A stretch of DNA of 64,000 bases. It comes from an uncultured Crocinitomix sp. (GTDB lineage: Bacteria > Bacteroidota > Bacteroidia > Flavobacteriales_D > Crocinitomicaceae). The notes beneath the pieces are model-generated. The model had not been told where the DNA came from. It saw only the letters and a list, made by a program, of their open reading frames with translations, and made no database searches. The first letter of the stretch is position 1. Every line of letters begins with the position of its first letter. The DNA is taken from the NCBI GenBank assembly GCA_937136425.1, contig CAKZON010000069.1, forward strand, positions 1 to 64,000, written 5' to 3'. The translations under genes and the position numbers were made by a program. This document shows, piece after piece, positions 1-64,000 of this stretch.

Positions 1-1
1 A

Positions 2-1015
2 CACTTACTGCAAAATAGCGAGCAATCCGCGGAGTGGCTTCGCTTAACTAAATTAACCGAAACCTTTATCTGGAGCTTTCAACCTTTCAACGATGAAGAT
101 CAACAACAGCAACAACGTATTTATCAACTAATACCGCAGTTACAGGCTGAGCTGCAAGCGGCCACCACTAGTTTGGCTCATCACCCTGAAGAACTGCAGC
201 AGCAATTGACCGTTATTGAAAATCAGCATTTGCATGTTTTAAAATCTGAACCGCTTAGCTATCAGTCGTTCTCGTTAATTGATGATAATGACCCTTTATT
301 ATCACAAACCACAACCATCAGTAGCGGCCTACTCAAGCAGGTTACCCGCCTGGGTGAAGGGCAGTGGTTTTTACACCAGCAACACAACCAGCGCATCAAA
401 TTAATTTTAAAACTTGATGATGCTCAACAATTATTATTTATTTATCGCAGTGGTATAAAAGCTGGCCAATACAGTTTTGAGCAGTTTGCTTACATGCTGT
501 CTTCACAACAAATACTGCCGCTTATTCAAAGCGAGCCTTTAAGTAAATTTGCCAATCATTTAGTTCAAAAACTCGAACAGCACCGGCTACAAAAAATTGA
601 AAATCAACAAATTGAATTAAAAAAAATTACCGCTAAAAATCTCTATGAAGAACACGCAAGGGTAAAGTTTCATGGTAAACTAGAAAATGATGGTTTTACA
701 ATTTCACCAAAAAACAAGTACCGCAATTTTTGGCGGCCGACTATAGAGGGGACTTATAATAATGACGATAAAAGCATTCGTGTTAAGCTAGGTGTCCCAA
801 AGCGCGGGTTTATTATATTAGGCGTGTGGCTCTTAATGGTTGGAGTCGGTATTTTAACTTCAGATGCTGAAAATAAATGGTTTTTTGCAACTCTTTCATT
901 AGTTATTATAACTATTTTTTGGTATTTGAGCGGTATGCTATTTTATAGCATAGACATTAAAAAAACGAAAAACGCAATTGCTGATTTGAAGAACTTAGCA
1001 GAACAAACTACTTAA
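2..1015 (+). CDS. 5'-truncated fused frame: DUF1631-like C-terminus joined to a Bacteroidota two-TM protein
   Basis: The frame is open from the window edge with no good start; a TTG at 173 is internal. The upstream part (about 2-585) reads like the C-terminus of gammaproteobacterial DUF1631 proteins: a WLRLTKL...FIWSFQP segment, a Q..IYQLIPQLQAEL segment, and a PilZ-like stretch around GEGQWFLHQQ...KLILKL...LLFIYRSGIKA. It is Gln-rich and less AT-rich than the rest of the window. From about 640 the codon use becomes A-rich and the protein resembles small Bacteroidota proteins with a conserved YRNFWRPTIEGT motif followed by two membrane helices (GFIILGVWLLMVGVGIL and a second near residue 240 counted from the TTG). 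The two halves are not known to me as a natural fusion. The A-rich stretch at about 590-635 is the likely join. An assembly chimera is more likely than a real fusion gene. Confidence 0.6.
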   Translation, partial: HLLQNSEQSAEWLRLTKLTETFIWSFQPFNDEDQQQQQRIYQLIPQLQAELQAATTSLAHHPEELQQQLTVIENQHLHVLKSEPLSYQSFSLIDDNDPLLSQTTTISSGLLKQVTRLGEGQWFLHQQHNQRIKLILKLDDAQQLLFIYRSGIKAGQYSFEQFAYMLSSQQILPLIQSEPLSKFANHLVQKLEQHRLQKIENQQIELKKITAKNLYEEHARVKFHGKLENDGFTISPKNKYRNFWRPTIEGTYNNDDKSIRVKLGVPKRGFIILGVWLLMVGVGILTSDAENKWFFATLSLVIITIFWYLSGMLFYSIDIKKTKNAIADLKNLAEQTT

Positions 1016-1074
1016 AAGTATACTTTAAATTCTGTATCTATATTAAGCTGTGTGGTTATAGTTTTACGTATCTT

Positions 1075-1161
1075 ATGAAACCAATTCTAATTTGCTCATT
1101 ATTAATTGTAATAACTGTTTTTTTATTTACAAATTGGTATTTAATTAATAAGACAAAGTAA
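1075..1161 (+). CDS. possible 28-aa hydrophobic small protein
   Basis: An ATG-started 28-codon frame fills the gap between the fused frame and the MORN-like gene. It encodes almost a single membrane helix (MKPILICSLLIVITVFLF then TNWYLINKTK). It ends seven bases before the next ATG, so it could be a small membrane protein of the same transcript or the signal-anchor remnant of a longer gene. There is no homology I recognise; the support is only the hydrophobic pattern and spacing. Confidence 0.3.
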   Translation: MKPILICSLLIVITVFLFTNWYLINKTK

Positions 1162-1168
1162 AGCGGCT

Positions 1169-1555
1169 ATGCAATATCTTAAAATATACACCTTTCTTCT
1201 ATTCATTATTCCTTCTTTAATTGGATCTGCACAAATCAATAAGGAAGACATTCCGCCAAGTTTTAAATTGTACAAATACTATCCAGACTCTTCTTTAAAA
1301 GCGATTTACGAAACTAAAAATAATATGCTTCACGGATATTCTATTGAGTTTGACAGCAACGGTAAACCCGCGGCAATTGGCAAATACAAAAACAACATCA
1401 AAAAAGGAAAATGGCACTATTCGGATTGGACCATCATTCATTATAAAAAAACAACCCATGAAGTATATACTCCTCCCTATTGCGGAATAGGAGATTTACC
1501 CCGAATGAAAAAATTTTATAAATTGGTTGACAAACACCTAAATCATAAAAAATGA
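1169..1555 (+). CDS. secreted MORN/YwqK-like repeat protein, 128 aa
   Basis: The N-terminus is a signal peptide (hydrophobic residues about 5-20, cleavage near GSAQ). The central part, LHGYSIEFDSNGKPAAIG followed by YKNNIKKGKW, is one to two copies of the MORN-like repeat found in Bacteroidota YwqK-type exported proteins, usually written G.w..yy.nGk....g.y..g...G.W. Such repeats form small beta-hairpin arrays; no enzymatic activity is suggested. The gene lies eight bases before the GldM-C-like gene on the same strand, so the two are probably cotranscribed. A second MORN-like exported protein lies at 45178-45972. Confidence 0.6.
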   Translation: MQYLKIYTFLLFIIPSLIGSAQINKEDIPPSFKLYKYYPDSSLKAIYETKNNMLHGYSIEFDSNGKPAAIGKYKNNIKKGKWHYSDWTIIHYKKTTHEVYTPPYCGIGDLPRMKKFYKLVDKHLNHKK

Positions 1556-1562
1556 TTGATTA

Positions 1563-2282
1563 ATGAGAAATTTTGCCCCGATTATATATCTCATGTTTTG
1601 TATTACGTTCTTTACTAAATGTCATCAAACTAAAACAATTGCACCTACTATAGATTCGCAAATAGCATATATAACCATGGACAATACACAGGTGTTATAT
1701 CATGGTTACAGCAGTTTATTTGAATACGGCGCCATTTGCCCAAATGAATGCAAACCATATATTGAAGCAGAAGGTGGTTCTATTGCTCCAAATATTGCAC
1801 ATCATTCAAACAAAGCGATACTCAAAGCAGATTCTTTAGCCGAAAAAGTGACTTTAAAAATGTATTGCGTATGCAACACGGACAGCACCCTTGTTTTATC
1901 CAAGCAATATCCAGTAATGGACATACCGCATCCAGCAATTTATTATGGAGGTGTTCCGCTAACCGACTACACGATTTATAACGATACAGTTACCTTTAAT
2001 ACTGATGGCATTCGAGCAAGCTATGCACATGTTCCGGGTTTAATTAGCACTGCAGCTCATATTTATGATTGCTCTTATACTTACAAAGGCAAGGATTATC
2101 GCTTAAATGGAATTAGAAGAACTTTTCATGCTTCAATTATGCAAGAAATGAAAGCTGGCGAAACCATTCAATTTAATTACATTAAAATGCGCTATGCTGA
2201 CGGCAGAACAGTAACAATACAACTAAAACGGGAAATTATTAAAGTCACTACTATAGTTGACAATCAATTTATATTGAGGTAA
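1563..2282 (+). CDS. exported GldM C-terminal-like protein, probable lipoprotein, 239 aa
   Basis: An N-terminal hydrophobic segment is followed by FFTKC, so Cys20 could be lipidated although the lipobox is imperfect. The body resembles the C-terminal beta-domains of the T9SS/gliding motor protein GldM: a TQVLYHGYSSLFEYGA segment (compare the N.lY.G..N.i.i.v pattern), an EAEGGSIAP turn, and a PHPAIYYGGVPLTDY segment like GldM's P.P....g.. linker, ending in a two-strand KxxxG-type domain. The membrane-spanning N-terminus of GldM is absent. Freestanding GldM-C-like proteins occur in Bacteroidota outside the gldKLMN locus, with unknown role. It follows the MORN-like gene at a seven-base gap. Confidence 0.55.
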   Translation: MRNFAPIIYLMFCITFFTKCHQTKTIAPTIDSQIAYITMDNTQVLYHGYSSLFEYGAICPNECKPYIEAEGGSIAPNIAHHSNKAILKADSLAEKVTLKMYCVCNTDSTLVLSKQYPVMDIPHPAIYYGGVPLTDYTIYNDTVTFNTDGIRASYAHVPGLISTAAHIYDCSYTYKGKDYRLNGIRRTFHASIMQEMKAGETIQFNYIKMRYADGRTVTIQLKREIIKVTTIVDNQFILR

Positions 2283-2307
2283 AACTGCCCCCTTTTATAC
2301 CAAACGG

Positions 2308-3915
2308 ATGAAATACATTTTTTACATCATTCTATTTTTATCTGCTTATAATTCAAAAGCACAATTAAGAGATAATAAACTTAGTTTTTCACATACTTCA
2401 GGGTTCTATACAAGAAATTTTGCTTTAAAAATATCTTCCGAAAATAATGACACAATTAGATTCACTTCAAATGGGGGTATTCCAACCTACTATTCACCAA
2501 TATTCTTAGACAGCATACCAATAAGTATATTATCTTACATTCCTGACTCCTTAGTCAACATTAAAACTAGCCCCAGAAACTGTCAGGGGCACACAAACAA
2601 ATACAAGGCAAACATTTTGCGATTTGCCACGTTTAAAAATGGCATACAAACGTCCCCTATATACAATCAAAGTTATTTCGTAGGGAACGCAAAGCAAAAA
2701 CGATATCGTAATGTGCCTTTAATATCTTTAATAACAGACGCAAATAATTTTTTCAATAATGATACTGGAATATATGTTCCTGGTATTCATCACAAACAGA
2801 ATAGTAACTCAGGCAATTACGCTCAAAAAGGCAAAAAATGGGAACGACCTGTCCATCTTCAATTTTTCAATGCTGAAGGAGAACTACAATTTGGACAAGA
2901 TTTGGGCGCCAGAATTCACGGAAGAATTAGACGAATTCCTCAAAAATCAATAAGATTATGTGCCCGAAAAAAATACGGGAAAGGAACTATAAACTATCCT
3001 TTTTTTGATTCTCAAGATAATTCAAAATTCAAAAAAATAATTTTAAGAAACAGCATGGGATGTTGGCAAAAAACACTTTTTAAGGATCAACTAACATCAT
3101 TTCTTTGTCAAGATTTAAACTTTGAAATTGCTGCAAGCCAACCTGTAATTGTTTTTTTAAATGGAGAATATTGGGGAATACATGTAATCCGTGAATATTT
3201 TAACGACGACTATTTTTCCAACAAATTCCTTGTCCCAAAAGATTCTGTTAATCTTGTTAAACACGATTATGGCATTTCAGCTGCAAGCAATTCAAAACGT
3301 GATATTGAAGAAGGGAATGGTGAAGGATTGAAAGATCTTTACAGCTTCTTAGCTAATACCGACCTAACGGAAAATTCAAATTATATTGCAATGCAAAAGC
3401 GAATTGATATTAATAGTGTTATCGATTATTACTGTGCAGAAATTTTCTTCAATAACAAAGATTGGCCCAATAACAATAATGTGCTTTGGAGTATAGGTAG
3501 ATATGGTCAATGGAGACAGATTTTTTCAGATTTAGACGCAGGATGGTTGAATCCAGAAAAAAACACTTTGTCTTTCTTATTATCGTCAAATTCAAGTGCA
3601 ACATATCTATTTCGTAAATTAATGACGTCACCAGAATTCCAAATTCAATTCTCAAAAAGAATGGCCTGTTTATTGAGTAATGAATTTAATCAAGAAAACA
3701 TCTTAGATGCTATAGACAAATACGAAACACTCTATGATCCTATTATCCAAGAACATATATATAGATGGGAAATTCCAGGGTCAATCAATCAATGGAAAAA
3801 TAAAATTGCCTTATTAAGGTCATTCGCAAAAAATCGCTCAACCTACATAATTAAAGATTTTAAAGAAAAGTTTGGATCAAGTTTTGACATTGATCCGGAC
3901 AACTGTTATAAATAA
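2308..3915 (+). CDS. secreted CotH kinase family protein, 535 aa
   Basis: A signal peptide (residues 1-18, ending NSKA-Q) is followed by a chitobiase/FN3-like N-terminal domain (SHTSGFYTRNFALKIS, then TIRFTSNGGIPT), the usual companion of secreted CotH proteins. The CotH domain follows: a LGARIHGRIRR...PQKSIRLCARKKYG segment, NGEYWGIHVIREY, the WPNNNNVLW motif, and IFSDLDAGW with the Asp408-Leu-Asp410 pair at the metal/ATP site. Spore-coat CotH is an atypical protein kinase; substrates of Bacteroidota secreted forms are unknown. No T9SS sorting domain is visible at the C-terminus. It lies 25 bases downstream of the GldM-like gene. Confidence 0.85.
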   Translation: MKYIFYIILFLSAYNSKAQLRDNKLSFSHTSGFYTRNFALKISSENNDTIRFTSNGGIPTYYSPIFLDSIPISILSYIPDSLVNIKTSPRNCQGHTNKYKANILRFATFKNGIQTSPIYNQSYFVGNAKQKRYRNVPLISLITDANNFFNNDTGIYVPGIHHKQNSNSGNYAQKGKKWERPVHLQFFNAEGELQFGQDLGARIHGRIRRIPQKSIRLCARKKYGKGTINYPFFDSQDNSKFKKIILRNSMGCWQKTLFKDQLTSFLCQDLNFEIAASQPVIVFLNGEYWGIHVIREYFNDDYFSNKFLVPKDSVNLVKHDYGISAASNSKRDIEEGNGEGLKDLYSFLANTDLTENSNYIAMQKRIDINSVIDYYCAEIFFNNKDWPNNNNVLWSIGRYGQWRQIFSDLDAGWLNPEKNTLSFLLSSNSSATYLFRKLMTSPEFQIQFSKRMACLLSNEFNQENILDAIDKYETLYDPIIQEHIYRWEIPGSINQWKNKIALLRSFAKNRSTYIIKDFKEKFGSSFDIDPDNCYK

Positions 3916-3946
3916 AGTTATTTGAACAACTAAAAACCACTTTATC

Positions 3947-4489
3947 ATGGACAAAGCACTACAAACTATGATTGATAATATGCCAACTAAAACGGGCAAA
4001 TCATTAGATGAATGGAAAGTAATTTTAAAAGATAAAGCATTTAAAAAACACGGGCAAGCTGTCAATTTTTTAAAACAAGAACATAATGTTACCCATGGTT
4101 TTGCCAATACAATTGTTACCTTGTCTAAAGAAGAAAACAAATCTGAAGATGATTTAGTTGGTGCACAGTATAATGGTAAAGAAGCTTTACGCCCAATTTA
4201 TGAAGAACTGCTTGCCTTCTGCTCAAACTTAGGCAACGACATCACTATAACGCCAAAAAAGGGATCCGTTAGTGTTATTAGAAAAAGACAATTTGCTTTA
4301 ATTAAACCTGCAACTAAAACCAGAATTGATTTAGGACTTAAAATAAAAGACAAACCTACTGGTAATCGTCTAGAAAATTCTGGACCATTTGGCACAATGT
4401 GCACGCACAGAGTGAAACTTACAACTACCGAAGATGTAGATGACGAATTGAAAGCCTGGTTAAAAGAGGCTTATGAAAAAAGCATTTAA
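3947..4489 (+). CDS. DUF4287 and DUF5655 domain protein, 180 aa
   Basis: The N-terminal ~60 residues match DUF4287 (DNMPTKTGKSLDEWKVIL, then KHGQAVNFLKQEHNVTHG). The C-terminal half matches DUF5655 (LRPIYEELLAFCSNLGNDIT, KKGSVSVIRKRQFALIKPA, TKTRIDLGLKIK). This two-domain arrangement is common in Bacteroidota and actinobacteria. It is a soluble protein without a signal peptide; DUF5655 is thought to be a small nucleic-acid- or ligand-binding fold, but no function is established. It has its own start 31 bases after cotH-like and ends seven bases before the stop of the opposing T9SS gene. Confidence 0.85.
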   Translation: MDKALQTMIDNMPTKTGKSLDEWKVILKDKAFKKHGQAVNFLKQEHNVTHGFANTIVTLSKEENKSEDDLVGAQYNGKEALRPIYEELLAFCSNLGNDITITPKKGSVSVIRKRQFALIKPATKTRIDLGLKIKDKPTGNRLENSGPFGTMCTHRVKLTTTEDVDDELKAWLKEAYEKSI

Positions 4490-4496
4490 CGCCAAC

Positions 4497-7400
4497 TTAT
4501 TCAACCACTAATCGTATCGTTTCTATTTGGCTTCCGTCAGCACCTAACACTTGCAGTAAATACACACCTTGAGGTAGCTCTTCTTTCTCTACTTTCAATT
4601 GGTTTCCTGTAAGTGTTGCATAACTGCGCACTTGCTTTCCTTGTAAATCAAGAATCACAGCAAATTCATCCGCTTCAAAATTTCGGTTAAATTGTACGAT
4701 TGTATAATCAGAAAATGGATTTGGATAAACTGTAATTGAATTACTATTCCATTCTTCATTCCCTAAACAATCTACAACCGAGATGCTTACCGAATCAATT
4801 ACAGTACATTCATTATCATCCTCAAAAGTATAATATACCATATAGTCTCCTAAACCGCTAATTGCTGGATCAAATGTATCTCCATCAACCCCTGTCCCAT
4901 CAAATGTTCCACCAGCAGGTTCAGCAGTTAAAGCAATACTTGCCTCATCCATACAAAGCAAATCATCTGTCAATTCATTAATCGTAACTTCAGTAATATC
5001 ATACAATACTATTTCTTGAAAGACAATTGAATCACAACCATGTTCTGCAGTCTCTAGGGTTTGAGAATATGTTCCGGCTTCTGTTTGAACTTCTCCAAAT
5101 ACCTCAATACTTTCACCGGCACAAATTGAAATTAACGGTAATGTTGTTGGTTCAATTTCTGCTAAAGGTGTTATTTCTTGAATTACTGTTGAATCACAAC
5201 CATGCTCAGTCAAAAAGGTTTCGGTATATGTTCCGGCCTCAGTTTGATAAGTTCCAAAAACTTCAACACTATCACCAAAACAAAACGGAATTATAGGTAA
5301 TTCACTAGGCTCAATTTCACTTAATACAGTCACTGCAAAAAGTTCATTTGCAGTACAAAAACCTGTTGATGCCGTAACTAACACTTCAACGACTCCTGGA
5401 TCAAGTTCTAAATAGGCAAAATCATCTCCTTCCATCACTTCACCGTCAACCGTCCAAGTAAATGCGGTAGTTGATGGAACTTCAAAGCCATCTGTTGTGC
5501 CAACTATTGAATCGCCATTGCATATATGCAAAGGCATTGAAACATTGTTTAAAATAGTATCACAATCATAAAGCGTGTGTAATGTTGTATTTGTTTCAAC
5601 ATATGGATTGGCATCAAAATAAATATACGCTGTATTTTCAAATGGTGTTCCTGCTGGCAAATCTTCATCCATATAAATTCGATACTTTACAAAGCCTTGA
5701 CTTCCTACAAAATCAGTAGTTGAATCTGGAAGCTCAATATTCTCAAATAAAAATTCTGGTTGACCATATATATTTATGCTCCAGTCCATTTCATGGCTTC
5801 TAGCTAATACCTCAAGTGTTTCAATATTGAAATTTTCATGAATAGGATCAACAATTCGTACTGTAAACGCCGTGTCTGAACCTGTATTCTGGAATCGGAC
5901 GGTATAATCCATATAAGTTTCATCAACAGAAATATAGCCTGGTTCGTCTACCCCAATCGGAAAACCAACCTTATCGTTTGGATCATAAGCGCAAACTATA
6001 ATTTGCACTAAGCTGTCATTTGCGGCATAAACTTCTGTTCCACCATCATCTATAACAGTTGTTGTAAGATAGCTTGTTACGGCTTCTCCTTCGCTTAAAA
6101 AATCAGGCATTGCTACTTGCGCAGTAAAAATATAATTATCATACCAAACCAAAGTGTCATATGACCAATAGACCTTTTGTGCAACAACTGAATCAGGAGT
6201 TACGGCGCTTGACACATAGCTAATGCTATCATCAAGTTCCAACATTATAATACCTCCGGGGCGAGTAGTTCCATAATTATCAATATTAATCCAATAGTTA
6301 ATCGTGTCGTTACAGCGCGGAAATGCACCAATTAAATCAGTTTCAATTGAATCAATATCAACCGTAGGATAAATTCCGAAATCAAGATCTTCATGTGGAG
6401 TAACTCCATCAATTAATACGGTATAATCTGCATCTGGTGTTGAAATTTCCCAATTTTCAGGCAAAACTGGTGCGTAGGTATAGGTAATGTCAGCCTCTGT
6501 GGGAAAACCAATAAAATAATCCCCACTTGGGTTCACGTAATAAGTTTCCTCATCTGGATCACTTTCGAATGCTGGAAAATCTACTCCCACTTCATCATCA
6601 TCCCAAACTCCATTTTCATTAAGATCAGCATAAATTTTTCCTGATGCATTAAATTCACTTATGAATAAATTTTGGTATTCCATAAAGTAGAAATAATCCT
6701 GCACTGTTTCTCCATAAACTTCTAAATCACCATCTGCGTCAAAATCATAAAGATGAACAGATGTAAGAGCATCCAACCAACCAGTATCCTCCCATATATC
6801 TACAGGTAATTCCTCTCCTTCTTCAAATGTACCATCTCCGTTACCTCTGATCCATTTATGCTGACTATGCGTGAATAATCCCACTATATCTAAATCTCCA
6901 TCAAGATCCATATCACCAACAGCAACTCCTCCGCCACTAGACTCCATAAAATCATATTCATCTCCTAATGCCTCACCCGTATTTTCATAGTACTTCAGTC
7001 CATAATACTCATATCCAAATCCTAATATCCAATCTTCATCTCCATCACCATCCATATCTGCAAATGCTGCAATATTCGGTTTTTGTAATAAAGCTTCCAA
7101 AATCAAAATTGGTTCAGCATAACTTCCTCCGCCCAAATTCTCCAAATAGCTTAAATCAGGCATTCCGTCCTGAGTTCCCATCAATAAGTCCCGATCTCCA
7201 TCATTATCAAAGTCTGTATTATAAATACGGTAATAATTAATGGCATCATCATGAATAATTTCTTCCGGACCAAATGTAGCGTCTGGATTTCCAGGTATTC
7301 TAAATACACCATCTCCCATCATTGAATAAATTAAATCAAAATCTCCGTCAATATCATCATCCAAAAAATAATACGTTATCTCCCACCCATCAATAATTGT

Positions 7401-7769
7401 AATTACGTGCGGTGTAAAAGTGCCATCCGTGTTATTTTCAAACCAACTTATACGATCTGTTCCATCTTCATAATAAGCGGTAAAGTCCATATATCCATCT
7501 CCATTAATATCCAATGCTTCGATCCCGAAATGTCCTGTAATATCTTCAACAATATAATTAGCGTCACCAAATTCTTCACCTCCTTCGTTTTCATACCAGA
7601 CAATGTCATAATAACCAACTACAACTAAATCATAATCGCCGTCATTGTCTATATCCATCATTTCATGGTCAGCAGGTGTAATAATTTTCATGAGTGTATC
7701 ACCCACTATTTGAGAATAACTTATGGATGCGAATTGTAATAATGCGAATGCAAGTAATAATGATTTCAT
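4497..7769 (-). CDS. T9SS type A cargo with FG-GAP/VCBS-like repeats, 1090 aa
   Basis: A signal peptide (residues 1-19, SISYSQ) is followed by about 350 residues of FG-GAP/VCBS-like repeats with at least seven Ca-binding Asp loops (DIDNDGDYD, DINGDGYMD, DDDIDGDFD, DFDNDGDRD, DMDGDGDED, DMDLDGDLD, DFDADGDLE), probably a beta-propeller. A SdrD-B-like segment (ADLNENGVWDDDE), a YDPNDK domain (DUF7619-like) with QNTGSDTAFTVRIVDP, and two CxGDSVEVFGTYQTEAGTYT-type repeats follow. The last ~75 residues are a T9SS sorting domain starting at ITVYPNPFSDYTIVQFN and ending TIRLVVE. It should be exported through the outer membrane by T9SS. It stands alone between convergent and same-strand neighbours; no enzymatic motif was seen, so it is likely an adhesin. 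Confidence 0.85.
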   Translation of the reverse strand: MKSLLLAFALLQFASISYSQIVGDTLMKIITPADHEMMDIDNDGDYDLVVVGYYDIVWYENEGGEEFGDANYIVEDITGHFGIEALDINGDGYMDFTAYYEDGTDRISWFENNTDGTFTPHVITIIDGWEITYYFLDDDIDGDFDLIYSMMGDGVFRIPGNPDATFGPEEIIHDDAINYYRIYNTDFDNDGDRDLLMGTQDGMPDLSYLENLGGGSYAEPILILEALLQKPNIAAFADMDGDGDEDWILGFGYEYYGLKYYENTGEALGDEYDFMESSGGGVAVGDMDLDGDLDIVGLFTHSQHKWIRGNGDGTFEEGEELPVDIWEDTGWLDALTSVHLYDFDADGDLEVYGETVQDYFYFMEYQNLFISEFNASGKIYADLNENGVWDDDEVGVDFPAFESDPDEETYYVNPSGDYFIGFPTEADITYTYAPVLPENWEISTPDADYTVLIDGVTPHEDLDFGIYPTVDIDSIETDLIGAFPRCNDTINYWINIDNYGTTRPGGIIMLELDDSISYVSSAVTPDSVVAQKVYWSYDTLVWYDNYIFTAQVAMPDFLSEGEAVTSYLTTTVIDDGGTEVYAANDSLVQIIVCAYDPNDKVGFPIGVDEPGYISVDETYMDYTVRFQNTGSDTAFTVRIVDPIHENFNIETLEVLARSHEMDWSINIYGQPEFLFENIELPDSTTDFVGSQGFVKYRIYMDEDLPAGTPFENTAYIYFDANPYVETNTTLHTLYDCDTILNNVSMPLHICNGDSIVGTTDGFEVPSTTAFTWTVDGEVMEGDDFAYLELDPGVVEVLVTASTGFCTANELFAVTVLSEIEPSELPIIPFCFGDSVEVFGTYQTEAGTYTETFLTEHGCDSTVIQEITPLAEIEPTTLPLISICAGESIEVFGEVQTEAGTYSQTLETAEHGCDSIVFQEIVLYDITEVTINELTDDLLCMDEASIALTAEPAGGTFDGTGVDGDTFDPAISGLGDYMVYYTFEDDNECTVIDSVSISVVDCLGNEEWNSNSITVYPNPFSDYTIVQFNRNFEADEFAVILDLQGKQVRSYATLTGNQLKVEKEELPQGVYLLQVLGADGSQIETIRLVVE

Positions 7770-7906
7770 AGTATGTCAGGTTAATTAAAAGTCTTGAATA
7801 CATAATATCGCGAAAAAACACGACATACTTCGCATAGATTTTAGGAATAGTCAGATTTATTTGACGAACAGTCTTATTGGATAGACTAAAACTGTTTTAT
7901 GGCCAT

Positions 7907-8641
7907 TTAATGCAACCCTAATAAGGTCATAGATTCTTTAGAAGCTTGTTGTTCAGCCTCTTTCTTAGATGTGCCTTTACCCATACCCCACTCTTTGTTA
8001 TTGATGATAACAACAGATGTGTAAATGAAATTGTTTTCTTTTGAGGCGGCATCTTTTATTTCAAACGAAATGGCAAACTTATTTTTTTGTCCCCAAATTA
8101 GAAGCAAGCTTTTAAAGTCCATTTCTTGCGAAAGCACTTCTTTAAAATCTATAAATCTCTTTAAAATATAGGTTTCAAAACTAACCTTAGTCGTTTCAAA
8201 ATTTGAATCTAAATAAATAGCACCAATTAATGCTTCTAGTGCATTTCCCTCAATAGTTGAAATTCGAATTGAGCGGCCTTTTCGATAGCGAATATATTCA
8301 GCCAATTTAATTTCCCCTCCAATATATGAGAGCATTTTTCTATTCACTATTTTGGACTTTACTTTCGTCAAATACCCCTCATCTTCTTTTGGAAAGTGCT
8401 CATATAAATATTGCGCAACAATTAAATCAATAACAGTGTCTCCTAGGTATTCGAGGCGCTCATTGCTATTTACATTTTCACGTGTATTGCTATATGATTT
8501 GTGAGTAAGGGCATCCACAAACAAGTCCATGTTTTTAATTCTATAGCCAAATTTATTGGCAATATATTCTACAATCCGTTGTTCGGATGGTTCCCTTTTC
8601 TTGGAAAAAAAAAGTCTAAATCGTGCGCGATTAGCCTTCAT
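7907..8641 (-). CDS. rnc: ribonuclease III, 244 aa
   Basis: This double-strand-specific endoribonuclease processes rRNA and mRNA. The signature NERLEYLGD (residues 60-68) carries the Glu and Asp metal ligands. The second catalytic helix reads EGNALEALIGAIYLD (131-145); Glu136... wait-free reading places the conserved Glu in LEALIG, while the position equivalent to E. coli Asp114 is Asn133, which I recall as usual for Bacteroidota. The C-terminal ~70 residues are a double-stranded RNA-binding domain (NNKEWGMGKGTSKKEAEQQA). The start codon lies inside the 3' end of fabF (11-base overlap), indicating translational coupling in the acpP-fabF-rnc operon. Confidence 0.95.
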   Translation of the reverse strand: MKANRARFRLFFSKKREPSEQRIVEYIANKFGYRIKNMDLFVDALTHKSYSNTRENVNSNERLEYLGDTVIDLIVAQYLYEHFPKEDEGYLTKVKSKIVNRKMLSYIGGEIKLAEYIRYRKGRSIRISTIEGNALEALIGAIYLDSNFETTKVSFETYILKRFIDFKEVLSQEMDFKSLLLIWGQKNKFAISFEIKDAASKENNFIYTSVVIINNKEWGMGKGTSKKEAEQQASKESMTLLGLH

Positions 8642-9884
8642 ACGATTTGAAAATCACAGACGTATTGTGACCTCCGAAACCAAAAGTATTACTTAAGGCA
8701 TAATTTACCGTTCGTTCCTGGGCAGTGTTGAACGTGAAGTTAAGTTTGTTATCAATATCCGGATCGTCCGTAAAATGATTAATTGTTGGAGGAATAACAT
8801 TGTTTTCAATTGCTTTAATACAAGCAATAGCCTCAATAGCTCCAGCTGCACCTAATAAATGTCCTGTCATTGACTTGGTAGACGAAATGTTAAGGTCGTA
8901 AGCGTGTTCTCCAAAAATTTCTTTAATTGCCTTTGTTTCGGCAATATCACCCAATGGTGTAGAAGTTCCGTGTACGTTAATATAATCAACGTCCTCCGGT
9001 TTAATATTTGCTTCTTTCAAAGCTTGCTTCATTACACTAATTGCTCCTAATCCTTCAGGATGCGGTGCTGTAATGTGATGTGCATCTGCAGATAATCCAC
9101 TTCCAACGATTTCTGCATAAATTTTTGCACCTCGTGCTTTTGCGTGTTCTAATTCTTCTAAAATAAGCGCACCTGATCCTTCTCCCAATACAAACCCTTC
9201 ACGATCTAAATCAAATGGTCTTGACGCTGTTTTTGGATCATCATTTCTTGTAGACAAAGCCTTTAATGCGTTAAATCCACCAATTCCTGGTTCATTTACA
9301 CAAGCTTCAGATCCACCCGAAATAATAACATCAGCCTTATCCAATCGAATAAGGTTAAAAGCATCAATCATTGCATTGTTTGAAGAAGCACAAGCAGATA
9401 CTGTAACATAATTTGGCCCTCTAAATCCAAACTTCATTGAGATATGCCCTGCAGCAATATCAACAATCATTTTTGGAATAAAGAATGGATTAAATCTTGG
9501 TGTACCATCTCCCAAAGCAAAAGTATTTGCTTCTTCTTGGAAAGTTGTTAAACCACCAATACCTGATCCCCAAATTACACCAGCTCGCTCAAGGTCGATT
9601 TTTTCTAAATCTAAACCCGAGTCCGCCATAGCTTCCGCAGTGGAAACCATGGCGTACTGTGAAAATGGGTCTAATCTTCTTGCTTCCCTGCGGTGCATGT
9701 AGTCTTCAACATTGAAGTCCTTCAATTCGCAGGCAAATTGGGTCTTAAACTTTTCGCAATCGAACTTTGTGATTTTAGCAGCACCGCTCACTCCAGCTTT
9801 TAAGGATTCCCAATATTCATCAATAGTATTACCTATTGGTGTCAAAGCTCCTAGTCCTGTAATAACTACTCTTTTCAACTCCAT
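8631..9884 (-). CDS. fabF: beta-ketoacyl-ACP synthase II, 417 aa
   Basis: This enzyme condenses malonyl-ACP with acyl-ACP in fatty-acid elongation. It has the full Cys-His-His triad: Cys165 in TVSACASS, His305 in NVHGTSTPLGD and His342 in MTGHLLGAAGA, plus the C-terminal NTFGFGGHN loop. Length and spacing match E. coli FabF (163/303/340). It lies 38 bases downstream of acpP on the same strand and overlaps rnc by 11 bases, the conserved Bacteroidota order acpP-fabF-rnc. It is cytoplasmic. Confidence 0.97.
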   Translation of the reverse strand: MELKRVVITGLGALTPIGNTIDEYWESLKAGVSGAAKITKFDCEKFKTQFACELKDFNVEDYMHRREARRLDPFSQYAMVSTAEAMADSGLDLEKIDLERAGVIWGSGIGGLTTFQEEANTFALGDGTPRFNPFFIPKMIVDIAAGHISMKFGFRGPNYVTVSACASSNNAMIDAFNLIRLDKADVIISGGSEACVNEPGIGGFNALKALSTRNDDPKTASRPFDLDREGFVLGEGSGALILEELEHAKARGAKIYAEIVGSGLSADAHHITAPHPEGLGAISVMKQALKEANIKPEDVDYINVHGTSTPLGDIAETKAIKEIFGEHAYDLNISSTKSMTGHLLGAAGAIEAIACIKAIENNVIPPTINHFTDDPDIDNKLNFTFNTAQERTVNYALSNTFGFGGHNTSVIFKSYEG

Positions 9885-9922
9885 TGCTTTAAGTTAAGGT
9901 TAAAACTCAATATGTTTTAGAA

Positions 9923-10159
9923 TTATTTTGCGTTACCGTCTATGTAAGAAATTGCATCTCCTACAGTTTGGATTTTCTCAGCTTGATCATCTGGAATTGC
10001 GATATTGAATTCTTTCTCAAATTCCATGATTAGTTCAACTGTGTCCAAAGAGTCAGCACCTAAGTCATTTGTGAAGCTTGCTTCTGCAGTTACTTCATCT
10101 TCTGCTACTCCTAATTTGTCTACGATAATAGACACTACTTTTGATTTTACATCAGACAT
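9923..10159 (-). CDS. acpP: acyl carrier protein, 78 aa
   Basis: This small acidic protein carries acyl chains on phosphopantetheine. The attachment motif is [17 protein letters not shown], with the modified Ser at residue 37. The acidic four-helix-bundle pattern and length are typical. It is first in the acpP-fabF-rnc operon, with the nitroreductase gene on the same strand ending 66 bases upstream. Confidence 0.97.
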
Positions 10160-10225
10160 ATTAATCTGTTTTAAATGGTTTATTCAGTCTGCAAAGAAAA
10201 TACTAAAAATGCAGAAAATCAAAAT

Positions 10226-10900
10226 TTACTTATAATAAATTGCTATTTCTTCAAGAGGTTTTCTCTCAATGTCAGGCACAGCGCAGGTTTCTAGCGCATA
10301 TCCAACTGGTAAAAGTAAGTACGGTTTTTCATTTACAGGACGATTTAAGGCCTCTGCAATGAAATTCATAGGGCTTGGCGTGTGTGTTAATGTAACCAAA
10401 CCGGCATTATGAATCGCAGAAATTAAAAACCCACTTGCAATTCCTACCGACTCATTTACGTAATAATTATTCATCTTTTTTCCATCCGAATCAAAATCGT
10501 AAGATTTTTTCATGACTACGATTATCCAAGGCGCAATTGTAATGAACTCTTTAACTTCATCTGTTCCTAATGGTAAAAGGTCTTGAATCCATCTATCACT
10601 CATTCTACCAGAATAGTTCTTTTTTTCTTCTTCCTCGGCTAATTCCCTTACACGCTTTTTTAAATCACTATTTCTTATTACGCAAAATACCCATGGTTGT
10701 TTGTGCGCGCCTGAAGGAGCTGTTGAGGCGGTTTTTATAATGTTATTGATAATCTCTACGGGTACATCTTTATCTGAAAAATCTCTTACCGAGCGGCGCT
10801 TGTCCATAAATTGATAAAATGACTCTGATCGTTTTACCATCTCGTCTTGAGAAAAGCTAACCTGCTTATAAGGAATTTGTGCTAAATCGTTTTGTTCCAT
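10226..10900 (-). CDS. nitroreductase family protein, iodotyrosine-deiodinase-like, 224 aa
   Basis: This is an FMN-dependent oxidoreductase of the nitroreductase fold. The N-terminal KRRSVRDFSDKDVP segment binds the FMN phosphate, and the STAPSGAHKQPWVFCVI motif is characteristic of the iodotyrosine deiodinase (IYD/BluB-like) branch. Later segments (MSDRWIQDLLPLGTDEVKEF, ASGFLISAIHNAGLVTLTHT, RPVNEKPYLLLPVGYA) fit bacterial IYD homologues, which in marine bacteria can dehalogenate halotyrosines; the substrate here is unknown. It is a soluble protein, transcribed towards acpP and divergent from purN. Confidence 0.85.
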   Translation of the reverse strand: MEQNDLAQIPYKQVSFSQDEMVKRSESFYQFMDKRRSVRDFSDKDVPVEIINNIIKTASTAPSGAHKQPWVFCVIRNSDLKKRVRELAEEEEKKNYSGRMSDRWIQDLLPLGTDEVKEFITIAPWIIVVMKKSYDFDSDGKKMNNYYVNESVGIASGFLISAIHNAGLVTLTHTPSPMNFIAEALNRPVNEKPYLLLPVGYALETCAVPDIERKPLEEIAIYYK

Positions 10901-11005
10901 TCTAATTTCTTTGCTGTTTAGCAGTTTAATCAGTCATAAAGTACAGTTAAAAACCATATATCACCCATTAACTACTATGTAATTTGCACTAAAAATAGCG
11001 ATTTT

Positions 11006-11038
11006 TTGCACTGATACGAACATAATCCAATACCTTTG
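11006..11038 (+). promoter_or_regulatory. promoter of purN, TTG-N22-TAnnTTTG
   Basis: The Bacteroidota -7 element TACCTTTG (11031-11038) is preceded by TTG at 11006-11008, leaving a 22-base spacer, within the 17-23 base range known for Flavobacterium promoters. The predicted start of transcription is about 45 bases before the purN ATG at 11084. Confidence 0.6.
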
Positions 11039-11083
11039 CTCCGAATTGTTAGAATGCTAAGAATTCATAAAAGGAATCAATCA

Positions 11084-11653
11084 ATGGAAAAAAACATAGC
11101 CATATTTGCATCAGGTGGTGGAAGTAATGCAGAAGTAATTATTGAACATTTCAAAAATTCTGACGCAGCAAATATTACTTTAATTGTAACAAATAAAGAA
11201 AATGCATTTGTTATTGAGCGTGCAAAAAACCACAACATTCCCTATTTTATTCATACTAAAGAAGATGTTGACAATGGAAACATTCTTGCTAAATTAAATG
11301 AGTTTGAAATTGACTTTATTGTTTTAGCAGGTTATTTAAAACGTATTCATCCTGAATTGATTACCGAATATCCAAACAAAATTGTCAATATTCACCCTGC
11401 CTTACTCCCTAAATTTGGAGGAAAGGGAATGTATGGAATGAATGTTCACAGGGCAGTGGTTGAAGCGCAAGAAGAAACAACAGGTATTACCATTCATTAT
11501 GTTAATGAAAATTATGATGAAGGAAATATTATTGAACAACACGCTTGCCTTATTGAACCAGAAGCGTCACCAGAATCTGTCCAAAAACAAGTATTAGAGT
11601 TAGAACATAAATATTTTGCACAAAGTATTGAAATGCTAGTGCGCAAATTATAA
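11084..11653 (+). CDS. purN: phosphoribosylglycinamide formyltransferase, 189 aa
   Basis: PurN transfers the formyl group of 10-formyl-THF to GAR in purine synthesis. It shows the N-terminal phosphate-binding ASGGGSN loop and catalytic residues Asn102 and His104 (VNIHPALLPKF) and Asp145 (NYDEGNII). I chose the ATG at 11084 because the family begins at MEKNIAIFASG; the upstream in-frame extension to 11036 lies on the predicted promoter and transcript leader. It is divergent from the nitroreductase/acpP/fabF/rnc strand, a common flavobacterial arrangement. Confidence 0.95.
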   Translation: MEKNIAIFASGGGSNAEVIIEHFKNSDAANITLIVTNKENAFVIERAKNHNIPYFIHTKEDVDNGNILAKLNEFEIDFIVLAGYLKRIHPELITEYPNKIVNIHPALLPKFGGKGMYGMNVHRAVVEAQEETTGITIHYVNENYDEGNIIEQHACLIEPEASPESVQKQVLELEHKYFAQSIEMLVRKL

Positions 11654-11721
11654 GTCAAAGAACCAACAAGTCGGAAAATTTATACCTCTAATCGATAAAA
11701 CGTAAAATATTTTATCTTTTG

Positions 11722-11754
11722 TTGATATACGTTCTAACAAACTAATTACCTTTG
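11722..11754 (+). promoter_or_regulatory. promoter of the MarC-family gene
   Basis: TACCTTTG (11747-11754) is preceded by TTG at 11722-11724 with a 22-base spacer, matching the Flavobacterium housekeeping promoter. It lies 47 bases upstream of the ATG at 11802, within the gap after purN. Confidence 0.6.
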
Positions 11755-11801
11755 CGCGCTTTTTAAAAATTGCGTGTTGAATTTAATTAAAATATTACGC
11801 T

Positions 11802-12386
11802 ATGAATTATAATGATTTATTAGAGATTGGAAAGGCATTCATGGTCCTATTTGCAGTAATTGATATTATTGGATCAATTCCGGTAATTATTAAGCTAAAA
11901 AATAGAGCTGGAAACATTCATGAAGTTAAAGCTTCATTAGTCGCATTAGGAATAATGTTAGCCTTTTTATTTGTTGGTGAAGGTATTCTTGGTTTTTTGG
12001 GAGTTGAAATAAAAGCCTTTGCTGTTGTAGGTTCACTCATTATTTTTGCATTAGGGGTGGAAATGATTTTTGGAGTCCAACTATTTAGAGATGAAGATGA
12101 AGGATCCAAAAAAATTGTATCAATTGTACCAATCGCCTTTCCTTTAATTGCAGGCGCAGGTTCAATGACCACAATAATCTCTTTACAGGCCGAATACGCT
12201 ACGACCAATATTGCAATTGCAATTTTATTAAACATGGTCGTTGTTTTTGTCGTTTTGAAATTGACGAAACGAATCGAAAACTTTTTAGGAAAAGGAGGAA
12301 TTGCAATCTTACAAAAGGTATTTGGAATCATCTTATTATCTATTGCTGTAAAACTATTTGCTGACAACGTAAAAGAATTATTTTAG
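11802..12386 (+). CDS. MarC family integral membrane protein (UPF0056), 194 aa
   Basis: Six hydrophobic segments and the family motifs FAVIDIIGSIPVII near the N-terminus and PIAFPLIAGAGSMTTIISL in the middle identify the MarC/UPF0056 family of inner-membrane proteins. E. coli MarC was once linked to multiple antibiotic resistance, but that role was not supported later and the transport substrate is unknown. The length is typical (about 200 aa). It has its own promoter after purN. Confidence 0.9.
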   Translation: MNYNDLLEIGKAFMVLFAVIDIIGSIPVIIKLKNRAGNIHEVKASLVALGIMLAFLFVGEGILGFLGVEIKAFAVVGSLIIFALGVEMIFGVQLFRDEDEGSKKIVSIVPIAFPLIAGAGSMTTIISLQAEYATTNIAIAILLNMVVVFVVLKLTKRIENFLGKGGIAILQKVFGIILLSIAVKLFADNVKELF

Positions 12387-12438
12387 CGGTTGTAACCTTG
12401 TACATTTTATAGGTTATTGATGTGTAAAACCTTATCCT

Positions 12439-13299
12439 ATGAAAAAAATATTATTCATCTTTATTGGACTTATTCTTATCTCTTTTGGTCCTGCATCAAA
12501 GAATAAAACGCCAAAATCATTCGTTTTTATCCCCTCTTGTAGCACTACCGCTTTTGCAAAAGATGTGAGCGTTCAAGCATTTTTCATGGCTGAAAAAGAA
12601 GTGTCAAATTTTGAATATAGACAGTTTATAGCGGCATTAAAAAAAGAGAAAAACGATTCATTATTGGCTATTGCAACACCTGACACAACCAAATGGAATT
12701 TACTAGGAATGTTCAATGAACCTATGGTAAACCTTTATTTTAATCATCCTGCATACGACAATTATCCAGTTGTCAATGTAAGTAAAGCTGGTGCAGAATT
12801 ATATTGCCAATGGTTAACAAAAGAGCTTCGTGCAAAATACGGAGAGCATATAAATGATGTAAGGCTTCCAACAAAATACGAATGGGTTGCTGCTGCACAG
12901 GGCGGAAATAAAGACGCTATTTATTCTTGGGGAAATAATTATATGTACAACTCAAAAGGGTGTTCTTATGCCAATTATCTTCAAATTGGTGATCAAAATG
13001 TAAAACGTACAACAGACGGATTTGAAATTGTTCAAGATTCAACCTTTAGTTATATTCCTGTTTCAAATGCTAACGAATATACTTATACTGCACCAACAGA
13101 AAGCTATGCCCCGAATGCATTTGGGCTTTATAATATGTGTGGTAATGTTTCGGAACTGACAGCAGAAAACACTGCAATTGGCGGACACTGGTATTCACCT
13201 GGTTATGAAATTAGAATAACAAGCGAAATTGAAACTGTTACTCATAGCCCATTTGTTGGTTTTCGCCCCGTAATGAGCTATGTCAATTTGAAAAAATAG
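12439..13299 (+). CDS. exported FGE/SUMF1-like domain protein, 286 aa
   Basis: It has a signal peptide (MKKILFIFIGLILISFG) and a formylglycine-generating-enzyme-type domain: MAEKEVSNFEYRQFI, the HPAYDNYPVVNVSKAGAELY segment with YCQWL, VRLPTKYEWVAAAQGG, and a C-terminal NAFGLYNMCGNVSELTAE with FVGFRPV. This is the fold also used by the gliding lipoproteins GldJ and GldK. There is no sulfatase nearby, so sulfatase maturation is unlikely; a structural or ligand-binding envelope role is more plausible. A larger relative is at 21789-23555. Confidence 0.75.
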   Translation: MKKILFIFIGLILISFGPASKNKTPKSFVFIPSCSTTAFAKDVSVQAFFMAEKEVSNFEYRQFIAALKKEKNDSLLAIATPDTTKWNLLGMFNEPMVNLYFNHPAYDNYPVVNVSKAGAELYCQWLTKELRAKYGEHINDVRLPTKYEWVAAAQGGNKDAIYSWGNNYMYNSKGCSYANYLQIGDQNVKRTTDGFEIVQDSTFSYIPVSNANEYTYTAPTESYAPNAFGLYNMCGNVSELTAENTAIGGHWYSPGYEIRITSEIETVTHSPFVGFRPVMSYVNLKK

Positions 13300-13424
13300 G
13301 AATTATTTTTCTTTAAGTTAACCTCTGCTCCAAGATCTACCCTACTGTAATTGCGAAATTTCCAAGTAAACCAGAACTGTTGGTTCAATAATTCAGTCTG
13401 GCTTTAAAATTGCTAGTCAATAAG

Positions 13425-13432
13425 TATATTTG
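13425..13432 (+). promoter_or_regulatory. -7 promoter element TATATTTG
   Basis: A perfect TAnnTTTG element lies 21 bases before the ATG at 13454. No TTG lies at the usual 17-23 base distance upstream, so this is supported by the -7 element and position only. Confidence 0.4.
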
Positions 13433-13453
13433 CGATTAATTGATCTTATTACT

Positions 13454-14296
13454 ATGAAAAAATACATATTCATTCTTCTTTCAATCTTAACCAATTTAAG
13501 CTTTGCACAAGTTTATAATTTCGGTGCAAATGAAATAACGTTTAAAAACATGGTTAACAATGGCATTACCTATGTAAAAACAGGAAATACACATTTTGAC
13601 AGTATCATGATTGCAAATTTGAATGAATTTTGGACTTTTTCAGAATTTACAACCGTAGAGCAATACAAACGCCCTGACAAAAATTCAACCGCCTTGTTTG
13701 TAACAACCAAAGAGTTTACAAAAAAGCACATGATGGACCGCAAAAATCAACACGTATTAGTTTTGCAGCCGGCAGAAATCTATGTACCTCGTAAGGATGT
13801 TAAAATGGAACAAACTCTAGGTTATATGTACCTCAACGGTTTTTATGATTTAGTGTCAGAAGAAGAAGAATATCGCTATAGTTATATCTTGGTTAAAACA
13901 ATCAACCAAGGGTTAACGCTTATTAAAGAAAAACGCCTTACAGGCGAACCAGAAGATTTAAATGAGAAGGTTTCTGAAGCCGTAACAGGTAGTGATGGTC
14001 CTTCTGCTGGAAATACTCTCATCTTAAATAGAGAACAAACGCGTCATGCAATTGTCACGGCTGATTTGGATAAATTAGGTATTAAGTATCGTTTATTAGG
14101 TGAGGAAGAATATTATGAAACACTAGCCCGAAAAAACCCTGAGCATATCATTTTATACTTTGCTGTTAATCGCTTTACAGAAATGGCTTTAGTGAGTATT
14201 TCTGATGGTCGCATGTTGTATTCCAAGCACTTTCGTGACGATTATCCCACACTATCTAAAAAAGAACTCAAAGCACTCACTCCTTTTTTTATGTAA
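13454..14296 (+). CDS. exported protein of unknown function, 280 aa
   Basis: It starts with a clear signal peptide (MKKYIFILLSILTNLSFAQ). The mature part is mixed alpha/beta, with no repeats and no membrane segment, and contains the segments EFTTVEQYKRPDKNSTALFV and HVLVLQPAEIYVPRKDVKME. It has no T9SS sorting domain and no lipobox, so it is probably periplasmic. I do not recognise a family. I took the ATG at 13454 because the in-frame TTG at 13430 overlaps the -7 promoter element and would place eight residues before the signal peptide. Confidence 0.75.
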   Translation: MKKYIFILLSILTNLSFAQVYNFGANEITFKNMVNNGITYVKTGNTHFDSIMIANLNEFWTFSEFTTVEQYKRPDKNSTALFVTTKEFTKKHMMDRKNQHVLVLQPAEIYVPRKDVKMEQTLGYMYLNGFYDLVSEEEEYRYSYILVKTINQGLTLIKEKRLTGEPEDLNEKVSEAVTGSDGPSAGNTLILNREQTRHAIVTADLDKLGIKYRLLGEEEYYETLARKNPEHIILYFAVNRFTEMALVSISDGRMLYSKHFRDDYPTLSKKELKALTPFFM

Positions 14297-14395
14297 AATT
14301 CTACGAGGACTTAAAAAGTAATAGTTGAATCTATAAATGTTTCTTTTATTATGCGTGCATTGTATTTTTTTGTAACTTTTGGCCGAATTTGAGCC

Positions 14396-15316
14396 ATGCA
14401 AATACCTGAAATACCTAACCTAATTTTATACGCAATTCCATTTTTTGTGATAACCATCATTATTGAAGGTGTGCTCATTCAAAAAAGGAATAAAAAAAAC
14501 TACGACTTTAAAGATAGTTTGGCGTCAATATCCATGGGTATTGGAAATGTTATCGTAAGTTTCATAGCCAATTTAATTTTAGTTTTCATCATCTCATTTT
14601 TATATGATAATTTCAAATTATTTACAATTCCTTTTGAATGGTGGGCATGGTTACTAATTCTATTTTTAGATGATATCTGCTATTACTTTTTTCATAGAGT
14701 AAGTCATGAAAGTCGCTTTTTTTGGGCCTCACATATTGTACATCATTCTTCAAAAAAATATAATTTAAGTACTGCACTTCGGCAAACATGGACTGGTGGT
14801 TTTTTCAACTTTGTTTTTTATTTGGCATTACCAATTTTCGGTTTTCATCCACTCATGATTTTTACACAAATGAGCATTAGCCTACTTTATCAATATTGGA
14901 TTCATACGGAGCTAATTAACAAAATGCCCAATTGGTTTGAATATATCTTCAACACTCCTTCTCATCACCGCGTGCATCACGGTTCAAACCCACTTTATTT
15001 AGATAGGAATTATGCAGGAATTTTCATTATTTGGGATAAGCTATTTGGCACTTTTCAACCTGAACTAAAGGAAGAAAAAGTCACCTACGGACTTACAACA
15101 AACATTAACACATTTAATCCTTTTAAAATTGCCTTTGCCGAATGGGCTTCAATTTTCAAAACAGTTATCTACAGCAAAACAAGTTTTTTAAATAAACTCA
15201 AATACCTTTCCAAACCTCCAGGATGGCAACACGACAATTTAGGTAAACTCTCCAAAGACATCCGAAAAGAATGGTTAGATAAAAACGAACATAAAATTGC
15301 CTCAAAGGATGACTAA
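14396..15316 (+). CDS. sterol desaturase/fatty acid hydroxylase superfamily protein, 306 aa
   Basis: This is an integral membrane di-iron oxygenase. Its His clusters are FFHRVSHE, SHIVHHSSKKYN and HRVHHG, flanked by four or more hydrophobic segments. Bacteroidota homologues act on membrane lipids or carotenoids; the substrate is not evident here. The C-terminus contains the usual GIFIIWDKLFGTF motif. The stop overlaps the start of the next membrane gene by eight bases, so the two are an operon, possibly acting on ether or hydroxylated lipids. Confidence 0.85.
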   Translation: MQIPEIPNLILYAIPFFVITIIIEGVLIQKRNKKNYDFKDSLASISMGIGNVIVSFIANLILVFIISFLYDNFKLFTIPFEWWAWLLILFLDDICYYFFHRVSHESRFFWASHIVHHSSKKYNLSTALRQTWTGGFFNFVFYLALPIFGFHPLMIFTQMSISLLYQYWIHTELINKMPNWFEYIFNTPSHHRVHHGSNPLYLDRNYAGIFIIWDKLFGTFQPELKEEKVTYGLTTNINTFNPFKIAFAEWASIFKTVIYSKTSFLNKLKYLSKPPGWQHDNLGKLSKDIRKEWLDKNEHKIASKDD

Positions 15317-15986
15317 AAACATTAAGCATTATAAATTATTTCTTCTATTCTTTTTTACAATTCTTATTGTTGACCTCATAATTGGCAGTTCTTCTTATGA
15401 TCTTTACAGACGAATAAGCAAACCTATAATAATAGGTTCACTTCTCATCTATTTTTATTTTAATGGAAAGGATTTACCTAAAAAAATATTTCGTCCCATT
15501 TTAATTGCATTATTCTTTTCAGTTGTGGGTGACACCGCCTTGCTATATGAAAACGTATCTCCTCATTTTTTCACAATCGGATTAGGTGCATTTCTTTTAG
15601 CTCATGTCTTTTATTCAGTCGCATTTGCTAAGTATTGGAATAAAAAAAATAATTCTGTTTTTTGGATGATTCTAACCCTTGTTATAGTTTATGGAATAGG
15701 TTTGTTTTATGCATTAAAAGATAATTTAGGCCCTTTAATGATTCCAGTAATTATATATATTCTCGTTATTTTAGGAATGTTTATAACAGCGTTTAAACGA
15801 CAAGATAATGTAAATAAAAAAAGCTTTTACTTTGTCTTAATTGGGGCATTGTTATTTATGATATCTGATAGTATCTTGGCTATTGATAAATTTTTGATTG
15901 AAGTTCCTTTTTCACTTATTCTAATTATGTCAACCTATGCACTTGCTCAACTTGCAATTGCATTTGGTATTCTAAAGCAGGATTAA
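15309..15986 (+). CDS. YhhN/TMEM86 family (lysoplasmalogenase-like) membrane protein, 225 aa
   Basis: Eight or so hydrophobic segments fill the protein. The pattern FFSVVGDTALLYE, GLGAFLLAHVFYSVAF and GALLFMISDSILAIDKF, with conserved Asp residues inside helices, is that of YhhN/TMEM86, whose animal members hydrolyse lysoplasmalogens. I chose ATG 15309, which overlaps the upstream desaturase stop by eight bases; a TTG at 15297 is the alternative. The coupling with a desaturase-like enzyme fits a lipid-metabolism pair. Confidence 0.8.
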   Translation: MTKNIKHYKLFLLFFFTILIVDLIIGSSSYDLYRRISKPIIIGSLLIYFYFNGKDLPKKIFRPILIALFFSVVGDTALLYENVSPHFFTIGLGAFLLAHVFYSVAFAKYWNKKNNSVFWMILTLVIVYGIGLFYALKDNLGPLMIPVIIYILVILGMFITAFKRQDNVNKKSFYFVLIGALLFMISDSILAIDKFLIEVPFSLILIMSTYALAQLAIAFGILKQD

Positions 15987-16000
15987 AATAGCTATACTAA

Positions 16001-16597
16001 CTAATCTTTTAAATTTTCAAAATCATCCATTTGGTCTGACTCCATTTTGAAGTAAAACTTAGTTTTTTTACCATCATGTTTAGGCATTCCTAGTTTGTTC
16101 AGCTGTTGAAGTCGACGAACAACTTTTCTTGACAAGCGCTCTCTATACAATTTGCGAATAAAATGCACTAAGGGAGTCAACCCTAACATTGCCATCCAAA
16201 GAAAACCAAAATACATTACATCAAATGGTAAATATTTGTGCATGCTAAATTCAAAAAATTGAGCAGAACAAAACATAATGAACCCAAGGGTTAGGATTCC
16301 AATTCCGATATTAACCAAGTAAGATAAAACAGTATCTATAAATTTGGTTTGCTTATAAAATTTTTCACTACAACGGAGATATCCTGCCTGAACAGAAAAA
16401 GATGTAGTAGTCGTTGACATAACAATATAATGTGAATTCTTTGTATTGGAAACACCATGACGCCCCACTAAAATATAACATTCTTCACTCAAAAGCTCAT
16501 TCTTTAAAAATGGACATTCCTTTTTCTCAATTTTTTCTAAACTTTCTTGTTTCAAAAGATCTTGCCAAGTAACTGGGTGAAATAAAGAATGGAACAT
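16001..16597 (-). CDS. membrane protein of unknown function, 198 aa
   Basis: It has a soluble N-terminal ~90 residues, two membrane segments (about 95-120 and 130-150) and a basic cytoplasmic tail with YRERLSRKVVRRLQQLNK. The N-terminal part includes ECYILVGRHGVSNTKNSHYI. No family is recognised. It is convergent with the YhhN-like gene, with a 14-base gap. A TATTTTTG element on the minus strand (16645-16652) is a plausible promoter. Confidence 0.65.
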   Translation of the reverse strand: MFHSLFHPVTWQDLLKQESLEKIEKKECPFLKNELLSEECYILVGRHGVSNTKNSHYIVMSTTTTSFSVQAGYLRCSEKFYKQTKFIDTVLSYLVNIGIGILTLGFIMFCSAQFFEFSMHKYLPFDVMYFGFLWMAMLGLTPLVHFIRKLYRERLSRKVVRRLQQLNKLGMPKHDGKKTKFYFKMESDQMDDFENLKD

Positions 16598-16714
16598 TTT
16601 AGTTTAATTTAAAATTAAGGATTGAAAACTCCCTTTTTATTCCACAAAAATAAACAGAATGTTATAAAAAAATCATTGGTATGAAATTTGCGCATTCAAA
16701 TTAAAAAACCACCC

Positions 16715-18055
16715 ATGATCGCAAATCTAATTGGCTCATTAAAGCCAACCATTTCCCTATTTATAATATTTACTGTATTCAGTGCTAATGCCGCCATTAA
16801 ATCGGTTGATTTAGTTTATGATAAAACATCAGTCTATAAAGGGTCCAGTCCAGCATTTTCAATCAAAGTAACTAAAACCAACGGTAAAGTTTTTAATAGT
16901 ACAGACCAATTTACTAAATATCCTTGCTTAGACTTTACTTATAAAGTATCCAAAGAAATTACGTTCGTTGGCCCTTCAAAACAATATTTCAATTTAAAAA
17001 TTCCGAATGACTATAAAGAAGACAACATAACACTTGAAATGAAATTGAGTTACGCCAGTTCAAATAGAGTTTATAAATTTAAAATCCCAATATACAATGC
17101 TGTAGATCAGGTAAAAAGTTTGCATTTATACATTGATCGTGACAGTATTTTTAATGATGAACCCTTGCCCTATAAAATCTATGCAGATTTAAATAAAGAT
17201 GAAGGAATTGAAATTCAAAACCGCAAAATATTTTTTGATGACATTCAACTGAGCGTAATTAAAGGAGGGAGATATGATCCAATTCAAGCCAGAATTATTC
17301 CAAAACGAACCAACATTTGTGATTCTTTGTTAATTGTTAGAGTAGCCTTAAAAACCAGACCCGAAATATTTACAGATGAAGTTTTCACCATTCATAAATC
17401 TCCCCAAAACCTTTCTTTTTCGGGTACAAACGGCAATAACGGAGAAAACGGCAATTCTCCCTATCAAGGTCGCAACGGAATGAATGGAAGAAATGGTGCT
17501 AATGGAGATGATATAGTTTTTTTCTTAAAACTTGGTTTGCATCCATGCACAGGCGACTCCGTATTAGTTTTAGAAAACGAGCGAAATGGAGTTCAATTTA
17601 AACCGTTGTATTTTGCTTTAAATCACGGCAAAATAATATTAGATGCTAATGGCGGAAATGGTGGCCACGGAGGAACGGGTCATGATGGTGCATATGGTCG
17701 AAATGGAGGAAGTGGAATTGGAATAGGAGGAAATGGCGGTGATGGAGGTGACGGTGGTGATGGAGGTAACGGAGGAGATGGAGGTAATGGCTGTTTTGTC
17801 AAAGTAGTTTATACTCCAGCCACTGAAAAATATGTTGCACAAATCATTGTCAACGTTAAAGGGGGAAATGGTGGAAAGGCTGGAAGATATGGCCGTTATG
17901 GTAAAAAAGGTCTCGCAGGAAGTGGAACTCAAGGAAATGGTGTAATGGGCAGAGATGGATATAATGGTAGAGATGGCGAATCAGGTAGAGATGGTCAAGA
18001 AGGCAAGGTTGAATTTATTGCATACAGCGATTACATGAAAAGTGATATCAAGTAA
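16715..18055 (+). CDS. secreted protein with collagen-like Gly-Asn/Asp-rich C-terminus, 446 aa
   Basis: A signal peptide (ending SANAA) is followed by ~220 residues of beta-rich sequence (SVYKGSSPAFSIKVTK) and then two Gly-rich blocks. The first, SGTNGNNGENGNSPYQGRNG onward, is collagen-like G-x-N. The second is a run of GGN/GGD triplets (17650-17790) and a tail of GRDGYNGRDGESGRDGQEG type triplets. Between them is a conserved segment LHPCTGDSVLVLENERNGVQ. The blocks probably form an extended surface or matrix structure. There is no recognisable T9SS sorting domain. The ATG at 16715 is preferred since it directly precedes the signal peptide; a near-consensus GAAATTTG lies at 16683-16690. Confidence 0.75.
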   Translation: MIANLIGSLKPTISLFIIFTVFSANAAIKSVDLVYDKTSVYKGSSPAFSIKVTKTNGKVFNSTDQFTKYPCLDFTYKVSKEITFVGPSKQYFNLKIPNDYKEDNITLEMKLSYASSNRVYKFKIPIYNAVDQVKSLHLYIDRDSIFNDEPLPYKIYADLNKDEGIEIQNRKIFFDDIQLSVIKGGRYDPIQARIIPKRTNICDSLLIVRVALKTRPEIFTDEVFTIHKSPQNLSFSGTNGNNGENGNSPYQGRNGMNGRNGANGDDIVFFLKLGLHPCTGDSVLVLENERNGVQFKPLYFALNHGKIILDANGGNGGHGGTGHDGAYGRNGGSGIGIGGNGGDGGDGGDGGNGGDGGNGCFVKVVYTPATEKYVAQIIVNVKGGNGGKAGRYGRYGKKGLAGSGTQGNGVMGRDGYNGRDGESGRDGQEGKVEFIAYSDYMKSDIK

Positions 18056-18063
18056 ATTTCACC

Positions 18064-18071
18064 TACCTTTG
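18064..18071 (+). promoter_or_regulatory. -7 promoter element TACCTTTG, near-leaderless
   Basis: A perfect TAnnTTTG element ends only five bases before the ATG at 18077. If used, transcription would begin at or next to the start codon, giving a leaderless message. No TTG at the right spacing was found. Confidence 0.4.
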
Positions 18072-18076
18072 CATTA

Positions 18077-20026
18077 ATGGTTCAAAAAAGAAGACCCGTA
18101 TCAGACTGGTTACCTATTACCAAAAAGGAGCTAGAAGCTCACGGATGGGATGAGTTAGACGTTGTTTTAGTGTCTGGTGACGCTTATGTAGATCATCCAT
18201 CATTTGGGCCCGCAGTTATTGGGCGAATTATTGAGAGTGAAGGATTTAGAGTAGGCATAATTCCACAACCTAATTGGCAGGATGATTTAAGAGATTTTAA
18301 AAAGTTTGGTGCGCCCAAATACTTTTTCGGCGTCACTTCTGGTTGTATGGATTCTATGGTAAATCATTACACCGCCGGGAAAAGAAAACGGTCAAGCGAC
18401 TCTTATACACCTGGTGGACAAGCTGGTTTTAGACCTGATTATGCAACTATTAAATATACTCAAATTCTAAAAGAGATTTATCCTGACGTTCCGGTTTTAA
18501 TAGGTGGAATCGAAGCCTCTTTACGCCGCGTAACGCATTATGATTATTGGTCAGACAAATTAATGCCCGGTATTTTAGAAACCAGTGGAGCCGATTTATT
18601 AGTCTACGGAATGGGCGAACAACCTTTACGCGAGATTTTAACTTTAATGAAAAAGGGAGTGCCACTTTCTTCAATGAAAACCATTCCGCAAACTGCTGTT
18701 TTCAGGCCAATTGATGAACCAATTCCAAAAAACAAAAATTGGGAGGATGTTGAATTAAATTCGCACGATAAATGTTTGCAAGACAAAATCGCCTATGCGG
18801 CCAATTTTAAGGTGGTTGAAGTAGAGTCTAATAAGCTAATTGCTCGCCGAATTTTTCAAGAAAGTGGAGAAAATCGACTCATCATTAATCCGCCGTACAA
18901 AACTATGACGGAAGGGGAAATTGATCGTTCGTTTGATTTGCCTTATACGCGTTTGCCACATCCAAAATATTTTAAGCGTGGAGACATTCCTGCTTATGAA
19001 ATGATCAAATTTTCCATTAATATGCACCGCGGATGTTTTGGCGGTTGCAGTTTTTGCACCATTTCTGCTCATCAAGGTAAATTCATTGCTTCGCGTAGTG
19101 AAAAATCCATCATGAAGGAAGTTGAGCAGGTTGTGGAAGATCCAAATTTTAAAGGCTATATTTCTGATTTGGGCGGTCCTTCTGCCAATATGTATAGAAT
19201 GAAAGGGATTGATGAAGGAATTTGCGAAAAATGCGTAAGTCCTTCCTGTATTCATCCTGTTATTTGTTCAAATTTAGATACTAATCACAAGCCTTTAACT
19301 AAACTTTACCAAAAAGTAGATCAGCACCCTAAAGTGAAAAAAGCTTTTGTAGGCTCAGGTATTCGATATGATTTATTGGTAAAAGATTACAATAAAAATT
19401 TAAATGAAAAAGAGGCGGACGCTTATTTAGAACAGGTGGTTACACGCCATGTATCTGGTAGGTTAAAGGTTGCACCCGAGCATACTGCGGATGACACGTT
19501 GCGGATCATGCGTAAACCTTCGTTTAAACACTTTCATAAGTTTAAAGAAAGCTACGATCGCATCCAGAAAAGAAACGGCCTCAATCAACCGCTCATTCCT
19601 TATTTTATCTCCTCTCACCCAGGTTGTAAAGAAGAGGATATGGCAAATCTTGCTGCTGAAACTAAAGAAATGGGGTTTCAACTTGAGCAAGTACAAGATT
19701 TTACGCCAACACCAATGACAGTCGCTACAGTTATTTATTATTCTGGTGTGCACCCATATACTTTAAAACCAACCTTTGCTCCTAAAACCAAACAAGAAAA
19801 AAAGGATCAACACCGCTTTTTCTTTTGGTATAAGCATGAGAATAGACAATGGGTAAAAGATAAACTAAACAATGCAGGTAAACCTGAATTATTAGCGCGC
19901 TTAATGGGCACTACTCCACCACAAAACACAACGCGTGAAGTACCGAAATGGCTACAAGAAAAACGAGCTAAAAATAAGGCCAGCAACAGAAATCAAAATT
20001 CAAGAAAATCCAAAAAGAGAAGATAA
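18077..20026 (+). CDS. YgiQ family radical SAM protein, 649 aa
   Basis: The radical-SAM [4Fe-4S] motif is GCFGGCSFC, Cys320, Cys324 and Cys327, followed by TISAHQGKFIASRS. The N-terminal half is the UPF0313/YgiQ region (VSGDAYVDHPSFGPAVIGR, VLIGGIEASLRRVTHYDYW, a B12-binding-like fold). The C-terminal part includes VAPEHTADDTLRIMRKPS and the QDFTPTPMTVATVIYYSG motif, plus a basic tail. The reaction of this widely conserved family is unknown. It is a cytoplasmic protein. Confidence 0.92.
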   Translation: MVQKRRPVSDWLPITKKELEAHGWDELDVVLVSGDAYVDHPSFGPAVIGRIIESEGFRVGIIPQPNWQDDLRDFKKFGAPKYFFGVTSGCMDSMVNHYTAGKRKRSSDSYTPGGQAGFRPDYATIKYTQILKEIYPDVPVLIGGIEASLRRVTHYDYWSDKLMPGILETSGADLLVYGMGEQPLREILTLMKKGVPLSSMKTIPQTAVFRPIDEPIPKNKNWEDVELNSHDKCLQDKIAYAANFKVVEVESNKLIARRIFQESGENRLIINPPYKTMTEGEIDRSFDLPYTRLPHPKYFKRGDIPAYEMIKFSINMHRGCFGGCSFCTISAHQGKFIASRSEKSIMKEVEQVVEDPNFKGYISDLGGPSANMYRMKGIDEGICEKCVSPSCIHPVICSNLDTNHKPLTKLYQKVDQHPKVKKAFVGSGIRYDLLVKDYNKNLNEKEADAYLEQVVTRHVSGRLKVAPEHTADDTLRIMRKPSFKHFHKFKESYDRIQKRNGLNQPLIPYFISSHPGCKEEDMANLAAETKEMGFQLEQVQDFTPTPMTVATVIYYSGVHPYTLKPTFAPKTKQEKKDQHRFFFWYKHENRQWVKDKLNNAGKPELLARLMGTTPPQNTTREVPKWLQEKRAKNKASNRNQNSRKSKKRR

Positions 20027-20104
20027 ACGCTATTCTCATTATTAATCTTAACAAGCCGTGGTGATCATTGAATTTGAGATTGGTTGATGGAAAAGACAAA
20101 AAAT

Positions 20105-20110
20105 GGAGGA
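20105..20110 (+). promoter_or_regulatory. Shine-Dalgarno GGAGGA of rlmG
   Basis: A strong purine-rich ribosome-binding site lies eight bases before the ATG at 20119, supporting that start over the in-frame TTG at 20068. Such strong sites are uncommon in Bacteroidota. Confidence 0.5.
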
Positions 20111-20118
20111 CAATTTTA

Positions 20119-21186
20119 ATGGATAAAAGCTTGAATCTAACGCGTATTCCCCAAACAAATCATCCTTCTTTAAAAGCATGGAACGCCGCGGACGAATTAA
20201 TGGTCCTCTCAAACTCTACAAATGAGGATACAATTGGAATTTATAATGATGCTTTTGGTTATTTGACTTGTCGTTTAGCTAATCAAAACTCGTTTATTAT
20301 TACTGACCTCAAAAGTCAAGCTACTGCTATTAGTCAAAATGCGATTAACAATGATATTACGATCACTGCAAACCAATTTCATCTAATAACAGATGAGCTT
20401 CCAAAGCAATTAGAAAAAGCCTATCTTAAAATCCCAAAATCAATCGCTCTTTTCGAAACCTATTTGCAACATATTCATTCACATTTATCATCAAATGGCC
20501 AAGTAATCTGTGGCTTTATGACAAAATATTTCAATGCCAACCTAATAGAAATGGCTGCCAAATATTTCAAAAATGTAGAACAAAGTAAAGCCAAAAAGAA
20601 AGCCCGATTACTAATTCTAAGTGGCAAAAAAGAGACGGACAATCAACCCTCTTTCGAACGTTTTCAATATCATCATCTTAAATTAGAACAACACAAAGGT
20701 GTTTTTTCTGCAGGTAAAGTAGATAAAGCGACAAATTATTTATTGCAAAACTTAAAAATACCTCAAAAGCACACCTGTGTTTTAGATTTAGCGTGCGGAA
20801 ATGGCATTATTGGAAAATGGATTTTAGACAAAGTTGAAGTTGAAAAATTCCATTTTTTGGATGATTCAAACCTTGCAATAACTTCCGCAAAACGCAATGT
20901 AAAAAATGAAAATGCACAATTTCATCATAATTTTGATTTAAGTAATTTTGAAGAAAATTCGCTCGATTGGATTATCACCAATCCTCCATTTCATTTTGAA
21001 AACACAATTGACACAAGTATTCCAATTAACCTTTTTAAAGAAGCAAAATTTAAACTGAAAGAGGGGGGGACATTAACCATTGTGGCCAATTCTAACTTGG
21101 GTTATGAATCTTTTTTAAAGCATCATTTCAACCAGGTTAAAATTGAGGCAAGTAACCATCAATTCAAGATTTACTCTTGTTCTTAA
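20119..21186 (+). CDS. rlmG: 23S rRNA (guanine-N2)-methyltransferase RlmG-like, 355 aa
   Basis: It has the two-domain layout of the RsmC/RlmG family: an N-terminal degenerate methyltransferase domain (AWNAADELMV, IYNDAFGYLTC, IPKSIALFE) and a C-terminal catalytic domain with SAM motif VLDLACGNGIIG and active-site NPPF at residues 288-291. The segments AWNAADE and KIPKSIALFE match RlmG more closely than RsmC. RlmG modifies G1835 of 23S rRNA in E. coli; the same target here is inference. A strong SD supports this start. The gene ends at a terminator hairpin. Confidence 0.85.
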   Translation: MDKSLNLTRIPQTNHPSLKAWNAADELMVLSNSTNEDTIGIYNDAFGYLTCRLANQNSFIITDLKSQATAISQNAINNDITITANQFHLITDELPKQLEKAYLKIPKSIALFETYLQHIHSHLSSNGQVICGFMTKYFNANLIEMAAKYFKNVEQSKAKKKARLLILSGKKETDNQPSFERFQYHHLKLEQHKGVFSAGKVDKATNYLLQNLKIPQKHTCVLDLACGNGIIGKWILDKVEVEKFHFLDDSNLAITSAKRNVKNENAQFHHNFDLSNFEENSLDWIITNPPFHFENTIDTSIPINLFKEAKFKLKEGGTLTIVANSNLGYESFLKHHFNQVKIEASNHQFKIYSCS

Positions 21187-21192
21187 TTCTAA

Positions 21193-21222
21193 AAAACGGC
21201 TATTACTAAGTACAGCCGTTTT
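21193..21222. terminator. bidirectional hairpin between convergent genes
   Basis: Nine-base perfect stem AAAACGGCT (21193-21201) and AGCCGTTTT (21214-21222), with a 12-base loop and A/T tracts on both sides. It lies between the rlmG stop and the stop of the opposing small gene, so it can serve both strands. Confidence 0.75.
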
Positions 21223-21231
21223 AAAATTAAG

Positions 21232-21465
21232 TTAATCATTTTCGCTGGTTTTCCATATCATGGATCGTTCCACCAAATAGGTTAATTGCTCGTCAAGGTC
21301 TTCAATTTTTTCAATTGTTTCATCCAATTCTTGATAAACGGAATATTCGCTACTTTTTATTAATTCTGATTGTCGATACCTCCTTAAGTTTAATGTCAAT
21401 AATTCAATTGACCGTTTAATTCCTGATACTTGAATCGTTTCTTTTAAATCTGCATTTTTGCTCAT
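21232..21465 (-). CDS. small coiled-coil protein of unknown function, 77 aa
   Basis: It is highly charged and predicted helical (IKRSIELLTLNLRRYRQSEL, ELDETIEKIEDLDEQLTYLV), with heptad-like spacing. There is no signal peptide or membrane segment. No family is recognised. It is convergent with rlmG across a shared terminator. Confidence 0.6.
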   Translation of the reverse strand: MSKNADLKETIQVSGIKRSIELLTLNLRRYRQSELIKSSEYSVYQELDETIEKIEDLDEQLTYLVERSMIWKTSEND

Positions 21466-21788
21466 ACTGTTCTTTTTAGTTTATAAGACATTAACACCAC
21501 TTAGGGGAGCAGAAACAAGACATTCAATAAAAATACTATTCTGATATTTTCATCAGGATGGAGATTTTTGTTGAATTGCATTTTAGTCTTGTTTTAATAA
21601 CCTAAGTGGTACCTTGGTCGACTAAACAAAAAATGAACGAGCAAAAACAGAATTCAAATAAATAAATTCGTAATACAAGTTTTAATTACAGATTATTTTC
21701 AGAATAACAAGCATATGTGTAGCTTGCAATTATCATTTTTGAATGTTCCGCCAAGTAACGAAACAATAATTTTGATTTATAAGTTTAA
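21466..21788. other. 323-base intergenic region
   Basis: This is an AT-rich gap between divergent genes (the 77-aa gene and the 588-aa FGE-like gene). I see no coding frame, RNA gene or strong hairpin. TATAAGTTTA just before the ATG at 21789 is only a poor match to the -7 element. The gap is long enough for both promoters, but none can be assigned. Confidence 0.5.
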
Positions 21789-23555
21789 ATGAAAGCCCAA
21801 TTTACATTCCTAGTTCTTTTTTTTGCACTAACCAACTTTGCTCAAACCAAAAAGGTCGCAATTAATGTAGCCGTTTTAGGCACCAAGCATCCCACTGTAC
21901 GTTATTACCATCCTATAGACGGAGTTTATAAAATTTATTCGAAAATAGTTTCGTTTAAAAAATCAGATTTGAAAGGTTTAAGTCAATTTAAACTCATTCA
22001 ACCTGCTCTTTTTTTACATGATTCTACCAATATTATTCATGCCAATAGTTTAAGACATTATGTAGATCCTAAAGAGTTGGTTTATGTCAATTGGAAAATG
22101 AGTAGTGACAACTCTAATAATTTGAAATTAGATTCATTTACTATTGAAGCACAAAACATTCGAAATGAAAAATATGAATCAATCGTACAAGACTACTTCA
22201 ACCCTTTTTTCATTTCAAAGTATGAAGTTACCAATCAAGAATATCGTGAGTTTACAGAATGGGTAAGAGATTCCATTTTTCGCGAAGCTATTTATGCAAG
22301 TGATTCATTAACCAATGAGCAGGCATTTAAAATGCTAAAAATAGAGGAAGAAGATTATTTTAATGAAGCAAAAATGGAGTGGGAATTGGTCAAAGATGGA
22401 AGCCGTTCTATGATGCGTGAGCTGTATTCATTAAATTATGAATTTGACTATCGAAAAGAATTTCGAGACGATTTAATTATTCCCATTCTTTCCCAATTCT
22501 ATTTGCGCCCAAATGAACGTTTTTATAAGAGACCTAGTTTAGATCAAAGCAAGTTGAACTACCAATATTATTCCATGGACTTCAAAGCCATTGCCAATAC
22601 TGAATATAAAGAACCTACCAAAAAGAAACAAAATTCTGTCATTAGAAGTCATAGAGATTTGACTCCGTTTATTATCAAACACAAGCTTAATATCTATCCA
22701 GATACTACTTGCTGGCAAGATTTGGATCAAACACAATTCTCTGACGCAACAGGCAATATTTATTTTTGGCACCCGGCATTTAATCACATGCCTGTTGTAG
22801 GAGTCTCTCATTCTCAAGCTGAGGCTTATTGTGACTGGAAGCAAAAACAATTGCAAAAATCGAACCCTAACATTAGTCATAAATTCACTGTTAGTTTACC
22901 AAATTTAATAGAATATGAATGGGCAATTACCAGTGGATATAATCAAAACATTGCAGCGCAAATTGAAGACAATCAAATCACTTCTGACCTAATATTAGGT
23001 GACAATTCAGAAACTGAGCGCCCAACTAATTTCAGCTATGCAAAATCAATTTTACAAAAAGTAAACCTTCCTTATAATTCACAAAACATAAATGCACACC
23101 GCAAATTTTTGAAAATGATCAAAAAGAGATATTCTAAAGATTATCCAGAAATTTTTGGCTCAAAACATGACGTAATTATGAGAGCACAAGGGAACTATTT
23201 AGCCAGTCAGGTTGAGTTTTTATCCAACAATGCTTCTGAATGGATGAACGAAGATTACCAAACCCATTATCAAGCGTTGATCGAAGCCTACATTAATTAT
23301 AATTGCTTTGCTGATCCTTCTTATTGCGAAAACCAACGCAATATAGATCAAAACTTGAACCGATCAAATGATACAGATGGACAGCTAATTATGGGCGCCA
23401 ATTGGTATGATGAGCGATATGGTCAATTTGCTGGTGTGAACAAAGCAGGGCTTTATGCAAAAGCTTTTAAAACCAATTCAAAGTCATACGCCACGGTTGG
23501 TTTTAGATTAGTGCTCAGAATGAACCCGTCGAAACGTAATTATTACAGGCAATAA
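21789..23555 (+). CDS. exported GldJ/GldK-like FGE-domain protein, 588 aa
   Basis: A signal peptide (ending TNFAQ) is followed by an FGE/SUMF1-type domain interrupted by long insertions, as in the gliding/T9SS proteins GldJ and GldK: FFISKYEVTNQEYREFTEWV, HPAFNHMPVVGVSHSQAEAY with YCDWK, SLPNLIEYEWAI, VEFLSNNASEWMNED and a final ATVGFRLVLRM. The N-terminal ~130 residues are not recognised. There is no lipobox Cys, and the gldL-M-N genes are not adjacent, so this is a paralogue and not the core GldK. It is probably an envelope-associated structural protein. Confidence 0.75.
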   Translation: MKAQFTFLVLFFALTNFAQTKKVAINVAVLGTKHPTVRYYHPIDGVYKIYSKIVSFKKSDLKGLSQFKLIQPALFLHDSTNIIHANSLRHYVDPKELVYVNWKMSSDNSNNLKLDSFTIEAQNIRNEKYESIVQDYFNPFFISKYEVTNQEYREFTEWVRDSIFREAIYASDSLTNEQAFKMLKIEEEDYFNEAKMEWELVKDGSRSMMRELYSLNYEFDYRKEFRDDLIIPILSQFYLRPNERFYKRPSLDQSKLNYQYYSMDFKAIANTEYKEPTKKKQNSVIRSHRDLTPFIIKHKLNIYPDTTCWQDLDQTQFSDATGNIYFWHPAFNHMPVVGVSHSQAEAYCDWKQKQLQKSNPNISHKFTVSLPNLIEYEWAITSGYNQNIAAQIEDNQITSDLILGDNSETERPTNFSYAKSILQKVNLPYNSQNINAHRKFLKMIKKRYSKDYPEIFGSKHDVIMRAQGNYLASQVEFLSNNASEWMNEDYQTHYQALIEAYINYNCFADPSYCENQRNIDQNLNRSNDTDGQLIMGANWYDERYGQFAGVNKAGLYAKAFKTNSKSYATVGFRLVLRMNPSKRNYYRQ

Positions 23556-23673
23556 GTCATCCAATCACTAAATGATCCTTACCCTTCACACTGAATTGCA
23601 AGGACTTTCACGTTTTTTCCCTAACTTTATGAAATTGCATTCCGATTTTTGATCGGACTATAAAATTCAATCC

Positions 23674-26292
23674 ATGAAGAATTTAACTTACATAGCAGCA
23701 AGCGCTTTGGCGATCGCAACTGCAACCTATCTTCTTGTTTCTCCCAATGAAGAAACAAGCTTAAATCAAAATACAACAATGTCAGCTCCTCCATTAGAAA
23801 TGGAAGACAAGGGTAAAAGCCTAGAACCGCACGACCAATGGTTGACTATACGGTCTTATCCCGACGGAAACTTTGACCAAGCACAATACTTGGAAAGAAT
23901 GGAGGAAGTTAAAATGCATGCTTATTCCGTTGCAGATTCACGTGACGTAGATTTAAGTCTAGATTGGCTGCAAGAAGGCCCTGGAAATATTGGTGGCCGA
24001 ATTGATGTATTAACACTAAGCCCTACTGATAACGATATTATTTACGCTGGTGCTACCAATGGTGGAGTGTTTAAAACTACTGATGGAGGTGATAACTGGG
24101 ATCCGATTTTTGATGATCAACCTTATTTATCAATCGGTGCTATTACAATTGACACAGAAGATGAAGACATAGTTTATGTAGGTACGGGTGATAGAAACTT
24201 TACTGGAAGTTCATTTTTAGGGAATGGAATTTATAAATCTGAAGATGGCGGAGATAGTTGGGACAATATTGGCCTAGAAGAAACTGGAGTTGTATCAAAA
24301 ATTATTATTGATCCAACAGATTCTGATCGCATTTTCGCTAGCACTTTGGGTAATCCGCATGTTAAAAATGGTCAAAGAGGTGTTTACCGTTCTGACGACG
24401 GAGGTGAAACATGGTCAAACAAACTATTTATTGCAGATTCAGCAGGAATTTCGGACATGGTAATGGATCCAAGTAACCCTGATATTTTATATGCATCAGG
24501 TTATAACAGAATGCGAAATTATTTTTCTTCAACGGTTACAGGTCCTCAATGCCGCATTTACAAAACTATTAATGGTGGTGAAACATGGTCGCAACTTTCT
24601 GGCGGATTGCCAATTGAAGACGATTGTAGAATTGGTTTAGCCATTTCTAATGACGACCCTAATACACTTTTTGCTTTATATGTTGACGGTGAAACCTTAG
24701 ATGTTGATGACATTTATAAAACAACAGACGGCGGAGCATCATGGGACGGTTTAAATGTTCACGGCGGAGCCGAAGATATTCCAGACGGTGCAATGGGCGG
24801 ATTTGGTTGGTATTTTGGTGAAGTATACTTAAACCCTTATAATAACGATCAATTAATTGTACCTGGTGTTGAAATGTTTCAATCATTAGACGGTGGTTTA
24901 GATTGGTATCAAAACGTACCTGAATGGTGGACATATGAAGTGCATGCAGACAAACATGCAGTAGCATTTTTAGATGAAGATTCTTATATCATTGCCACTG
25001 ACGGTGGTTTATACAAAACAGATAATAACGGAGAGAGTTGGGAGGATATTGAGAACCTACCAATCACTCAGCTTTATCATATTGATGTGCACCCGCATGA
25101 GGATGGTTTATATGGTGGTGGAGCACAAGACAATGGAACCATGTCAGGTAACGCAACCGTTTTTAACGATTGGGAACGATTAAACGGAGGAGATGGTTTC
25201 CGTGTTACCTTTTTAGAGGAAGATGCAGGAGCAGCCTATTATGAAACTCAAAATGGAGGATTGCGATATGCTGATCCAGGAGGTGCAACAACTAATATCT
25301 CACCTGATGATCCAGATCCAGATAGAACCAATTGGGATATGCCTTATTACATCAATGAGACAAGTTCAGAATTATTTGTGGGTACATCACGCATTCAAAT
25401 GATGCCAGATGCACCATTCAGTTGGTACACCTATGTCAGCGAAGATTTGACCAGAATTGGAATGGGCGAATCATTTGGTGCAGCGCGCTATCACACCATT
25501 ACAGAAATAGATGAATTTCCTGGAGTCCCTGACAATCTTTATGTTGGAACAAGTGATGGTTTAGTATGGATTGGTGATCGAACAGATGGAGGTGAATTTG
25601 CATGGGATTGGATTAACATTACAGATGATTTACCCAACCATTATATCACTGGATTAAGATGCTCTCCGAATATTTATAACACCTCTTATGTTTGCATGTC
25701 TGGCTATAAGTCTGATGATGATGGATCTTATTTGTATCGAAGAGAGGACGGTGCCTCAGGAGATTGGGTTGACATTTCTGGAAACTTACCAGACATTACC
25801 GTAAATGATGTGTTAATCGTTCCTGGACGAGAAGAAGATGACTACCTATTCGCAGCATTGGATGGCGGTGTATATTTCACTGCAAATGCTGGGGAACATT
25901 GGGAATATGTTGGCACAGGACTTCCGTTTGCAACTGTGAGTGAATTGCACTTAGATGAACCAAATCAAAAACTAATTGCAGGTACTTATTCTCGCTCAAT
26001 TTGGTCTTATGATGTAAGCTGGATGTATGAAGACGAGCCAATTGATGATACAGGAATAGAAGATGCAACAAAAAACCAAATCATAACCTATCCAAATCCG
26101 GCAACAGAATATGTTTATTTCGAAACTGTTGAAGCCGATTTAATAGAGATTTATAATCAACAAGGTCAGTTAGTTCAAACCCAAAAAGTGCATCATTTGA
26201 ACGGATTATCCAAAGTTAACCTGCCAGAACTAAAAACAGGTATTTATTTTTTCAGGGTAGGTCAGTCTTCTGGGTCTATAATTATAAAATAG
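23674..26292 (+). CDS. T9SS type A cargo with BNR/sortilin-type beta-propeller, 872 aa
   Basis: The N-terminal hydrophobic segment acts as signal. From residue ~100 (EGPGNIGGRIDVLTLSPTD) follow repeated Asp-box motifs typical of BNR/sortilin (VPS10-like) propellers: TTDGGDNW, SEDGGDSW, SDDGGETW, TINGGETW, TTDGGASW, TDNNGESW. The C-terminal ~75 residues are a T9SS sorting domain (ITYPNPATEYVYFETVEAD to GSIIIK). Such proteins are secreted glycan- or protein-binding factors or glycosidase-like; no sialidase Arg triad was identified. It has a 118-base gap upstream and 184 bases downstream. Confidence 0.88.
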   Translation: MKNLTYIAASALAIATATYLLVSPNEETSLNQNTTMSAPPLEMEDKGKSLEPHDQWLTIRSYPDGNFDQAQYLERMEEVKMHAYSVADSRDVDLSLDWLQEGPGNIGGRIDVLTLSPTDNDIIYAGATNGGVFKTTDGGDNWDPIFDDQPYLSIGAITIDTEDEDIVYVGTGDRNFTGSSFLGNGIYKSEDGGDSWDNIGLEETGVVSKIIIDPTDSDRIFASTLGNPHVKNGQRGVYRSDDGGETWSNKLFIADSAGISDMVMDPSNPDILYASGYNRMRNYFSSTVTGPQCRIYKTINGGETWSQLSGGLPIEDDCRIGLAISNDDPNTLFALYVDGETLDVDDIYKTTDGGASWDGLNVHGGAEDIPDGAMGGFGWYFGEVYLNPYNNDQLIVPGVEMFQSLDGGLDWYQNVPEWWTYEVHADKHAVAFLDEDSYIIATDGGLYKTDNNGESWEDIENLPITQLYHIDVHPHEDGLYGGGAQDNGTMSGNATVFNDWERLNGGDGFRVTFLEEDAGAAYYETQNGGLRYADPGGATTNISPDDPDPDRTNWDMPYYINETSSELFVGTSRIQMMPDAPFSWYTYVSEDLTRIGMGESFGAARYHTITEIDEFPGVPDNLYVGTSDGLVWIGDRTDGGEFAWDWINITDDLPNHYITGLRCSPNIYNTSYVCMSGYKSDDDGSYLYRREDGASGDWVDISGNLPDITVNDVLIVPGREEDDYLFAALDGGVYFTANAGEHWEYVGTGLPFATVSELHLDEPNQKLIAGTYSRSIWSYDVSWMYEDEPIDDTGIEDATKNQIITYPNPATEYVYFETVEADLIEIYNQQGQLVQTQKVHHLNGLSKVNLPELKTGIYFFRVGQSSGSIIIK

Positions 26293-26340
26293 CGGTTTTC
26301 CGCGGGTTTAGTAGATAACGGCAATAGGTATTTATACCCA

Positions 26341-26358
26341 TTTTCGTTTTTTCGAAAA
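26341..26358. other. inverted repeats upstream of the collar genes
   Basis: TTTTCG-T6-CGAAAA (26341-26358) follows GGTAT-TT-ATACC (26327-26338), inside the 184-base gap 26293-26476. They may form the terminator of the BNR gene or an operator of the collar genes; the sequence does not decide. Confidence 0.35.
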
Positions 26359-26476
26359 ACCCACTTTTCTAGTGTTTATTGGGGTTCACAGCTATAGTGA
26401 GTTAAAATTTTTGGTGAAAATATCATACATTCGTTATCACTTAACAAATTATTAACCTAATCAAAAATTTTTAGCT

Positions 26477-27046
26477 ATGGATCCATTTATCGGACAAATC
26501 CAGCCGTTTGGTTTTAATTTTGCACCACGTGGTTGGGCAAAATGTGACGGACAACTAATTGCTATTTCAAGCAATTCTGCATTATTTTCGCTTCTAGGAA
26601 CAACCTTCGGCGGAGATGGTAGAACAACTTTCGGTTTACCAGACTTAAGAGGAAGAAGCATTGTTCATATTGGTCACGGACCAGGACTCTCAACTATCAC
26701 TTGGGGTGAAAGAGGCGGAACGGAGCAATTGTACGTTACTCAGGCAAACATGCCTGCTCACGCACATTCACTAACCAATGGCGTTGCTGATGTAACTGTC
26801 TACACCAAAGAAGATACTGGTGACAGCGTTAATGAAACAGATAATGGGGCAAACTGCCTAAGTACAGGCGGGGCTACACCTCAAATTTATCAGGAAGATC
26901 CTACTGGAGCAGACAAATTAGGAGCTGTACAAATTTCTGGTACAACCAACTTGACTGGAGGAAATATTCCATTACAATCACGTAATCCTTTTTTAGGTAT
27001 TAACGTTTGTATTGCAGAATTTGGTATTTACCCATCTCGTTCTTAG
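26477..27046 (+). CDS. phage tail collar domain protein (Mdp family), copy 1, 189 aa
   Basis: It is a single-domain protein of the tail-collar/microcystin-dependent protein (MdpB) family: FAPRGWAKCDGQLIAIS near the N-terminus, then ALFSLLGTTFGGDGRTTFGL and PDLRGRSIVHIGHGPGLS, then NMPAHAHSLTNG. The C-terminus ends NVCIAEFGIYPSRS. There is no signal peptide. About 90% identical by hand count (18 differences in 189) to the next gene. No phage genes are nearby. The biochemical role of freestanding Mdp proteins is unknown. Confidence 0.9.
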   Translation: MDPFIGQIQPFGFNFAPRGWAKCDGQLIAISSNSALFSLLGTTFGGDGRTTFGLPDLRGRSIVHIGHGPGLSTITWGERGGTEQLYVTQANMPAHAHSLTNGVADVTVYTKEDTGDSVNETDNGANCLSTGGATPQIYQEDPTGADKLGAVQISGTTNLTGGNIPLQSRNPFLGINVCIAEFGIYPSRS

Positions 27047-27104
27047 AGCAGTTTAAAATTGCTGATTAAAAAAATTAAATTATTAATCCAAAAACTTATT
27101 TATT

Positions 27105-27674
27105 ATGGATCCATTCTTAGGACAAATTCAGCCTTACGGCTTTAATTTTGCACCACGCGGTTGGGCAAAATGTGACGGACAATTACTCCCTATTTCTGCT
27201 TACAGTGCTTTATTTTCACTGCTTGGAACTACTTTCGGAGGAGACGGTAGAACTACTTTCGGTTTACCAGATCTAAGAGGTAGAAGTATTGTACATATTG
27301 GTCATGGACCAGGACTTTCCACCATCACTTGGGGTGAAAGAGGTGGGGTAGAACAATTATATGTCACGCAGGCAAATATGCCCTCTCACTCTCACTCACT
27401 TACGAACGGTGTTGCTAATGTAACGGTATATACCAAAGAAGATACTGGTGATAGTGTTAATGAAACAGATAACGGAGCAAATAGTTTAAGTACTGGTGGA
27501 GCTACACCTCAAATTTATCAAGAAGATCCTACAACAGGAGATAAATTAGGTGCGGTACAAATTTCCGGTACAACAAATCTTGCAGGTGCAAATATTCCAT
27601 TACAATCACGTAATCCTTTTTTAGGTATTAATGTTTGTATAGCCCTTCAAGGTATTTTCCCATCAAGAAGTTAA
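27105..27674 (+). CDS. phage tail collar domain protein (Mdp family), copy 2, 189 aa
   Basis: Tandem duplicate of the preceding gene, 58 bases downstream, with the same length and domain. The core GGDGRTTFGLPDLRGRS and the C-terminal IPLQSRNPFLGINVCIA are identical; differences cluster at residues 28-33, around 90-105 and in the last ten residues (ALQGIFPSRS). Both lack signal peptides. A 14-base-stem hairpin follows the stop. Confidence 0.9.
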   Translation: MDPFLGQIQPYGFNFAPRGWAKCDGQLLPISAYSALFSLLGTTFGGDGRTTFGLPDLRGRSIVHIGHGPGLSTITWGERGGVEQLYVTQANMPSHSHSLTNGVANVTVYTKEDTGDSVNETDNGANSLSTGGATPQIYQEDPTTGDKLGAVQISGTTNLAGANIPLQSRNPFLGINVCIALQGIFPSRS

Positions 27675-27685
27675 TAATCAAAATC

Positions 27686-27719
27686 AAAGAGAAGTTGTCT
27701 GAATTGACAACTTCTCTTT
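27686..27719 (+). terminator. strong terminator hairpin after the collar pair
   Basis: Perfect 14-base stem AAAGAGAAGTTGTC (27686-27699) and GACAACTTCTCTTT (27706-27719) with a six-base TGAATT loop, starting 11 bases after the stop of copy 2 and ending 18 bases before the ATG at 27738. It could end the collar transcript or act as an attenuator that lowers expression of the downstream genes. Confidence 0.75.
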
Positions 27720-27737
27720 TAAAGTTTTCTTTTATTT

Positions 27738-28841
27738 ATGACGCACAACATTGGAGTACTCATTCCTCAATCAAATGCTTACCCATTAATCGGAAAAGAA
27801 TTTATACATGGGCTTAAGCTTGGTTTAGGTGATATCGACTTTAAATTATCAATTGAGAGCATTGCTTTCGGGTCAGACTCAAAGCAAATAATCAATGCCA
27901 CTCAAAAACTATTTTTTCAAGAAGACACCTGTTTAACAACAGGTTTATTAGGTCATTATGGCCTTTCTGAGTTAACTGAATTTGTTTCTAAAAATGATGA
28001 AATTTTGTTGATGGCAACAATGGGAGCTACTCGCCCTTTTGATTTACCAAGCGGAACATTTCAAAATACTTTTGGGCTATACAACGCCTTACAAGATCTC
28101 GTTCATCATTTTGATAAAAACAATGTCTCTAAAATAGAAACTTCCACTTGCTACTACGAATCTGGTTATGGTTTTATTGAAGCGTTAGCAACAAGCTTAG
28201 AAAACTCGGACAATGTTGAATTTTCGGGTCATTTTATAACTCCGCATGAACCCCGTGAAAACGAAGCGGAACTTATGATTCAACATGTTTCTGAAGATAA
28301 TCCTGAAGCCATTGTTGCATTTCATAATGGTGTATTTGCTAAAGAACATGCTACTTTTTTAGCCGAAAACAATATGCATAAAAAATTCCCTATTTATGCT
28401 CTTCCTTTCACTTGTGAAGATGCATTAATAAATGATTATGAAACCGTCTTTCAAGAAATAACAACAGTCTCTAGCTGGTACCCACAACTTGAAAATGAAT
28501 CCAACAAAAAATTTGTTACTGATTATACAGCATCCAAAAGTAAAACCCCATCCTTTTTTGCCCTTTTAGGATATGAAAATGGGCTAATAATTGCAAATGC
28601 GCTAAAACAAAATCATACCGCATTAAAAACAGCAATTTCTGACACAAACATCAACGGTCCTAGAGGGCCAATTGCATTTGGTAAAGAAACCAACAGCACA
28701 GCTTTTGATCAACATTTATGGAAAATAAACGGCAATGATAAAACTGTCATTTCCAAACTTGAAACAAATCCTAAAAAAACCAATCCTCCACATGAAGATA
28801 GTGAGGCAAAGGGTTGGTTTAACGCATACTTATGTCATTAA
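27738..28841 (+). CDS. periplasmic-binding-fold (Leu/Ile/Val-type) protein without signal peptide, 367 aa
   Basis: It starts directly with HNIGVLIPQSNAYPLIGKEF, the first strand of a type I periplasmic-binding (ABC amino-acid/amide type) domain. Later come LTTGLLGHYGLSELTEFVSK, LPSGTFQNTFGLYNALQDLV, an EALATSLENSDNVEFSGHFI segment and LLGYENGLIIANALKQN with NINGPRGPIAFG, as in LivJ-like proteins. There is no signal peptide or lipobox; the first strand begins at residue 5. No ABC permease or ATPase is nearby. It follows the collar pair and precedes the two adhesin genes by 10 bases, so it is likely a sensor or a partner and not a transport component. Confidence 0.8.
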   Translation: MTHNIGVLIPQSNAYPLIGKEFIHGLKLGLGDIDFKLSIESIAFGSDSKQIINATQKLFFQEDTCLTTGLLGHYGLSELTEFVSKNDEILLMATMGATRPFDLPSGTFQNTFGLYNALQDLVHHFDKNNVSKIETSTCYYESGYGFIEALATSLENSDNVEFSGHFITPHEPRENEAELMIQHVSEDNPEAIVAFHNGVFAKEHATFLAENNMHKKFPIYALPFTCEDALINDYETVFQEITTVSSWYPQLENESNKKFVTDYTASKSKTPSFFALLGYENGLIIANALKQNHTALKTAISDTNINGPRGPIAFGKETNSTAFDQHLWKINGNDKTVISKLETNPKKTNPPHEDSEAKGWFNAYLCH

Positions 28842-28851
28842 ATCTAAAGAA

Positions 28852-31266
28852 ATGAAAAAGCAATTATTACTTACTATGTTAATAGGGCTCATTAGTCCCT
28901 TTTGTTTTGCTCAACTTGCCATTGGCGACATTGCATTAATTGGTTACAATACCGATAGTGGACCTGGTCCGTCTACCGACCACAGTTTCTCCTTCATTAC
29001 CCTAAATGATATTCCCGGAAGTGAGGTCATTTACTTTACAGAAGAAGGGTGGAATGATGATGCCGACACATGGGCTGGCACCTCGGAGGGACACATTCAA
29101 TATACCGCCCCCGCATTAGGGCTGAGCTGCGGAACAATTATTTACATCACTGAATCTGGAAGTGATGTTTTTTCAGTTATGGGTGGTGGCACTGCTACGC
29201 TTGAAAGTGGTTCTGGTTGGAACCTCTCTGGCGGTGATCAAATCTTGGCTTACCAAGCAGATTCACCCGAACCTGGAACAATTCCTACATTTATTGCAGG
29301 ACTAAACGGTGATGACGGAAATGGATCCCCTGTTTCTCTTGATCCAATTACTCAGTGGAATGATCCTTCAACAGGACCTTTAGGAACAGCAAAATCTGGT
29401 CAACCAGACGGACTTACAAATGGTGAGAATTGCGTTTCTCTCTTTATAGCTGTATTTACAGAACAAGACAATGCAAAATATACTGGTACACTAACTGGTA
29501 CTTCAACTTTTTTACGTGGAGAAATTAATGACCGAACGAATTGGAGTTTTGATAATGGAACTGCCTTCAATATTACGCCTGGTGCATTTTCACCGTCCGT
29601 AACATGCGTGGCTCCTTGCTCGGATCCAACCGTTCCAACAATAACATATTCACCCATTACCTTTTGCGAAGGGGAATCCACAACATTAAATATTTCAGGA
29701 ACCCTAAATGATGCTACCGAATGGCATATTTATACTGGTTCTTGTGGAGGAACAGAAATAGGAACAACAGCTGGAACCACTTTTGAAGTTACTCCTGAAG
29801 ATGCAATTACTACTTATTTTATTCGAGGCGAAGGTGGTTGCGTAACTCCTGGAAGCTGCGGAAGTGTTGAAGTATCTATTACACCAGAAGATGACGCATC
29901 ATTCAGTTATGATGAGGCTATTTATTGTCCAAATGCGAGTAGTAGCACTCCATCAATAACCTTATCCGGTGGTACATTTACATCTAGTCCTGCAGGGTTA
30001 GATCTAAACGCATCTACTGGCGAAATTAATCCATCAGAAAGTGACCTTGGAGTGTATACAATAACCTACACTACTGCTGGAGATTGCCCGAGTAGTGAAG
30101 AAGTAAGCATTACTATTGAAGATAATGACGCTCCTGTTCCAGATTTAGCAGACTTGCCAAATATAACAGCAGAATGCGAAATTACTGAACTTATCAATCC
30201 TGGAGTAACAGACAATTGCACAGATCCAGTAATCATAACAAATGACGCAACATTGCCTATTACAGAGCAAGGAACTTATACCATCACTTGGACATATGAC
30301 GACGGAAATGGAAATACAACAACGCAAACGCAAACGATAATTGTAGATGATGTAACTGGACCAACACCTGATGATCCAGTTTTAGCTGACATTACAGATG
30401 AATGCGAAGTTAGCCTGTTAACATCTCCAAGTGCAACAGATAATTGCGGCGGAGAAGTAACCGTTTCAAGTGATGCAGAATTACCAATCACCGAACAAGG
30501 AACAACAATAATTACATGGACTTATGTTGATATTGAAGGAAATTCTACCACACAAACTCAAAACATTGTAATAGATGATGTAACTGCACCTATCCCAGAT
30601 GAAGTTCCTTTGGAAGATTTTTCTTCTGCATGTGAAATTAATGAGCTACCAACACCTACAGCCACTGATAATTGTGATGGAGATGTTGAAATTACTAGTG
30701 ATGCCATATTCCCAATTACTGAAGCCACAACTATTGTTTGGACTTATGATGATGGTAATGGAAACACAGTAACACAATCACAAAATATTGTTTTTGCTCC
30801 AATTGATGTAAGCATTACAACTGATGTAATTACCATTTCTGCAAACAATACAGATGCAACTGCCTATCAGTGGATAAATTGTGATGATTTATCGGAGATT
30901 GATGGTGCAACAGGTAACACATTTACTCCAGATGCAAATGGAACTTATGCTGTTATTATTATTGAGGGCGAATGTCAAGACACTTCTGAGTGTGTTACAA
31001 TTTCACAGGTTAGTATTTCTGAAAACTTAGCGAGTCTGGTTCAAATTTATCCTAACCCACTCACGAATTCCGTTTTAACAATACAATCACCGCTTGAAAT
31101 TAGTAGTGTTCAATTAATTGATATTAATGGTCGTGTTGTGGAAATTGATGCAACCTTGATTAATGGAAAACTAGACCTAACAGATATTAGCAACGGAAGC
31201 TACGTGCTTATTATTGAAACAACACCAGGACAAATTATTCAAAAGCGTTTAACGGTATTGAAATAA
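28852..31266 (+). CDS. T9SS type A secreted protein with N-terminal GDIA-type domain and HYR-like repeats, 804 aa
   Basis: A signal peptide (residues 1-20, SPFCFAQ) is followed by a ~220-residue domain: LAIGDIALIGYNTDSGPGPS, EVIYFTEEGW and ITESGSDVFSVMGGG, related to lamin-tail-like domains of bacterial secreted proteins. Then come an Ig-like domain (ITFCEGESTTLNISG), one unit of the repeat used by the next gene, and three HYR-like units (each with a CE...ATDNC pattern). The last ~75 residues are a T9SS sorting domain (VQIYPNPLTNSVLTIQSP to QKRLTVLK). I chose ATG 28852 because it directly precedes the signal peptide, 10 bases after the upstream stop; longer starts overlap that gene. Confidence 0.88.
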   Translation: MKKQLLLTMLIGLISPFCFAQLAIGDIALIGYNTDSGPGPSTDHSFSFITLNDIPGSEVIYFTEEGWNDDADTWAGTSEGHIQYTAPALGLSCGTIIYITESGSDVFSVMGGGTATLESGSGWNLSGGDQILAYQADSPEPGTIPTFIAGLNGDDGNGSPVSLDPITQWNDPSTGPLGTAKSGQPDGLTNGENCVSLFIAVFTEQDNAKYTGTLTGTSTFLRGEINDRTNWSFDNGTAFNITPGAFSPSVTCVAPCSDPTVPTITYSPITFCEGESTTLNISGTLNDATEWHIYTGSCGGTEIGTTAGTTFEVTPEDAITTYFIRGEGGCVTPGSCGSVEVSITPEDDASFSYDEAIYCPNASSSTPSITLSGGTFTSSPAGLDLNASTGEINPSESDLGVYTITYTTAGDCPSSEEVSITIEDNDAPVPDLADLPNITAECEITELINPGVTDNCTDPVIITNDATLPITEQGTYTITWTYDDGNGNTTTQTQTIIVDDVTGPTPDDPVLADITDECEVSLLTSPSATDNCGGEVTVSSDAELPITEQGTTIITWTYVDIEGNSTTQTQNIVIDDVTAPIPDEVPLEDFSSACEINELPTPTATDNCDGDVEITSDAIFPITEATTIVWTYDDGNGNTVTQSQNIVFAPIDVSITTDVITISANNTDATAYQWINCDDLSEIDGATGNTFTPDANGTYAVIIIEGECQDTSECVTISQVSISENLASLVQIYPNPLTNSVLTIQSPLEISSVQLIDINGRVVEIDATLINGKLDLTDISNGSYVLIIETTPGQIIQKRLTVLK

Positions 31267-31311
31267 CCCCTAAAACAACCTCAAAAGTTTTAAAAATTAA
31301 CTCAACAAACT

Positions 31312-34300
31312 ATGAAATTAACGCGTTTTATCTTGATTTTAAGCATGGTGTGTTGCACCTCAGCTTTTACTCAATTAGCAATTGGAGACATTGCCTTTAT
31401 TGGATATAATACGGATTCAGGTCCAGGAGCTTCAACAGATCACAGTTTTTCATTTATTACTCTTACAGATATTCCTGGAAGTGAAGTCATCTTCTTTACA
31501 GAAGAAGGTTGGAATGATGACGCAAGTAGCTGGGCTGGAACATCCGAAGGGCATATCGAGTGGACTGCTCCTGGAGGCGGTGTTAGTTGTGGAACAGTAA
31601 TTTATATCACCGAATCTGGATCAGATGTTTTTACAGTTACTGGCGGCGGAACTGCAACGCTAGAAAGTGGTTCTGGTTGGAACTTATCTGGTGGGGACCA
31701 AGTTTTAGCTTACCAAGCTGCAACAGCTGAACCTGCTACTACACCCACATTCATTAGTGGAATTAATGGAGATGATGGAAATGGATCTCCTGTTTCGCTT
31801 GATCCTGCCACAAATTGGAATGACCCTTCAACAGGCCCTTTAGGAACAGCAAAATCAGGGCTTCCATTTGGTCTTACAAATGGAGATGATTGTGTATCTC
31901 TATTTATTGCTGTTTTTACAGAACAAGACAACGCAAAATACACGGGTACATTAACCGGAACTTCAACTTTTTTACGTGGAGAGATCAATGACCGAACGAA
32001 TTGGAGTACCGATAATGGTACTGCTTTTGATATAACGCCAGGTTCTTATAGCCCATCAGTAACATGCGTTGCTCCCTGTACAGATCCAGATGTTCCAACT
32101 GCAACATCTGCTCCAGGAACAATATGTGATGGAAATTCTGCTCTATTGACAATTTCTGGAGATAAAAATGATGCCACCGCGTGGCACATTTATACCGGAT
32201 CTTGTGGAGGCACATTATTAGGAACCACAGCTGGTTCAACCTTTATTGTAACACCGACTCCACCAAGTACAACTTATTTTATTCGTGGTGAAGGTGGTTG
32301 TGTTACTTCCGGTTCATGCGGAACAATAACAGTTACAACAACACCTCGCGAAGATGCATCATTCAACTATTCTGCTGGCTCATATTGCGTTAATGATTCT
32401 GACCCTACACCGACTATTACTGGTGTTGGAGGTGGAACTTTCTCTGCTGGCGGCGGTTTATCTATTAATACTTCCACTGGGCAAATTGATGTTTCAGCAT
32501 CTACCCCAGGAACTTATACCGTAACTTATACTACAGGGGGCCTATGTGCAGGTGATGAGGATGTAAGTGTAACAATAAATGCTTTAGATAATGCCTCGTT
32601 TAATTATAGCGCGGCAGCATATTGTGTAGATGATTCTGATCCTACCCCAACTATTACTGGTTTAGGTGGTGGAACATTTTCTGCTGGTGTTGGGTTATCA
32701 ATCAATACTTCTACTGGTGCTATTGATGTTTCAGCATCTACACCTGGAACATATACCGTGACTTATACTACCACTGGAACTTGTCCTAACTCTTCAAGTG
32801 TATCTGTTACAATTAACGCTTTAGATGATCCTTCATTTAACTACTCGGCTGGTGCTTATTGTGCCAATGATTCTGACCCTACACCAACTATTACTGGTCT
32901 TGGTGGAGGAACATTTTCTGCAGGAGGAGGATTGTCAATTAATACGTCTACTGGTGCGATTGATGTTTCGGCATCTACGCCAGGAACATATACAGTTACC
33001 TATACGACAACAGGATCTTGTCCAAACTCGTCAAGTATTTCTGTTACTATTAATGCTTTAGATGATGCGTCATTTAATTACTCGGCTGCAGCCTATTGTG
33101 TAGATGATTCTGACCCTACACCAACTATTACTGGTTTAGGTGGTGGAACATTTTCTGCTGGTATTGGACTTTCTATTAATACGTCTACTGGAGCTATTGA
33201 TGTTTCAGTATCTACCCCAGGAACTTATACCGTGACTTACACAACAACTGGAACTTGTCCTAATTCTTCAAGCGTTTCAGTAACTATTAATGCTTTAGAT
33301 GATCCTTCATTTAACTATTCGGCTGGTGCTTATTGCCCTAATGATTCTGATCCTACACCAACTATTACTGGTTTAGGTGGTGGAACATTTTCTGCTGGAG
33401 GAGGATTGTCAATCAACACATCAACTGGGCTAATTGATGTTTCTGCATCTACACCTGGCACATACACCATTACTTACACAACAGCGGGATCTTGTCCCAA
33501 TTCTTCAAGTGTTTCTGTTACTATAAATGCTTTAGATGATGCTTCATTCAACTATAGCGCTGCAGCATATTGCGTGAACGATTCTGATCCTACACCAACT
33601 ATTACTGGTTTAGGCGGAGGAACATTCTCTGCTGGAGTTGGACTTTCTATTAACACTTCTACAGGTGCTATTGATGTTTCGGCATCTACACCTGGTACAT
33701 ATACCGTGACTTATACAACTACTGGAACTTGCCCTAATTCATCAAGTGTTTCAGTAACGATTAACGCCTTAGATGACGCCTCTTTTTCTTATGATGCCGG
33801 AAGCTACTGCGTTAGCGAACCTGACCCTACCCCAACCATTACTGGTTTAGATGGTGGTACTTTTTCCGCTGGAGTTGGACTGTCAATTAATACTTCTACT
33901 GGTATTATTGATGTTTCAGCATCTACGCCAGGAACCTATACTGTGACTTATACTACTGCAGGAACTTGTCCTAATTCTTCAAGTGTCTCTGTAACGATTA
34001 CAACATTAGATGATGCTTCGTTTAACTACAGTGCAGCGGCATATTGTGTAGACGATTCTGACCCTACACCAACTATTACAGGTTTAAGTGGTGGAACATT
34101 CTCTGCCGGGGTTGGACTTTCTATTAATACTACTACAGGCGCTATTGATGTTTCAGCATCTACACCAGGAACCTATACTGTGACTTACACAACTGTGGGT
34201 TCTTGCGCAAACTCTTCAAGTGTTTCAGTAACTATTAATGCTTTAGATAATGCTTCATTTAATTACTCGGCTGGTGCTTATTGCGCTGATGATTCTGATC

Positions 34301-37300
34301 CTACACCAACTATTACTGGTTTAGGTGGAGGTACTTTCTCGGCCGGTGTTGGGTTATCAATTAATACTTCTACTGGTGCTATTGATGTTTCCACATCTAC
34401 TCCTGGTACATACACCGTGACTTATACAACTACTGGAACTTGTCCTAATTCTTCAAGCGTTTCTGTTATTATAAATGCTTTAGATGATGCTTCATTCAAC
34501 TATAGTGCTGCAGCTTATTGTGCAGATGATTCTGATCCTACCCCAACTATTACTGGTTTAGGCGGTGGAACATTCTCTGCAGGCGTTGGGCTTTCAATTA
34601 ATACTTCTACAGGTGCTATTGATGTTTCTGCATCTACTCCTGGTACATACACTGTAACTTATACAACAACGGGAACTTGTCCTAACTCTTCAAGTGTTAC
34701 TGTCACTATTAATGCGTTAGATGATGCTTCATTTAACTATTCGGCTGGTGCTTATTGCGCTGATGATTCTGACCCTACACCAACAATCACTGGTTTAGGC
34801 GGTGGAACATTCTCTGCTGGAGTTGGATTATCAATAAACACTTCAACTGGGCAAATTGACGTTTCAGCATCAACACCAGGAACCTACACTGTAACTTATA
34901 CAACTACAGGAACTTGTCCTAACTCTTCAAGTGTTACCGTAACTATTAATGCTTTAGATGATGCAAGTTTCAATTATGACTCTCCTAGTTACTGCATTAG
35001 CGAACCTGATCCCACACCAACCATTACTGGTCTAAGCGGGGGTACATTTTCTGCAGGAGTTGGATTAATCATTAATGCATCCAATGGAGAAGTTGATGTT
35101 TCTGCATCAACACCTGGAACTTACACGGTGACTTATACAACCACTGGAACTTGCCCTAACTCTTCAAGTGTATCTCTAACAATTAATACATTAGATGATG
35201 CCTCGTTTAACTTTGACGCCGCAATTTATTGTCCAAACGGAGTAGATCCTACGCCAACAATAACAGGAGTACCAGGGGGAGCATTCTCCGCAGGAGTTGG
35301 ATTAGTAATCAATGCATCTACAGGAGAAATTGATTTATCTGCATCTATTGAGGGAACTTATACGGTTACTTATACAACTATTGGACTATGCTCTAATTCG
35401 AGCAGTGAAACTGTAACAATAATTGATGATACACCCCCAGTACCTGACGTTGCAGATTTACCAGATGTAACTGCAGAATGCGAAGTTGCTTCATTGACTA
35501 ACCCAACAGCAACCGACAATTGTGGAGGAGTTGTAACTGTATCCAATGATGCTTCTTTACCAATTACAGATCAAGGAACAACAGTTGTTACATGGACCTA
35601 TGATGATGGGAACGGAAATACGACAACACAGACGCAAGATGTTGTAATAGACGATATAACAGACCCTGTCCCAGATGATGCTGTTTTAGATGATATAACT
35701 GCAGAATGTGAAGTTAACGTATTAACTGACCCAACTGCTACAGATAATTGCGGAGGAATAGTTACCGTATCCAATGATGCTTCTTTACCGATTACAGACC
35801 AAGGAACAACAATTGTTACGTGGACTTATGACGACGGAAATGGAAATACAACAACACAAACACAAAATGTAGTAATAGATGACATTACTGGACCAACACC
35901 TGATGATGCTGTTTTAGATGACGTCACTGCAGAATGCGAAGTTACTTCATTAACCGATCCTACTGCTACTGATAATTGTGGTGGAATCGTTACGGTTTCA
36001 AATGATGCTTCTTTACCAATTACAGATCAGGGAACAACGGTTGTTACATGGACTTATGACGACGGAAATGGAAATACAACGATCCAAACACAGGACGTTG
36101 TTATTGATGACATTACTGCTCCAACTATTTTAGATTGCCCAGGGGACATTACAGAAGATGCTAACACTGTAATTTGCGAAGCCATTGTTACATGGACTGA
36201 ACCTACTATGACAGATAATTGTACAGACGCAACAATGACCTCAACACATTCACCTGGAGATATTTTCCCACTTGGAACAACTACTGTAACCTATACTGCG
36301 ACCGATATCGGATTAAATGAAACAACCTGTTCATTTGATGTTATTGTTGCATCTGATTTAACATTAACAACTGTTATTACAGATGAAGAAATGGGCGGTG
36401 ACGGAGCAATTGATCTTACTGTAACAGGAGGTGTTCCAGGATATTTATATGATTGGGATGTAGATGGAACCGGGGACTTTGATGACACTGAAGATTTGAC
36501 AGATTTAACTGCTGGAACTTATTTAGTTGAGGTAGTGGATGACATTGGTTGTACAGCAACTGCTTCTATAGATGTTGTTCTTTCATGTATGCCGTTAGAA
36601 GTAGTTGTATCAGATACAATTCTTTGCGAAAACGACCTATTACTTTTAGATGCCACCTCAATGAGTGGAGCAGATATTACATGGGATGGTGGTGCAATTG
36701 ACGGTGAAGAATTTATGCCAGGTGTTGTTGGAACAATTGTTTACACCGCAACAAGTGCGGATGAAGAGGACTGTTCATTATCTGTTGAAATTGAAGTATT
36801 AGCAGCACCAACTGTTGTTGCATCCGCAGGTGACGGTTCATTTTGTGATGGCGAACCAGTAGTACTTTCTGCAGGTGGAGATGCCGACACCTTTACATGG
36901 GATCCTGCTGATTTAGATCCACCAATTGGTATAACAACATATACTTTAACAGGTATATTTGATGAAACAGGATGTATGAATACCTCAACTATTGATGTTA
37001 CTGTTCACGCATTACCTACAGTAATTGCAAATGCAGAAAATGAAAATATTTGTGAAGGAAATTCAGCCATATTATTTGGAGCAGGAGCAGAAACATATGT
37101 ATGGATTCCGGAAGGAACATTCGAAGATGGAGAGCCGTTTGTGCCAGGACCAATTGGCACATATACGTACACTGTAATTGGAACGGATGTAAACGGTTGT
37201 ACAGCTAATGACGAAATTACAATAAACGTAGTTGAAAGTATTACCATCACCTATGACGTTATCAACGAAATAGGTGGTGCTGATGGTGAAATCAACATTA

Positions 37301-37713
37301 CTGTTACGGGTGGATTAGCTCCATATTTATTTGATTGGGATAATGATATAACAGGTGATTTTGATGATGATGAAGACTTAACAGATCTTACTTATGGTTT
37401 CTATGAGGTTGTTGTTAGAGGTGAAGCAGAATGCGAAGCGAGCGAAATTATCTATGTAGACACACAAGTTGGTATTGAAGAAGAAGGTATAGAGTTATTG
37501 CAACTTTATCCAAATCCTACGCAAAATAATCTAACATTACAACTAGCTGGATCTTTCACCTACACAGTTTATAGCTTAGAAAGTAAATTAGTCTTAGCTG
37601 GCCAAGGAATAGATCAAGAATCAATCTTCGTTGGAAGTATAGAAGATGGAACTTATTTAATTGAAATTCAAAATGAAAATGGTGTGCAAAGAACGCAGTT
37701 TGTAAAAAACTAA
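31312..37713 (+). CDS. giant T9SS type A adhesin with 13 tandem 79-aa repeats, 2133 aa
   Basis: A signal peptide (CCTSAFT) leads into an N-terminal ~220-residue domain nearly the same as the upstream paralogue (LAIGDIAFIGYNTDSGPGAS, TSTFLRGEINDRTNWS). After an Ig-like domain come 13 repeats of 79 aa starting D(D/N)(A/P)SFNYSA.AYC and containing DPTPTITGLGGGTFSAGVGL and DVSASTPGTYTVTYTT. Three HYR-like 76-aa units (TAECEV, ATDNCGG) follow, then a canonical HYR unit (TILDCPGDITED), SprB-like segments (GGDGAIDLTVTGGVPGY with YDWD) and a T9SS sorting domain (LQLYPNPTQNNLTLQLAG to FVKN). It is surface-exposed, probably a filamentous adhesin. It lies 45 bases after its paralogue and ends before a strong terminator. 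Confidence 0.92.
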   Translation: MKLTRFILILSMVCCTSAFTQLAIGDIAFIGYNTDSGPGASTDHSFSFITLTDIPGSEVIFFTEEGWNDDASSWAGTSEGHIEWTAPGGGVSCGTVIYITESGSDVFTVTGGGTATLESGSGWNLSGGDQVLAYQAATAEPATTPTFISGINGDDGNGSPVSLDPATNWNDPSTGPLGTAKSGLPFGLTNGDDCVSLFIAVFTEQDNAKYTGTLTGTSTFLRGEINDRTNWSTDNGTAFDITPGSYSPSVTCVAPCTDPDVPTATSAPGTICDGNSALLTISGDKNDATAWHIYTGSCGGTLLGTTAGSTFIVTPTPPSTTYFIRGEGGCVTSGSCGTITVTTTPREDASFNYSAGSYCVNDSDPTPTITGVGGGTFSAGGGLSINTSTGQIDVSASTPGTYTVTYTTGGLCAGDEDVSVTINALDNASFNYSAAAYCVDDSDPTPTITGLGGGTFSAGVGLSINTSTGAIDVSASTPGTYTVTYTTTGTCPNSSSVSVTINALDDPSFNYSAGAYCANDSDPTPTITGLGGGTFSAGGGLSINTSTGAIDVSASTPGTYTVTYTTTGSCPNSSSISVTINALDDASFNYSAAAYCVDDSDPTPTITGLGGGTFSAGIGLSINTSTGAIDVSVSTPGTYTVTYTTTGTCPNSSSVSVTINALDDPSFNYSAGAYCPNDSDPTPTITGLGGGTFSAGGGLSINTSTGLIDVSASTPGTYTITYTTAGSCPNSSSVSVTINALDDASFNYSAAAYCVNDSDPTPTITGLGGGTFSAGVGLSINTSTGAIDVSASTPGTYTVTYTTTGTCPNSSSVSVTINALDDASFSYDAGSYCVSEPDPTPTITGLDGGTFSAGVGLSINTSTGIIDVSASTPGTYTVTYTTAGTCPNSSSVSVTITTLDDASFNYSAAAYCVDDSDPTPTITGLSGGTFSAGVGLSINTTTGAIDVSASTPGTYTVTYTTVGSCANSSSVSVTINALDNASFNYSAGAYCADDSDPTPTITGLGGGTFSAGVGLSINTSTGAIDVSTSTPGTYTVTYTTTGTCPNSSSVSVIINALDDASFNYSAAAYCADDSDPTPTITGLGGGTFSAGVGLSINTSTGAIDVSASTPGTYTVTYTTTGTCPNSSSVTVTINALDDASFNYSAGAYCADDSDPTPTITGLGGGTFSAGVGLSINTSTGQIDVSASTPGTYTVTYTTTGTCPNSSSVTVTINALDDASFNYDSPSYCISEPDPTPTITGLSGGTFSAGVGLIINASNGEVDVSASTPGTYTVTYTTTGTCPNSSSVSLTINTLDDASFNFDAAIYCPNGVDPTPTITGVPGGAFSAGVGLVINASTGEIDLSASIEGTYTVTYTTIGLCSNSSSETVTIIDDTPPVPDVADLPDVTAECEVASLTNPTATDNCGGVVTVSNDASLPITDQGTTVVTWTYDDGNGNTTTQTQDVVIDDITDPVPDDAVLDDITAECEVNVLTDPTATDNCGGIVTVSNDASLPITDQGTTIVTWTYDDGNGNTTTQTQNVVIDDITGPTPDDAVLDDVTAECEVTSLTDPTATDNCGGIVTVSNDASLPITDQGTTVVTWTYDDGNGNTTIQTQDVVIDDITAPTILDCPGDITEDANTVICEAIVTWTEPTMTDNCTDATMTSTHSPGDIFPLGTTTVTYTATDIGLNETTCSFDVIVASDLTLTTVITDEEMGGDGAIDLTVTGGVPGYLYDWDVDGTGDFDDTEDLTDLTAGTYLVEVVDDIGCTATASIDVVLSCMPLEVVVSDTILCENDLLLLDATSMSGADITWDGGAIDGEEFMPGVVGTIVYTATSADEEDCSLSVEIEVLAAPTVVASAGDGSFCDGEPVVLSAGGDADTFTWDPADLDPPIGITTYTLTGIFDETGCMNTSTIDVTVHALPTVIANAENENICEGNSAILFGAGAETYVWIPEGTFEDGEPFVPGPIGTYTYTVIGTDVNGCTANDEITINVVESITITYDVINEIGGADGEINITVTGGLAPYLFDWDNDITGDFDDDEDLTDLTYGFYEVVVRGEAECEASEIIYVDTQVGIEEEGIELLQLYPNPTQNNLTLQLAGSFTYTVYSLESKLVLAGQGIDQESIFVGSIEDGTYLIEIQNENGVQRTQFVKN
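32350..35430 (+). repeat. 13 tandem coding repeats of 237 bases
   Basis: In-frame array with a constant 237-base period (starts at 32350, 32587, 32824, 33061, 33298 and so on). Units alternate AAAYCV and AGAYC versions, and two units (7 and 12) share the divergent SEPDPTPT variant. Synonymous differences between units are frequent, so this is not a very recent expansion, but the length is likely to vary between strains. Confidence 0.9.
35440..36123 (+). repeat. three tandem coding repeats of 228 bases (HYR-like)
   Basis: Three units of 76 codons with a constant 228-base period, each with an ACTGCAGAATG(C/T)GAAGTT start (35470, 35698, 35926) and a shared ATGATGCTTCTTTACC segment. Less similar three-unit versions occur in the upstream paralogue. 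Confidence 0.85.
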
Positions 37714-37745
37714 GCCTTTCATATTTCAAATAAAACACAATTTTA

Positions 37746-37778
37746 AGCGCGCGTAATTTATACGCGCGCTTTTTGTTT
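37746..37778 (+). terminator. strong intrinsic terminator after the giant adhesin
   Basis: Perfect 10-base GC-rich stem AGCGCGCGTA (37746-37755) and TACGCGCGCT (37761-37770) with a five-base ATTTA loop, followed by TTTTGTTT. It ends the accessory transcript. Confidence 0.85.
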
Positions 37779-37838
37779 CACAACACTTTTGCAGAATCTA
37801 AGTTTATTGGTTAATTTAGGAGGAATCAAACCTCAAAA

Positions 37839-38969
37839 ATGTCTGAAGTTTCCCTTTTTTATGCCTTAACGCATATTTTTATATCGCTAATAGGTGGTGT
37901 ACTTCTTTTTGCAATATGGTATAATATTCGCAAACGTTTTATTCATTTATTAGAAGAAAATGAATCAGAAAAACGAATTGATAAGGGCTTATTATTTTTG
38001 AGTTTAGCCCTTTTTGTTTGGGCTATTTCGGGCTGTTGGGTTTATATCAATAATGGCAACTCCTTTTTTGGAACCATTGGCTATACAGCTGTATTGAACC
38101 TTTTTTCTGTCTTAAATAATATCTTTCTTTTATTTGCACTCTCCTATTTTTACTACGCCCCCAAGTTTATCTATCAAAATAAAAGAAACGTACGCATATT
38201 AGCCGTTGTCATTGTTGTTGTTTCAATTGCTACAGCAATCCTTTCTAATTATGACCAAACAGATGGTTTCTTTAAGATAAGTGCTATTCCAGATCTCGTT
38301 CTCTCCGCTTTTCTTTCTCTTTTATTAATGATTTCTCTCTACCAAACTTTTATGAAAAGAGGGTTAGCTATTATTGCCATAATTTCTGTTTTAATAACTG
38401 CTATGTTGTTCGTTTCTCAATTGCCAGAAGTGTTCAACTCTTTGAATGATGGTTTCATCAATAACTTGATTAAATTAGTTTCAAAAGTTTCCTTAATCAC
38501 CCTATTTATGGTTTTGGCAACCACATGGGTTATTCGTCTTGCAAACATGCCTAAACCAAATGAAGTTACCATAACCTTTTTAGATTGGTCAATGATTAAA
38601 ATTAGCATTCCTTCTAAAGGGATTTTGAATGAGGTAGTTGATTTTGAATCAAAAACTACACAATATAAGAACCTGCTAAAGTTTGCTATTCGGCGGAAAT
38701 TTGGACAAGGAAATACACAAACCATTCAGATTGGAAATGGCGGTGAATTGAGCAATCAAACCTACTTAAGTCGAATCATTGATAATATGAACGAAATTCT
38801 AAAGCTTGATCAACTTCAAAAATTAGAACGCCGTGATATTTTTACTTTTATTGGTGAAGGAAACTACCGCCTCAGGATTACTCCTGAAAATATCACCATT
38901 GACACAACCCTCTTGAACGAAGCCGTTCAATCTTTTGAAAATAAGGAATATAACCAACTTTGTAATTAA
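37839..38969 (+). CDS. seven-helix membrane protein with cytoplasmic C-terminal domain, unknown, 376 aa
   Basis: About seven membrane segments occupy residues 1-235 (beginning FYALTHIFISLIGGVLLFAI, and including a FVWAISGCWVYI segment). A soluble ~140-residue tail follows, with ITFLDWSMIKISIPSKG, FAIRRKFGQGNTQTI and RIIDNMNEILKLDQL. The layout recalls 7TM receptors with an output domain, but no kinase, cyclase or HTH motif is seen. An AGGAGG at 37818-37823 is 15 bases from the ATG and can pair with a downstream CCTC, so its use is doubtful. It lies just after the terminator of the adhesin. Confidence 0.7.
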   Translation: MSEVSLFYALTHIFISLIGGVLLFAIWYNIRKRFIHLLEENESEKRIDKGLLFLSLALFVWAISGCWVYINNGNSFFGTIGYTAVLNLFSVLNNIFLLFALSYFYYAPKFIYQNKRNVRILAVVIVVVSIATAILSNYDQTDGFFKISAIPDLVLSAFLSLLLMISLYQTFMKRGLAIIAIISVLITAMLFVSQLPEVFNSLNDGFINNLIKLVSKVSLITLFMVLATTWVIRLANMPKPNEVTITFLDWSMIKISIPSKGILNEVVDFESKTTQYKNLLKFAIRRKFGQGNTQTIQIGNGGELSNQTYLSRIIDNMNEILKLDQLQKLERRDIFTFIGEGNYRLRITPENITIDTTLLNEAVQSFENKEYNQLCN

Positions 38970-39144
38970 TTGTTCTTCAATTACAATTGAACACATTTAA
39001 CAAATCATTGCAACCTTTAAGCACAACACTTGAATGCTGCAAGTCTGCTTAATAGTTTCGAACCTAATTAACATTTTAATGACCTCATTCAACCTTTAAG
39101 AGCGTCATTAATTCTATACTATTTACGTTCAAAACTATCATTTT

Positions 39145-40683
39145 ATGAGTACCACACAAGACCGATTCGGACATCCAAAAGGACTTTACTATTTGTTTTT
39201 TGCAGAGCTATGGGAGCGCTTTTCCTTTTATGGAATGAAAGCCCTTCTTGTTTTATACATGACCAAACAATTATTGTTTACAGATGAAATGTCATTTGGA
39301 GTTTATGCGGCTTATATGTCTTTGGTTTATGTTACACCACTTATTGGCGGAATAGTTGCTGAACAAATGATTGGTTATCGCAAAGCGATTAATTTGGGTG
39401 GAATTTTAATGGCTTTTGGTCATTTTTTCTTGACTTTTGAGCATCCCTTTTTCTTTTATTTCTCTCTTGGATTGATCATTGTTGGAAATGGATTTTTTAA
39501 ACCCAATATATCATCTTTTGTTGGTGCACTTTATCCAGCTGGAGACAAAAGAAGAGATTCCGGATTTACAATTTTTTACTTAGGCGTTAATTTAGGCGCT
39601 ACCATTGCACCTTTACTTTGCGCTTGGGTTGCCGAACTTTATGGATGGCATCTTGGATTCATACTAGCCGGAATTGGAATGTTGTTGGGACTAATTGTTT
39701 TTCAACGCGGCATAAATAAAAATATTTTTGATGATTTAGGTAAAATTCCAAATCCTGAAAAATATAAGATTAAACGCTGGGGATTAGGACAACAAACCCA
39801 AGTCATTATTGGAGCAATAATTTCTATTCCAATCTTTGCATTAATTGTTAAATTCTATCAATTTGAGCATTATCTTTTATGGATTGTTTCGGCTTTTTTG
39901 GTGGTCTATTTAGGTTCTATATTATACAAAGTTAGCACAGCAGAAAAAAAGCGATTAATGGTGGCTGTTTACTTTACGCTTTTAGCCACACTATTCATGA
40001 TCATTTTTGAGCAAGCCGGAAGTTCATTAACACTATTTGCAGATAGGAATGTCAATTTAATTGGCATAAACGCCGCACAAACTAATAGTATTAATGCCGC
40101 CTTTATTGTTTTATTAGCTGTGCCGTTTGCCTTGTTATGGCCATTCCTAACTAAAAGAAATAGCAACCCAAGTTCACCGCTTAAAATGGGTGCAGGGCTT
40201 TTATTATTAGGTGTTGGATTTATTATTTTTGGAATGTCATCACGCTCAATGGATGATGGCGGAAATGTACCTATGTACTACCTTATTTTAGGAACATTCA
40301 TTTACACCATTGGTGAGCTCTTTCTCTCACCAATCGGCCTTTCAAAAATGACCGAATTATCTCCAAAAAAGTACGTTGCTTTTATTATGGGTGTTTGGTT
40401 TTTATCCTCTTTTTATGGACATTATTTTGCAGGGAAATTAGCGCAATTAACTTCAGTTTCCGCTGGAGAAGATAGCGTTTTAAGCTCTGGCATATTTGCA
40501 AAAGTTTCAAACTTAATAACAGGTTTAGATAGTGTTACGGCATTGCAAATGGGTGATTCCTTTTTTCAATTACACTCTTATGTATCTGTTTATGCCATAT
40601 TTGGAAGTATAGCCATTGTTTTGGGAGTATTAGCTATGCTTATTTCACCTTTTATTAAGCAAATGATGGGTGGGATAAAGTAA
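39145..40683 (+). CDS. POT family proton-dependent di/tripeptide transporter, 512 aa
   Basis: This is an inner-membrane symporter that imports small peptides. The N-terminal E21xxE24R25 motif (FFAELWERFSFYGMKALLV) couples protons, and the PTR2 signature region FYLGVNLGATIAPLLCAW is present. It has 12 or more hydrophobic segments and the usual length; SPIGLSKMTELSPKKY matches helix 10 of bacterial POTs. The upstream gap of 175 bases repeats CAACCTTTAAG twice (near 39010 and 39090), with unknown meaning. Confidence 0.93.
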   Translation: MSTTQDRFGHPKGLYYLFFAELWERFSFYGMKALLVLYMTKQLLFTDEMSFGVYAAYMSLVYVTPLIGGIVAEQMIGYRKAINLGGILMAFGHFFLTFEHPFFFYFSLGLIIVGNGFFKPNISSFVGALYPAGDKRRDSGFTIFYLGVNLGATIAPLLCAWVAELYGWHLGFILAGIGMLLGLIVFQRGINKNIFDDLGKIPNPEKYKIKRWGLGQQTQVIIGAIISIPIFALIVKFYQFEHYLLWIVSAFLVVYLGSILYKVSTAEKKRLMVAVYFTLLATLFMIIFEQAGSSLTLFADRNVNLIGINAAQTNSINAAFIVLLAVPFALLWPFLTKRNSNPSSPLKMGAGLLLLGVGFIIFGMSSRSMDDGGNVPMYYLILGTFIYTIGELFLSPIGLSKMTELSPKKYVAFIMGVWFLSSFYGHYFAGKLAQLTSVSAGEDSVLSSGIFAKVSNLITGLDSVTALQMGDSFFQLHSYVSVYAIFGSIAIVLGVLAMLISPFIKQMMGGIK

Positions 40684-40685
40684 AA

Positions 40686-41555
40686 TTACTGTTCAAAAGT
40701 GACGTTATTCACCCCAACGGATAACGTTGCTTTTTGCCCCATTATAATCGCACGATTATCTGAAATATGACCCGCAGGGAAATTAAAACAAAGTGGAATG
40801 TTTAAGGGTGAAATATGTTTACGAATAACCTCTTCAGCACTACAACCATATGGAACTTCCGAATCTTTCATATTGGTTAAACCACCAACAATCAGGCCTG
40901 AAATTTGATCCAGTTTCCCAGCTTTTTTTAATGCATGAAACATACGGTCGATAGCGTACACGGCTTCTCCTATTTCTTCAATAAAAAGAATTTTTCCATC
41001 ATAGTTAGCCTCTGAATTTGTGCCTAACATAGAATATATTATTGCTAGATTCCCCCCTGTTATTGTAGCTGAAACTTCTCCTTTAATATTTAATTCATGT
41101 GGCTCAATTTCGTATCGATTGGGGTTCCCCATTATTGCATTGACTAATGAAGATAAAGACTCCAGAGAATTTTCTTCAAAATTTAGTGGTGCAGTTGCAT
41201 GCACAGTAGGCACATTAAAATTTTTGGGGACATGTTCATGAAAAACAGTAATATCACTATACCCAATAATTAATTTGGGATGGTCAATAAACTTTGAAAA
41301 ATCTAATTGGTCAACTAATTGCACAGACCCGTATCCACCCCTGGTACATAAAATAACATCTACTGTAGGATCATTTAAAGCAAATTGAAAATCACTTTTC
41401 CGCTCCTCTATTGTTCCTGAAAAATAGTTGTGTACACCCAAAGCATAGGTTCCAATTTCGATATTAAAACCGCTATCTTTTAAAAAATTTTCGGCAAAAT
41501 CTACCTCGTGTTGGTCAATGTGCTTCGCGGGTGAAACAAGTCGAATTTTTTTCAT
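40686..41555 (-). CDS. S66 family LD-carboxypeptidase, 289 aa
   Basis: This serine peptidase removes the terminal D-Ala from tetrapeptide murein fragments (LdcA) or acts on related substrates (MccF branch). The nucleophile is Ser100 in LIIGYSDITVFHEH; the acid and base of the triad lie in the FIEEIGEAVYAIDRMF segment (192-206) and at His263 (PAGHISDNRAIIMG). CTRGGYGSVQLVDQLD is also typical. It is cytoplasmic, with no signal peptide. It is convergent with the peptide transporter, stops two bases apart, consistent with peptide salvage. Confidence 0.9.
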   Translation of the reverse strand: MKKIRLVSPAKHIDQHEVDFAENFLKDSGFNIEIGTYALGVHNYFSGTIEERKSDFQFALNDPTVDVILCTRGGYGSVQLVDQLDFSKFIDHPKLIIGYSDITVFHEHVPKNFNVPTVHATAPLNFEENSLESLSSLVNAIMGNPNRYEIEPHELNIKGEVSATITGGNLAIIYSMLGTNSEANYDGKILFIEEIGEAVYAIDRMFHALKKAGKLDQISGLIVGGLTNMKDSEVPYGCSAEEVIRKHISPLNIPLCFNFPAGHISDNRAIIMGQKATLSVGVNNVTFEQ

Positions 41556-41628
41556 GACTTAAATGTAATCAAAAGAGCTAGAATTTAATATCTTGATCCA
41601 AATTTTCAAACAGACCTAGAGCACACCC

Positions 41629-42276
41629 ATGGCAAAATTGACAAAAGAAATAGCAATTGACACCTCTAAAGAAATATTAAGAAGAGCATTATTACCCAAT
41701 ACACTTTTCGTCGTGTTATTAATTTTTTTGCATTGGGTCATCATTTCTTTATGGTTAGCCTTTAATTATGAAAATCAAAGCTGGATCACCAATTTGATTA
41801 TTATTGCTGTTGGAGGTTCATTCACTGTATTTACCTATTCCATGTGGGGATTACGCCGATTTTTAATCAAAGCCTACCTCATTATTCACTACAATATTAT
41901 TAATTTATGGCTTCATCCTTTCTGTAAGGTAATGGCAGATAATATTTTAAACGGTGACTTTTTAGAGGAATTAAAAGTAGAAGAATCAAGCATCCTTCAT
42001 CAATGGTACACTTATGTCGTTGACAAATCAAAAGACCTCCCTAAATTCATCCAATGGATTATAAGAGCTGTATTGCGCAAAGTTGGTTATTCAGACGATT
42101 TAGCATATAAAATAGAACTGATTGTCAATAAAGATACAGACGAAATTGCCCATTTAATTAGTGATGAAATTAGCTACCGATTAATTGCTGCAAGTAATAG
42201 ACTTGTTCCTGCTAAAATTATTTACTTAATTCCTCTCAACCTTATTCTCATCATAATGCTTTGGGTATTTTTTTAA
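41629..42276 (+). CDS. membrane protein of unknown function, 215 aa
   Basis: Two membrane helices near the N-terminus (FVVLLIFLHWVIISLWLAF and LIIIAVGGSFTVFTYS), a soluble middle part of ~110 residues with many acidic residues, and a C-terminal helix (IYLIPLNLILIIMLWVFF). No family is recognised. It is divergent from the LD-carboxypeptidase gene across 73 bases. Confidence 0.65.
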   Translation: MAKLTKEIAIDTSKEILRRALLPNTLFVVLLIFLHWVIISLWLAFNYENQSWITNLIIIAVGGSFTVFTYSMWGLRRFLIKAYLIIHYNIINLWLHPFCKVMADNILNGDFLEELKVEESSILHQWYTYVVDKSKDLPKFIQWIIRAVLRKVGYSDDLAYKIELIVNKDTDEIAHLISDEISYRLIAASNRLVPAKIIYLIPLNLILIIMLWVFF

Positions 42277-42327
42277 GATAAATCACCTCAACTGACATCT
42301 ATCAGTTCATCTTAGCATCCTTCCTGT

Positions 42328-42335
42328 TAAATTTG
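42328..42335 (+). promoter_or_regulatory. -7 promoter element TAAATTTG before the truncated haemoglobin
   Basis: A perfect TAnnTTTG match lies 13 bases before the ATG at 42349. No TTG at 17-23 bases upstream is seen. Confidence 0.35.
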
Positions 42336-42348
42336 CCAAAACAAAGGC

Positions 42349-42729
42349 ATGCTCAAGGAAATTCAAAATAGGTCAGACGTTAGTTTATTAGTGAGATCAT
42401 TCTATGCCAAAATCAGAGTGAATGACTTATTAGGCCCTATATTCAATTCGGCCATTCCAGAAGATCATTGGGAATCACATTTAGAAAAATTGACTGATTT
42501 TTGGGAGACAAATCTTTTTGGAATTCCAAAATTTAAAGGAAATCCAATGCAAGCCCACCGTAATGTTGATCAAGCTAATAATAAGAACATTGACATGGCA
42601 CATTTTGGACATTGGATACAACTTTGGTTTGAAACAATTGATGAGCATTTTACTGGAGATTTAGCCGAGAAAGCTAAAAGAGCATCCAGAAAAATGGCTA
42701 CAGGCCTTTTTATGGGAATGAAATCCTAG
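42349..42729 (+). CDS. group III truncated haemoglobin, 126 aa
   Basis: It aligns well to Campylobacter Ctb: Tyr19 (B10) in RSFYAKIRV, His44 (E7) in HWESHLEKLTDFW, proximal His70 (F8) in GNPMQAHRNV and Trp89 (G8) in HFGHWIQLWFE. Group III globins bind O2 tightly and are linked to NO or peroxide handling, but their role in Bacteroidota is unsettled. It is a soluble cytoplasmic haem protein, single gene with its own -7 element. Confidence 0.92.
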   Translation: MLKEIQNRSDVSLLVRSFYAKIRVNDLLGPIFNSAIPEDHWESHLEKLTDFWETNLFGIPKFKGNPMQAHRNVDQANNKNIDMAHFGHWIQLWFETIDEHFTGDLAEKAKRASRKMATGLFMGMKS

Positions 42730-42845
42730 TTTGTACAATAATCTCATTCTTTTTTACGTTTACACTTCTTCTCAAGATTCACAGCGTACCCAAAACCCCC
42801 CATTACCTAACCACTAGATTTCGATCTAGACGAAAAGAATTATAC

Positions 42846-43967
42846 ATGTCAAAATCTCAAACTTGCACGCGCTGTGTAATGGATACGAGCGATCCTAATA
42901 TTGTCTTTAATGAAGAAGGGGTTTGCCACCATTGCCTTAACTATTCTAAGCTCCGCACAGAAACTCCAAAATACAATTATGACCAATTTGATGCGCTTGT
43001 TGCTCGAATGAAAAAACGCGGAAAAAAGTATCCTTATGACTGTGTCGTTGGAATAAGTGGAGGAACGGATAGCTCTTACCTTTTACACCAATTAAAAAAC
43101 GCCGAGTTACGCGTATTAGCCATGCATTACGATAGCGGCTGGAATACCGAAGAGGCCGTGCACAATGTCAAAGTGCTTACACAAAAAATGGAGTTAGATC
43201 TATACACGTTTAAAGTAGATTGGGAAGAGTTTAAAGCCATACAAATGGCTTATTTACGATCTGGCGTGGTAGATTTGGATGTTCCAACTGATCACGCTTT
43301 GCACGGCGCATTATATAAAAGTGCTGTAGATAAAAAAGCCCCGTTTATATTGACTGGTCACAATATGTCTACGGAATCTATTATGCCCGACACATGGGTG
43401 CACGATAAGTTAGACAGTAAAAATTTAATGGATATTTATAAAAAACATGGCAATGTTGTTAAACTGAAAACGTTTCCTTTGCAAACATTAAAAACAAAGT
43501 TTTTAAATTATAATATACGTAAAATTGAGATGATTTTTATGCTCAATTATATGCCATACAATAAAGCCGAAGCTGCAGCTATTCTTCAAAAAGCATACAA
43601 TTGGGAACCCGTTCGGGTAAAACATGGAGAGTCTATTTGGACACGGTTTTATCAATGCCATATTCTACCCACTCGTTTTGGAATTGATAAGCGAAAAGCA
43701 CATTTTAGTAATTTAATTTTATCGGGAGTAGTAACAAGAGATGAAGCTTTGAAAGAATTAGATAAACCCATTTATTTAGACGATTTAGAGAATGACAAAA
43801 AGGTTATATTTAATCGGTTTGGAATAAGTGAAGCAGAATTTAACAAACTGATGAATGTGACTAAAAGAACACAGTCCGATTTTAAAACTGAAAAAGCTCT
43901 GAAAGAGACCTATGCAAAGATTAGAAAAATGATTCCTGGATTGCTTAAAGTTTCAACGCGTCACTAA
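42846..43967 (+). CDS. N-acetyl sugar amidotransferase (WbpG/PseA/WbuX type), 373 aa
   Basis: It has an ATP-pyrophosphatase P-loop SGGTDSS at residues 71-77 and paired Cys motifs CTRC (7-10) and CHHC (27-30) of the zinc-binding N-terminus. The MHYDSGWNTEEAVHNVK and FILTGHNMSTESIMPDTW segments fit the family that forms acetamidino groups on UDP-sugars for O-antigen or flagellin glycans. That chemistry needs ammonia from HisH/HisF-like partners, which are not in this window. The glycosyltransferase gene starts 12 bases later, so the pair belongs to surface glycan synthesis. Confidence 0.88.
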   Translation: MSKSQTCTRCVMDTSDPNIVFNEEGVCHHCLNYSKLRTETPKYNYDQFDALVARMKKRGKKYPYDCVVGISGGTDSSYLLHQLKNAELRVLAMHYDSGWNTEEAVHNVKVLTQKMELDLYTFKVDWEEFKAIQMAYLRSGVVDLDVPTDHALHGALYKSAVDKKAPFILTGHNMSTESIMPDTWVHDKLDSKNLMDIYKKHGNVVKLKTFPLQTLKTKFLNYNIRKIEMIFMLNYMPYNKAEAAAILQKAYNWEPVRVKHGESIWTRFYQCHILPTRFGIDKRKAHFSNLILSGVVTRDEALKELDKPIYLDDLENDKKVIFNRFGISEAEFNKLMNVTKRTQSDFKTEKALKETYAKIRKMIPGLLKVSTRH

Positions 43968-43979
43968 TTTGATATTGCA

Positions 43980-45149
43980 GTGTCTAACAAACCTTTAAAA
44001 ATTCTTTTTCTTACCAAATGGTATCCAAATAAATTTGACATTTTGGATGGTGTATTTGTGGTTGATCATGCCAAAGCAGCTGCAACTAAAAATGACGTTT
44101 TTGTTTTGTTTATTCACTCAGATGTAAACTTAGAAAAACGGAGAGAAGTTATTACAACTAGTGAAAATGGCTATTCTGAAATGACGATTTATTTTAAATC
44201 TCCAACCACCCGATTTTCTGCTTATAATAAGCTAATGACCGGGATATTATATCTTAAAAATCAGTTTTACGGTTATAGGCAAATCAAAAAGACATGGGGA
44301 AAGCCAGATTTAACGCACATTCACGTTTTATTACGCGCAAGTGCATTAGCAATTTGGCTTAAGTGGCGCAAAAAAATTCCTTATGTTATTACTGAGCATT
44401 GGTCTGGATATGACCCAAATGTTGCTTATGTCGTAAGCAATTTCAAAAAAAGATGTTTGTCTTTTGTCATTAAAAGATCAAGCGCCTTAACAACAGTTTC
44501 GGCCTATCTTCAAAATCATATTAAAGCAGTTAATGATCAAACCAATTTTCATGTAGTTTCCAATACTATTGATGCAGAATTGTTTAAACCGATTGAAAAA
44601 GAAAAACGTGATAAAAAACGCCTCGTTCATGTTTCAACGCTAGATAATTATCCGAAGAATTTTGGGCGGATATTAGAAGTTATGAGTAAACTAACTGAAA
44701 CCCGAACCGATTTTGAATTGCATGTAATTGGCAAAGGTATTGAAATGGAGACTCAAAAAGCCTTAGCTAAAAAATTGGGAGTTCTTAATAAAACGGTTTT
44801 TTTTCATGGATTTTTACCTAAAGAAGAGGTGGCAATAGCAATTGCACAAAGTGATTTAATGTTACTTTTTAGCCATTACGAAACGCAATCATGTGTGCTT
44901 TTAGAATCTTTTTTATGCGGTGTGCCAGTTATTGGACCGCAAGTGGGTGGTGTGGTAGAAATTGTAAATAAAAACAATGGCGTATTGGTACCACATGATG
45001 ATGCAACGGCATTTTATAATTCAATTCAACTGTTTTTAAATGATGAATTAAACTTTGATTCGAATATTATTAGAGCCGAAGCGTTGAAGTTTGGTTATGA
45101 AAATATTGGAGTGGAATTTTCAGCTTTATATAACGCAGTTACAGCATAA
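43980..45149 (+). CDS. GT4-type glycosyltransferase, 389 aa
   Basis: It is a GT-B fold enzyme: N-terminal KILFLTKWYPNKFDILDGVF (nucleotide-sugar glycosyltransferase opening), linker ITEHWSGYDPNVAYVV, and C-terminal VHVSTLDNYPKNFGRILE, HGFLPKEEVAIAIAQSDLML, and the E-x7-E-like FSHYETQSCVLLESFLCGVPVIG. The acceptor and donor are unknown. The start is GTG at 43980, 12 bases after the amidotransferase stop; no ATG is nearby in frame. Confidence 0.88.
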   Translation: MSNKPLKILFLTKWYPNKFDILDGVFVVDHAKAAATKNDVFVLFIHSDVNLEKRREVITTSENGYSEMTIYFKSPTTRFSAYNKLMTGILYLKNQFYGYRQIKKTWGKPDLTHIHVLLRASALAIWLKWRKKIPYVITEHWSGYDPNVAYVVSNFKKRCLSFVIKRSSALTTVSAYLQNHIKAVNDQTNFHVVSNTIDAELFKPIEKEKRDKKRLVHVSTLDNYPKNFGRILEVMSKLTETRTDFELHVIGKGIEMETQKALAKKLGVLNKTVFFHGFLPKEEVAIAIAQSDLMLLFSHYETQSCVLLESFLCGVPVIGPQVGGVVEIVNKNNGVLVPHDDATAFYNSIQLFLNDELNFDSNIIRAEALKFGYENIGVEFSALYNAVTA

Positions 45150-45177
45150 TTGCAGCCTTTCAGTATAAGCTCACCAA

Positions 45178-45972
45178 TTAAATACCATTTTCAATGCGCT
45201 TTATTTTTTTACAAACTCCTTTCCGATAGTATTCAATTCTTTCCAAATCACCCATTGGTGTATAGAAATACCACTTTCCCTTTTGTTTTCCATATTTCCA
45301 TTGACCTTCATATTTTTTAAGATTTGTATTTGCGTTTACACATTTCCCCGAAATCTCGTTTACATGATAATAAGCCAATTCTTTACCATGTTTTAACTCA
45401 TAGAAATAGGAACATTGCCAATAAGGAATTCCGTTATGGCTATTTAGGTCAAAAGCAGTTCCTTTTCTTTCAAATAAAGTATCGCTTCTTACAGAATCAT
45501 TTTCGAAACTATAAAACTGAGCCACACAATCCATATCCGTTTGTAAGACTGAATCTGGCTTATAAGCGCCAGAGTTACCTTTGTTTTGCTTATTATCAAC
45601 TGACAAATCTGCACGAAAATACAAGGTGTTTGAATCTGGCTTTGTCCAATATTGACAGAGAGGAGGAACAGTATATGACAATGTGTGAAAACTAGTATCT
45701 CCACGTCCAATTGTGGCTAACAAATGATATTTAATAGGAACATGTTGTGTCATAGACACCTCATACTCGGCAGGTACGCAATTGTCTTCAAAATCTACTG
45801 CTAGTATTTCTACTCTTGTATAAATTTCGCGAACTGAATCGACACCAAAATTCACATAATAATTAAAACAGTTATCCTTTAAATGTTTTATAGGATAATC
45901 AATTAACTGATCATCTTGAGAAAATGAAATAAAACAAATACTGATTGAAAATGAAAGCAATAATCTAATCAT
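45178..45972 (-). CDS. exported protein with C-terminal MORN-like repeat, 264 aa
   Basis: A signal peptide (IRLLLSFSISICFISFSQ) is followed by ~170 residues of unrecognised sequence with several Cys, and a C-terminal MORN/YwqK-like repeat (KYEGQWKYGKQKGKWYFYT, then GDLERIEYYRKGVC). It resembles the smaller protein at 1169-1555 in the C-terminal repeat. No sorting domain, so it is likely periplasmic. It is convergent with the glycosyltransferase. Confidence 0.65.
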   Translation of the reverse strand: MIRLLLSFSISICFISFSQDDQLIDYPIKHLKDNCFNYYVNFGVDSVREIYTRVEILAVDFEDNCVPAEYEVSMTQHVPIKYHLLATIGRGDTSFHTLSYTVPPLCQYWTKPDSNTLYFRADLSVDNKQNKGNSGAYKPDSVLQTDMDCVAQFYSFENDSVRSDTLFERKGTAFDLNSHNGIPYWQCSYFYELKHGKELAYYHVNEISGKCVNANTNLKKYEGQWKYGKQKGKWYFYTPMGDLERIEYYRKGVCKKIKRIENGI

Positions 45973-46038
45973 ACAAGAACCTCTTTCACTCTGTATGTGT
46001 AGATAAATTGAAAGTAACCTTAGAAAAAAACTATGTCT

Positions 46039-46887
46039 TTAAAACATTCCTTTTTTCTCCTTATGCACAAAAAGGTCATCAATTAATTCCGAATCAAAAG
46101 CGTCTACCGGTTGTTCTTCAACCACATTATGATAAACAGTGGCTATAAATACCATCTCGGCAGATGATACAATACTTTGAATTAAAAATACAATCAAAAC
46201 TCCAATTGTGATTCCTAATACGGGATGCATCATACCAAAAATTAAACCTAACGGTAATGCAATAATTAAGATGCCAACCAAACTTAAAATTCCAAAACTG
46301 AATGACGCACCAATTGATTCGCCCCATTTTTCTTTCATGATTTTACCTGAACGTTTTAAAGCTTCAAATGGTCCAACCTCTTCGTAAGCCAAAACGGGTA
46401 CAACAAAAAAGGTAACAATTGACCAAACCACACCAATAACGCTGGCAATAATATTACCCACAGTTCCACTATTTTCTTGAATTGCTTTTAATAATAAACC
46501 TACCGTTGCAGACAAAACCGCCCAACCTAAAATAGTCGGAATTCTTTTCATACTAAAACGTACACCATCTCCAAAACTTGGCTTGCCGCCTTGCAAATAA
46601 ATGCGCGTGCAATGTACTAATCCAACATTGAAAAACACAATTACAAAGTAACAAATGAGATAATATAAAAAAGTTAATGCATAATCAACGGCCGTGCTTT
46701 CATTTGCGATTTGATCAAAATTCGCTCCATAAGAAGCATATGTAATTCCAACGAAACTCGCTACAACCAAAATTAAAGCAACTCCACTAATAATTGGAAA
46801 TAATACCAATTGCTTATTTTTTTGAATCACCTTTAAACTGGCCATTCCCATGCGCCAACCTTTTCCTAATCTGTCAAAAAATCCCAT
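46039..46887 (-). CDS. DUF6159 family membrane protein, 282 aa
   Basis: Six or so membrane segments and the family N-terminus MGFFDRLGKGWRMGMASLKV, with VLAYEEVGPFEALKRSGKIM in the middle, identify DUF6159. Its function is unknown. I chose the ATG at 46887 because the family starts there; a TTG six codons upstream (46905) would add VKTKL. The C-terminal tail (VDAFDSELIDDLFVHKEKKG) is cytoplasmic. Confidence 0.85.
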   Translation of the reverse strand: MGFFDRLGKGWRMGMASLKVIQKNKQLVLFPIISGVALILVVASFVGITYASYGANFDQIANESTAVDYALTFLYYLICYFVIVFFNVGLVHCTRIYLQGGKPSFGDGVRFSMKRIPTILGWAVLSATVGLLLKAIQENSGTVGNIIASVIGVVWSIVTFFVVPVLAYEEVGPFEALKRSGKIMKEKWGESIGASFSFGILSLVGILIIALPLGLIFGMMHPVLGITIGVLIVFLIQSIVSSAEMVFIATVYHNVVEEQPVDAFDSELIDDLFVHKEKKGMF

Positions 46888-46986
46888 AAGTTTTGTTTTT
46901 ACCAAAATAGCAATTTTTCGCTATAAAACTGCCTATAATTAATCGATTGTGTTAAATCATTTTGATTTTCAGAAACAAGCACTAAC

Positions 46987-49314
46987 TTATTGTCCATCAA
47001 CAGTATTACTCATTTCAAAAATAATTTCGCCGCCATTCATAATATCTTCATGCGACAGTAGTGCATCTTCAATCATTTTTCCATTAACCGAAACGCTCTT
47101 GACGTAGACATTTTCTTCTCCTTGGTTTTTTGCACTAATTTTTAATGTTTTTCCGTTTTCTAAATGTATTGTTGCCTCCATTACTAAAGGGCTACCTAGC
47201 GCATAGTATGGCGAACCCGGTGTAACTGGATAAAATCCTAATGCGCTAAAAACGTACCAGGCACTCATTTGCCCCGCATCATCATTTCCACATAATCCGT
47301 CAACTTGCGCCGCATACATGGTGTTCATAATCATACGAACTCTTTCCTGCGTTTTTTCTGGATGACCTGTCCAATTGTACAAATACGGAATATGGTGTCC
47401 CGGCTCGTTTCCATGTACATAATTTCCAATTATTCCATCTCTGGTAATGTCTTCATGCTTTGCAATATATTTTTCATCTATTTCCATTGTAAACAAAGAA
47501 TCCAAATGTTTAGCAAAGCGCTCTTTGCCTCCCATCATGTTAATCATTTCATCAATATTATGCGGCACATACAAACCATAATTCCATGCATTACCTTCAA
47601 TAAAGCCTTGACCATGGGTATCCATAGGATCAAAATTTTCTCTAAAACTACCGTCTGCCAATTTTGGTCGCATATAACCCGTTATTGGGTCATATACATT
47701 CTTGTAATATTCAGATCGTTCCATAAATTCTTGCTCAACCGAAGAATTGTTAACCTGATTGGCCATAAGCGCTATGCACCAATCATTGTAGGCATATTCT
47801 AATGTTTTTGAGACCGAAGAATGGCTTTTATCATCTGGCACAAACTTATAATCAATATAATCACCCACCCCATCAAAGTATCGAACATTTGCTGTGTTTA
47901 CAGATGCTTGCAAGGCACGTTCAAGATCAAAGTCTCCAACATTTTTAACCATTGCATCAGCAATCACAGAGGTTGAATGGTAGCCAATCATGCACCAATT
48001 TTCATTACCATAATGACTCCAAATCGGCAACATATTATGTACACTTTCATCATGATGTGCTAACATAGATTTTATCATATCATTGTTACGGCTTGGTTGC
48101 GTAATATTGAATAGAGGATGTAATGCGCGATAGGTGTCCCAAAGTGAAAAAACAGTATAGTTTGTAAACCCTTCTGACTGATGAATATTTTGATCTAAAC
48201 CTCTGTACTGGCCATCTACATCTTCATATATAATTGGAGATAAATTCGTGTGATACATTGCTGTGTAAAAATTTATCTTGTCACCGTCATTTATTGTTGT
48301 TACTTCAATTTTCCCTAATTCTTGATTCCACTTTTCCTTCGTCTCTTGCCTTGTTTTTTCAAAGTCCCAATGCGGAATTTCAGCCTCCAAATTTTTCATT
48401 GCTCCATCTGTACTTACAGAGGATAAAGCAAACTTGATATTGATAATTTCGTTTTCCTCTGTGTCAAAATTAAAGTATGCCCGAATGTCTTTACCCGCCA
48501 TTTCAGGAAAATTTTCTTCCTGATTAAACCTGCGATAAAAACCATCATACTTAACAGTGTCATACTTTTTGTGCCCATAACTTTTAAATGGTTTTGAAAA
48601 CTGCATAGCAAAAAACACCTTTTTATCCCTCGCCCAGCCTTTAGTTTGTCTATAACCCGTTACCAACGAATCATTTTCTACTCTAATAAAACTCCAAATA
48701 TTTTTATTGTCGTGATGGTAGATATTGTAAACCATATCTAAAATAATATGAGACTCATTAGATTTTGGAAAAGTATATTGGTGAAAACCAACTCGATCAC
48801 TTGCTGTGAGTTCTGCCTTAATATCATAACTTTTTAAATCAACCTTGTAATAACCAGGTGATGCTTCTTCAAAATCATGCGAAAATTCAGAATAAAATCC
48901 TTTATTTCCTTCTTCAGTTTTTAGTGGGTCTAAAACCAAATTTCCAGTAGTTGGCATCACTAAAAAATCTCCTAAATCAGAATGTCCGGTTCCGCTTAAG
49001 TTTGTATGAGAAAAACCTATAATAGTTGAGTCCTTGTATTGATATCCTGCACAATATTCATAGGTTTTGCTATTGTAACTTCCGTCCTCGTTAAACATTA
49101 ATTCGAAATTTGTTTGAGGACTTAATTGAACCATTCCAAATGGAGCTGTTGCACCTGGGAAAACATGCCCCATTTTACTTGTGCCAATAAATGGATCAAC
49201 AAATTCTGTAAAATCTGTTTTAGCAGAATCAGAATTGTTTGACACATTATTAGAAACCTCTTGACTGCAAGATGCCAAAAGGACTATTGTCGAAATAATA
49301 AATGCATTTTTCAT
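46987..49314 (-). CDS. GH92 family alpha-mannosidase-like lipoprotein, 775 aa
   Basis: It starts with a lipoprotein signal (IVLLASC, Cys16). The GH92 N-terminus is FVDPFIGTSKMGHVFPGATA with PFGMVQLSPQTN. The (alpha/alpha)6 domain has YTVFSLWDTYRALHPLFNIT, ENWCMIGYHSTSVIADAM, EGNAWNYGLYVPHNID and the catalytic-region NDDAGQMSAWYVFSALGFYP. GH92 enzymes are Ca-dependent exo-alpha-mannosidases, mostly 1,2-specific. They usually sit in SusCD-linked loci, but here it is alone. It is surface- or periplasm-facing. Confidence 0.93.
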   Translation of the reverse strand: MKNAFIISTIVLLASCSQEVSNNVSNNSDSAKTDFTEFVDPFIGTSKMGHVFPGATAPFGMVQLSPQTNFELMFNEDGSYNSKTYEYCAGYQYKDSTIIGFSHTNLSGTGHSDLGDFLVMPTTGNLVLDPLKTEEGNKGFYSEFSHDFEEASPGYYKVDLKSYDIKAELTASDRVGFHQYTFPKSNESHIILDMVYNIYHHDNKNIWSFIRVENDSLVTGYRQTKGWARDKKVFFAMQFSKPFKSYGHKKYDTVKYDGFYRRFNQEENFPEMAGKDIRAYFNFDTEENEIINIKFALSSVSTDGAMKNLEAEIPHWDFEKTRQETKEKWNQELGKIEVTTINDGDKINFYTAMYHTNLSPIIYEDVDGQYRGLDQNIHQSEGFTNYTVFSLWDTYRALHPLFNITQPSRNNDMIKSMLAHHDESVHNMLPIWSHYGNENWCMIGYHSTSVIADAMVKNVGDFDLERALQASVNTANVRYFDGVGDYIDYKFVPDDKSHSSVSKTLEYAYNDWCIALMANQVNNSSVEQEFMERSEYYKNVYDPITGYMRPKLADGSFRENFDPMDTHGQGFIEGNAWNYGLYVPHNIDEMINMMGGKERFAKHLDSLFTMEIDEKYIAKHEDITRDGIIGNYVHGNEPGHHIPYLYNWTGHPEKTQERVRMIMNTMYAAQVDGLCGNDDAGQMSAWYVFSALGFYPVTPGSPYYALGSPLVMEATIHLENGKTLKISAKNQGEENVYVKSVSVNGKMIEDALLSHEDIMNGGEIIFEMSNTVDGQ

Positions 49315-49455
49315 ATTAACCAGAGTTCAATTATTTACTTTATTGAAGTGTCTAAAATTACAACTAAAAAATAGCAGGGTCATTCTTATCATTTTACATT
49401 TTGCAACTTTAGTTTAATTCAACTCTTTCAGCCATCATATTCCCATCATTCAGAT

Positions 49456-49463
49456 TATATTTG
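49456..49463 (+). promoter_or_regulatory. -7 promoter element TATATTTG of metG-ispG
   Basis: A perfect TAnnTTTG element lies 62 bases before the metG ATG at 49526, divergent from the GH92 gene. No TTG at the usual spacing was found. Confidence 0.45.
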
Positions 49464-49525
49464 CAGTAGAGATGTAAAACGCTTCCTCATTTGAAGTGTC
49501 GCATCCAAATTTTAAGATTAAAAAA

Positions 49526-51619
49526 ATGAAAAATAACAAGTATACCGTTACAGCCGCATTGCCATACGCAAATGGGCCCCTTCATTTAGGACATGTAGCG
49601 GGAGTTTACCTTCCTGCAGATATTTTTGTTCGGTTTTTAAGAATGAAAAAAGAAGATGTAGCGTTTGTTTGCGCAAGTGATGAGCATGGTGCAGCAATTA
49701 CATTGCGTGCAAAAAAAGAAGGTACAACACCTCAAGAAATTGTAGATAAATATCATGGTATTAACCAAAAGGCTTTTGCCGATTTTGGTATTTCTTTTGA
49801 TATTTATTCACGTACATCTAATGAAATTCACCACCAAACGGCAAGTGATTATTTTAAGGTACTGGAAGATAAAGGAAGTTTCGTAAAAAAAACTACGGAA
49901 CAATATTATGACGCCGAATTTGAGCAATTTTTGGCAGATAGATATATTACAGGAACCTGCCCCAACTGTTCTAATGAAAACGCTTATGGTGATCAATGCG
50001 AAAAGTGTGGGTCAGCACTCAGTCCTTTAGACTTGATTAATCCCGTTTCCACTCTAAGTGGTAACACGCCTATTTTGAAAGAAACGTCCCACTGGTTTTT
50101 ACCAATGGACAAACATGAAGAATGGCTGCGTACATGGATTAAAGAAGGCAAATTAGACGGTGTACAACAGCATGATCCAAAACTGTGGAGAAACCAAGTT
50201 AATGGTCAATGTATGAGTTGGATTGATGGAGGATTACATCCTCGTGCAATGACTCGTGATTTAGATTGGGGGGTAAAAGTTCCAGTTGAAGGTGCAGATG
50301 GCAAAGTTCTTTATGTTTGGTTAGACGCACCTATTGGATATATTTCTGCCACCAAAGAATGGGCAGCCAAAAATGATAAAAACTGGGAAGACTATTGGAC
50401 GGGTGATTCAAAACTGATTCATTTTATTGGGAAAGACAATATTGTTTTTCACGCCATTATTTTTCCAATTCTTTTAAAAGAACATGGTGGACTTGTATTG
50501 CCTGATAACGTGCCAGCTTACGAATTTTTAAACCTAGAAGGTGATAAATTTTCGACCTCACGAAATTGGGCGGTTTGGCTACACGAATACATGGCTGAAA
50601 ACCCAGATAAAATTGATGAATTAAAATACGTTCTAACATCTATTGCTCCAGAAAGTAAGGATGCAGAATTTACTTGGAAAGAGTATCAAGCAAGAATCAA
50701 TAATGAACTGGCTGATATTTTAGGAAACTTTGTAAATCGTGCAGTTGTTTTAACGCATAAATATTTTGATGCAAAAGTTCCTAGCAGAGGTGAATTAACA
50801 GCTGTAGACAAGGATGTGATTGCACAAATGGCTGAATTTCCACCTAAAATTGAAGGATTAATTCGCAAATATAAAATTAGAGAAGCCCAAGCAGAAGCAA
50901 TGAATTTTGCCCGATTAGGTAATAAGTATTTAGCAGAAACTGAACCTTGGAAGTTGGCTAAAACAGACATGGCAAGAGTTGAAACAATTATGAACATTGC
51001 TTTGCAAATTACAGCAAACTTAACAATTGTATTTGCACCATTCTTACCTGGAAAAGCTTCTAAAATTGCAGAATTCTTAAATTGTGGAACGCTAGATTGG
51101 AACTTAGCAGGATCTGCTGAAATATTGGCTTCTGGACATGCCTTAAATGAAAATAAGCCTTCTATTTTAGTAAGTAAAATAGAGGATACATTTGTTGAAG
51201 CGCAAGTAGCTAAATTAGAAGCAAGCAGAGCCGCACAAGCAGTTACCGCATCAGCTACAAACTCAAACATCAGTCATAATCCTCAAAAGGATGAAACAAC
51301 TTTTGATGACTTTACAAAAATGGACATTCGTGTAGGTGAAATATTAGAAGCCGAGAAAGTAAAAAAGTCAGACAAATTATTGAAAATGTTGGTAGATACA
51401 GGATTGGATAAACGAACAATCGTTTCTGGAATAGCAGAACATTTTGCACCTGAAGATGTTATTGGTAAAAAGGTGAGCGTTTTGATGAATTTAGCACCGA
51501 GAAAAATTCGCGGAGTTGTATCAGAAGGAATGATATTATTAGCAGAAAATTCCAATGGAGAACTTAGCTTTGTTTCTCCTGAAGAAAGCTCGTTTAATGC
51601 AGGTAGTGAAATTAACTAA
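49526..51619 (+). CDS. metG: methionyl-tRNA synthetase, 697 aa
   Basis: It charges tRNA-Met. HIGH motif PLHLGH (18-23), zinc-binding Cys145, Cys148, Cys158 and Cys161, and a KMSKS variant KFSTS at 341-345 are seen. An alpha-helical anticodon domain follows, and a C-terminal EMAP-like tRNA-binding/dimerisation domain (about 590-697: [36 protein letters not shown]). Starting at 49526 gives the family N-terminus; the GTG at 49496 would add ten residues. ispG begins six bases after its stop. Confidence 0.97.
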
Positions 51620-51625
51620 GATAAC

Positions 51626-53575
51626 TTGGACAAAAACACGAAATATTGTAATAGCTTAACTGCTTATAAGAGGCTGGAAAGTCATGAAGTAGCGGTTGGA
51701 AATATCAACTTTGGTGGAGAGAATCCAATCCGTTTGCAATCTATGACAACGACGGACACTATGGACACCGAAGGATCAGTTGCACAAGCCGTGCGGATGA
51801 TTGAAGCTGGGTGCGAATTGGTGCGTTATACTGCACCCTCTAAACGTGAAGCCGAAAATTTGAAAAACATTCGTGCCGAATTAGATAAACTAAATTTAAC
51901 TACGCCTTTAGTTGCTGACATTCACTTCACACCAAATGCTGCAGAAGTTGCGGCTTTACACATTGAAAAAATACGTGTAAACCCAGGCAATTATGCTGAT
52001 AAAAAGAAGTTTGAAGAGATAGATTATACGGACGAATCTTACCAAGCTGAATTGGTTAGAATTCGTGAAAAATTTACGCCACTTGTTCTTTTGTGTAAAG
52101 ATTTAGGCCGTGCAATGCGCATAGGAACAAATCATGGCTCACTTTCTGACAGAATTACAAGTAGATATGGTGACACTGCAACAGGAATGGTTCAGTCGGC
52201 ATTAGAATTTATTGAAATTTGCGAAGACAATCAATATTATGATTTGGTTATTTCAATGAAATCAAGCAATCCGCAAGTAATGGTTGAAGCTTACCGAATT
52301 TTGGCGAGCGAAATGATTGAACGTGGACGCATTTATCCAATGCACTTAGGCGTTACTGAAGCAGGCGAAGGTGAAGATGGTCGAATAAAATCTGCTGTTG
52401 GAATTGGTACTTTATTGGCTGATGGTTTGGGAGATACGGTGCGTGTTTCGTTAACCGAGGCACCCGAACTTGAAATTCCGGTTGCAAGAAAATTAGTTGA
52501 GCGCTATTCTGATTTTAGTAAAAACACAGCTATCGCACCAATTATAGGAGAGTTACCTTATAATCCATTTGAATATAAGCGAAGAGTTACAAAAGCCGTA
52601 AAAAATATTGGAGATCATAATGTTCCTATTGTGATTTCGGACTTAAGTAAACATGAGAAAATTAAGCCAGCTCATTTATTTGCATCCGGCTATGTTTACA
52701 AGGTTGAAGATGATAAGTGGCATTTAAAAGAGCAAAGCGTAGATTATATTTATACTGGAACACAAATTCCAGATTTTGAGTTGCCTGGAACATTGGGTGT
52801 GATTTGCGAAGCAAGCAGTTGGCAAAACAAAAACCAGGTCTATCCTATCTTTCATTTAGATGCCTATTTAGATGCAAAAGCCATTCATGCAGAATTAAAC
52901 TTCGTAAGGGTTTACGCACATGATTTGGCTACAATTAAAACTGTTAAACAAAATCCAAAATTTAAAAAAGCGGTTTTGGTTTTACATAGTAATAATGTGC
53001 ATAATGGAGTTGAAATGCGCCGCTTTTTTATTGAGTTAATGCAAGCTGAAGTTCGAATTCCAGTAGTATTAAACAATACCTATAAGAACTTAGATGATGA
53101 AACTTTTCAACTATACAGTTCAACCGATTTTGGCTTATTATTTTTAGACGGAATGGGAGATGGTATTGCTATTCAAACTGAAAATTGTGCCAATCCTCAA
53201 TTAGTGACATCTACTAGCTTTGGTATTTTGCAAGCAACTAGAACTCGAATTTCAAAAACAGAATATATCTCTTGCCCATCATGTGGTAGAACCTTATTCG
53301 ATTTACAAGAAACTACCGCAAAAATTCGCTCCAAAACAAATCATTTAAAAGGGCTAAAAATTGGAATAATGGGCTGTATTGTAAATGGACCAGGAGAAAT
53401 GGCTGATGCTGATTATGGTTATGTAGGTGTTGGAAAAGGTAAAATTAACCTTTACAAAGAGCGCGAAGTTGTTAAAAAGAACATTCCAGAAGCTGATGCC
53501 TTGGACGAGCTTGTTGCTCTCATCAAAGAATATGGTGATTGGATTCCTGTAAAGGAGGAACCTGAAGTGAGTTAG
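51626..53575 (+). CDS. ispG: 4-hydroxy-3-methylbut-2-enyl diphosphate synthase, long form, 649 aa
   Basis: IspG (GcpE) reduces MEcPP to HMBPP in the MEP isoprenoid pathway. The N-terminal TIM barrel (NPIRLQSMTTTDTMDTEG) is followed by the extra ~270-residue domain found in Bacteroidota, Chlamydia and plants. The [4Fe-4S] ligands are Cys550, Cys553, Cys584 and Glu591 (SCPSCGRTL, IMGCIVNGPGE). The start is a TTG at 51626: homologues begin near KYCNSLTAYKR, and the next in-frame ATG would cut the barrel. The rare start, six bases after metG, suggests translational coupling. Confidence 0.95.
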   Translation: MDKNTKYCNSLTAYKRLESHEVAVGNINFGGENPIRLQSMTTTDTMDTEGSVAQAVRMIEAGCELVRYTAPSKREAENLKNIRAELDKLNLTTPLVADIHFTPNAAEVAALHIEKIRVNPGNYADKKKFEEIDYTDESYQAELVRIREKFTPLVLLCKDLGRAMRIGTNHGSLSDRITSRYGDTATGMVQSALEFIEICEDNQYYDLVISMKSSNPQVMVEAYRILASEMIERGRIYPMHLGVTEAGEGEDGRIKSAVGIGTLLADGLGDTVRVSLTEAPELEIPVARKLVERYSDFSKNTAIAPIIGELPYNPFEYKRRVTKAVKNIGDHNVPIVISDLSKHEKIKPAHLFASGYVYKVEDDKWHLKEQSVDYIYTGTQIPDFELPGTLGVICEASSWQNKNQVYPIFHLDAYLDAKAIHAELNFVRVYAHDLATIKTVKQNPKFKKAVLVLHSNNVHNGVEMRRFFIELMQAEVRIPVVLNNTYKNLDDETFQLYSSTDFGLLFLDGMGDGIAIQTENCANPQLVTSTSFGILQATRTRISKTEYISCPSCGRTLFDLQETTAKIRSKTNHLKGLKIGIMGCIVNGPGEMADADYGYVGVGKGKINLYKEREVVKKNIPEADALDELVALIKEYGDWIPVKEEPEVS

Positions 53576-54123
53576 AAACAGTGAACGCTTAAAAAAGCAG
53601 TTTTGCTTGCAAAAAACTTACTAAAGGTAAAGATATCTCTGCTTTAGTAAAGAACAAAGTTCCTATTACTGCCAATCGAATTATTTTAACTCCTTTTTTC
53701 ATTGTTTTTATCTTTAATACAAATCTAGGTTTGTTTCATAATTACACCTTATTGAAAATCGCATGCCAAACTCATTATTTGCACTAAACGCAAATAAAAT
53801 TATTACGTTAAAGTGGTAACCGAATAAAATAGATGTCCGAAATGCAACAATCTGCTCAGAAGAAGAGCAAACGCGTCCAATTATCTTCATATATCTTATC
53901 CTAATTGCAAGCTTTGAAAACACAGTTTTATTGCCTTTGAAGATGGAGCACACATTGAAACTCATTTCAGTAAAAAAACAGTCGACTACGAACCACCTGT
54001 TTCAGACGATTTGAATTTAGGCATCCTATTTATTCTTAAAAATGGATTAAATCAAGTAAAATAATCCGTGTATCTTTATGAACAAGGTCACAAAATTCTT
54101 TGTTACTAGAATTAAACGCTCAT
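53576..54123 (+). pseudogene. 548-base gap with a possible decayed coding stretch
   Basis: No intact gene is seen. From 53918 to a stop at 54064 one frame reads 48 codons of protein-like sequence without a start (HSFIAFEDGAHIETHFSKK, then DYEPPVSDDLNLGILFILKN). Just upstream in the same frame and after a stop are RCPKCNNLLRRRAN-like residues. This could be the remnant of a small gene broken by several stops. A minus-strand frame of 83 codons (53714-53965) overlaps it and is not convincing. A weak stem AAGCA/TGCTT near 53595-53608 follows ispG. Confidence 0.25.
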
Positions 54124-55326
54124 ATGAAATCTATAGTTACTGCACTTACAATTATTTTTTCTTGCACAACAATGGCGCAGTGGGAGGACGTAGAAAGTTT
54201 GCCAGCAGCTGCAAGCGTGCGACACCACCCCATTACTTTTTCTTTGAACGGAATTGGTTACGTTGTGGCTGGAACCAAACCAACAGTGGGAGTTTTAAAA
54301 GATTTCTATTCTTACGATCCAGTAACAGATGGGTGGACAACTTTACCTGATTTTCCGGGATTGGCTAGAGGATATTCTTATGGTGTGACTACCTCTACAA
54401 AAGCATACTTAGGATTTGGATATTATGAAAATGAGGTGACTTTGGAAGGCGTTGCTTTGAATGATTTATGGGAATATGACCCAATTACTGAATCATGGAC
54501 GGAATTAGCATCTTGTCCTTGTGTTGAGCGATATCACCCTGCAATGATTCAGGTAAACGATAAAATATACGTAGGTTTAGGTGCAAATGAGTTTGGCGAT
54601 TTAGACGATTGGTGGGAATATGACATTGCCACTGACACGTGGACAGAAAAAACAGGTTTCCCTTCAACTGAGCGACACCACCCTTATTACTTTGGAATTG
54701 GTGATTATGTCTATGTTGGGTTTGGACACCATACCAGTACAATTTTCAATGATTTCTATCAATATGATCCTTCCACTGATACATGGACAACGTTAGCTGA
54801 TTTTCCGGAGCAAGGACGAGTTGCTGGTACGCAATTTTCATATGCTGGAAAAGGTTATATCTTAAGTGGTCAAGGAGAAACGCATACGAACCTACCGACA
54901 GGTGAGTTTTGGGAATATGACCCAGATACAGATAGTTGGGTAGAATTGCCTGCACACCCTAGTGGAGGAAGATGGGCGCCAGGTTCTTTTGTTATCGAGG
55001 ATGAGATTTTCTTTACTTGTGGACAAGCCAATACGGGTGAAAAACGCGATATGATGGTTTACGGATTAGGTGGGCCAGCATCTGTAGATGAGTTAGACGC
55101 AAATCAACTCACTGTTAGTCCAAATCCATCCACCGGAATTGTTGCCATTAATGGAATTACGCTTGAAAACGCCACTGCATCTATTTTTGACACAGCTGGT
55201 CAATTGTTGTATGAAGTTTCACTGACTGACAATCAGCTTGATTTAACGCATTTATTATCCGGAATGTATATTCTACAAATTCAAAACAATCAAGGTATTG
55301 CTACAAAAAAACTAGTGATAGAATAA
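54124..55326 (+). CDS. T9SS type A Kelch-repeat protein, 400 aa
   Basis: A signal peptide (ending CTTMAQ) is followed by a Kelch-type beta-propeller with repeated blades: YDPVTDGWTTL, YDPITESWTEL, YDIATDTWTEK, YDPSTDTWTTL and YDPDTDSWVEL, and GGRWAPGSFVIEDEIFFTCG. The C-terminus is a T9SS sorting domain (LTVSPNPSTGIVAING to ATKKLVIE). It is exported to the surface, probably binding a ligand. I chose ATG 54124 because it starts the signal peptide; a TTG at 54100 would add eight residues. TATCTTTA at 54070 is a near -7 element. Confidence 0.88.
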   Translation: MKSIVTALTIIFSCTTMAQWEDVESLPAAASVRHHPITFSLNGIGYVVAGTKPTVGVLKDFYSYDPVTDGWTTLPDFPGLARGYSYGVTTSTKAYLGFGYYENEVTLEGVALNDLWEYDPITESWTELASCPCVERYHPAMIQVNDKIYVGLGANEFGDLDDWWEYDIATDTWTEKTGFPSTERHHPYYFGIGDYVYVGFGHHTSTIFNDFYQYDPSTDTWTTLADFPEQGRVAGTQFSYAGKGYILSGQGETHTNLPTGEFWEYDPDTDSWVELPAHPSGGRWAPGSFVIEDEIFFTCGQANTGEKRDMMVYGLGGPASVDELDANQLTVSPNPSTGIVAINGITLENATASIFDTAGQLLYEVSLTDNQLDLTHLLSGMYILQIQNNQGIATKKLVIE

Positions 55327-55368
55327 GATAGAAAAGTTTATATCGCATATTTTCTTTAACTTGTCTTT

Positions 55369-55752
55369 ATGTTAAAGTTTGCAACCTTACTTCTTGTTTT
55401 AAGCTCACTCGTTGCTTGCGAAGTATCCAACAGTACCACTAATTCTATGGAAAAAAAACCTCAAGATCCTGATAAATTCATTATTAGTGGACAAATTGTA
55501 GAAAAAGATTTTATTATAAAAAATGGCGTTTCAGCGGGCTTTACAGAGCTTTATTTTAGAGCCTCTGTTCAAGATTATTTCATCAAATTTTGCGAAAGCA
55601 ATATCACCAAAAAAAAATTAGAACCATTTATAGATAAAGTGGTAACGGTACACGCCGAAATTCGAGATGGTGATTGGGACATTTGCGAAGATGATCCAGC
55701 AGAAATGCAAAGCAGAATTGGGGCTTATATGATAATCAAAGAATTAAAGTAA
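55369..55752 (+). CDS. lipoprotein of unknown function, 127 aa
   Basis: Lipoprotein signal with lipobox LVAC (Cys17). The ~100-residue mature part is a single beta-rich domain (FIISGQIVEKDFIIKN, KVVTVHAEIRDGDWDICEDD) resembling an OB-fold. No family is named with certainty. It is convergent with the endonuclease V gene, six bases apart. Confidence 0.7.
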   Translation: MLKFATLLLVLSSLVACEVSNSTTNSMEKKPQDPDKFIISGQIVEKDFIIKNGVSAGFTELYFRASVQDYFIKFCESNITKKKLEPFIDKVVTVHAEIRDGDWDICEDDPAEMQSRIGAYMIIKELK

Positions 55753-55758
55753 TATAGA

Positions 55759-56259
55759 TTAATCCTCCTTGGTTTCCGTATCCAAAATTTGTAAAAGAGT
55801 TGGCATTCTATATTCGCCATGCATTTCTTTAATGCGCTTTGCAGCAACATCAACACTAATTCCTATTGCAGATACATAAAGCGGATTTGCACTTTCACCA
55901 CGAAGCACAGGAATATTCGTTTTTTCATTTTTATGAAAAGCTCTTTTCGCTACTCCAATAATTGGCACTTTCTGCTGTATCGCCTCGTAAACATAACCAC
56001 CCAAACCGTGATTATAATCATTATCAATATAGACATGTCCATCAACAATAATTGCCTCAATACTATCTAGATCAACCTCAGCAATAACATCTAAAACACA
56101 GGGCAATTCACGCTTATAAAACTCTCCAGACACGTATTCAGCCACATCCGTTCTTTGATTAATAATGGTTCGCTGCGGAGCGTTATTAGGCCAATCAAAA
56201 AGCACCCCAACGTTTTTAGCGTAGGTGGCTTTGTAGTGAATATCAATTGCTAGGATCAT
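55759..56259 (-). CDS. endonuclease V family protein, short form, 166 aa
   Basis: EndoV cleaves near deoxyinosine in DNA or RNA. The catalytic acids are seen at Asp6 (AIDIHYK), Glu51 (YKRELPCVLDVI) and Asp73 (IIVDGHVYID), with Lys105 (IIGVAKRAF). The protein is about 50 residues shorter than E. coli Nfi (223 aa), lacking the usual N-terminal extension, and the normally Gly-rich DGHG site reads DGHV. Function may differ from the classical enzyme. ATG 56259 is preferred over the GTG four codons earlier. Confidence 0.75.
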   Translation of the reverse strand: MILAIDIHYKATYAKNVGVLFDWPNNAPQRTIINQRTDVAEYVSGEFYKRELPCVLDVIAEVDLDSIEAIIVDGHVYIDNDYNHGLGGYVYEAIQQKVPIIGVAKRAFHKNEKTNIPVLRGESANPLYVSAIGISVDVAAKRIKEMHGEYRMPTLLQILDTETKED

Positions 56260-56319
56260 GGAAAATAACACAACAAAACTTGTTACAAATTAATGGCTTA
56301 TAGCAAATTAAGTAATAGA

Positions 56320-57510
56320 TTATTGTACTATCAAGCGTTCAGTTGAGATGTTCCCATCTTGTATCACCTGAACCAAGTACACGCCTTTAGCCAAGTTAGA
56401 AACAGCTATTTTTGCATTATTCAATCCTGAGTTTTTAACGACCTCACGACCACTTGCATCAATAACCGTATAGCTAAATGCGCCTTCAAGTTGTAAAGTC
56501 ACAACACCAGCTTGACTTGGATTTGGAAATAATTTAAATGGCACGGCTTTGTTCTCTACAACGCCCACTCCAGGATCAACTTCTCCGTCACCATCTCCTC
56601 CTCCTTCAAAAGCTTCACGACTGAAAGCAGTTGCATAAGAAAACGTAGTTTCTGTTGATTTACCAGGTGTAATAATAGTTGTTTTATGCGCTAAAGCAAT
56701 TGCCACGTCAGAAACTGTATAAGCCCCTTCTGTAGTATCCATATAAGCAATTCCATTCCAAATTTCTTCACCGCTACGATTAGAAAAACCGCCTATTGCT
56801 CCTTTCCAATCTGCACCATGTGCCAGCTGAAAAACCTGGGAAGGCCATGGAGTAGTTTGAATTGCACTTACAATTACAGAATCATCTGCCATTTCTGATT
56901 GGGATTCAACTGTGTTTTCGGTTATAAATGTTCCTCCTACAGATTGATTATTATCTGGATCAAAATTGTCGTAATAATAAACATCTGTAAATGTATTAGA
57001 ACCCAAATTCGCTAAGCTTACAGTTGTTGTATACAATAACTCATTCTTTTGCAATTCATACAATAAAGTAACCTGTAAACTATCTACCATCCCTGTCCAA
57101 GTAACCGTAACAGAATCAACTGTATTTGTATAATCTGTTATCTCACCTGGAATTTCAAAAATATCGTAATTGTTTCCTTTGTTATAGGTTGTTCCCAATA
57201 AGGTATAAGTCAGCCCAATTCCACATTCAGGTGTACCTGGTGTAAAATAGTCCCCATTATACTGGTCCCAACCATCCATTTGCGGGTTAGCAGCAAAGCC
57301 CCACGGAATTGTTGCTGCTCCTCCTCTAAAATGGTAAACTGTATCCCCTGGAATTGCAGCTGCACCCTCTTTTCCTCGATCACTTATTGCAACCTCAACA
57401 TAGTCTCCTTTCATATATGCATTCCCTCCCCACTCTTGTGAATAAACAGCAGGTGAATAACTTAACGCATATAAAACACACCCCAGAAATAATATAGTTT
57501 GTTTCATCAT
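56320..57510 (-). CDS. T9SS type A secreted protein of unknown function, 396 aa
   Basis: Signal peptide (ending AVYSQ), a ~270-residue beta-rich region (GGNAYMKGDYVEVAISDRGK, VYYYDNFDPDNNQSVGGTF, HKTTIITPGKSTETTFSYAT) and an acidic Gly linker (GGGDGDGEVDPGVGV). The C-terminal 70 residues are a sorting domain (FKLFPNPSQAGVVTLQLEG to RLIVQ). The YVEVAISDRGKEG motif is common in flavobacterial secreted proteins but has no assigned function. Confidence 0.8.
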   Translation of the reverse strand: MMKQTILFLGCVLYALSYSPAVYSQEWGGNAYMKGDYVEVAISDRGKEGAAAIPGDTVYHFRGGAATIPWGFAANPQMDGWDQYNGDYFTPGTPECGIGLTYTLLGTTYNKGNNYDIFEIPGEITDYTNTVDSVTVTWTGMVDSLQVTLLYELQKNELLYTTTVSLANLGSNTFTDVYYYDNFDPDNNQSVGGTFITENTVESQSEMADDSVIVSAIQTTPWPSQVFQLAHGADWKGAIGGFSNRSGEEIWNGIAYMDTTEGAYTVSDVAIALAHKTTIITPGKSTETTFSYATAFSREAFEGGGDGDGEVDPGVGVVENKAVPFKLFPNPSQAGVVTLQLEGAFSYTVIDASGREVVKNSGLNNAKIAVSNLAKGVYLVQVIQDGNISTERLIVQ

Positions 57511-57655
57511 AAGTACTTTTTCTATCTTACAAATAATTGTATATCACGAAAATAAAACAATTTAAACAGGTTTCCAAAAACGCATTTTGCCAATCGTGAT
57601 GATTCTTTCTTGCTTTTACCTATTTAATAATTGAAAGGAATTATCAACCTCCACC

Positions 57656-58039
57656 TTACGTGTCCCAATCCTGATCATTCAAGAATTTTTCAAGATGTCG
57701 CCTTTCTTTCGTTGTTGGTTTACCCATTCCATTGTTACGGTAGGATTGTTGCGAAGCAATAAAGAGTTTATATTTTTCAATTTCTTCTGCAGAAGTAACA
57801 TCCACAATATAATCCGCAACCAGCTTTGCCCCAACTCGTTTCTCTAATAAGTCCAGCACTTTATATGAAAACACAGCACCGTTCTTTTTTACAGAAACAA
57901 TCTCTCCTATTTTCACTACTCTTGAAGGTTTTACAGCCTCACCATTTACCAAAATTTTGTTGGTTTTGCATTGATTGGCTGCCAAACTTCTCGTTTTAAA
58001 TAAACGCACCGCCCATATAAATTTATCAACTCTTGCCAT
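57656..58039 (-). CDS. hslR: S4-domain RNA-binding protein, Hsp15-like, 127 aa
   Basis: The N-terminal S4 domain is MARVDKFIWAVRLFKTRSLA with QCKTNKILVNGEAVKPSR, followed by a basic C-terminal tail (NNGMGKPTTKERRHLEKF). Hsp15 binds stalled 50S subunits carrying peptidyl-tRNA and helps recycle them. The next gene on the same strand is 20 bases upstream. Naming by family; the same function in Bacteroidota is inference. Confidence 0.88.
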   Translation of the reverse strand: MARVDKFIWAVRLFKTRSLAANQCKTNKILVNGEAVKPSRVVKIGEIVSVKKNGAVFSYKVLDLLEKRVGAKLVADYIVDVTSAEEIEKYKLFIASQQSYRNNGMGKPTTKERRHLEKFLNDQDWDT

Positions 58040-58058
58040 TCTTGTATTTAAACTCTCG

Positions 58059-58415
58059 TTAATCCTTTGCTTGCAATTCTGCCTGCAATTTTTTAGTTAA
58101 ACTTTTCACTACTAAATTATATGAATTATCCGTCCATTCATAAATTTTTTCATCTGTTGCATCTCCGTTAATCGTAACAGTGTTCCAATGCTTCTTACTC
58201 ATATGGTAGCCAGGTTGCACGGCATGATATTGTTCTCTTAAATCCAAAGCCAATTCAGGATCGCATTTCAAATTTACGCTAACAAAGTTTTCTACACTAG
58301 TTAACGCAAACATTTTACCCATCACTTTGAAAACAAGCGTTTTCTCATCAAAAGGAAAGCCTTCTGTCACCCCTTTTTTTGCCACACAATATTCATGATA
58401 CTCTTCAATATTCAT
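58059..58415 (-). CDS. MmcQ/YjbR family DNA-binding protein, 118 aa
   Basis: It shows the YjbR fold: EYHEYCVAKKGVTEGFPFDE, LVFKVMGKMFALTSVE, VNLKCDPELALDLREQY and GYHMSKKHWNTVTING. Such small proteins have a CyaY-like fold and are annotated as DNA-binding. It lies 20 bases before hslR in the same orientation, likely one transcript. Confidence 0.88.
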   Translation of the reverse strand: MNIEEYHEYCVAKKGVTEGFPFDEKTLVFKVMGKMFALTSVENFVSVNLKCDPELALDLREQYHAVQPGYHMSKKHWNTVTINGDATDEKIYEWTDNSYNLVVKSLTKKLQAELQAKD

Positions 58416-58512
58416 ATAAAATCAAATTGTTGAATAAAGATAAAAAAGTTTCGAGTACAAACCTTTATCAAATAAACTTCGTTATTTTAAATACACAAAA
58501 CTTAAACTTATA

Positions 58513-59268
58513 ATGTATAAATTAATTCTACTTATTGCCTTTCTAGCAATTGCTTTCAAAGGTAAATCACAATATAACGACACCATTTTTTATAAATCAG
58601 GAATGGTAAAAATTGTTTCCATTACTGAATTTACAGAATCACAGATCTATTTCAGTAAAATAAACACAAAAGGTAAAGAAGTAGACTCTCAAGTTCCTAC
58701 TAAAGTTGTTTTATACTTTGTAATGTATGATGAAGAAGGAATACTCCAATATAATTCAAAGGCGATAAAGTCTGAAAACCGTTATATTGAAATGGCAGAT
58801 AAATACCCTGCCACAGTTTCTGTTTCTAGACATCAGTTTTCAGTTAATCCATTTCTTTTACCTTTTTTATCTGCCAACGTAAAGCACAACTACCGTTTTG
58901 GAGATAAGATGCAATTTTCAGTCTGCTCAAGAGCAACTTTTCTTGGACCATTGTTTTTTGAGAATGGATATTGGGGGAACCTTATGCTCGGTACAGGGTT
59001 TCAATATACCCCTTTCTACAATAAGCGTTTCTCTTTTGGATTAGATTTTGTGCCAATGATTGGAATATACACGGATGGATATGACAATCCTTCTCTTATG
59101 CTTCCTATTAGCGCTGATTTTGATTTTTACTTTAGCAAAAACATAGGTATTAGTGCTGATATAGGATTTGGCAACATCTATAATGGCGATTCATATTTTG
59201 GTGTTAGAGGACATTTGGGTGTACTTATTCAACTAAATGATAAAAAAACCTTTGAAACTAATTATTGA
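58513..59268 (+). CDS. exported beta-rich protein, paralogue A, 251 aa
   Basis: Signal peptide (ending AFKGKSQ), a ~90-residue domain (NDTIFYKSGMVKIVSITEF) that is typical of Bacteroidota exported proteins responding to DTI..K.G.v, a short linker, then a ~140-residue region ending GNIYNGDSYFGVRGHLGVLI that alternates aromatic strands like an outer-membrane beta-barrel. The C-terminus ends in DKKTFETNY. The function is unknown. Confidence 0.7.
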   Translation: MYKLILLIAFLAIAFKGKSQYNDTIFYKSGMVKIVSITEFTESQIYFSKINTKGKEVDSQVPTKVVLYFVMYDEEGILQYNSKAIKSENRYIEMADKYPATVSVSRHQFSVNPFLLPFLSANVKHNYRFGDKMQFSVCSRATFLGPLFFENGYWGNLMLGTGFQYTPFYNKRFSFGLDFVPMIGIYTDGYDNPSLMLPISADFDFYFSKNIGISADIGFGNIYNGDSYFGVRGHLGVLIQLNDKKTFETNY

Positions 59269-59353
59269 TAATTGCTACAAAATCATATCTTTAGATTAAT
59301 CTAACATGCTTTAAAATAAGCTTTTTGTTTTAGGGTTTTAAAAGAATAATCTA

Positions 59354-60112
59354 ATGCGCCAACTTGTACTTTTAATTTCATTTTTAACGTATTATACTAT
59401 TGGAAATGCCCAATTCAATGACACATTAACCTATAAATCTGGAATGGTTAAAGTAGTTGATGTGACGAAGTATGATGAAGATAAAATCAACTTTGTTCAT
59501 GTTAATAGTAAAGACAAGGAAGTTGCTTCTTCCGTTTCAACAAATAAGTTAAAGAAGTTTGTTATTTATGATGAAAATAATAACCTTGTTTACGATTCCA
59601 ACCCATCTGGTGGGCAAATGTCTGACCATGATATACAACGCAAATACCCTGATACGGTTAGTGTTTCAAAACATCAGTTTTCAATTAATCCGTTTGCAAT
59701 ACCACTGTTGAGTTTAAACACGAGATACACTTACACTTTTGGTGAGAAAATGTTGTTTTCAAGTATTACTAGGTTTACAATAGCAAGCTTGTTTTTTGAA
59801 AATACTGAACCATTTAGTGGTGTTTGGATAGGAACCGGTCTCAAAATCACACCCTATTATGGTAAAAAATTCTCTTTTGGAATGGACGTTATGCCGCTTT
59901 TTGTTTTTAATGAAAGTAGTATAGACCCTATTGTAATTATTCCTTTAACGGCTGACTTTGACTTATTTTTCAATGATAGAATAGGTGTCGCCATGGATTT
60001 TGGTTTTGGCCCAAGATTCAGCGACGGGCAGCAAGACTATGTTGTGCGCGGGCATTTAGGTGTTCTTTGGCAGTTCAAAAACAAAAAAACATTTGCTACT
60101 AAATATCGATAA
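59354..60112 (+). CDS. exported beta-rich protein, paralogue B, 252 aa
   Basis: This is a tandem paralogue of the preceding gene: the same layout, with NDTLTYKSGMVKVVDVTKY, the shared YPDTVSVSKHQFSINPF and the C-terminal VRGHLGVLWQFKNKKTF. Divergence at protein level is larger than for the collar pair, so the duplication is older. Both may be small outer-membrane barrels. Confidence 0.7.
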   Translation: MRQLVLLISFLTYYTIGNAQFNDTLTYKSGMVKVVDVTKYDEDKINFVHVNSKDKEVASSVSTNKLKKFVIYDENNNLVYDSNPSGGQMSDHDIQRKYPDTVSVSKHQFSINPFAIPLLSLNTRYTYTFGEKMLFSSITRFTIASLFFENTEPFSGVWIGTGLKITPYYGKKFSFGMDVMPLFVFNESSIDPIVIIPLTADFDLFFNDRIGVAMDFGFGPRFSDGQQDYVVRGHLGVLWQFKNKKTFATKYR

Positions 60113-60211
60113 ATAGGCCGAAAAAGCTATTAAAGCATTAGAACTTACATTTTGCTGAATTTTTTGAAGTGAATAGGCTTAAATAAAGTTTCCCTCTTAT
60201 TCGTAAAACCG

Positions 60212-60219
60212 TATATTTG
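60212..60219 (+). promoter_or_regulatory. -7 promoter element TATATTTG of the PfkB kinase
   Basis: A perfect TAnnTTTG element lies 19 bases before the ATG at 60239. Only a GTTT is seen at the -33 position. Confidence 0.45.
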
Positions 60220-60238
60220 CAGTCTAAAATTAGAATTA

Positions 60239-61171
60239 ATGAGTTTATTGACAGTTGGTAGTGTGGCCTTTGATGCCATTGAAACCCCGTTTGGAAAAAC
60301 GGATAAAATTATTGGTGGTGCTGGAACATATATTGCACTTTCCTCTTCTTACTTTACAAATGATCAGAAAATTGTTTCTGTTGTTGGTGAGGATTTCCCA
60401 AATGAAACTTTAGAAGATTTAAAGGCACGCGGAATTGATATTGATGGTATTCAAATTAAAGAAGGTGAAAAAACTTTCTTTTGGTCTGGCAAATATCATA
60501 ACGATATGAACTCAAGAGACACATTGGTAACAGAGTTAAATGTACTAGGTGATTTTGATCCTATTATTCCAGAATCTTACCAAGGAGTTGACTATTTAAT
60601 GTTAGGAAACTTAGCACCATCTGTTCAACGCCAAGTTATTGAAAGACTAAATGAACGTCCAAAATTAATTGCAATGGACACCATGAATTTCTGGATGGAT
60701 ATTGCTTGGGATGATTTAATGCAAACGATTAAAATGGTTGATGTATTAATCATTAATGATGAAGAAGCACGCCAATTATCTAAAGAATATTCTTTAGTAA
60801 AAGCGGCTAAGGTAATCATGGATATGGGACCTAAATATTTAATTATTAAAAAAGGAGAGCACGGTGCATTATTATTCAATACGAATGGAAATGTATTTTT
60901 TGCTCCTGCACTTCCGCTTGAAGAGGTTTTTGACCCTACTGGAGCTGGAGATACTTTTGCAGGTGGCTTCGTAGGTTACTTGGCTAAAACGGATGATATT
61001 TCTTTTGATAATATGAAAAGAGCCGTGGTTACCGGTTCAGCAATGGCTTCTTTCTGCGTTGAAAAATTCGGAACAGAACGACTTCAAAACCTAAGTCAAG
61101 GTGAAATCTATAATCGTATTATGGAATTTGTTGACTTAGCTCAATTTGACATTAAAAAAGAACTCGTTTAA
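60239..61171 (+). CDS. PfkB family sugar/nucleoside kinase, 310 aa
   Basis: This is a ribokinase-fold kinase with GGAGTYIALSSSYF near the N-terminus (substrate loop) and the C-terminal signature DPTGAGDTFAGG (from Asp232), with catalytic Asp238 and the anion hole TGAGD. The substrate is not predictable; flavobacterial homologues are annotated as ribokinase- or adenosine kinase-like. It is a cytoplasmic enzyme, transcribed from its own -7 element and followed by a terminator. Confidence 0.9.
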   Translation: MSLLTVGSVAFDAIETPFGKTDKIIGGAGTYIALSSSYFTNDQKIVSVVGEDFPNETLEDLKARGIDIDGIQIKEGEKTFFWSGKYHNDMNSRDTLVTELNVLGDFDPIIPESYQGVDYLMLGNLAPSVQRQVIERLNERPKLIAMDTMNFWMDIAWDDLMQTIKMVDVLIINDEEARQLSKEYSLVKAAKVIMDMGPKYLIIKKGEHGALLFNTNGNVFFAPALPLEEVFDPTGAGDTFAGGFVGYLAKTDDISFDNMKRAVVTGSAMASFCVEKFGTERLQNLSQGEIYNRIMEFVDLAQFDIKKELV

Positions 61172-61190
61172 TAAAATTATATTCTCTTCT

Positions 61191-61213
61191 AACGGTAATT
61201 CTAATGCCGTTTT
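61191..61213 (+). terminator. terminator after the PfkB kinase
   Basis: Seven-base stem AACGGTA (61191-61197) and TGCCGTT (61205-61211, one G-T pair) followed by TT, between the kinase stop and the DUF349 start. Confidence 0.5.
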
Positions 61214-61233
61214 CTACTTGAAACATTTATATC

Positions 61234-62961
61234 ATGAAAGCTGAAATTATAGCCCAAATTAAAGAATTAGCTGAAAAAGAACTTGTATTAGATTCGGCCA
61301 ATGAATTTAATAACCTTGTTACTGAATTTTACAAAATTCAAGACGAGGAAGAACGCCAATGGGAAATTAAAAAACTGGAACGAATTGAAGCTGGTGAAAA
61401 ACCAGAAGCGATTGAAAAACCAGTCTATCCTATGCTTTCAGAGTTTAGGGTTTATGCCAACTTGTTTAAAGAAAAAAAGAAGGTGGAAATTCAAGCTCAA
61501 AAGGATGAAGAAAAAGTTAATTTGGGTAAAAAGAAGGCTTTAATCGCAGGTTTTGCTGATTTGGTTCAAAATGAAGAAAACATTGGTCGCGCAATTGGAA
61601 GATATAAAGACATTCAGGAAAGTTGGAAAGAAGTAGGTCCTATTCCTCGAGATAAGCGTCAAGCTATTCAAAAGGAATTCACCAATTTGGTTGATACCTT
61701 CCAGTATAACATTAATATTTACAAGGAAATTAAAGACCACGATTTATCGCGCAACTCTAAATTGAAAGCAGAGGTAATTGAAAAATTAAAAGCGCTTTTA
61801 GAATTAGAAAAAATTAAGGATGTAGAGAAAAAATTGCATGCTTACCAAGATGAGTGGAACGGAATTGGCGGTACACATCAAGAAGATTGGGAAAAGATTA
61901 AAACAGAATATTGGGATACTGTAAATAAAGTTTACGAAAAAATCCATGCCTTTTACGAAGTTCGCCGTAATGAGCAAGCTGAGAACATTGTAAAAAAACG
62001 TGCGCTAATTGAACGTGCTAAAGAAATTGCTAGCGCAGAATTGAAAGGACACAACGACTATAAAAAGACAACAGATGCTCTTCTTGCATTGCAAGCCGAG
62101 TGGAAAACAATAGGTTTTGGTCCAAAACAAGAAAACGAAGACGTTTGGACTGAATTTAGAGGCATTTGCAACGAATTTTTTGACCAGAAAAAAGCTTTTT
62201 ACGCAGCGCGTGACAGCCAGTTTGATGGGATTAAAAAACGTAAAGAAGCTTTAATTGAAGAAGCAATTGCAATTAAAGAAAGCCTTGACGGTGAATCAAA
62301 CCCTGATTGGAAAGCGGGCACTCAAAAAATTATTGCGCTGCAAAAAAAATGGAAAGAAACAGGATCTGCAGGACCTAAATTTGAAAATCAATTGTGGAAG
62401 AAATTTCGTAATCCAATCGATTTTTTCTTCAATGCTAAAGATGGGCACTTTAACCAGATGGATGCTGCTAATGCAGAAAATCTTACTGCAAAGGAGGCTT
62501 TAATTGAAGAATTAAAAGCATATACTGTTGACAAAGATCCACAAACTGCAATTGACGCATTAAGAGATTTTTCAAAACGATTTGCTGAAATTGGTAATGT
62601 CCCTTTCAAACAAAAAGATGCTATTTATAAAAGCTATAAAACTGCGTTAGATGAAAAATATGACGCCATTGATTTAGACAAAGAAGCAAAAGAAAAAATG
62701 CTATTTCAAGCCAAATTGGACACCATGCTTGGTAGCACAAATAGTGAACGTTTAATTCAGCAAGAGCAACAAGCTATTCGTTCAAAAATTGATGGTTTGA
62801 ACAAAGAGATCATGCAGTTTGAAAATAATTTAAGTTTCTTCTCTAATGCAGACGATTCTAACCCGCTTTTTAAAAATGTAATGACAAGCATTGAGAAAGC
62901 TAAAGCTGAAATTGAAGGACATAAATTACGTTTAAAAATTATTAGACAAGCAACCAAATGA
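61234..62961 (+). CDS. DUF349 repeat protein, 575 aa
   Basis: A long helical, highly charged protein with five DUF349 units, each opening with a W/F...G pattern: DIQESWKEVGPIPRDKRQ, YQDEWNGIGGTHQEDW, LQAEWKTIGFGPKQENEDVW, LQKKWKETGSAGPKFENQLW and FSKRFAEIGNVPFKQKDAIY. A C-terminal coiled coil follows. Function is unknown; coiled-coil scaffolds are likely. It overlaps the next gene by four bases (ATGA). Confidence 0.88.
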   Translation: MKAEIIAQIKELAEKELVLDSANEFNNLVTEFYKIQDEEERQWEIKKLERIEAGEKPEAIEKPVYPMLSEFRVYANLFKEKKKVEIQAQKDEEKVNLGKKKALIAGFADLVQNEENIGRAIGRYKDIQESWKEVGPIPRDKRQAIQKEFTNLVDTFQYNINIYKEIKDHDLSRNSKLKAEVIEKLKALLELEKIKDVEKKLHAYQDEWNGIGGTHQEDWEKIKTEYWDTVNKVYEKIHAFYEVRRNEQAENIVKKRALIERAKEIASAELKGHNDYKKTTDALLALQAEWKTIGFGPKQENEDVWTEFRGICNEFFDQKKAFYAARDSQFDGIKKRKEALIEEAIAIKESLDGESNPDWKAGTQKIIALQKKWKETGSAGPKFENQLWKKFRNPIDFFFNAKDGHFNQMDAANAENLTAKEALIEELKAYTVDKDPQTAIDALRDFSKRFAEIGNVPFKQKDAIYKSYKTALDEKYDAIDLDKEAKEKMLFQAKLDTMLGSTNSERLIQQEQQAIRSKIDGLNKEIMQFENNLSFFSNADDSNPLFKNVMTSIEKAKAEIEGHKLRLKIIRQATK

Positions 62962-63665
62962 ACAAAGTAATCAACATATTTTCGGGCATTGTATTGGCAT
63001 TTTTCACCATTTTTTCAATGCTCATTGTGTTTGATTTATCTTTTTCATCTGCAACATTAAAAGGACTTCCTTATTCCTTTGAAATTTGTCTCGGTTTTGC
63101 TGTAATCATCTTTCTTTTAGGTTTACTTAGAATGAAGCGGAAATGGCAAGGTGCCGCTGATATGAAACGGTTTAAAGGTTTTCTTTTTGTGCGCCAAGTT
63201 GCCAAAGCGGCCCTCAATCACTCTTTAGTTTATGCCTTAGCCGAAGCTATTTTTATGGTTTTTGCAATTATCGTTTTTAGCATAATGGCTGATCTTGAGC
63301 CCCAATTAATGTTGCCAATGGTAGCGGTAATTTCGTTTTTATTGATTGAAGGAATTATATTCATCTTTAAACTTGTTTCTGGAGGACCTTCTTATCGTTT
63401 AGGAATAAATGACAAGGCCGTTGCATTTTTTAATCGTGAAATGCACCTTTATTACTATACAGGGCTAAAAAGAATTGAAATGCATCAGGACATGATTAAC
63501 TTTCAATATAAAGATGATCTGAATTTATTTTTACCCCTAGAAGCTATTAACAAAGAAGATCGTGTGGAATTTAGGGATGCTTTGATTACAACACTCGAAA
63601 AGCATGCTGCTAACATTAAAGGAAAAAATATCTATATTGATGATGCATTTAGAACCTTAAAATGA
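62958..63665 (+). CDS. four-helix membrane protein with PH-like C-terminal domain, unknown, 235 aa
   Basis: Four membrane segments (about 8-30, 38-57, 85-108, 115-135) are followed by a soluble ~90-residue tail (KAVAFFNREMHLYYYTGLKR, QDMINFQYKDDLNLFLPLEA) whose strand pattern resembles bacterial PH domains. Both ends overlap the neighbours by four bases (ATGA), so the trio is translationally coupled. Confidence 0.7.
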   Translation: MNKVINIFSGIVLAFFTIFSMLIVFDLSFSSATLKGLPYSFEICLGFAVIIFLLGLLRMKRKWQGAADMKRFKGFLFVRQVAKAALNHSLVYALAEAIFMVFAIIVFSIMADLEPQLMLPMVAVISFLLIEGIIFIFKLVSGGPSYRLGINDKAVAFFNREMHLYYYTGLKRIEMHQDMINFQYKDDLNLFLPLEAINKEDRVEFRDALITTLEKHAANIKGKNIYIDDAFRTLK

Positions 63666-64000
63666 TTCGCCGCATCAATTCTTATAAAATACCATTACTT
63701 CTTACTCTTTCTCTTCTTGTTTTTCATTTCATTCAAAAAGATTTCTCAAATCCTTATGAAAGACCTATTGCTGGTGATGCACAAGCCTACTATGCTTATT
63801 TGCCTGCCACTTTTATTTACGGAGATTTTTCCTACGAATTTATTCCAGAAATAAACAAAAAATACTATCCGGAATCGCATCAAAAGTCATTTTTAAAGCC
63901 CGCAGGAAATGGTAAAGTAAACAAGACCTTTCCTGGTGTAGCTCTGCTTTATCTTCCCTTTTTCTTAATTGCGCATGCATTAGCTTTAATTTTTGGGTTA
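63662..64000 (+). CDS. 3'-truncated membrane protein, glycosyltransferase-like N-terminus
   Basis: The first 113 codons are seen before the window ends. It has an N-terminal membrane helix (YKIPLLLTLSLLVFHFI), then a periplasmic loop with IAGDAQAYYAYLPATFIYGD, and a second hydrophobic stretch (VALLYLPFFLIAHALALIFG). The GDxxxYYAYLPA pattern is found in Bacteroidota polyprenyl-phosphate-dependent (GT-C) glycosyltransferases. It overlaps the upstream gene by four bases. Confidence 0.65.
   Translation, partial: MIRRINSYKIPLLLTLSLLVFHFIQKDFSNPYERPIAGDAQAYYAYLPATFIYGDFSYEFIPEINKKYYPESHQKSFLKPAGNGKVNKTFPGVALLYLPFFLIAHALALIFGL

Follow-up and report, generated by a model that had tools for sequence, protein, structure and literature searches.

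Binding-fold proteins that work outside a transporter have been described in bacteria. In the accessible parts of the respective sources, AmiC is cited as a cytosolic case of the fold (PMC9602780) and NasS is described as lacking the signal sequence that its periplasmic relative has (PMC3795266). The window considered here, which is the whole stretch of 64,000 nucleotides analysed from an uncultured Crocinitomix sp. (contig CAKZON010000069.1), encodes a protein of this kind, P0001. Like AmiC and NasS as described in those parts, it has a soluble binding fold outside a transporter and is leaderless (PMC9602780; PMC3795266). The contexts are different, however. AmiC and NasS act in catabolism and nitrate assimilation, whereas P0001 is encoded in a collar operon, and AmiC, although it is among the PDB profile matches of P0001, matches weakly (4.5e-4). 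The best reading by analogy is that P0001 would work most like the cytosolic AmiC and NasS, without being classed with them.

The closest relatives in sequence are exported ABC binding proteins. In a profile search of the PDB, the solved chains nearest to P0001 were 4evq (6.2e-35) and 4ey3 (1.1e-30), both similar over the full length. We take both to be aromatic-acid binders; the database names them only as ABC or Tat-signal proteins. An aromatic ligand for P0001 is by analogy a suggestion only. CouP, which binds coumarate and has a signal sequence according to the available part of its source (PMC3610893), may serve as an example of an aromatic binder, by which no kinship to P0001 is implied. 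A search of plasmid records with one relative of P0001 (L109) returned ten alphaproteobacterial records, of which nine carry the annotation ABC transporter substrate-binding protein and the tenth is labelled braC_6. The three records examined all lie in benzoate clusters with permeases and ATPases. The one plasmid relative that was translated, from Sulfitobacter, is adjoined by two permeases and two ATPases, stands among benzoate genes and has a leader that is clear by eye, and it lacks the W-x-N-x-Y-x-C tail described below. In contrast, P0001 is leaderless, comes without a LIV-type permease and carries this tail in addition.

The other half of the locus consists of collar genes of the PF07484 type, a kind to which COG4675 presumably belongs as well. 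In the available parts of the sources, RhiB is described as a collar-domain protein of rhiABC in Rhizobium that is encoded by the cell and not by a phage (PMC13133039), a collar-domain protein is reported in the exoproteome of Roseobacter (PMC4949626) and 'microcystin-dependent protein' COG4675 is listed in soil metaproteomes (PMC5579227). The rhiABC operon shares a cell-encoded collar-domain protein with the Bacteroidota collar operon, whereas a binding-fold partner and a T9SS protein, both of which are present here, go unmentioned in the available part of that text (PMC13133039). Among the literature matches listed, consisting of titles and the starts of abstracts with few subscription journals, there was no description of an operon that combines collars with a binding protein. 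New here are the association with collar genes, the hairpin between collar and gene, the W-x-N-x-Y-x-C tail and the formyltransferase behind the gene.

The binding-fold gene and its start

Table 1. Features of the collar operon in the window.
Feature	Position	Strand	Evidence
Collar protein 1, 189 aa, PF07484, no leader by eye	26477..27046	+	Pfam 9.8e-29; alignment
Collar protein 2, 189 aa, PF07484, no leader by eye, ends ..GIFPSRS	27105..27674	+	Pfam 2.3e-29; alignment
Terminator-like hairpin, 14-bp stem, 6-nt loop, T-rich 3' side	27686..27719	+	fold z -4.8, -20.4 kcal/mol
P0001, leaderless periplasmic-binding-fold protein, Peripla_BP_6, 367 aa	27738..28841	+	Pfam; PDB profile search; start comparison
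Codons of the conserved tail G-W-F-N-A-Y-L-C-H of P0001	28812..28838	+	family conservation
Secreted protein, signal-peptide-like start MKKQLLLTMLIGLISPFCFAQ, Por_Secre_tail (T9SS type A)	28852..31266	+	Pfam; NCBIfam; start inferred
2133-aa protein, clusters with downstream proteins of other loci	31312..37713	+	blastp cluster c1

P0001 (Table 1) matches Peripla_BP_6 (PF13458) at 3.6e-19, above the curated Pfam cut-off, and is the only match to this domain in the host genome. When contigs were scanned with P0001 alone as the query, a single relative was found, which is 90% identical. Between these two genes dN/dS is 0.089 at a dS of 0.62, and the open reading frame is a real gene under purifying selection. 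An AlphaFold model with P0001 and one relative as input reached a pLDDT of 33 and gave no usable fold.

The sequence-only reading of this locus held that the first β-strand starts near residue 5, leaving no possibility of a leader from this ATG, and that no in-frame start lies upstream after the hairpin. Both points were borne out. The N-terminus, MTHNIGVLIP, places the first strand at about residue 5. Upstream of the ATG, the frame offers five open codons (S-F-L-L-F) before a stop is reached, and there is no ATG, GTG or TTG among the five.

Relatives were counted in four overlapping genome samples. The binding-protein gene is present in 20 of 200 genomes of the host family and in 20 of 399 genomes of the host order and, at a loose threshold, in 26 of 395 genomes of the class and 25 of 395 of the phylum, the last count including one weak match (G622). 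The set used for comparison was limited by a fixed score and comprises 58 loci in 57 genomes; it excludes L139 (6e-17) and L140 (4e-12). One of the 58, L138, is a second copy in genome G807, present as a fragment at the edge of a contig, and stands outside the 57 full-length proteins, whose median pairwise identity is 23%. In one genome (G132, contig C277, 3754-4801), the gene is split over two adjacent matches, and it is possibly broken there or affected by a sequencing error.

Comparing the starts of homologues had been proposed as a check, and the outcome agrees with the absence of a leader. No start codon gives at least 15 residues before the first strand in 47 of the 57 full-length proteins, among which P0001 is counted; of the 47, 23 have a frame that closes within 15 codons and 24 an open frame without a start that far up. 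The ATG nearest to the first strand is found 1-10 codons away in 56 of the 57 and 19 codons away in L123. Ten members have a possible longer start, which by a lenient rule is signal-like in two of them (L128 and L129, both TTG). A conserved signal peptide in homologues, which would have spoken against the sequence-only reading, was not found within the family. Because the frames are too short or startless in P0001 and most members, a conserved leader can, as far as the frames tell, be excluded there.

The same holds for the transporter partners. As had been noted earlier, no permease or ATPase is nearby: a Pfam scan of nine neighbouring proteins found neither an ABC permease nor an ABC ATPase. 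The sole transporter among them is an oligopeptide:H+ symporter of the POT family about 10 kb downstream (39145-40683). POT-family symporters are not known to use binding proteins. The LIV-type permease domain, BPD_transp_2, has no match in the host genome, while 12 of 14 control genomes were positive, and it is missing from 55 of the 57 genomes carrying the binding-protein gene. The lack of this permease in the host and in these 55 genomes makes a transport role for P0001, as predicted from gene content, very unlikely. Compared with LIV/HAAT substrate-binding proteins, P0001 agrees in fold and sequence and has neither the leader nor the BPD_transp_2 permease. Without an export leader and a partner permease it is, judging from the sequence, not a functional ABC-transporter binding protein.

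Other identities were considered and rejected. P0001 is not taken to be a phage gene, as no match was found in phage records or in PHROG, and as a search of viral_contigs with a single tail pattern matched 11 stretches, none of which encodes a relative. The type IX route requires a Sec leader and a C-terminal domain of its own; P0001 has no room for such a leader and no Pfam match to Por_Secre_tail, and was discarded as a T9SS cargo. PADLOC, applied to seven proteins, gave zero matches.

Collar genes, hairpin and tail

The sequence-only reading had also brought P0001 together with the collar proteins. This link is strongly supported as a genomic association. A collar gene is found at most three genes away on the same strand in 56 of the 58 loci, and directly upstream in 50; the two loci without a nearby collar are L026, which lies on a contig of 5.8 kb, and the contig-edge fragment L138. 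In the phylum sample, collars of this type occur in 92 of 395 genomes, among them all 25 with the binding-protein gene. Collars without the binding protein are thus present in 67 of the 92, and the binding protein without a collar in none. In 20 collar loci from 19 of these 67 genomes, no match to the binding-protein profile was found; for one of the 20, L204, the collar model gave no collar. Collar protein 2 of the window has a dN/dS of 0.034, and none of 12 aligned operon collars has a leader by eye. In three collar arrays that have no binding protein (L195, L198 and L202), proteins with a twin-arginine-like start are encoded ahead of the collars, and at L195 and L198 the arrays are followed by proteins of about 165 aa resembling acetyltransferases by eye. 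Elsewhere in the host genome, outside the window (G000, contig C106, 19212-19859), three collar domains are found in one open frame of 262 aa.

The hairpin between collar protein 2 and P0001 is separated from the ATG by 18 nt; the relative with 90% identity has the same stem with a different loop. By a strict rule, the gap that separates the collar from the binding-protein gene contains a terminator-like hairpin in 36 of 50 loci and lacks one in 14; the corresponding figures are 1 of 38 for gaps between collars, 1 of 53 for gaps following the gene and 0.3% for mononucleotide shuffles. The hairpin sequences vary between loci, and mainly the architecture is kept. Folding distances were measured, without shuffles, in 48 of the 50 gaps (the other two had no anchor match), and 46 of the 48 fold at -8 kcal/mol or better. 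In those 46, the last paired base is a median of 13.5 nt away from the start (range 1-35), which leaves little room for a promoter in between. The binding protein would consequently be made by read-through, in a smaller amount than the collars. Alternatively, transcription may start from a promoter inside the collar gene, and the hairpin may be an ordinary terminator.

At its other end, the family closes with W-x-N-x-Y-x-C, with the W present in all 58 members, the N in 54, the Y in 52 and the C in 54. This tail is conserved despite the low identity of the binding proteins, and it is placed after a poorly conserved linker, beyond the Pfam domain. A G replaces the C in four members (L122, L123, L136, L137), which are loci without a directly upstream collar. 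A six-frame scan of 935,573 bases around the loci found one other frame with such an ending, a short one, and a looser tail pattern also found one short frame when applied to the 20 collar loci whose genomes lack the gene. The ending of L139, a protein that is UrtA-like by eye, resembles the tail.

Enzymes and secreted proteins beside the operon

A formyltransferase-like gene was found by clustering near 35 of the 58 loci, directly behind the binding-protein gene in 34. Formyl_trans_N and Formyl_trans_C were both found in the five copies scanned, and the N-x-H and D-x-G motifs are present in 35 of 35. Beside the gene, the enzyme is absent in the genus of the window and in a neighbouring genus, g18; the three formyltransferase matches of the host genome lie away from it, one of them inside the window (11090-11623). 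Conversely, a formyltransferase is found directly behind collars without a binding protein at L191 and L200, and nearby on the opposite strand at L205. Other enzymes are less frequent. An Asp/Asn beta-hydroxylase is present in 12 of 58 loci by blastp, or 11 by profile, a sulfotransferase-like protein in 7 (a call for which the Pfam match was below the cut-off in the one copy scanned), a carbamoyltransferase in 3 and a 2OG-Fe(II) oxygenase in 4. The loci with the beta-hydroxylase beside the operon are L120, L121, L122, L124, L126-L130 and L135-L137, part of which add sulfotransferase-like, HEAGH-motif, carbamoyltransferase or 2OG-Fe(II) oxygenase genes. Patchily, these enzyme neighbours hint at protein modification.

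A further gene of at least 250 aa lies behind the binding protein in 53 of 58 loci. By a lenient rule and without a control set, 50 of these 53 large proteins have a signal-peptide-like start; those of L026 and L138 are probably not the secreted protein of the operon. The T9SS C-terminal domain was verified with Pfam in two, the downstream protein of the window, for which the mechanical open reading frame begins at 28735, and a giant protein of L029. Upstream of the collars, the window encodes a 588-aa protein with an FGE-sulfatase domain (21789-23555) and partial similarity to GldK (140 bits, with a cut-off of 350), and a like protein is found in the same place in L022. An 872-aa protein of the sortilin/BNR type with a T9SS sorting domain (23674-26292) stands directly before the collars and is conserved in L022 and L023.

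Possible roles of the binding protein

The reading preferred here, to which a probability of about 0.4 is given, is that P0001 derives from an exported solute-binding protein and is now a cytosolic ligand-binding partner of the Bacteroidota collar operon, docking by its tail and gating the collar fibre. Its sequence-level basis is the absence of a leader and of a LIV-type permease, the fixed neighbourhood, the hairpin and the conserved tail. The exported ancestor, probably a solute-binding protein for aromatic acids, would have lost both leader and transporter. Transcription from the collar genes would pass through the hairpin, and this read-through would yield collars in excess and smaller amounts of the binding protein, the formyltransferase and the secreted protein. 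In the cytosol, the binding protein would hold a small, perhaps aromatic or carboxylated, molecule. The W-x-N-x-Y-x-C tail would dock on a partner from the operon, either a collar protein or the formyltransferase, and this docking would gate the assembly or the modification of the collar fibre. That the protein is kept in the cytosol, as the sequence-only reading had it, stands as the simplest reading of a family in which 47 of 57 members leave no space for a leader and 55 of 57 genomes lack a LIV-type permease; it does not stand as the only one, however, since L140 and the exoproteome report keep export in play. The two roles offered in the sequence-only reading, a cytosolic sensor and export by an unusual route, are candidates at present.

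The reading that survives best beside it, unlikely but to be taken seriously, is that the binding protein is released along with the collars, either through lysis or via an unknown leaderless route, and forms the ligand-binding head of an extracellular collar fibre, the tail being an export or docking tag. The operon collars are likewise leaderless by eye, a collar-domain protein has been reported in the Roseobacter exoproteome in the available part of that source (PMC4949626), and the large proteins behind the gene look secreted in 50 of 53 cases, by the lenient rule without a control set. A remote relative, L140 (7602-8753, minus strand), which aligns to the family with an hhalign probability of 87% (E 3.6e-6), is located directly behind three collars and has a possible start, MVRRDVLKYTLGLGSLAAI, that is Tat-like. 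This suggests a role outside the cytosol in the L140 lineage, but the family proper has nothing like this N-terminus. A leader is, moreover, impossible in 47 of 57 members, and the type IX route would not fit P0001, with its lack of room for a Sec leader and of a matching C-terminal domain. Exported proteins are expected to hold fewer cysteines than the one to eight core cysteines counted per protein, a count made without a control set. In a wider version, which has to be called rather improbable, leaderless collars and binding protein would belong to a phylum-wide multi-gene system, as yet undescribed, in which they are assembled, tailored by formylation and the like, and delivered to the surface beside type IX proteins, with the tail as a new C-terminal sorting or docking signal.

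It is doubtful that P0001 is a regulator in the manner of AmiC or NasS, in which ligand binding by the protein would control whether transcription passes the hairpin in front of the protein's own gene. The protein is leaderless and of the same fold family as AmiC, with the weak profile match given above, and in most loci a hairpin lies just before the gene. However, ANTAR was found above the cut-off in 0 of the 57 genomes, with one match below it (0 of 14 controls were positive, so that the sensitivity of this search is unproven), and a hairpin that differs in sequence between loci, with mainly its architecture kept, argues against such control. Quite improbable, too, is a role as scaffold or modification substrate, in which the formyltransferase would modify the tail or the collar, joined in some loci by the beta-hydroxylase, the sulfotransferase-like protein, the carbamoyltransferase or the 2OG-Fe(II) oxygenase. 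The frequency of these genes, above all of the formyltransferase directly behind the gene, would fit this role, but they are missing in many loci, the one in the window included, and the formyltransferase is also found behind collars without a binding protein (L191, L200). Lastly, an ordinary ABC-transporter binding protein with a mis-called start is hardly credible: the Peripla_BP_6 homology and the signal-like longer TTG start in 2 of 57 members are outweighed by the lack of leader room in P0001 and in 47 of 57 members and of a LIV-type permease in 55 of 57 genomes, and for P0001 itself this is refuted by the lack of leader room in a host without BPD_transp_2.

With the cytosolic partner as the preferred reading, an uncharacterised operon of the Bacteroidota gains a testable shape, consisting of collars, a hairpin, a tailed binding protein without a transporter, often an enzyme, and secreted proteins. 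The exported relatives carry the annotation of ABC-transporter binding proteins, and the leaderless family is easily annotated in the same way, which would mislead predictions of nutrient uptake. The operon may also show how cells make use of phage-tail-like proteins of their own.
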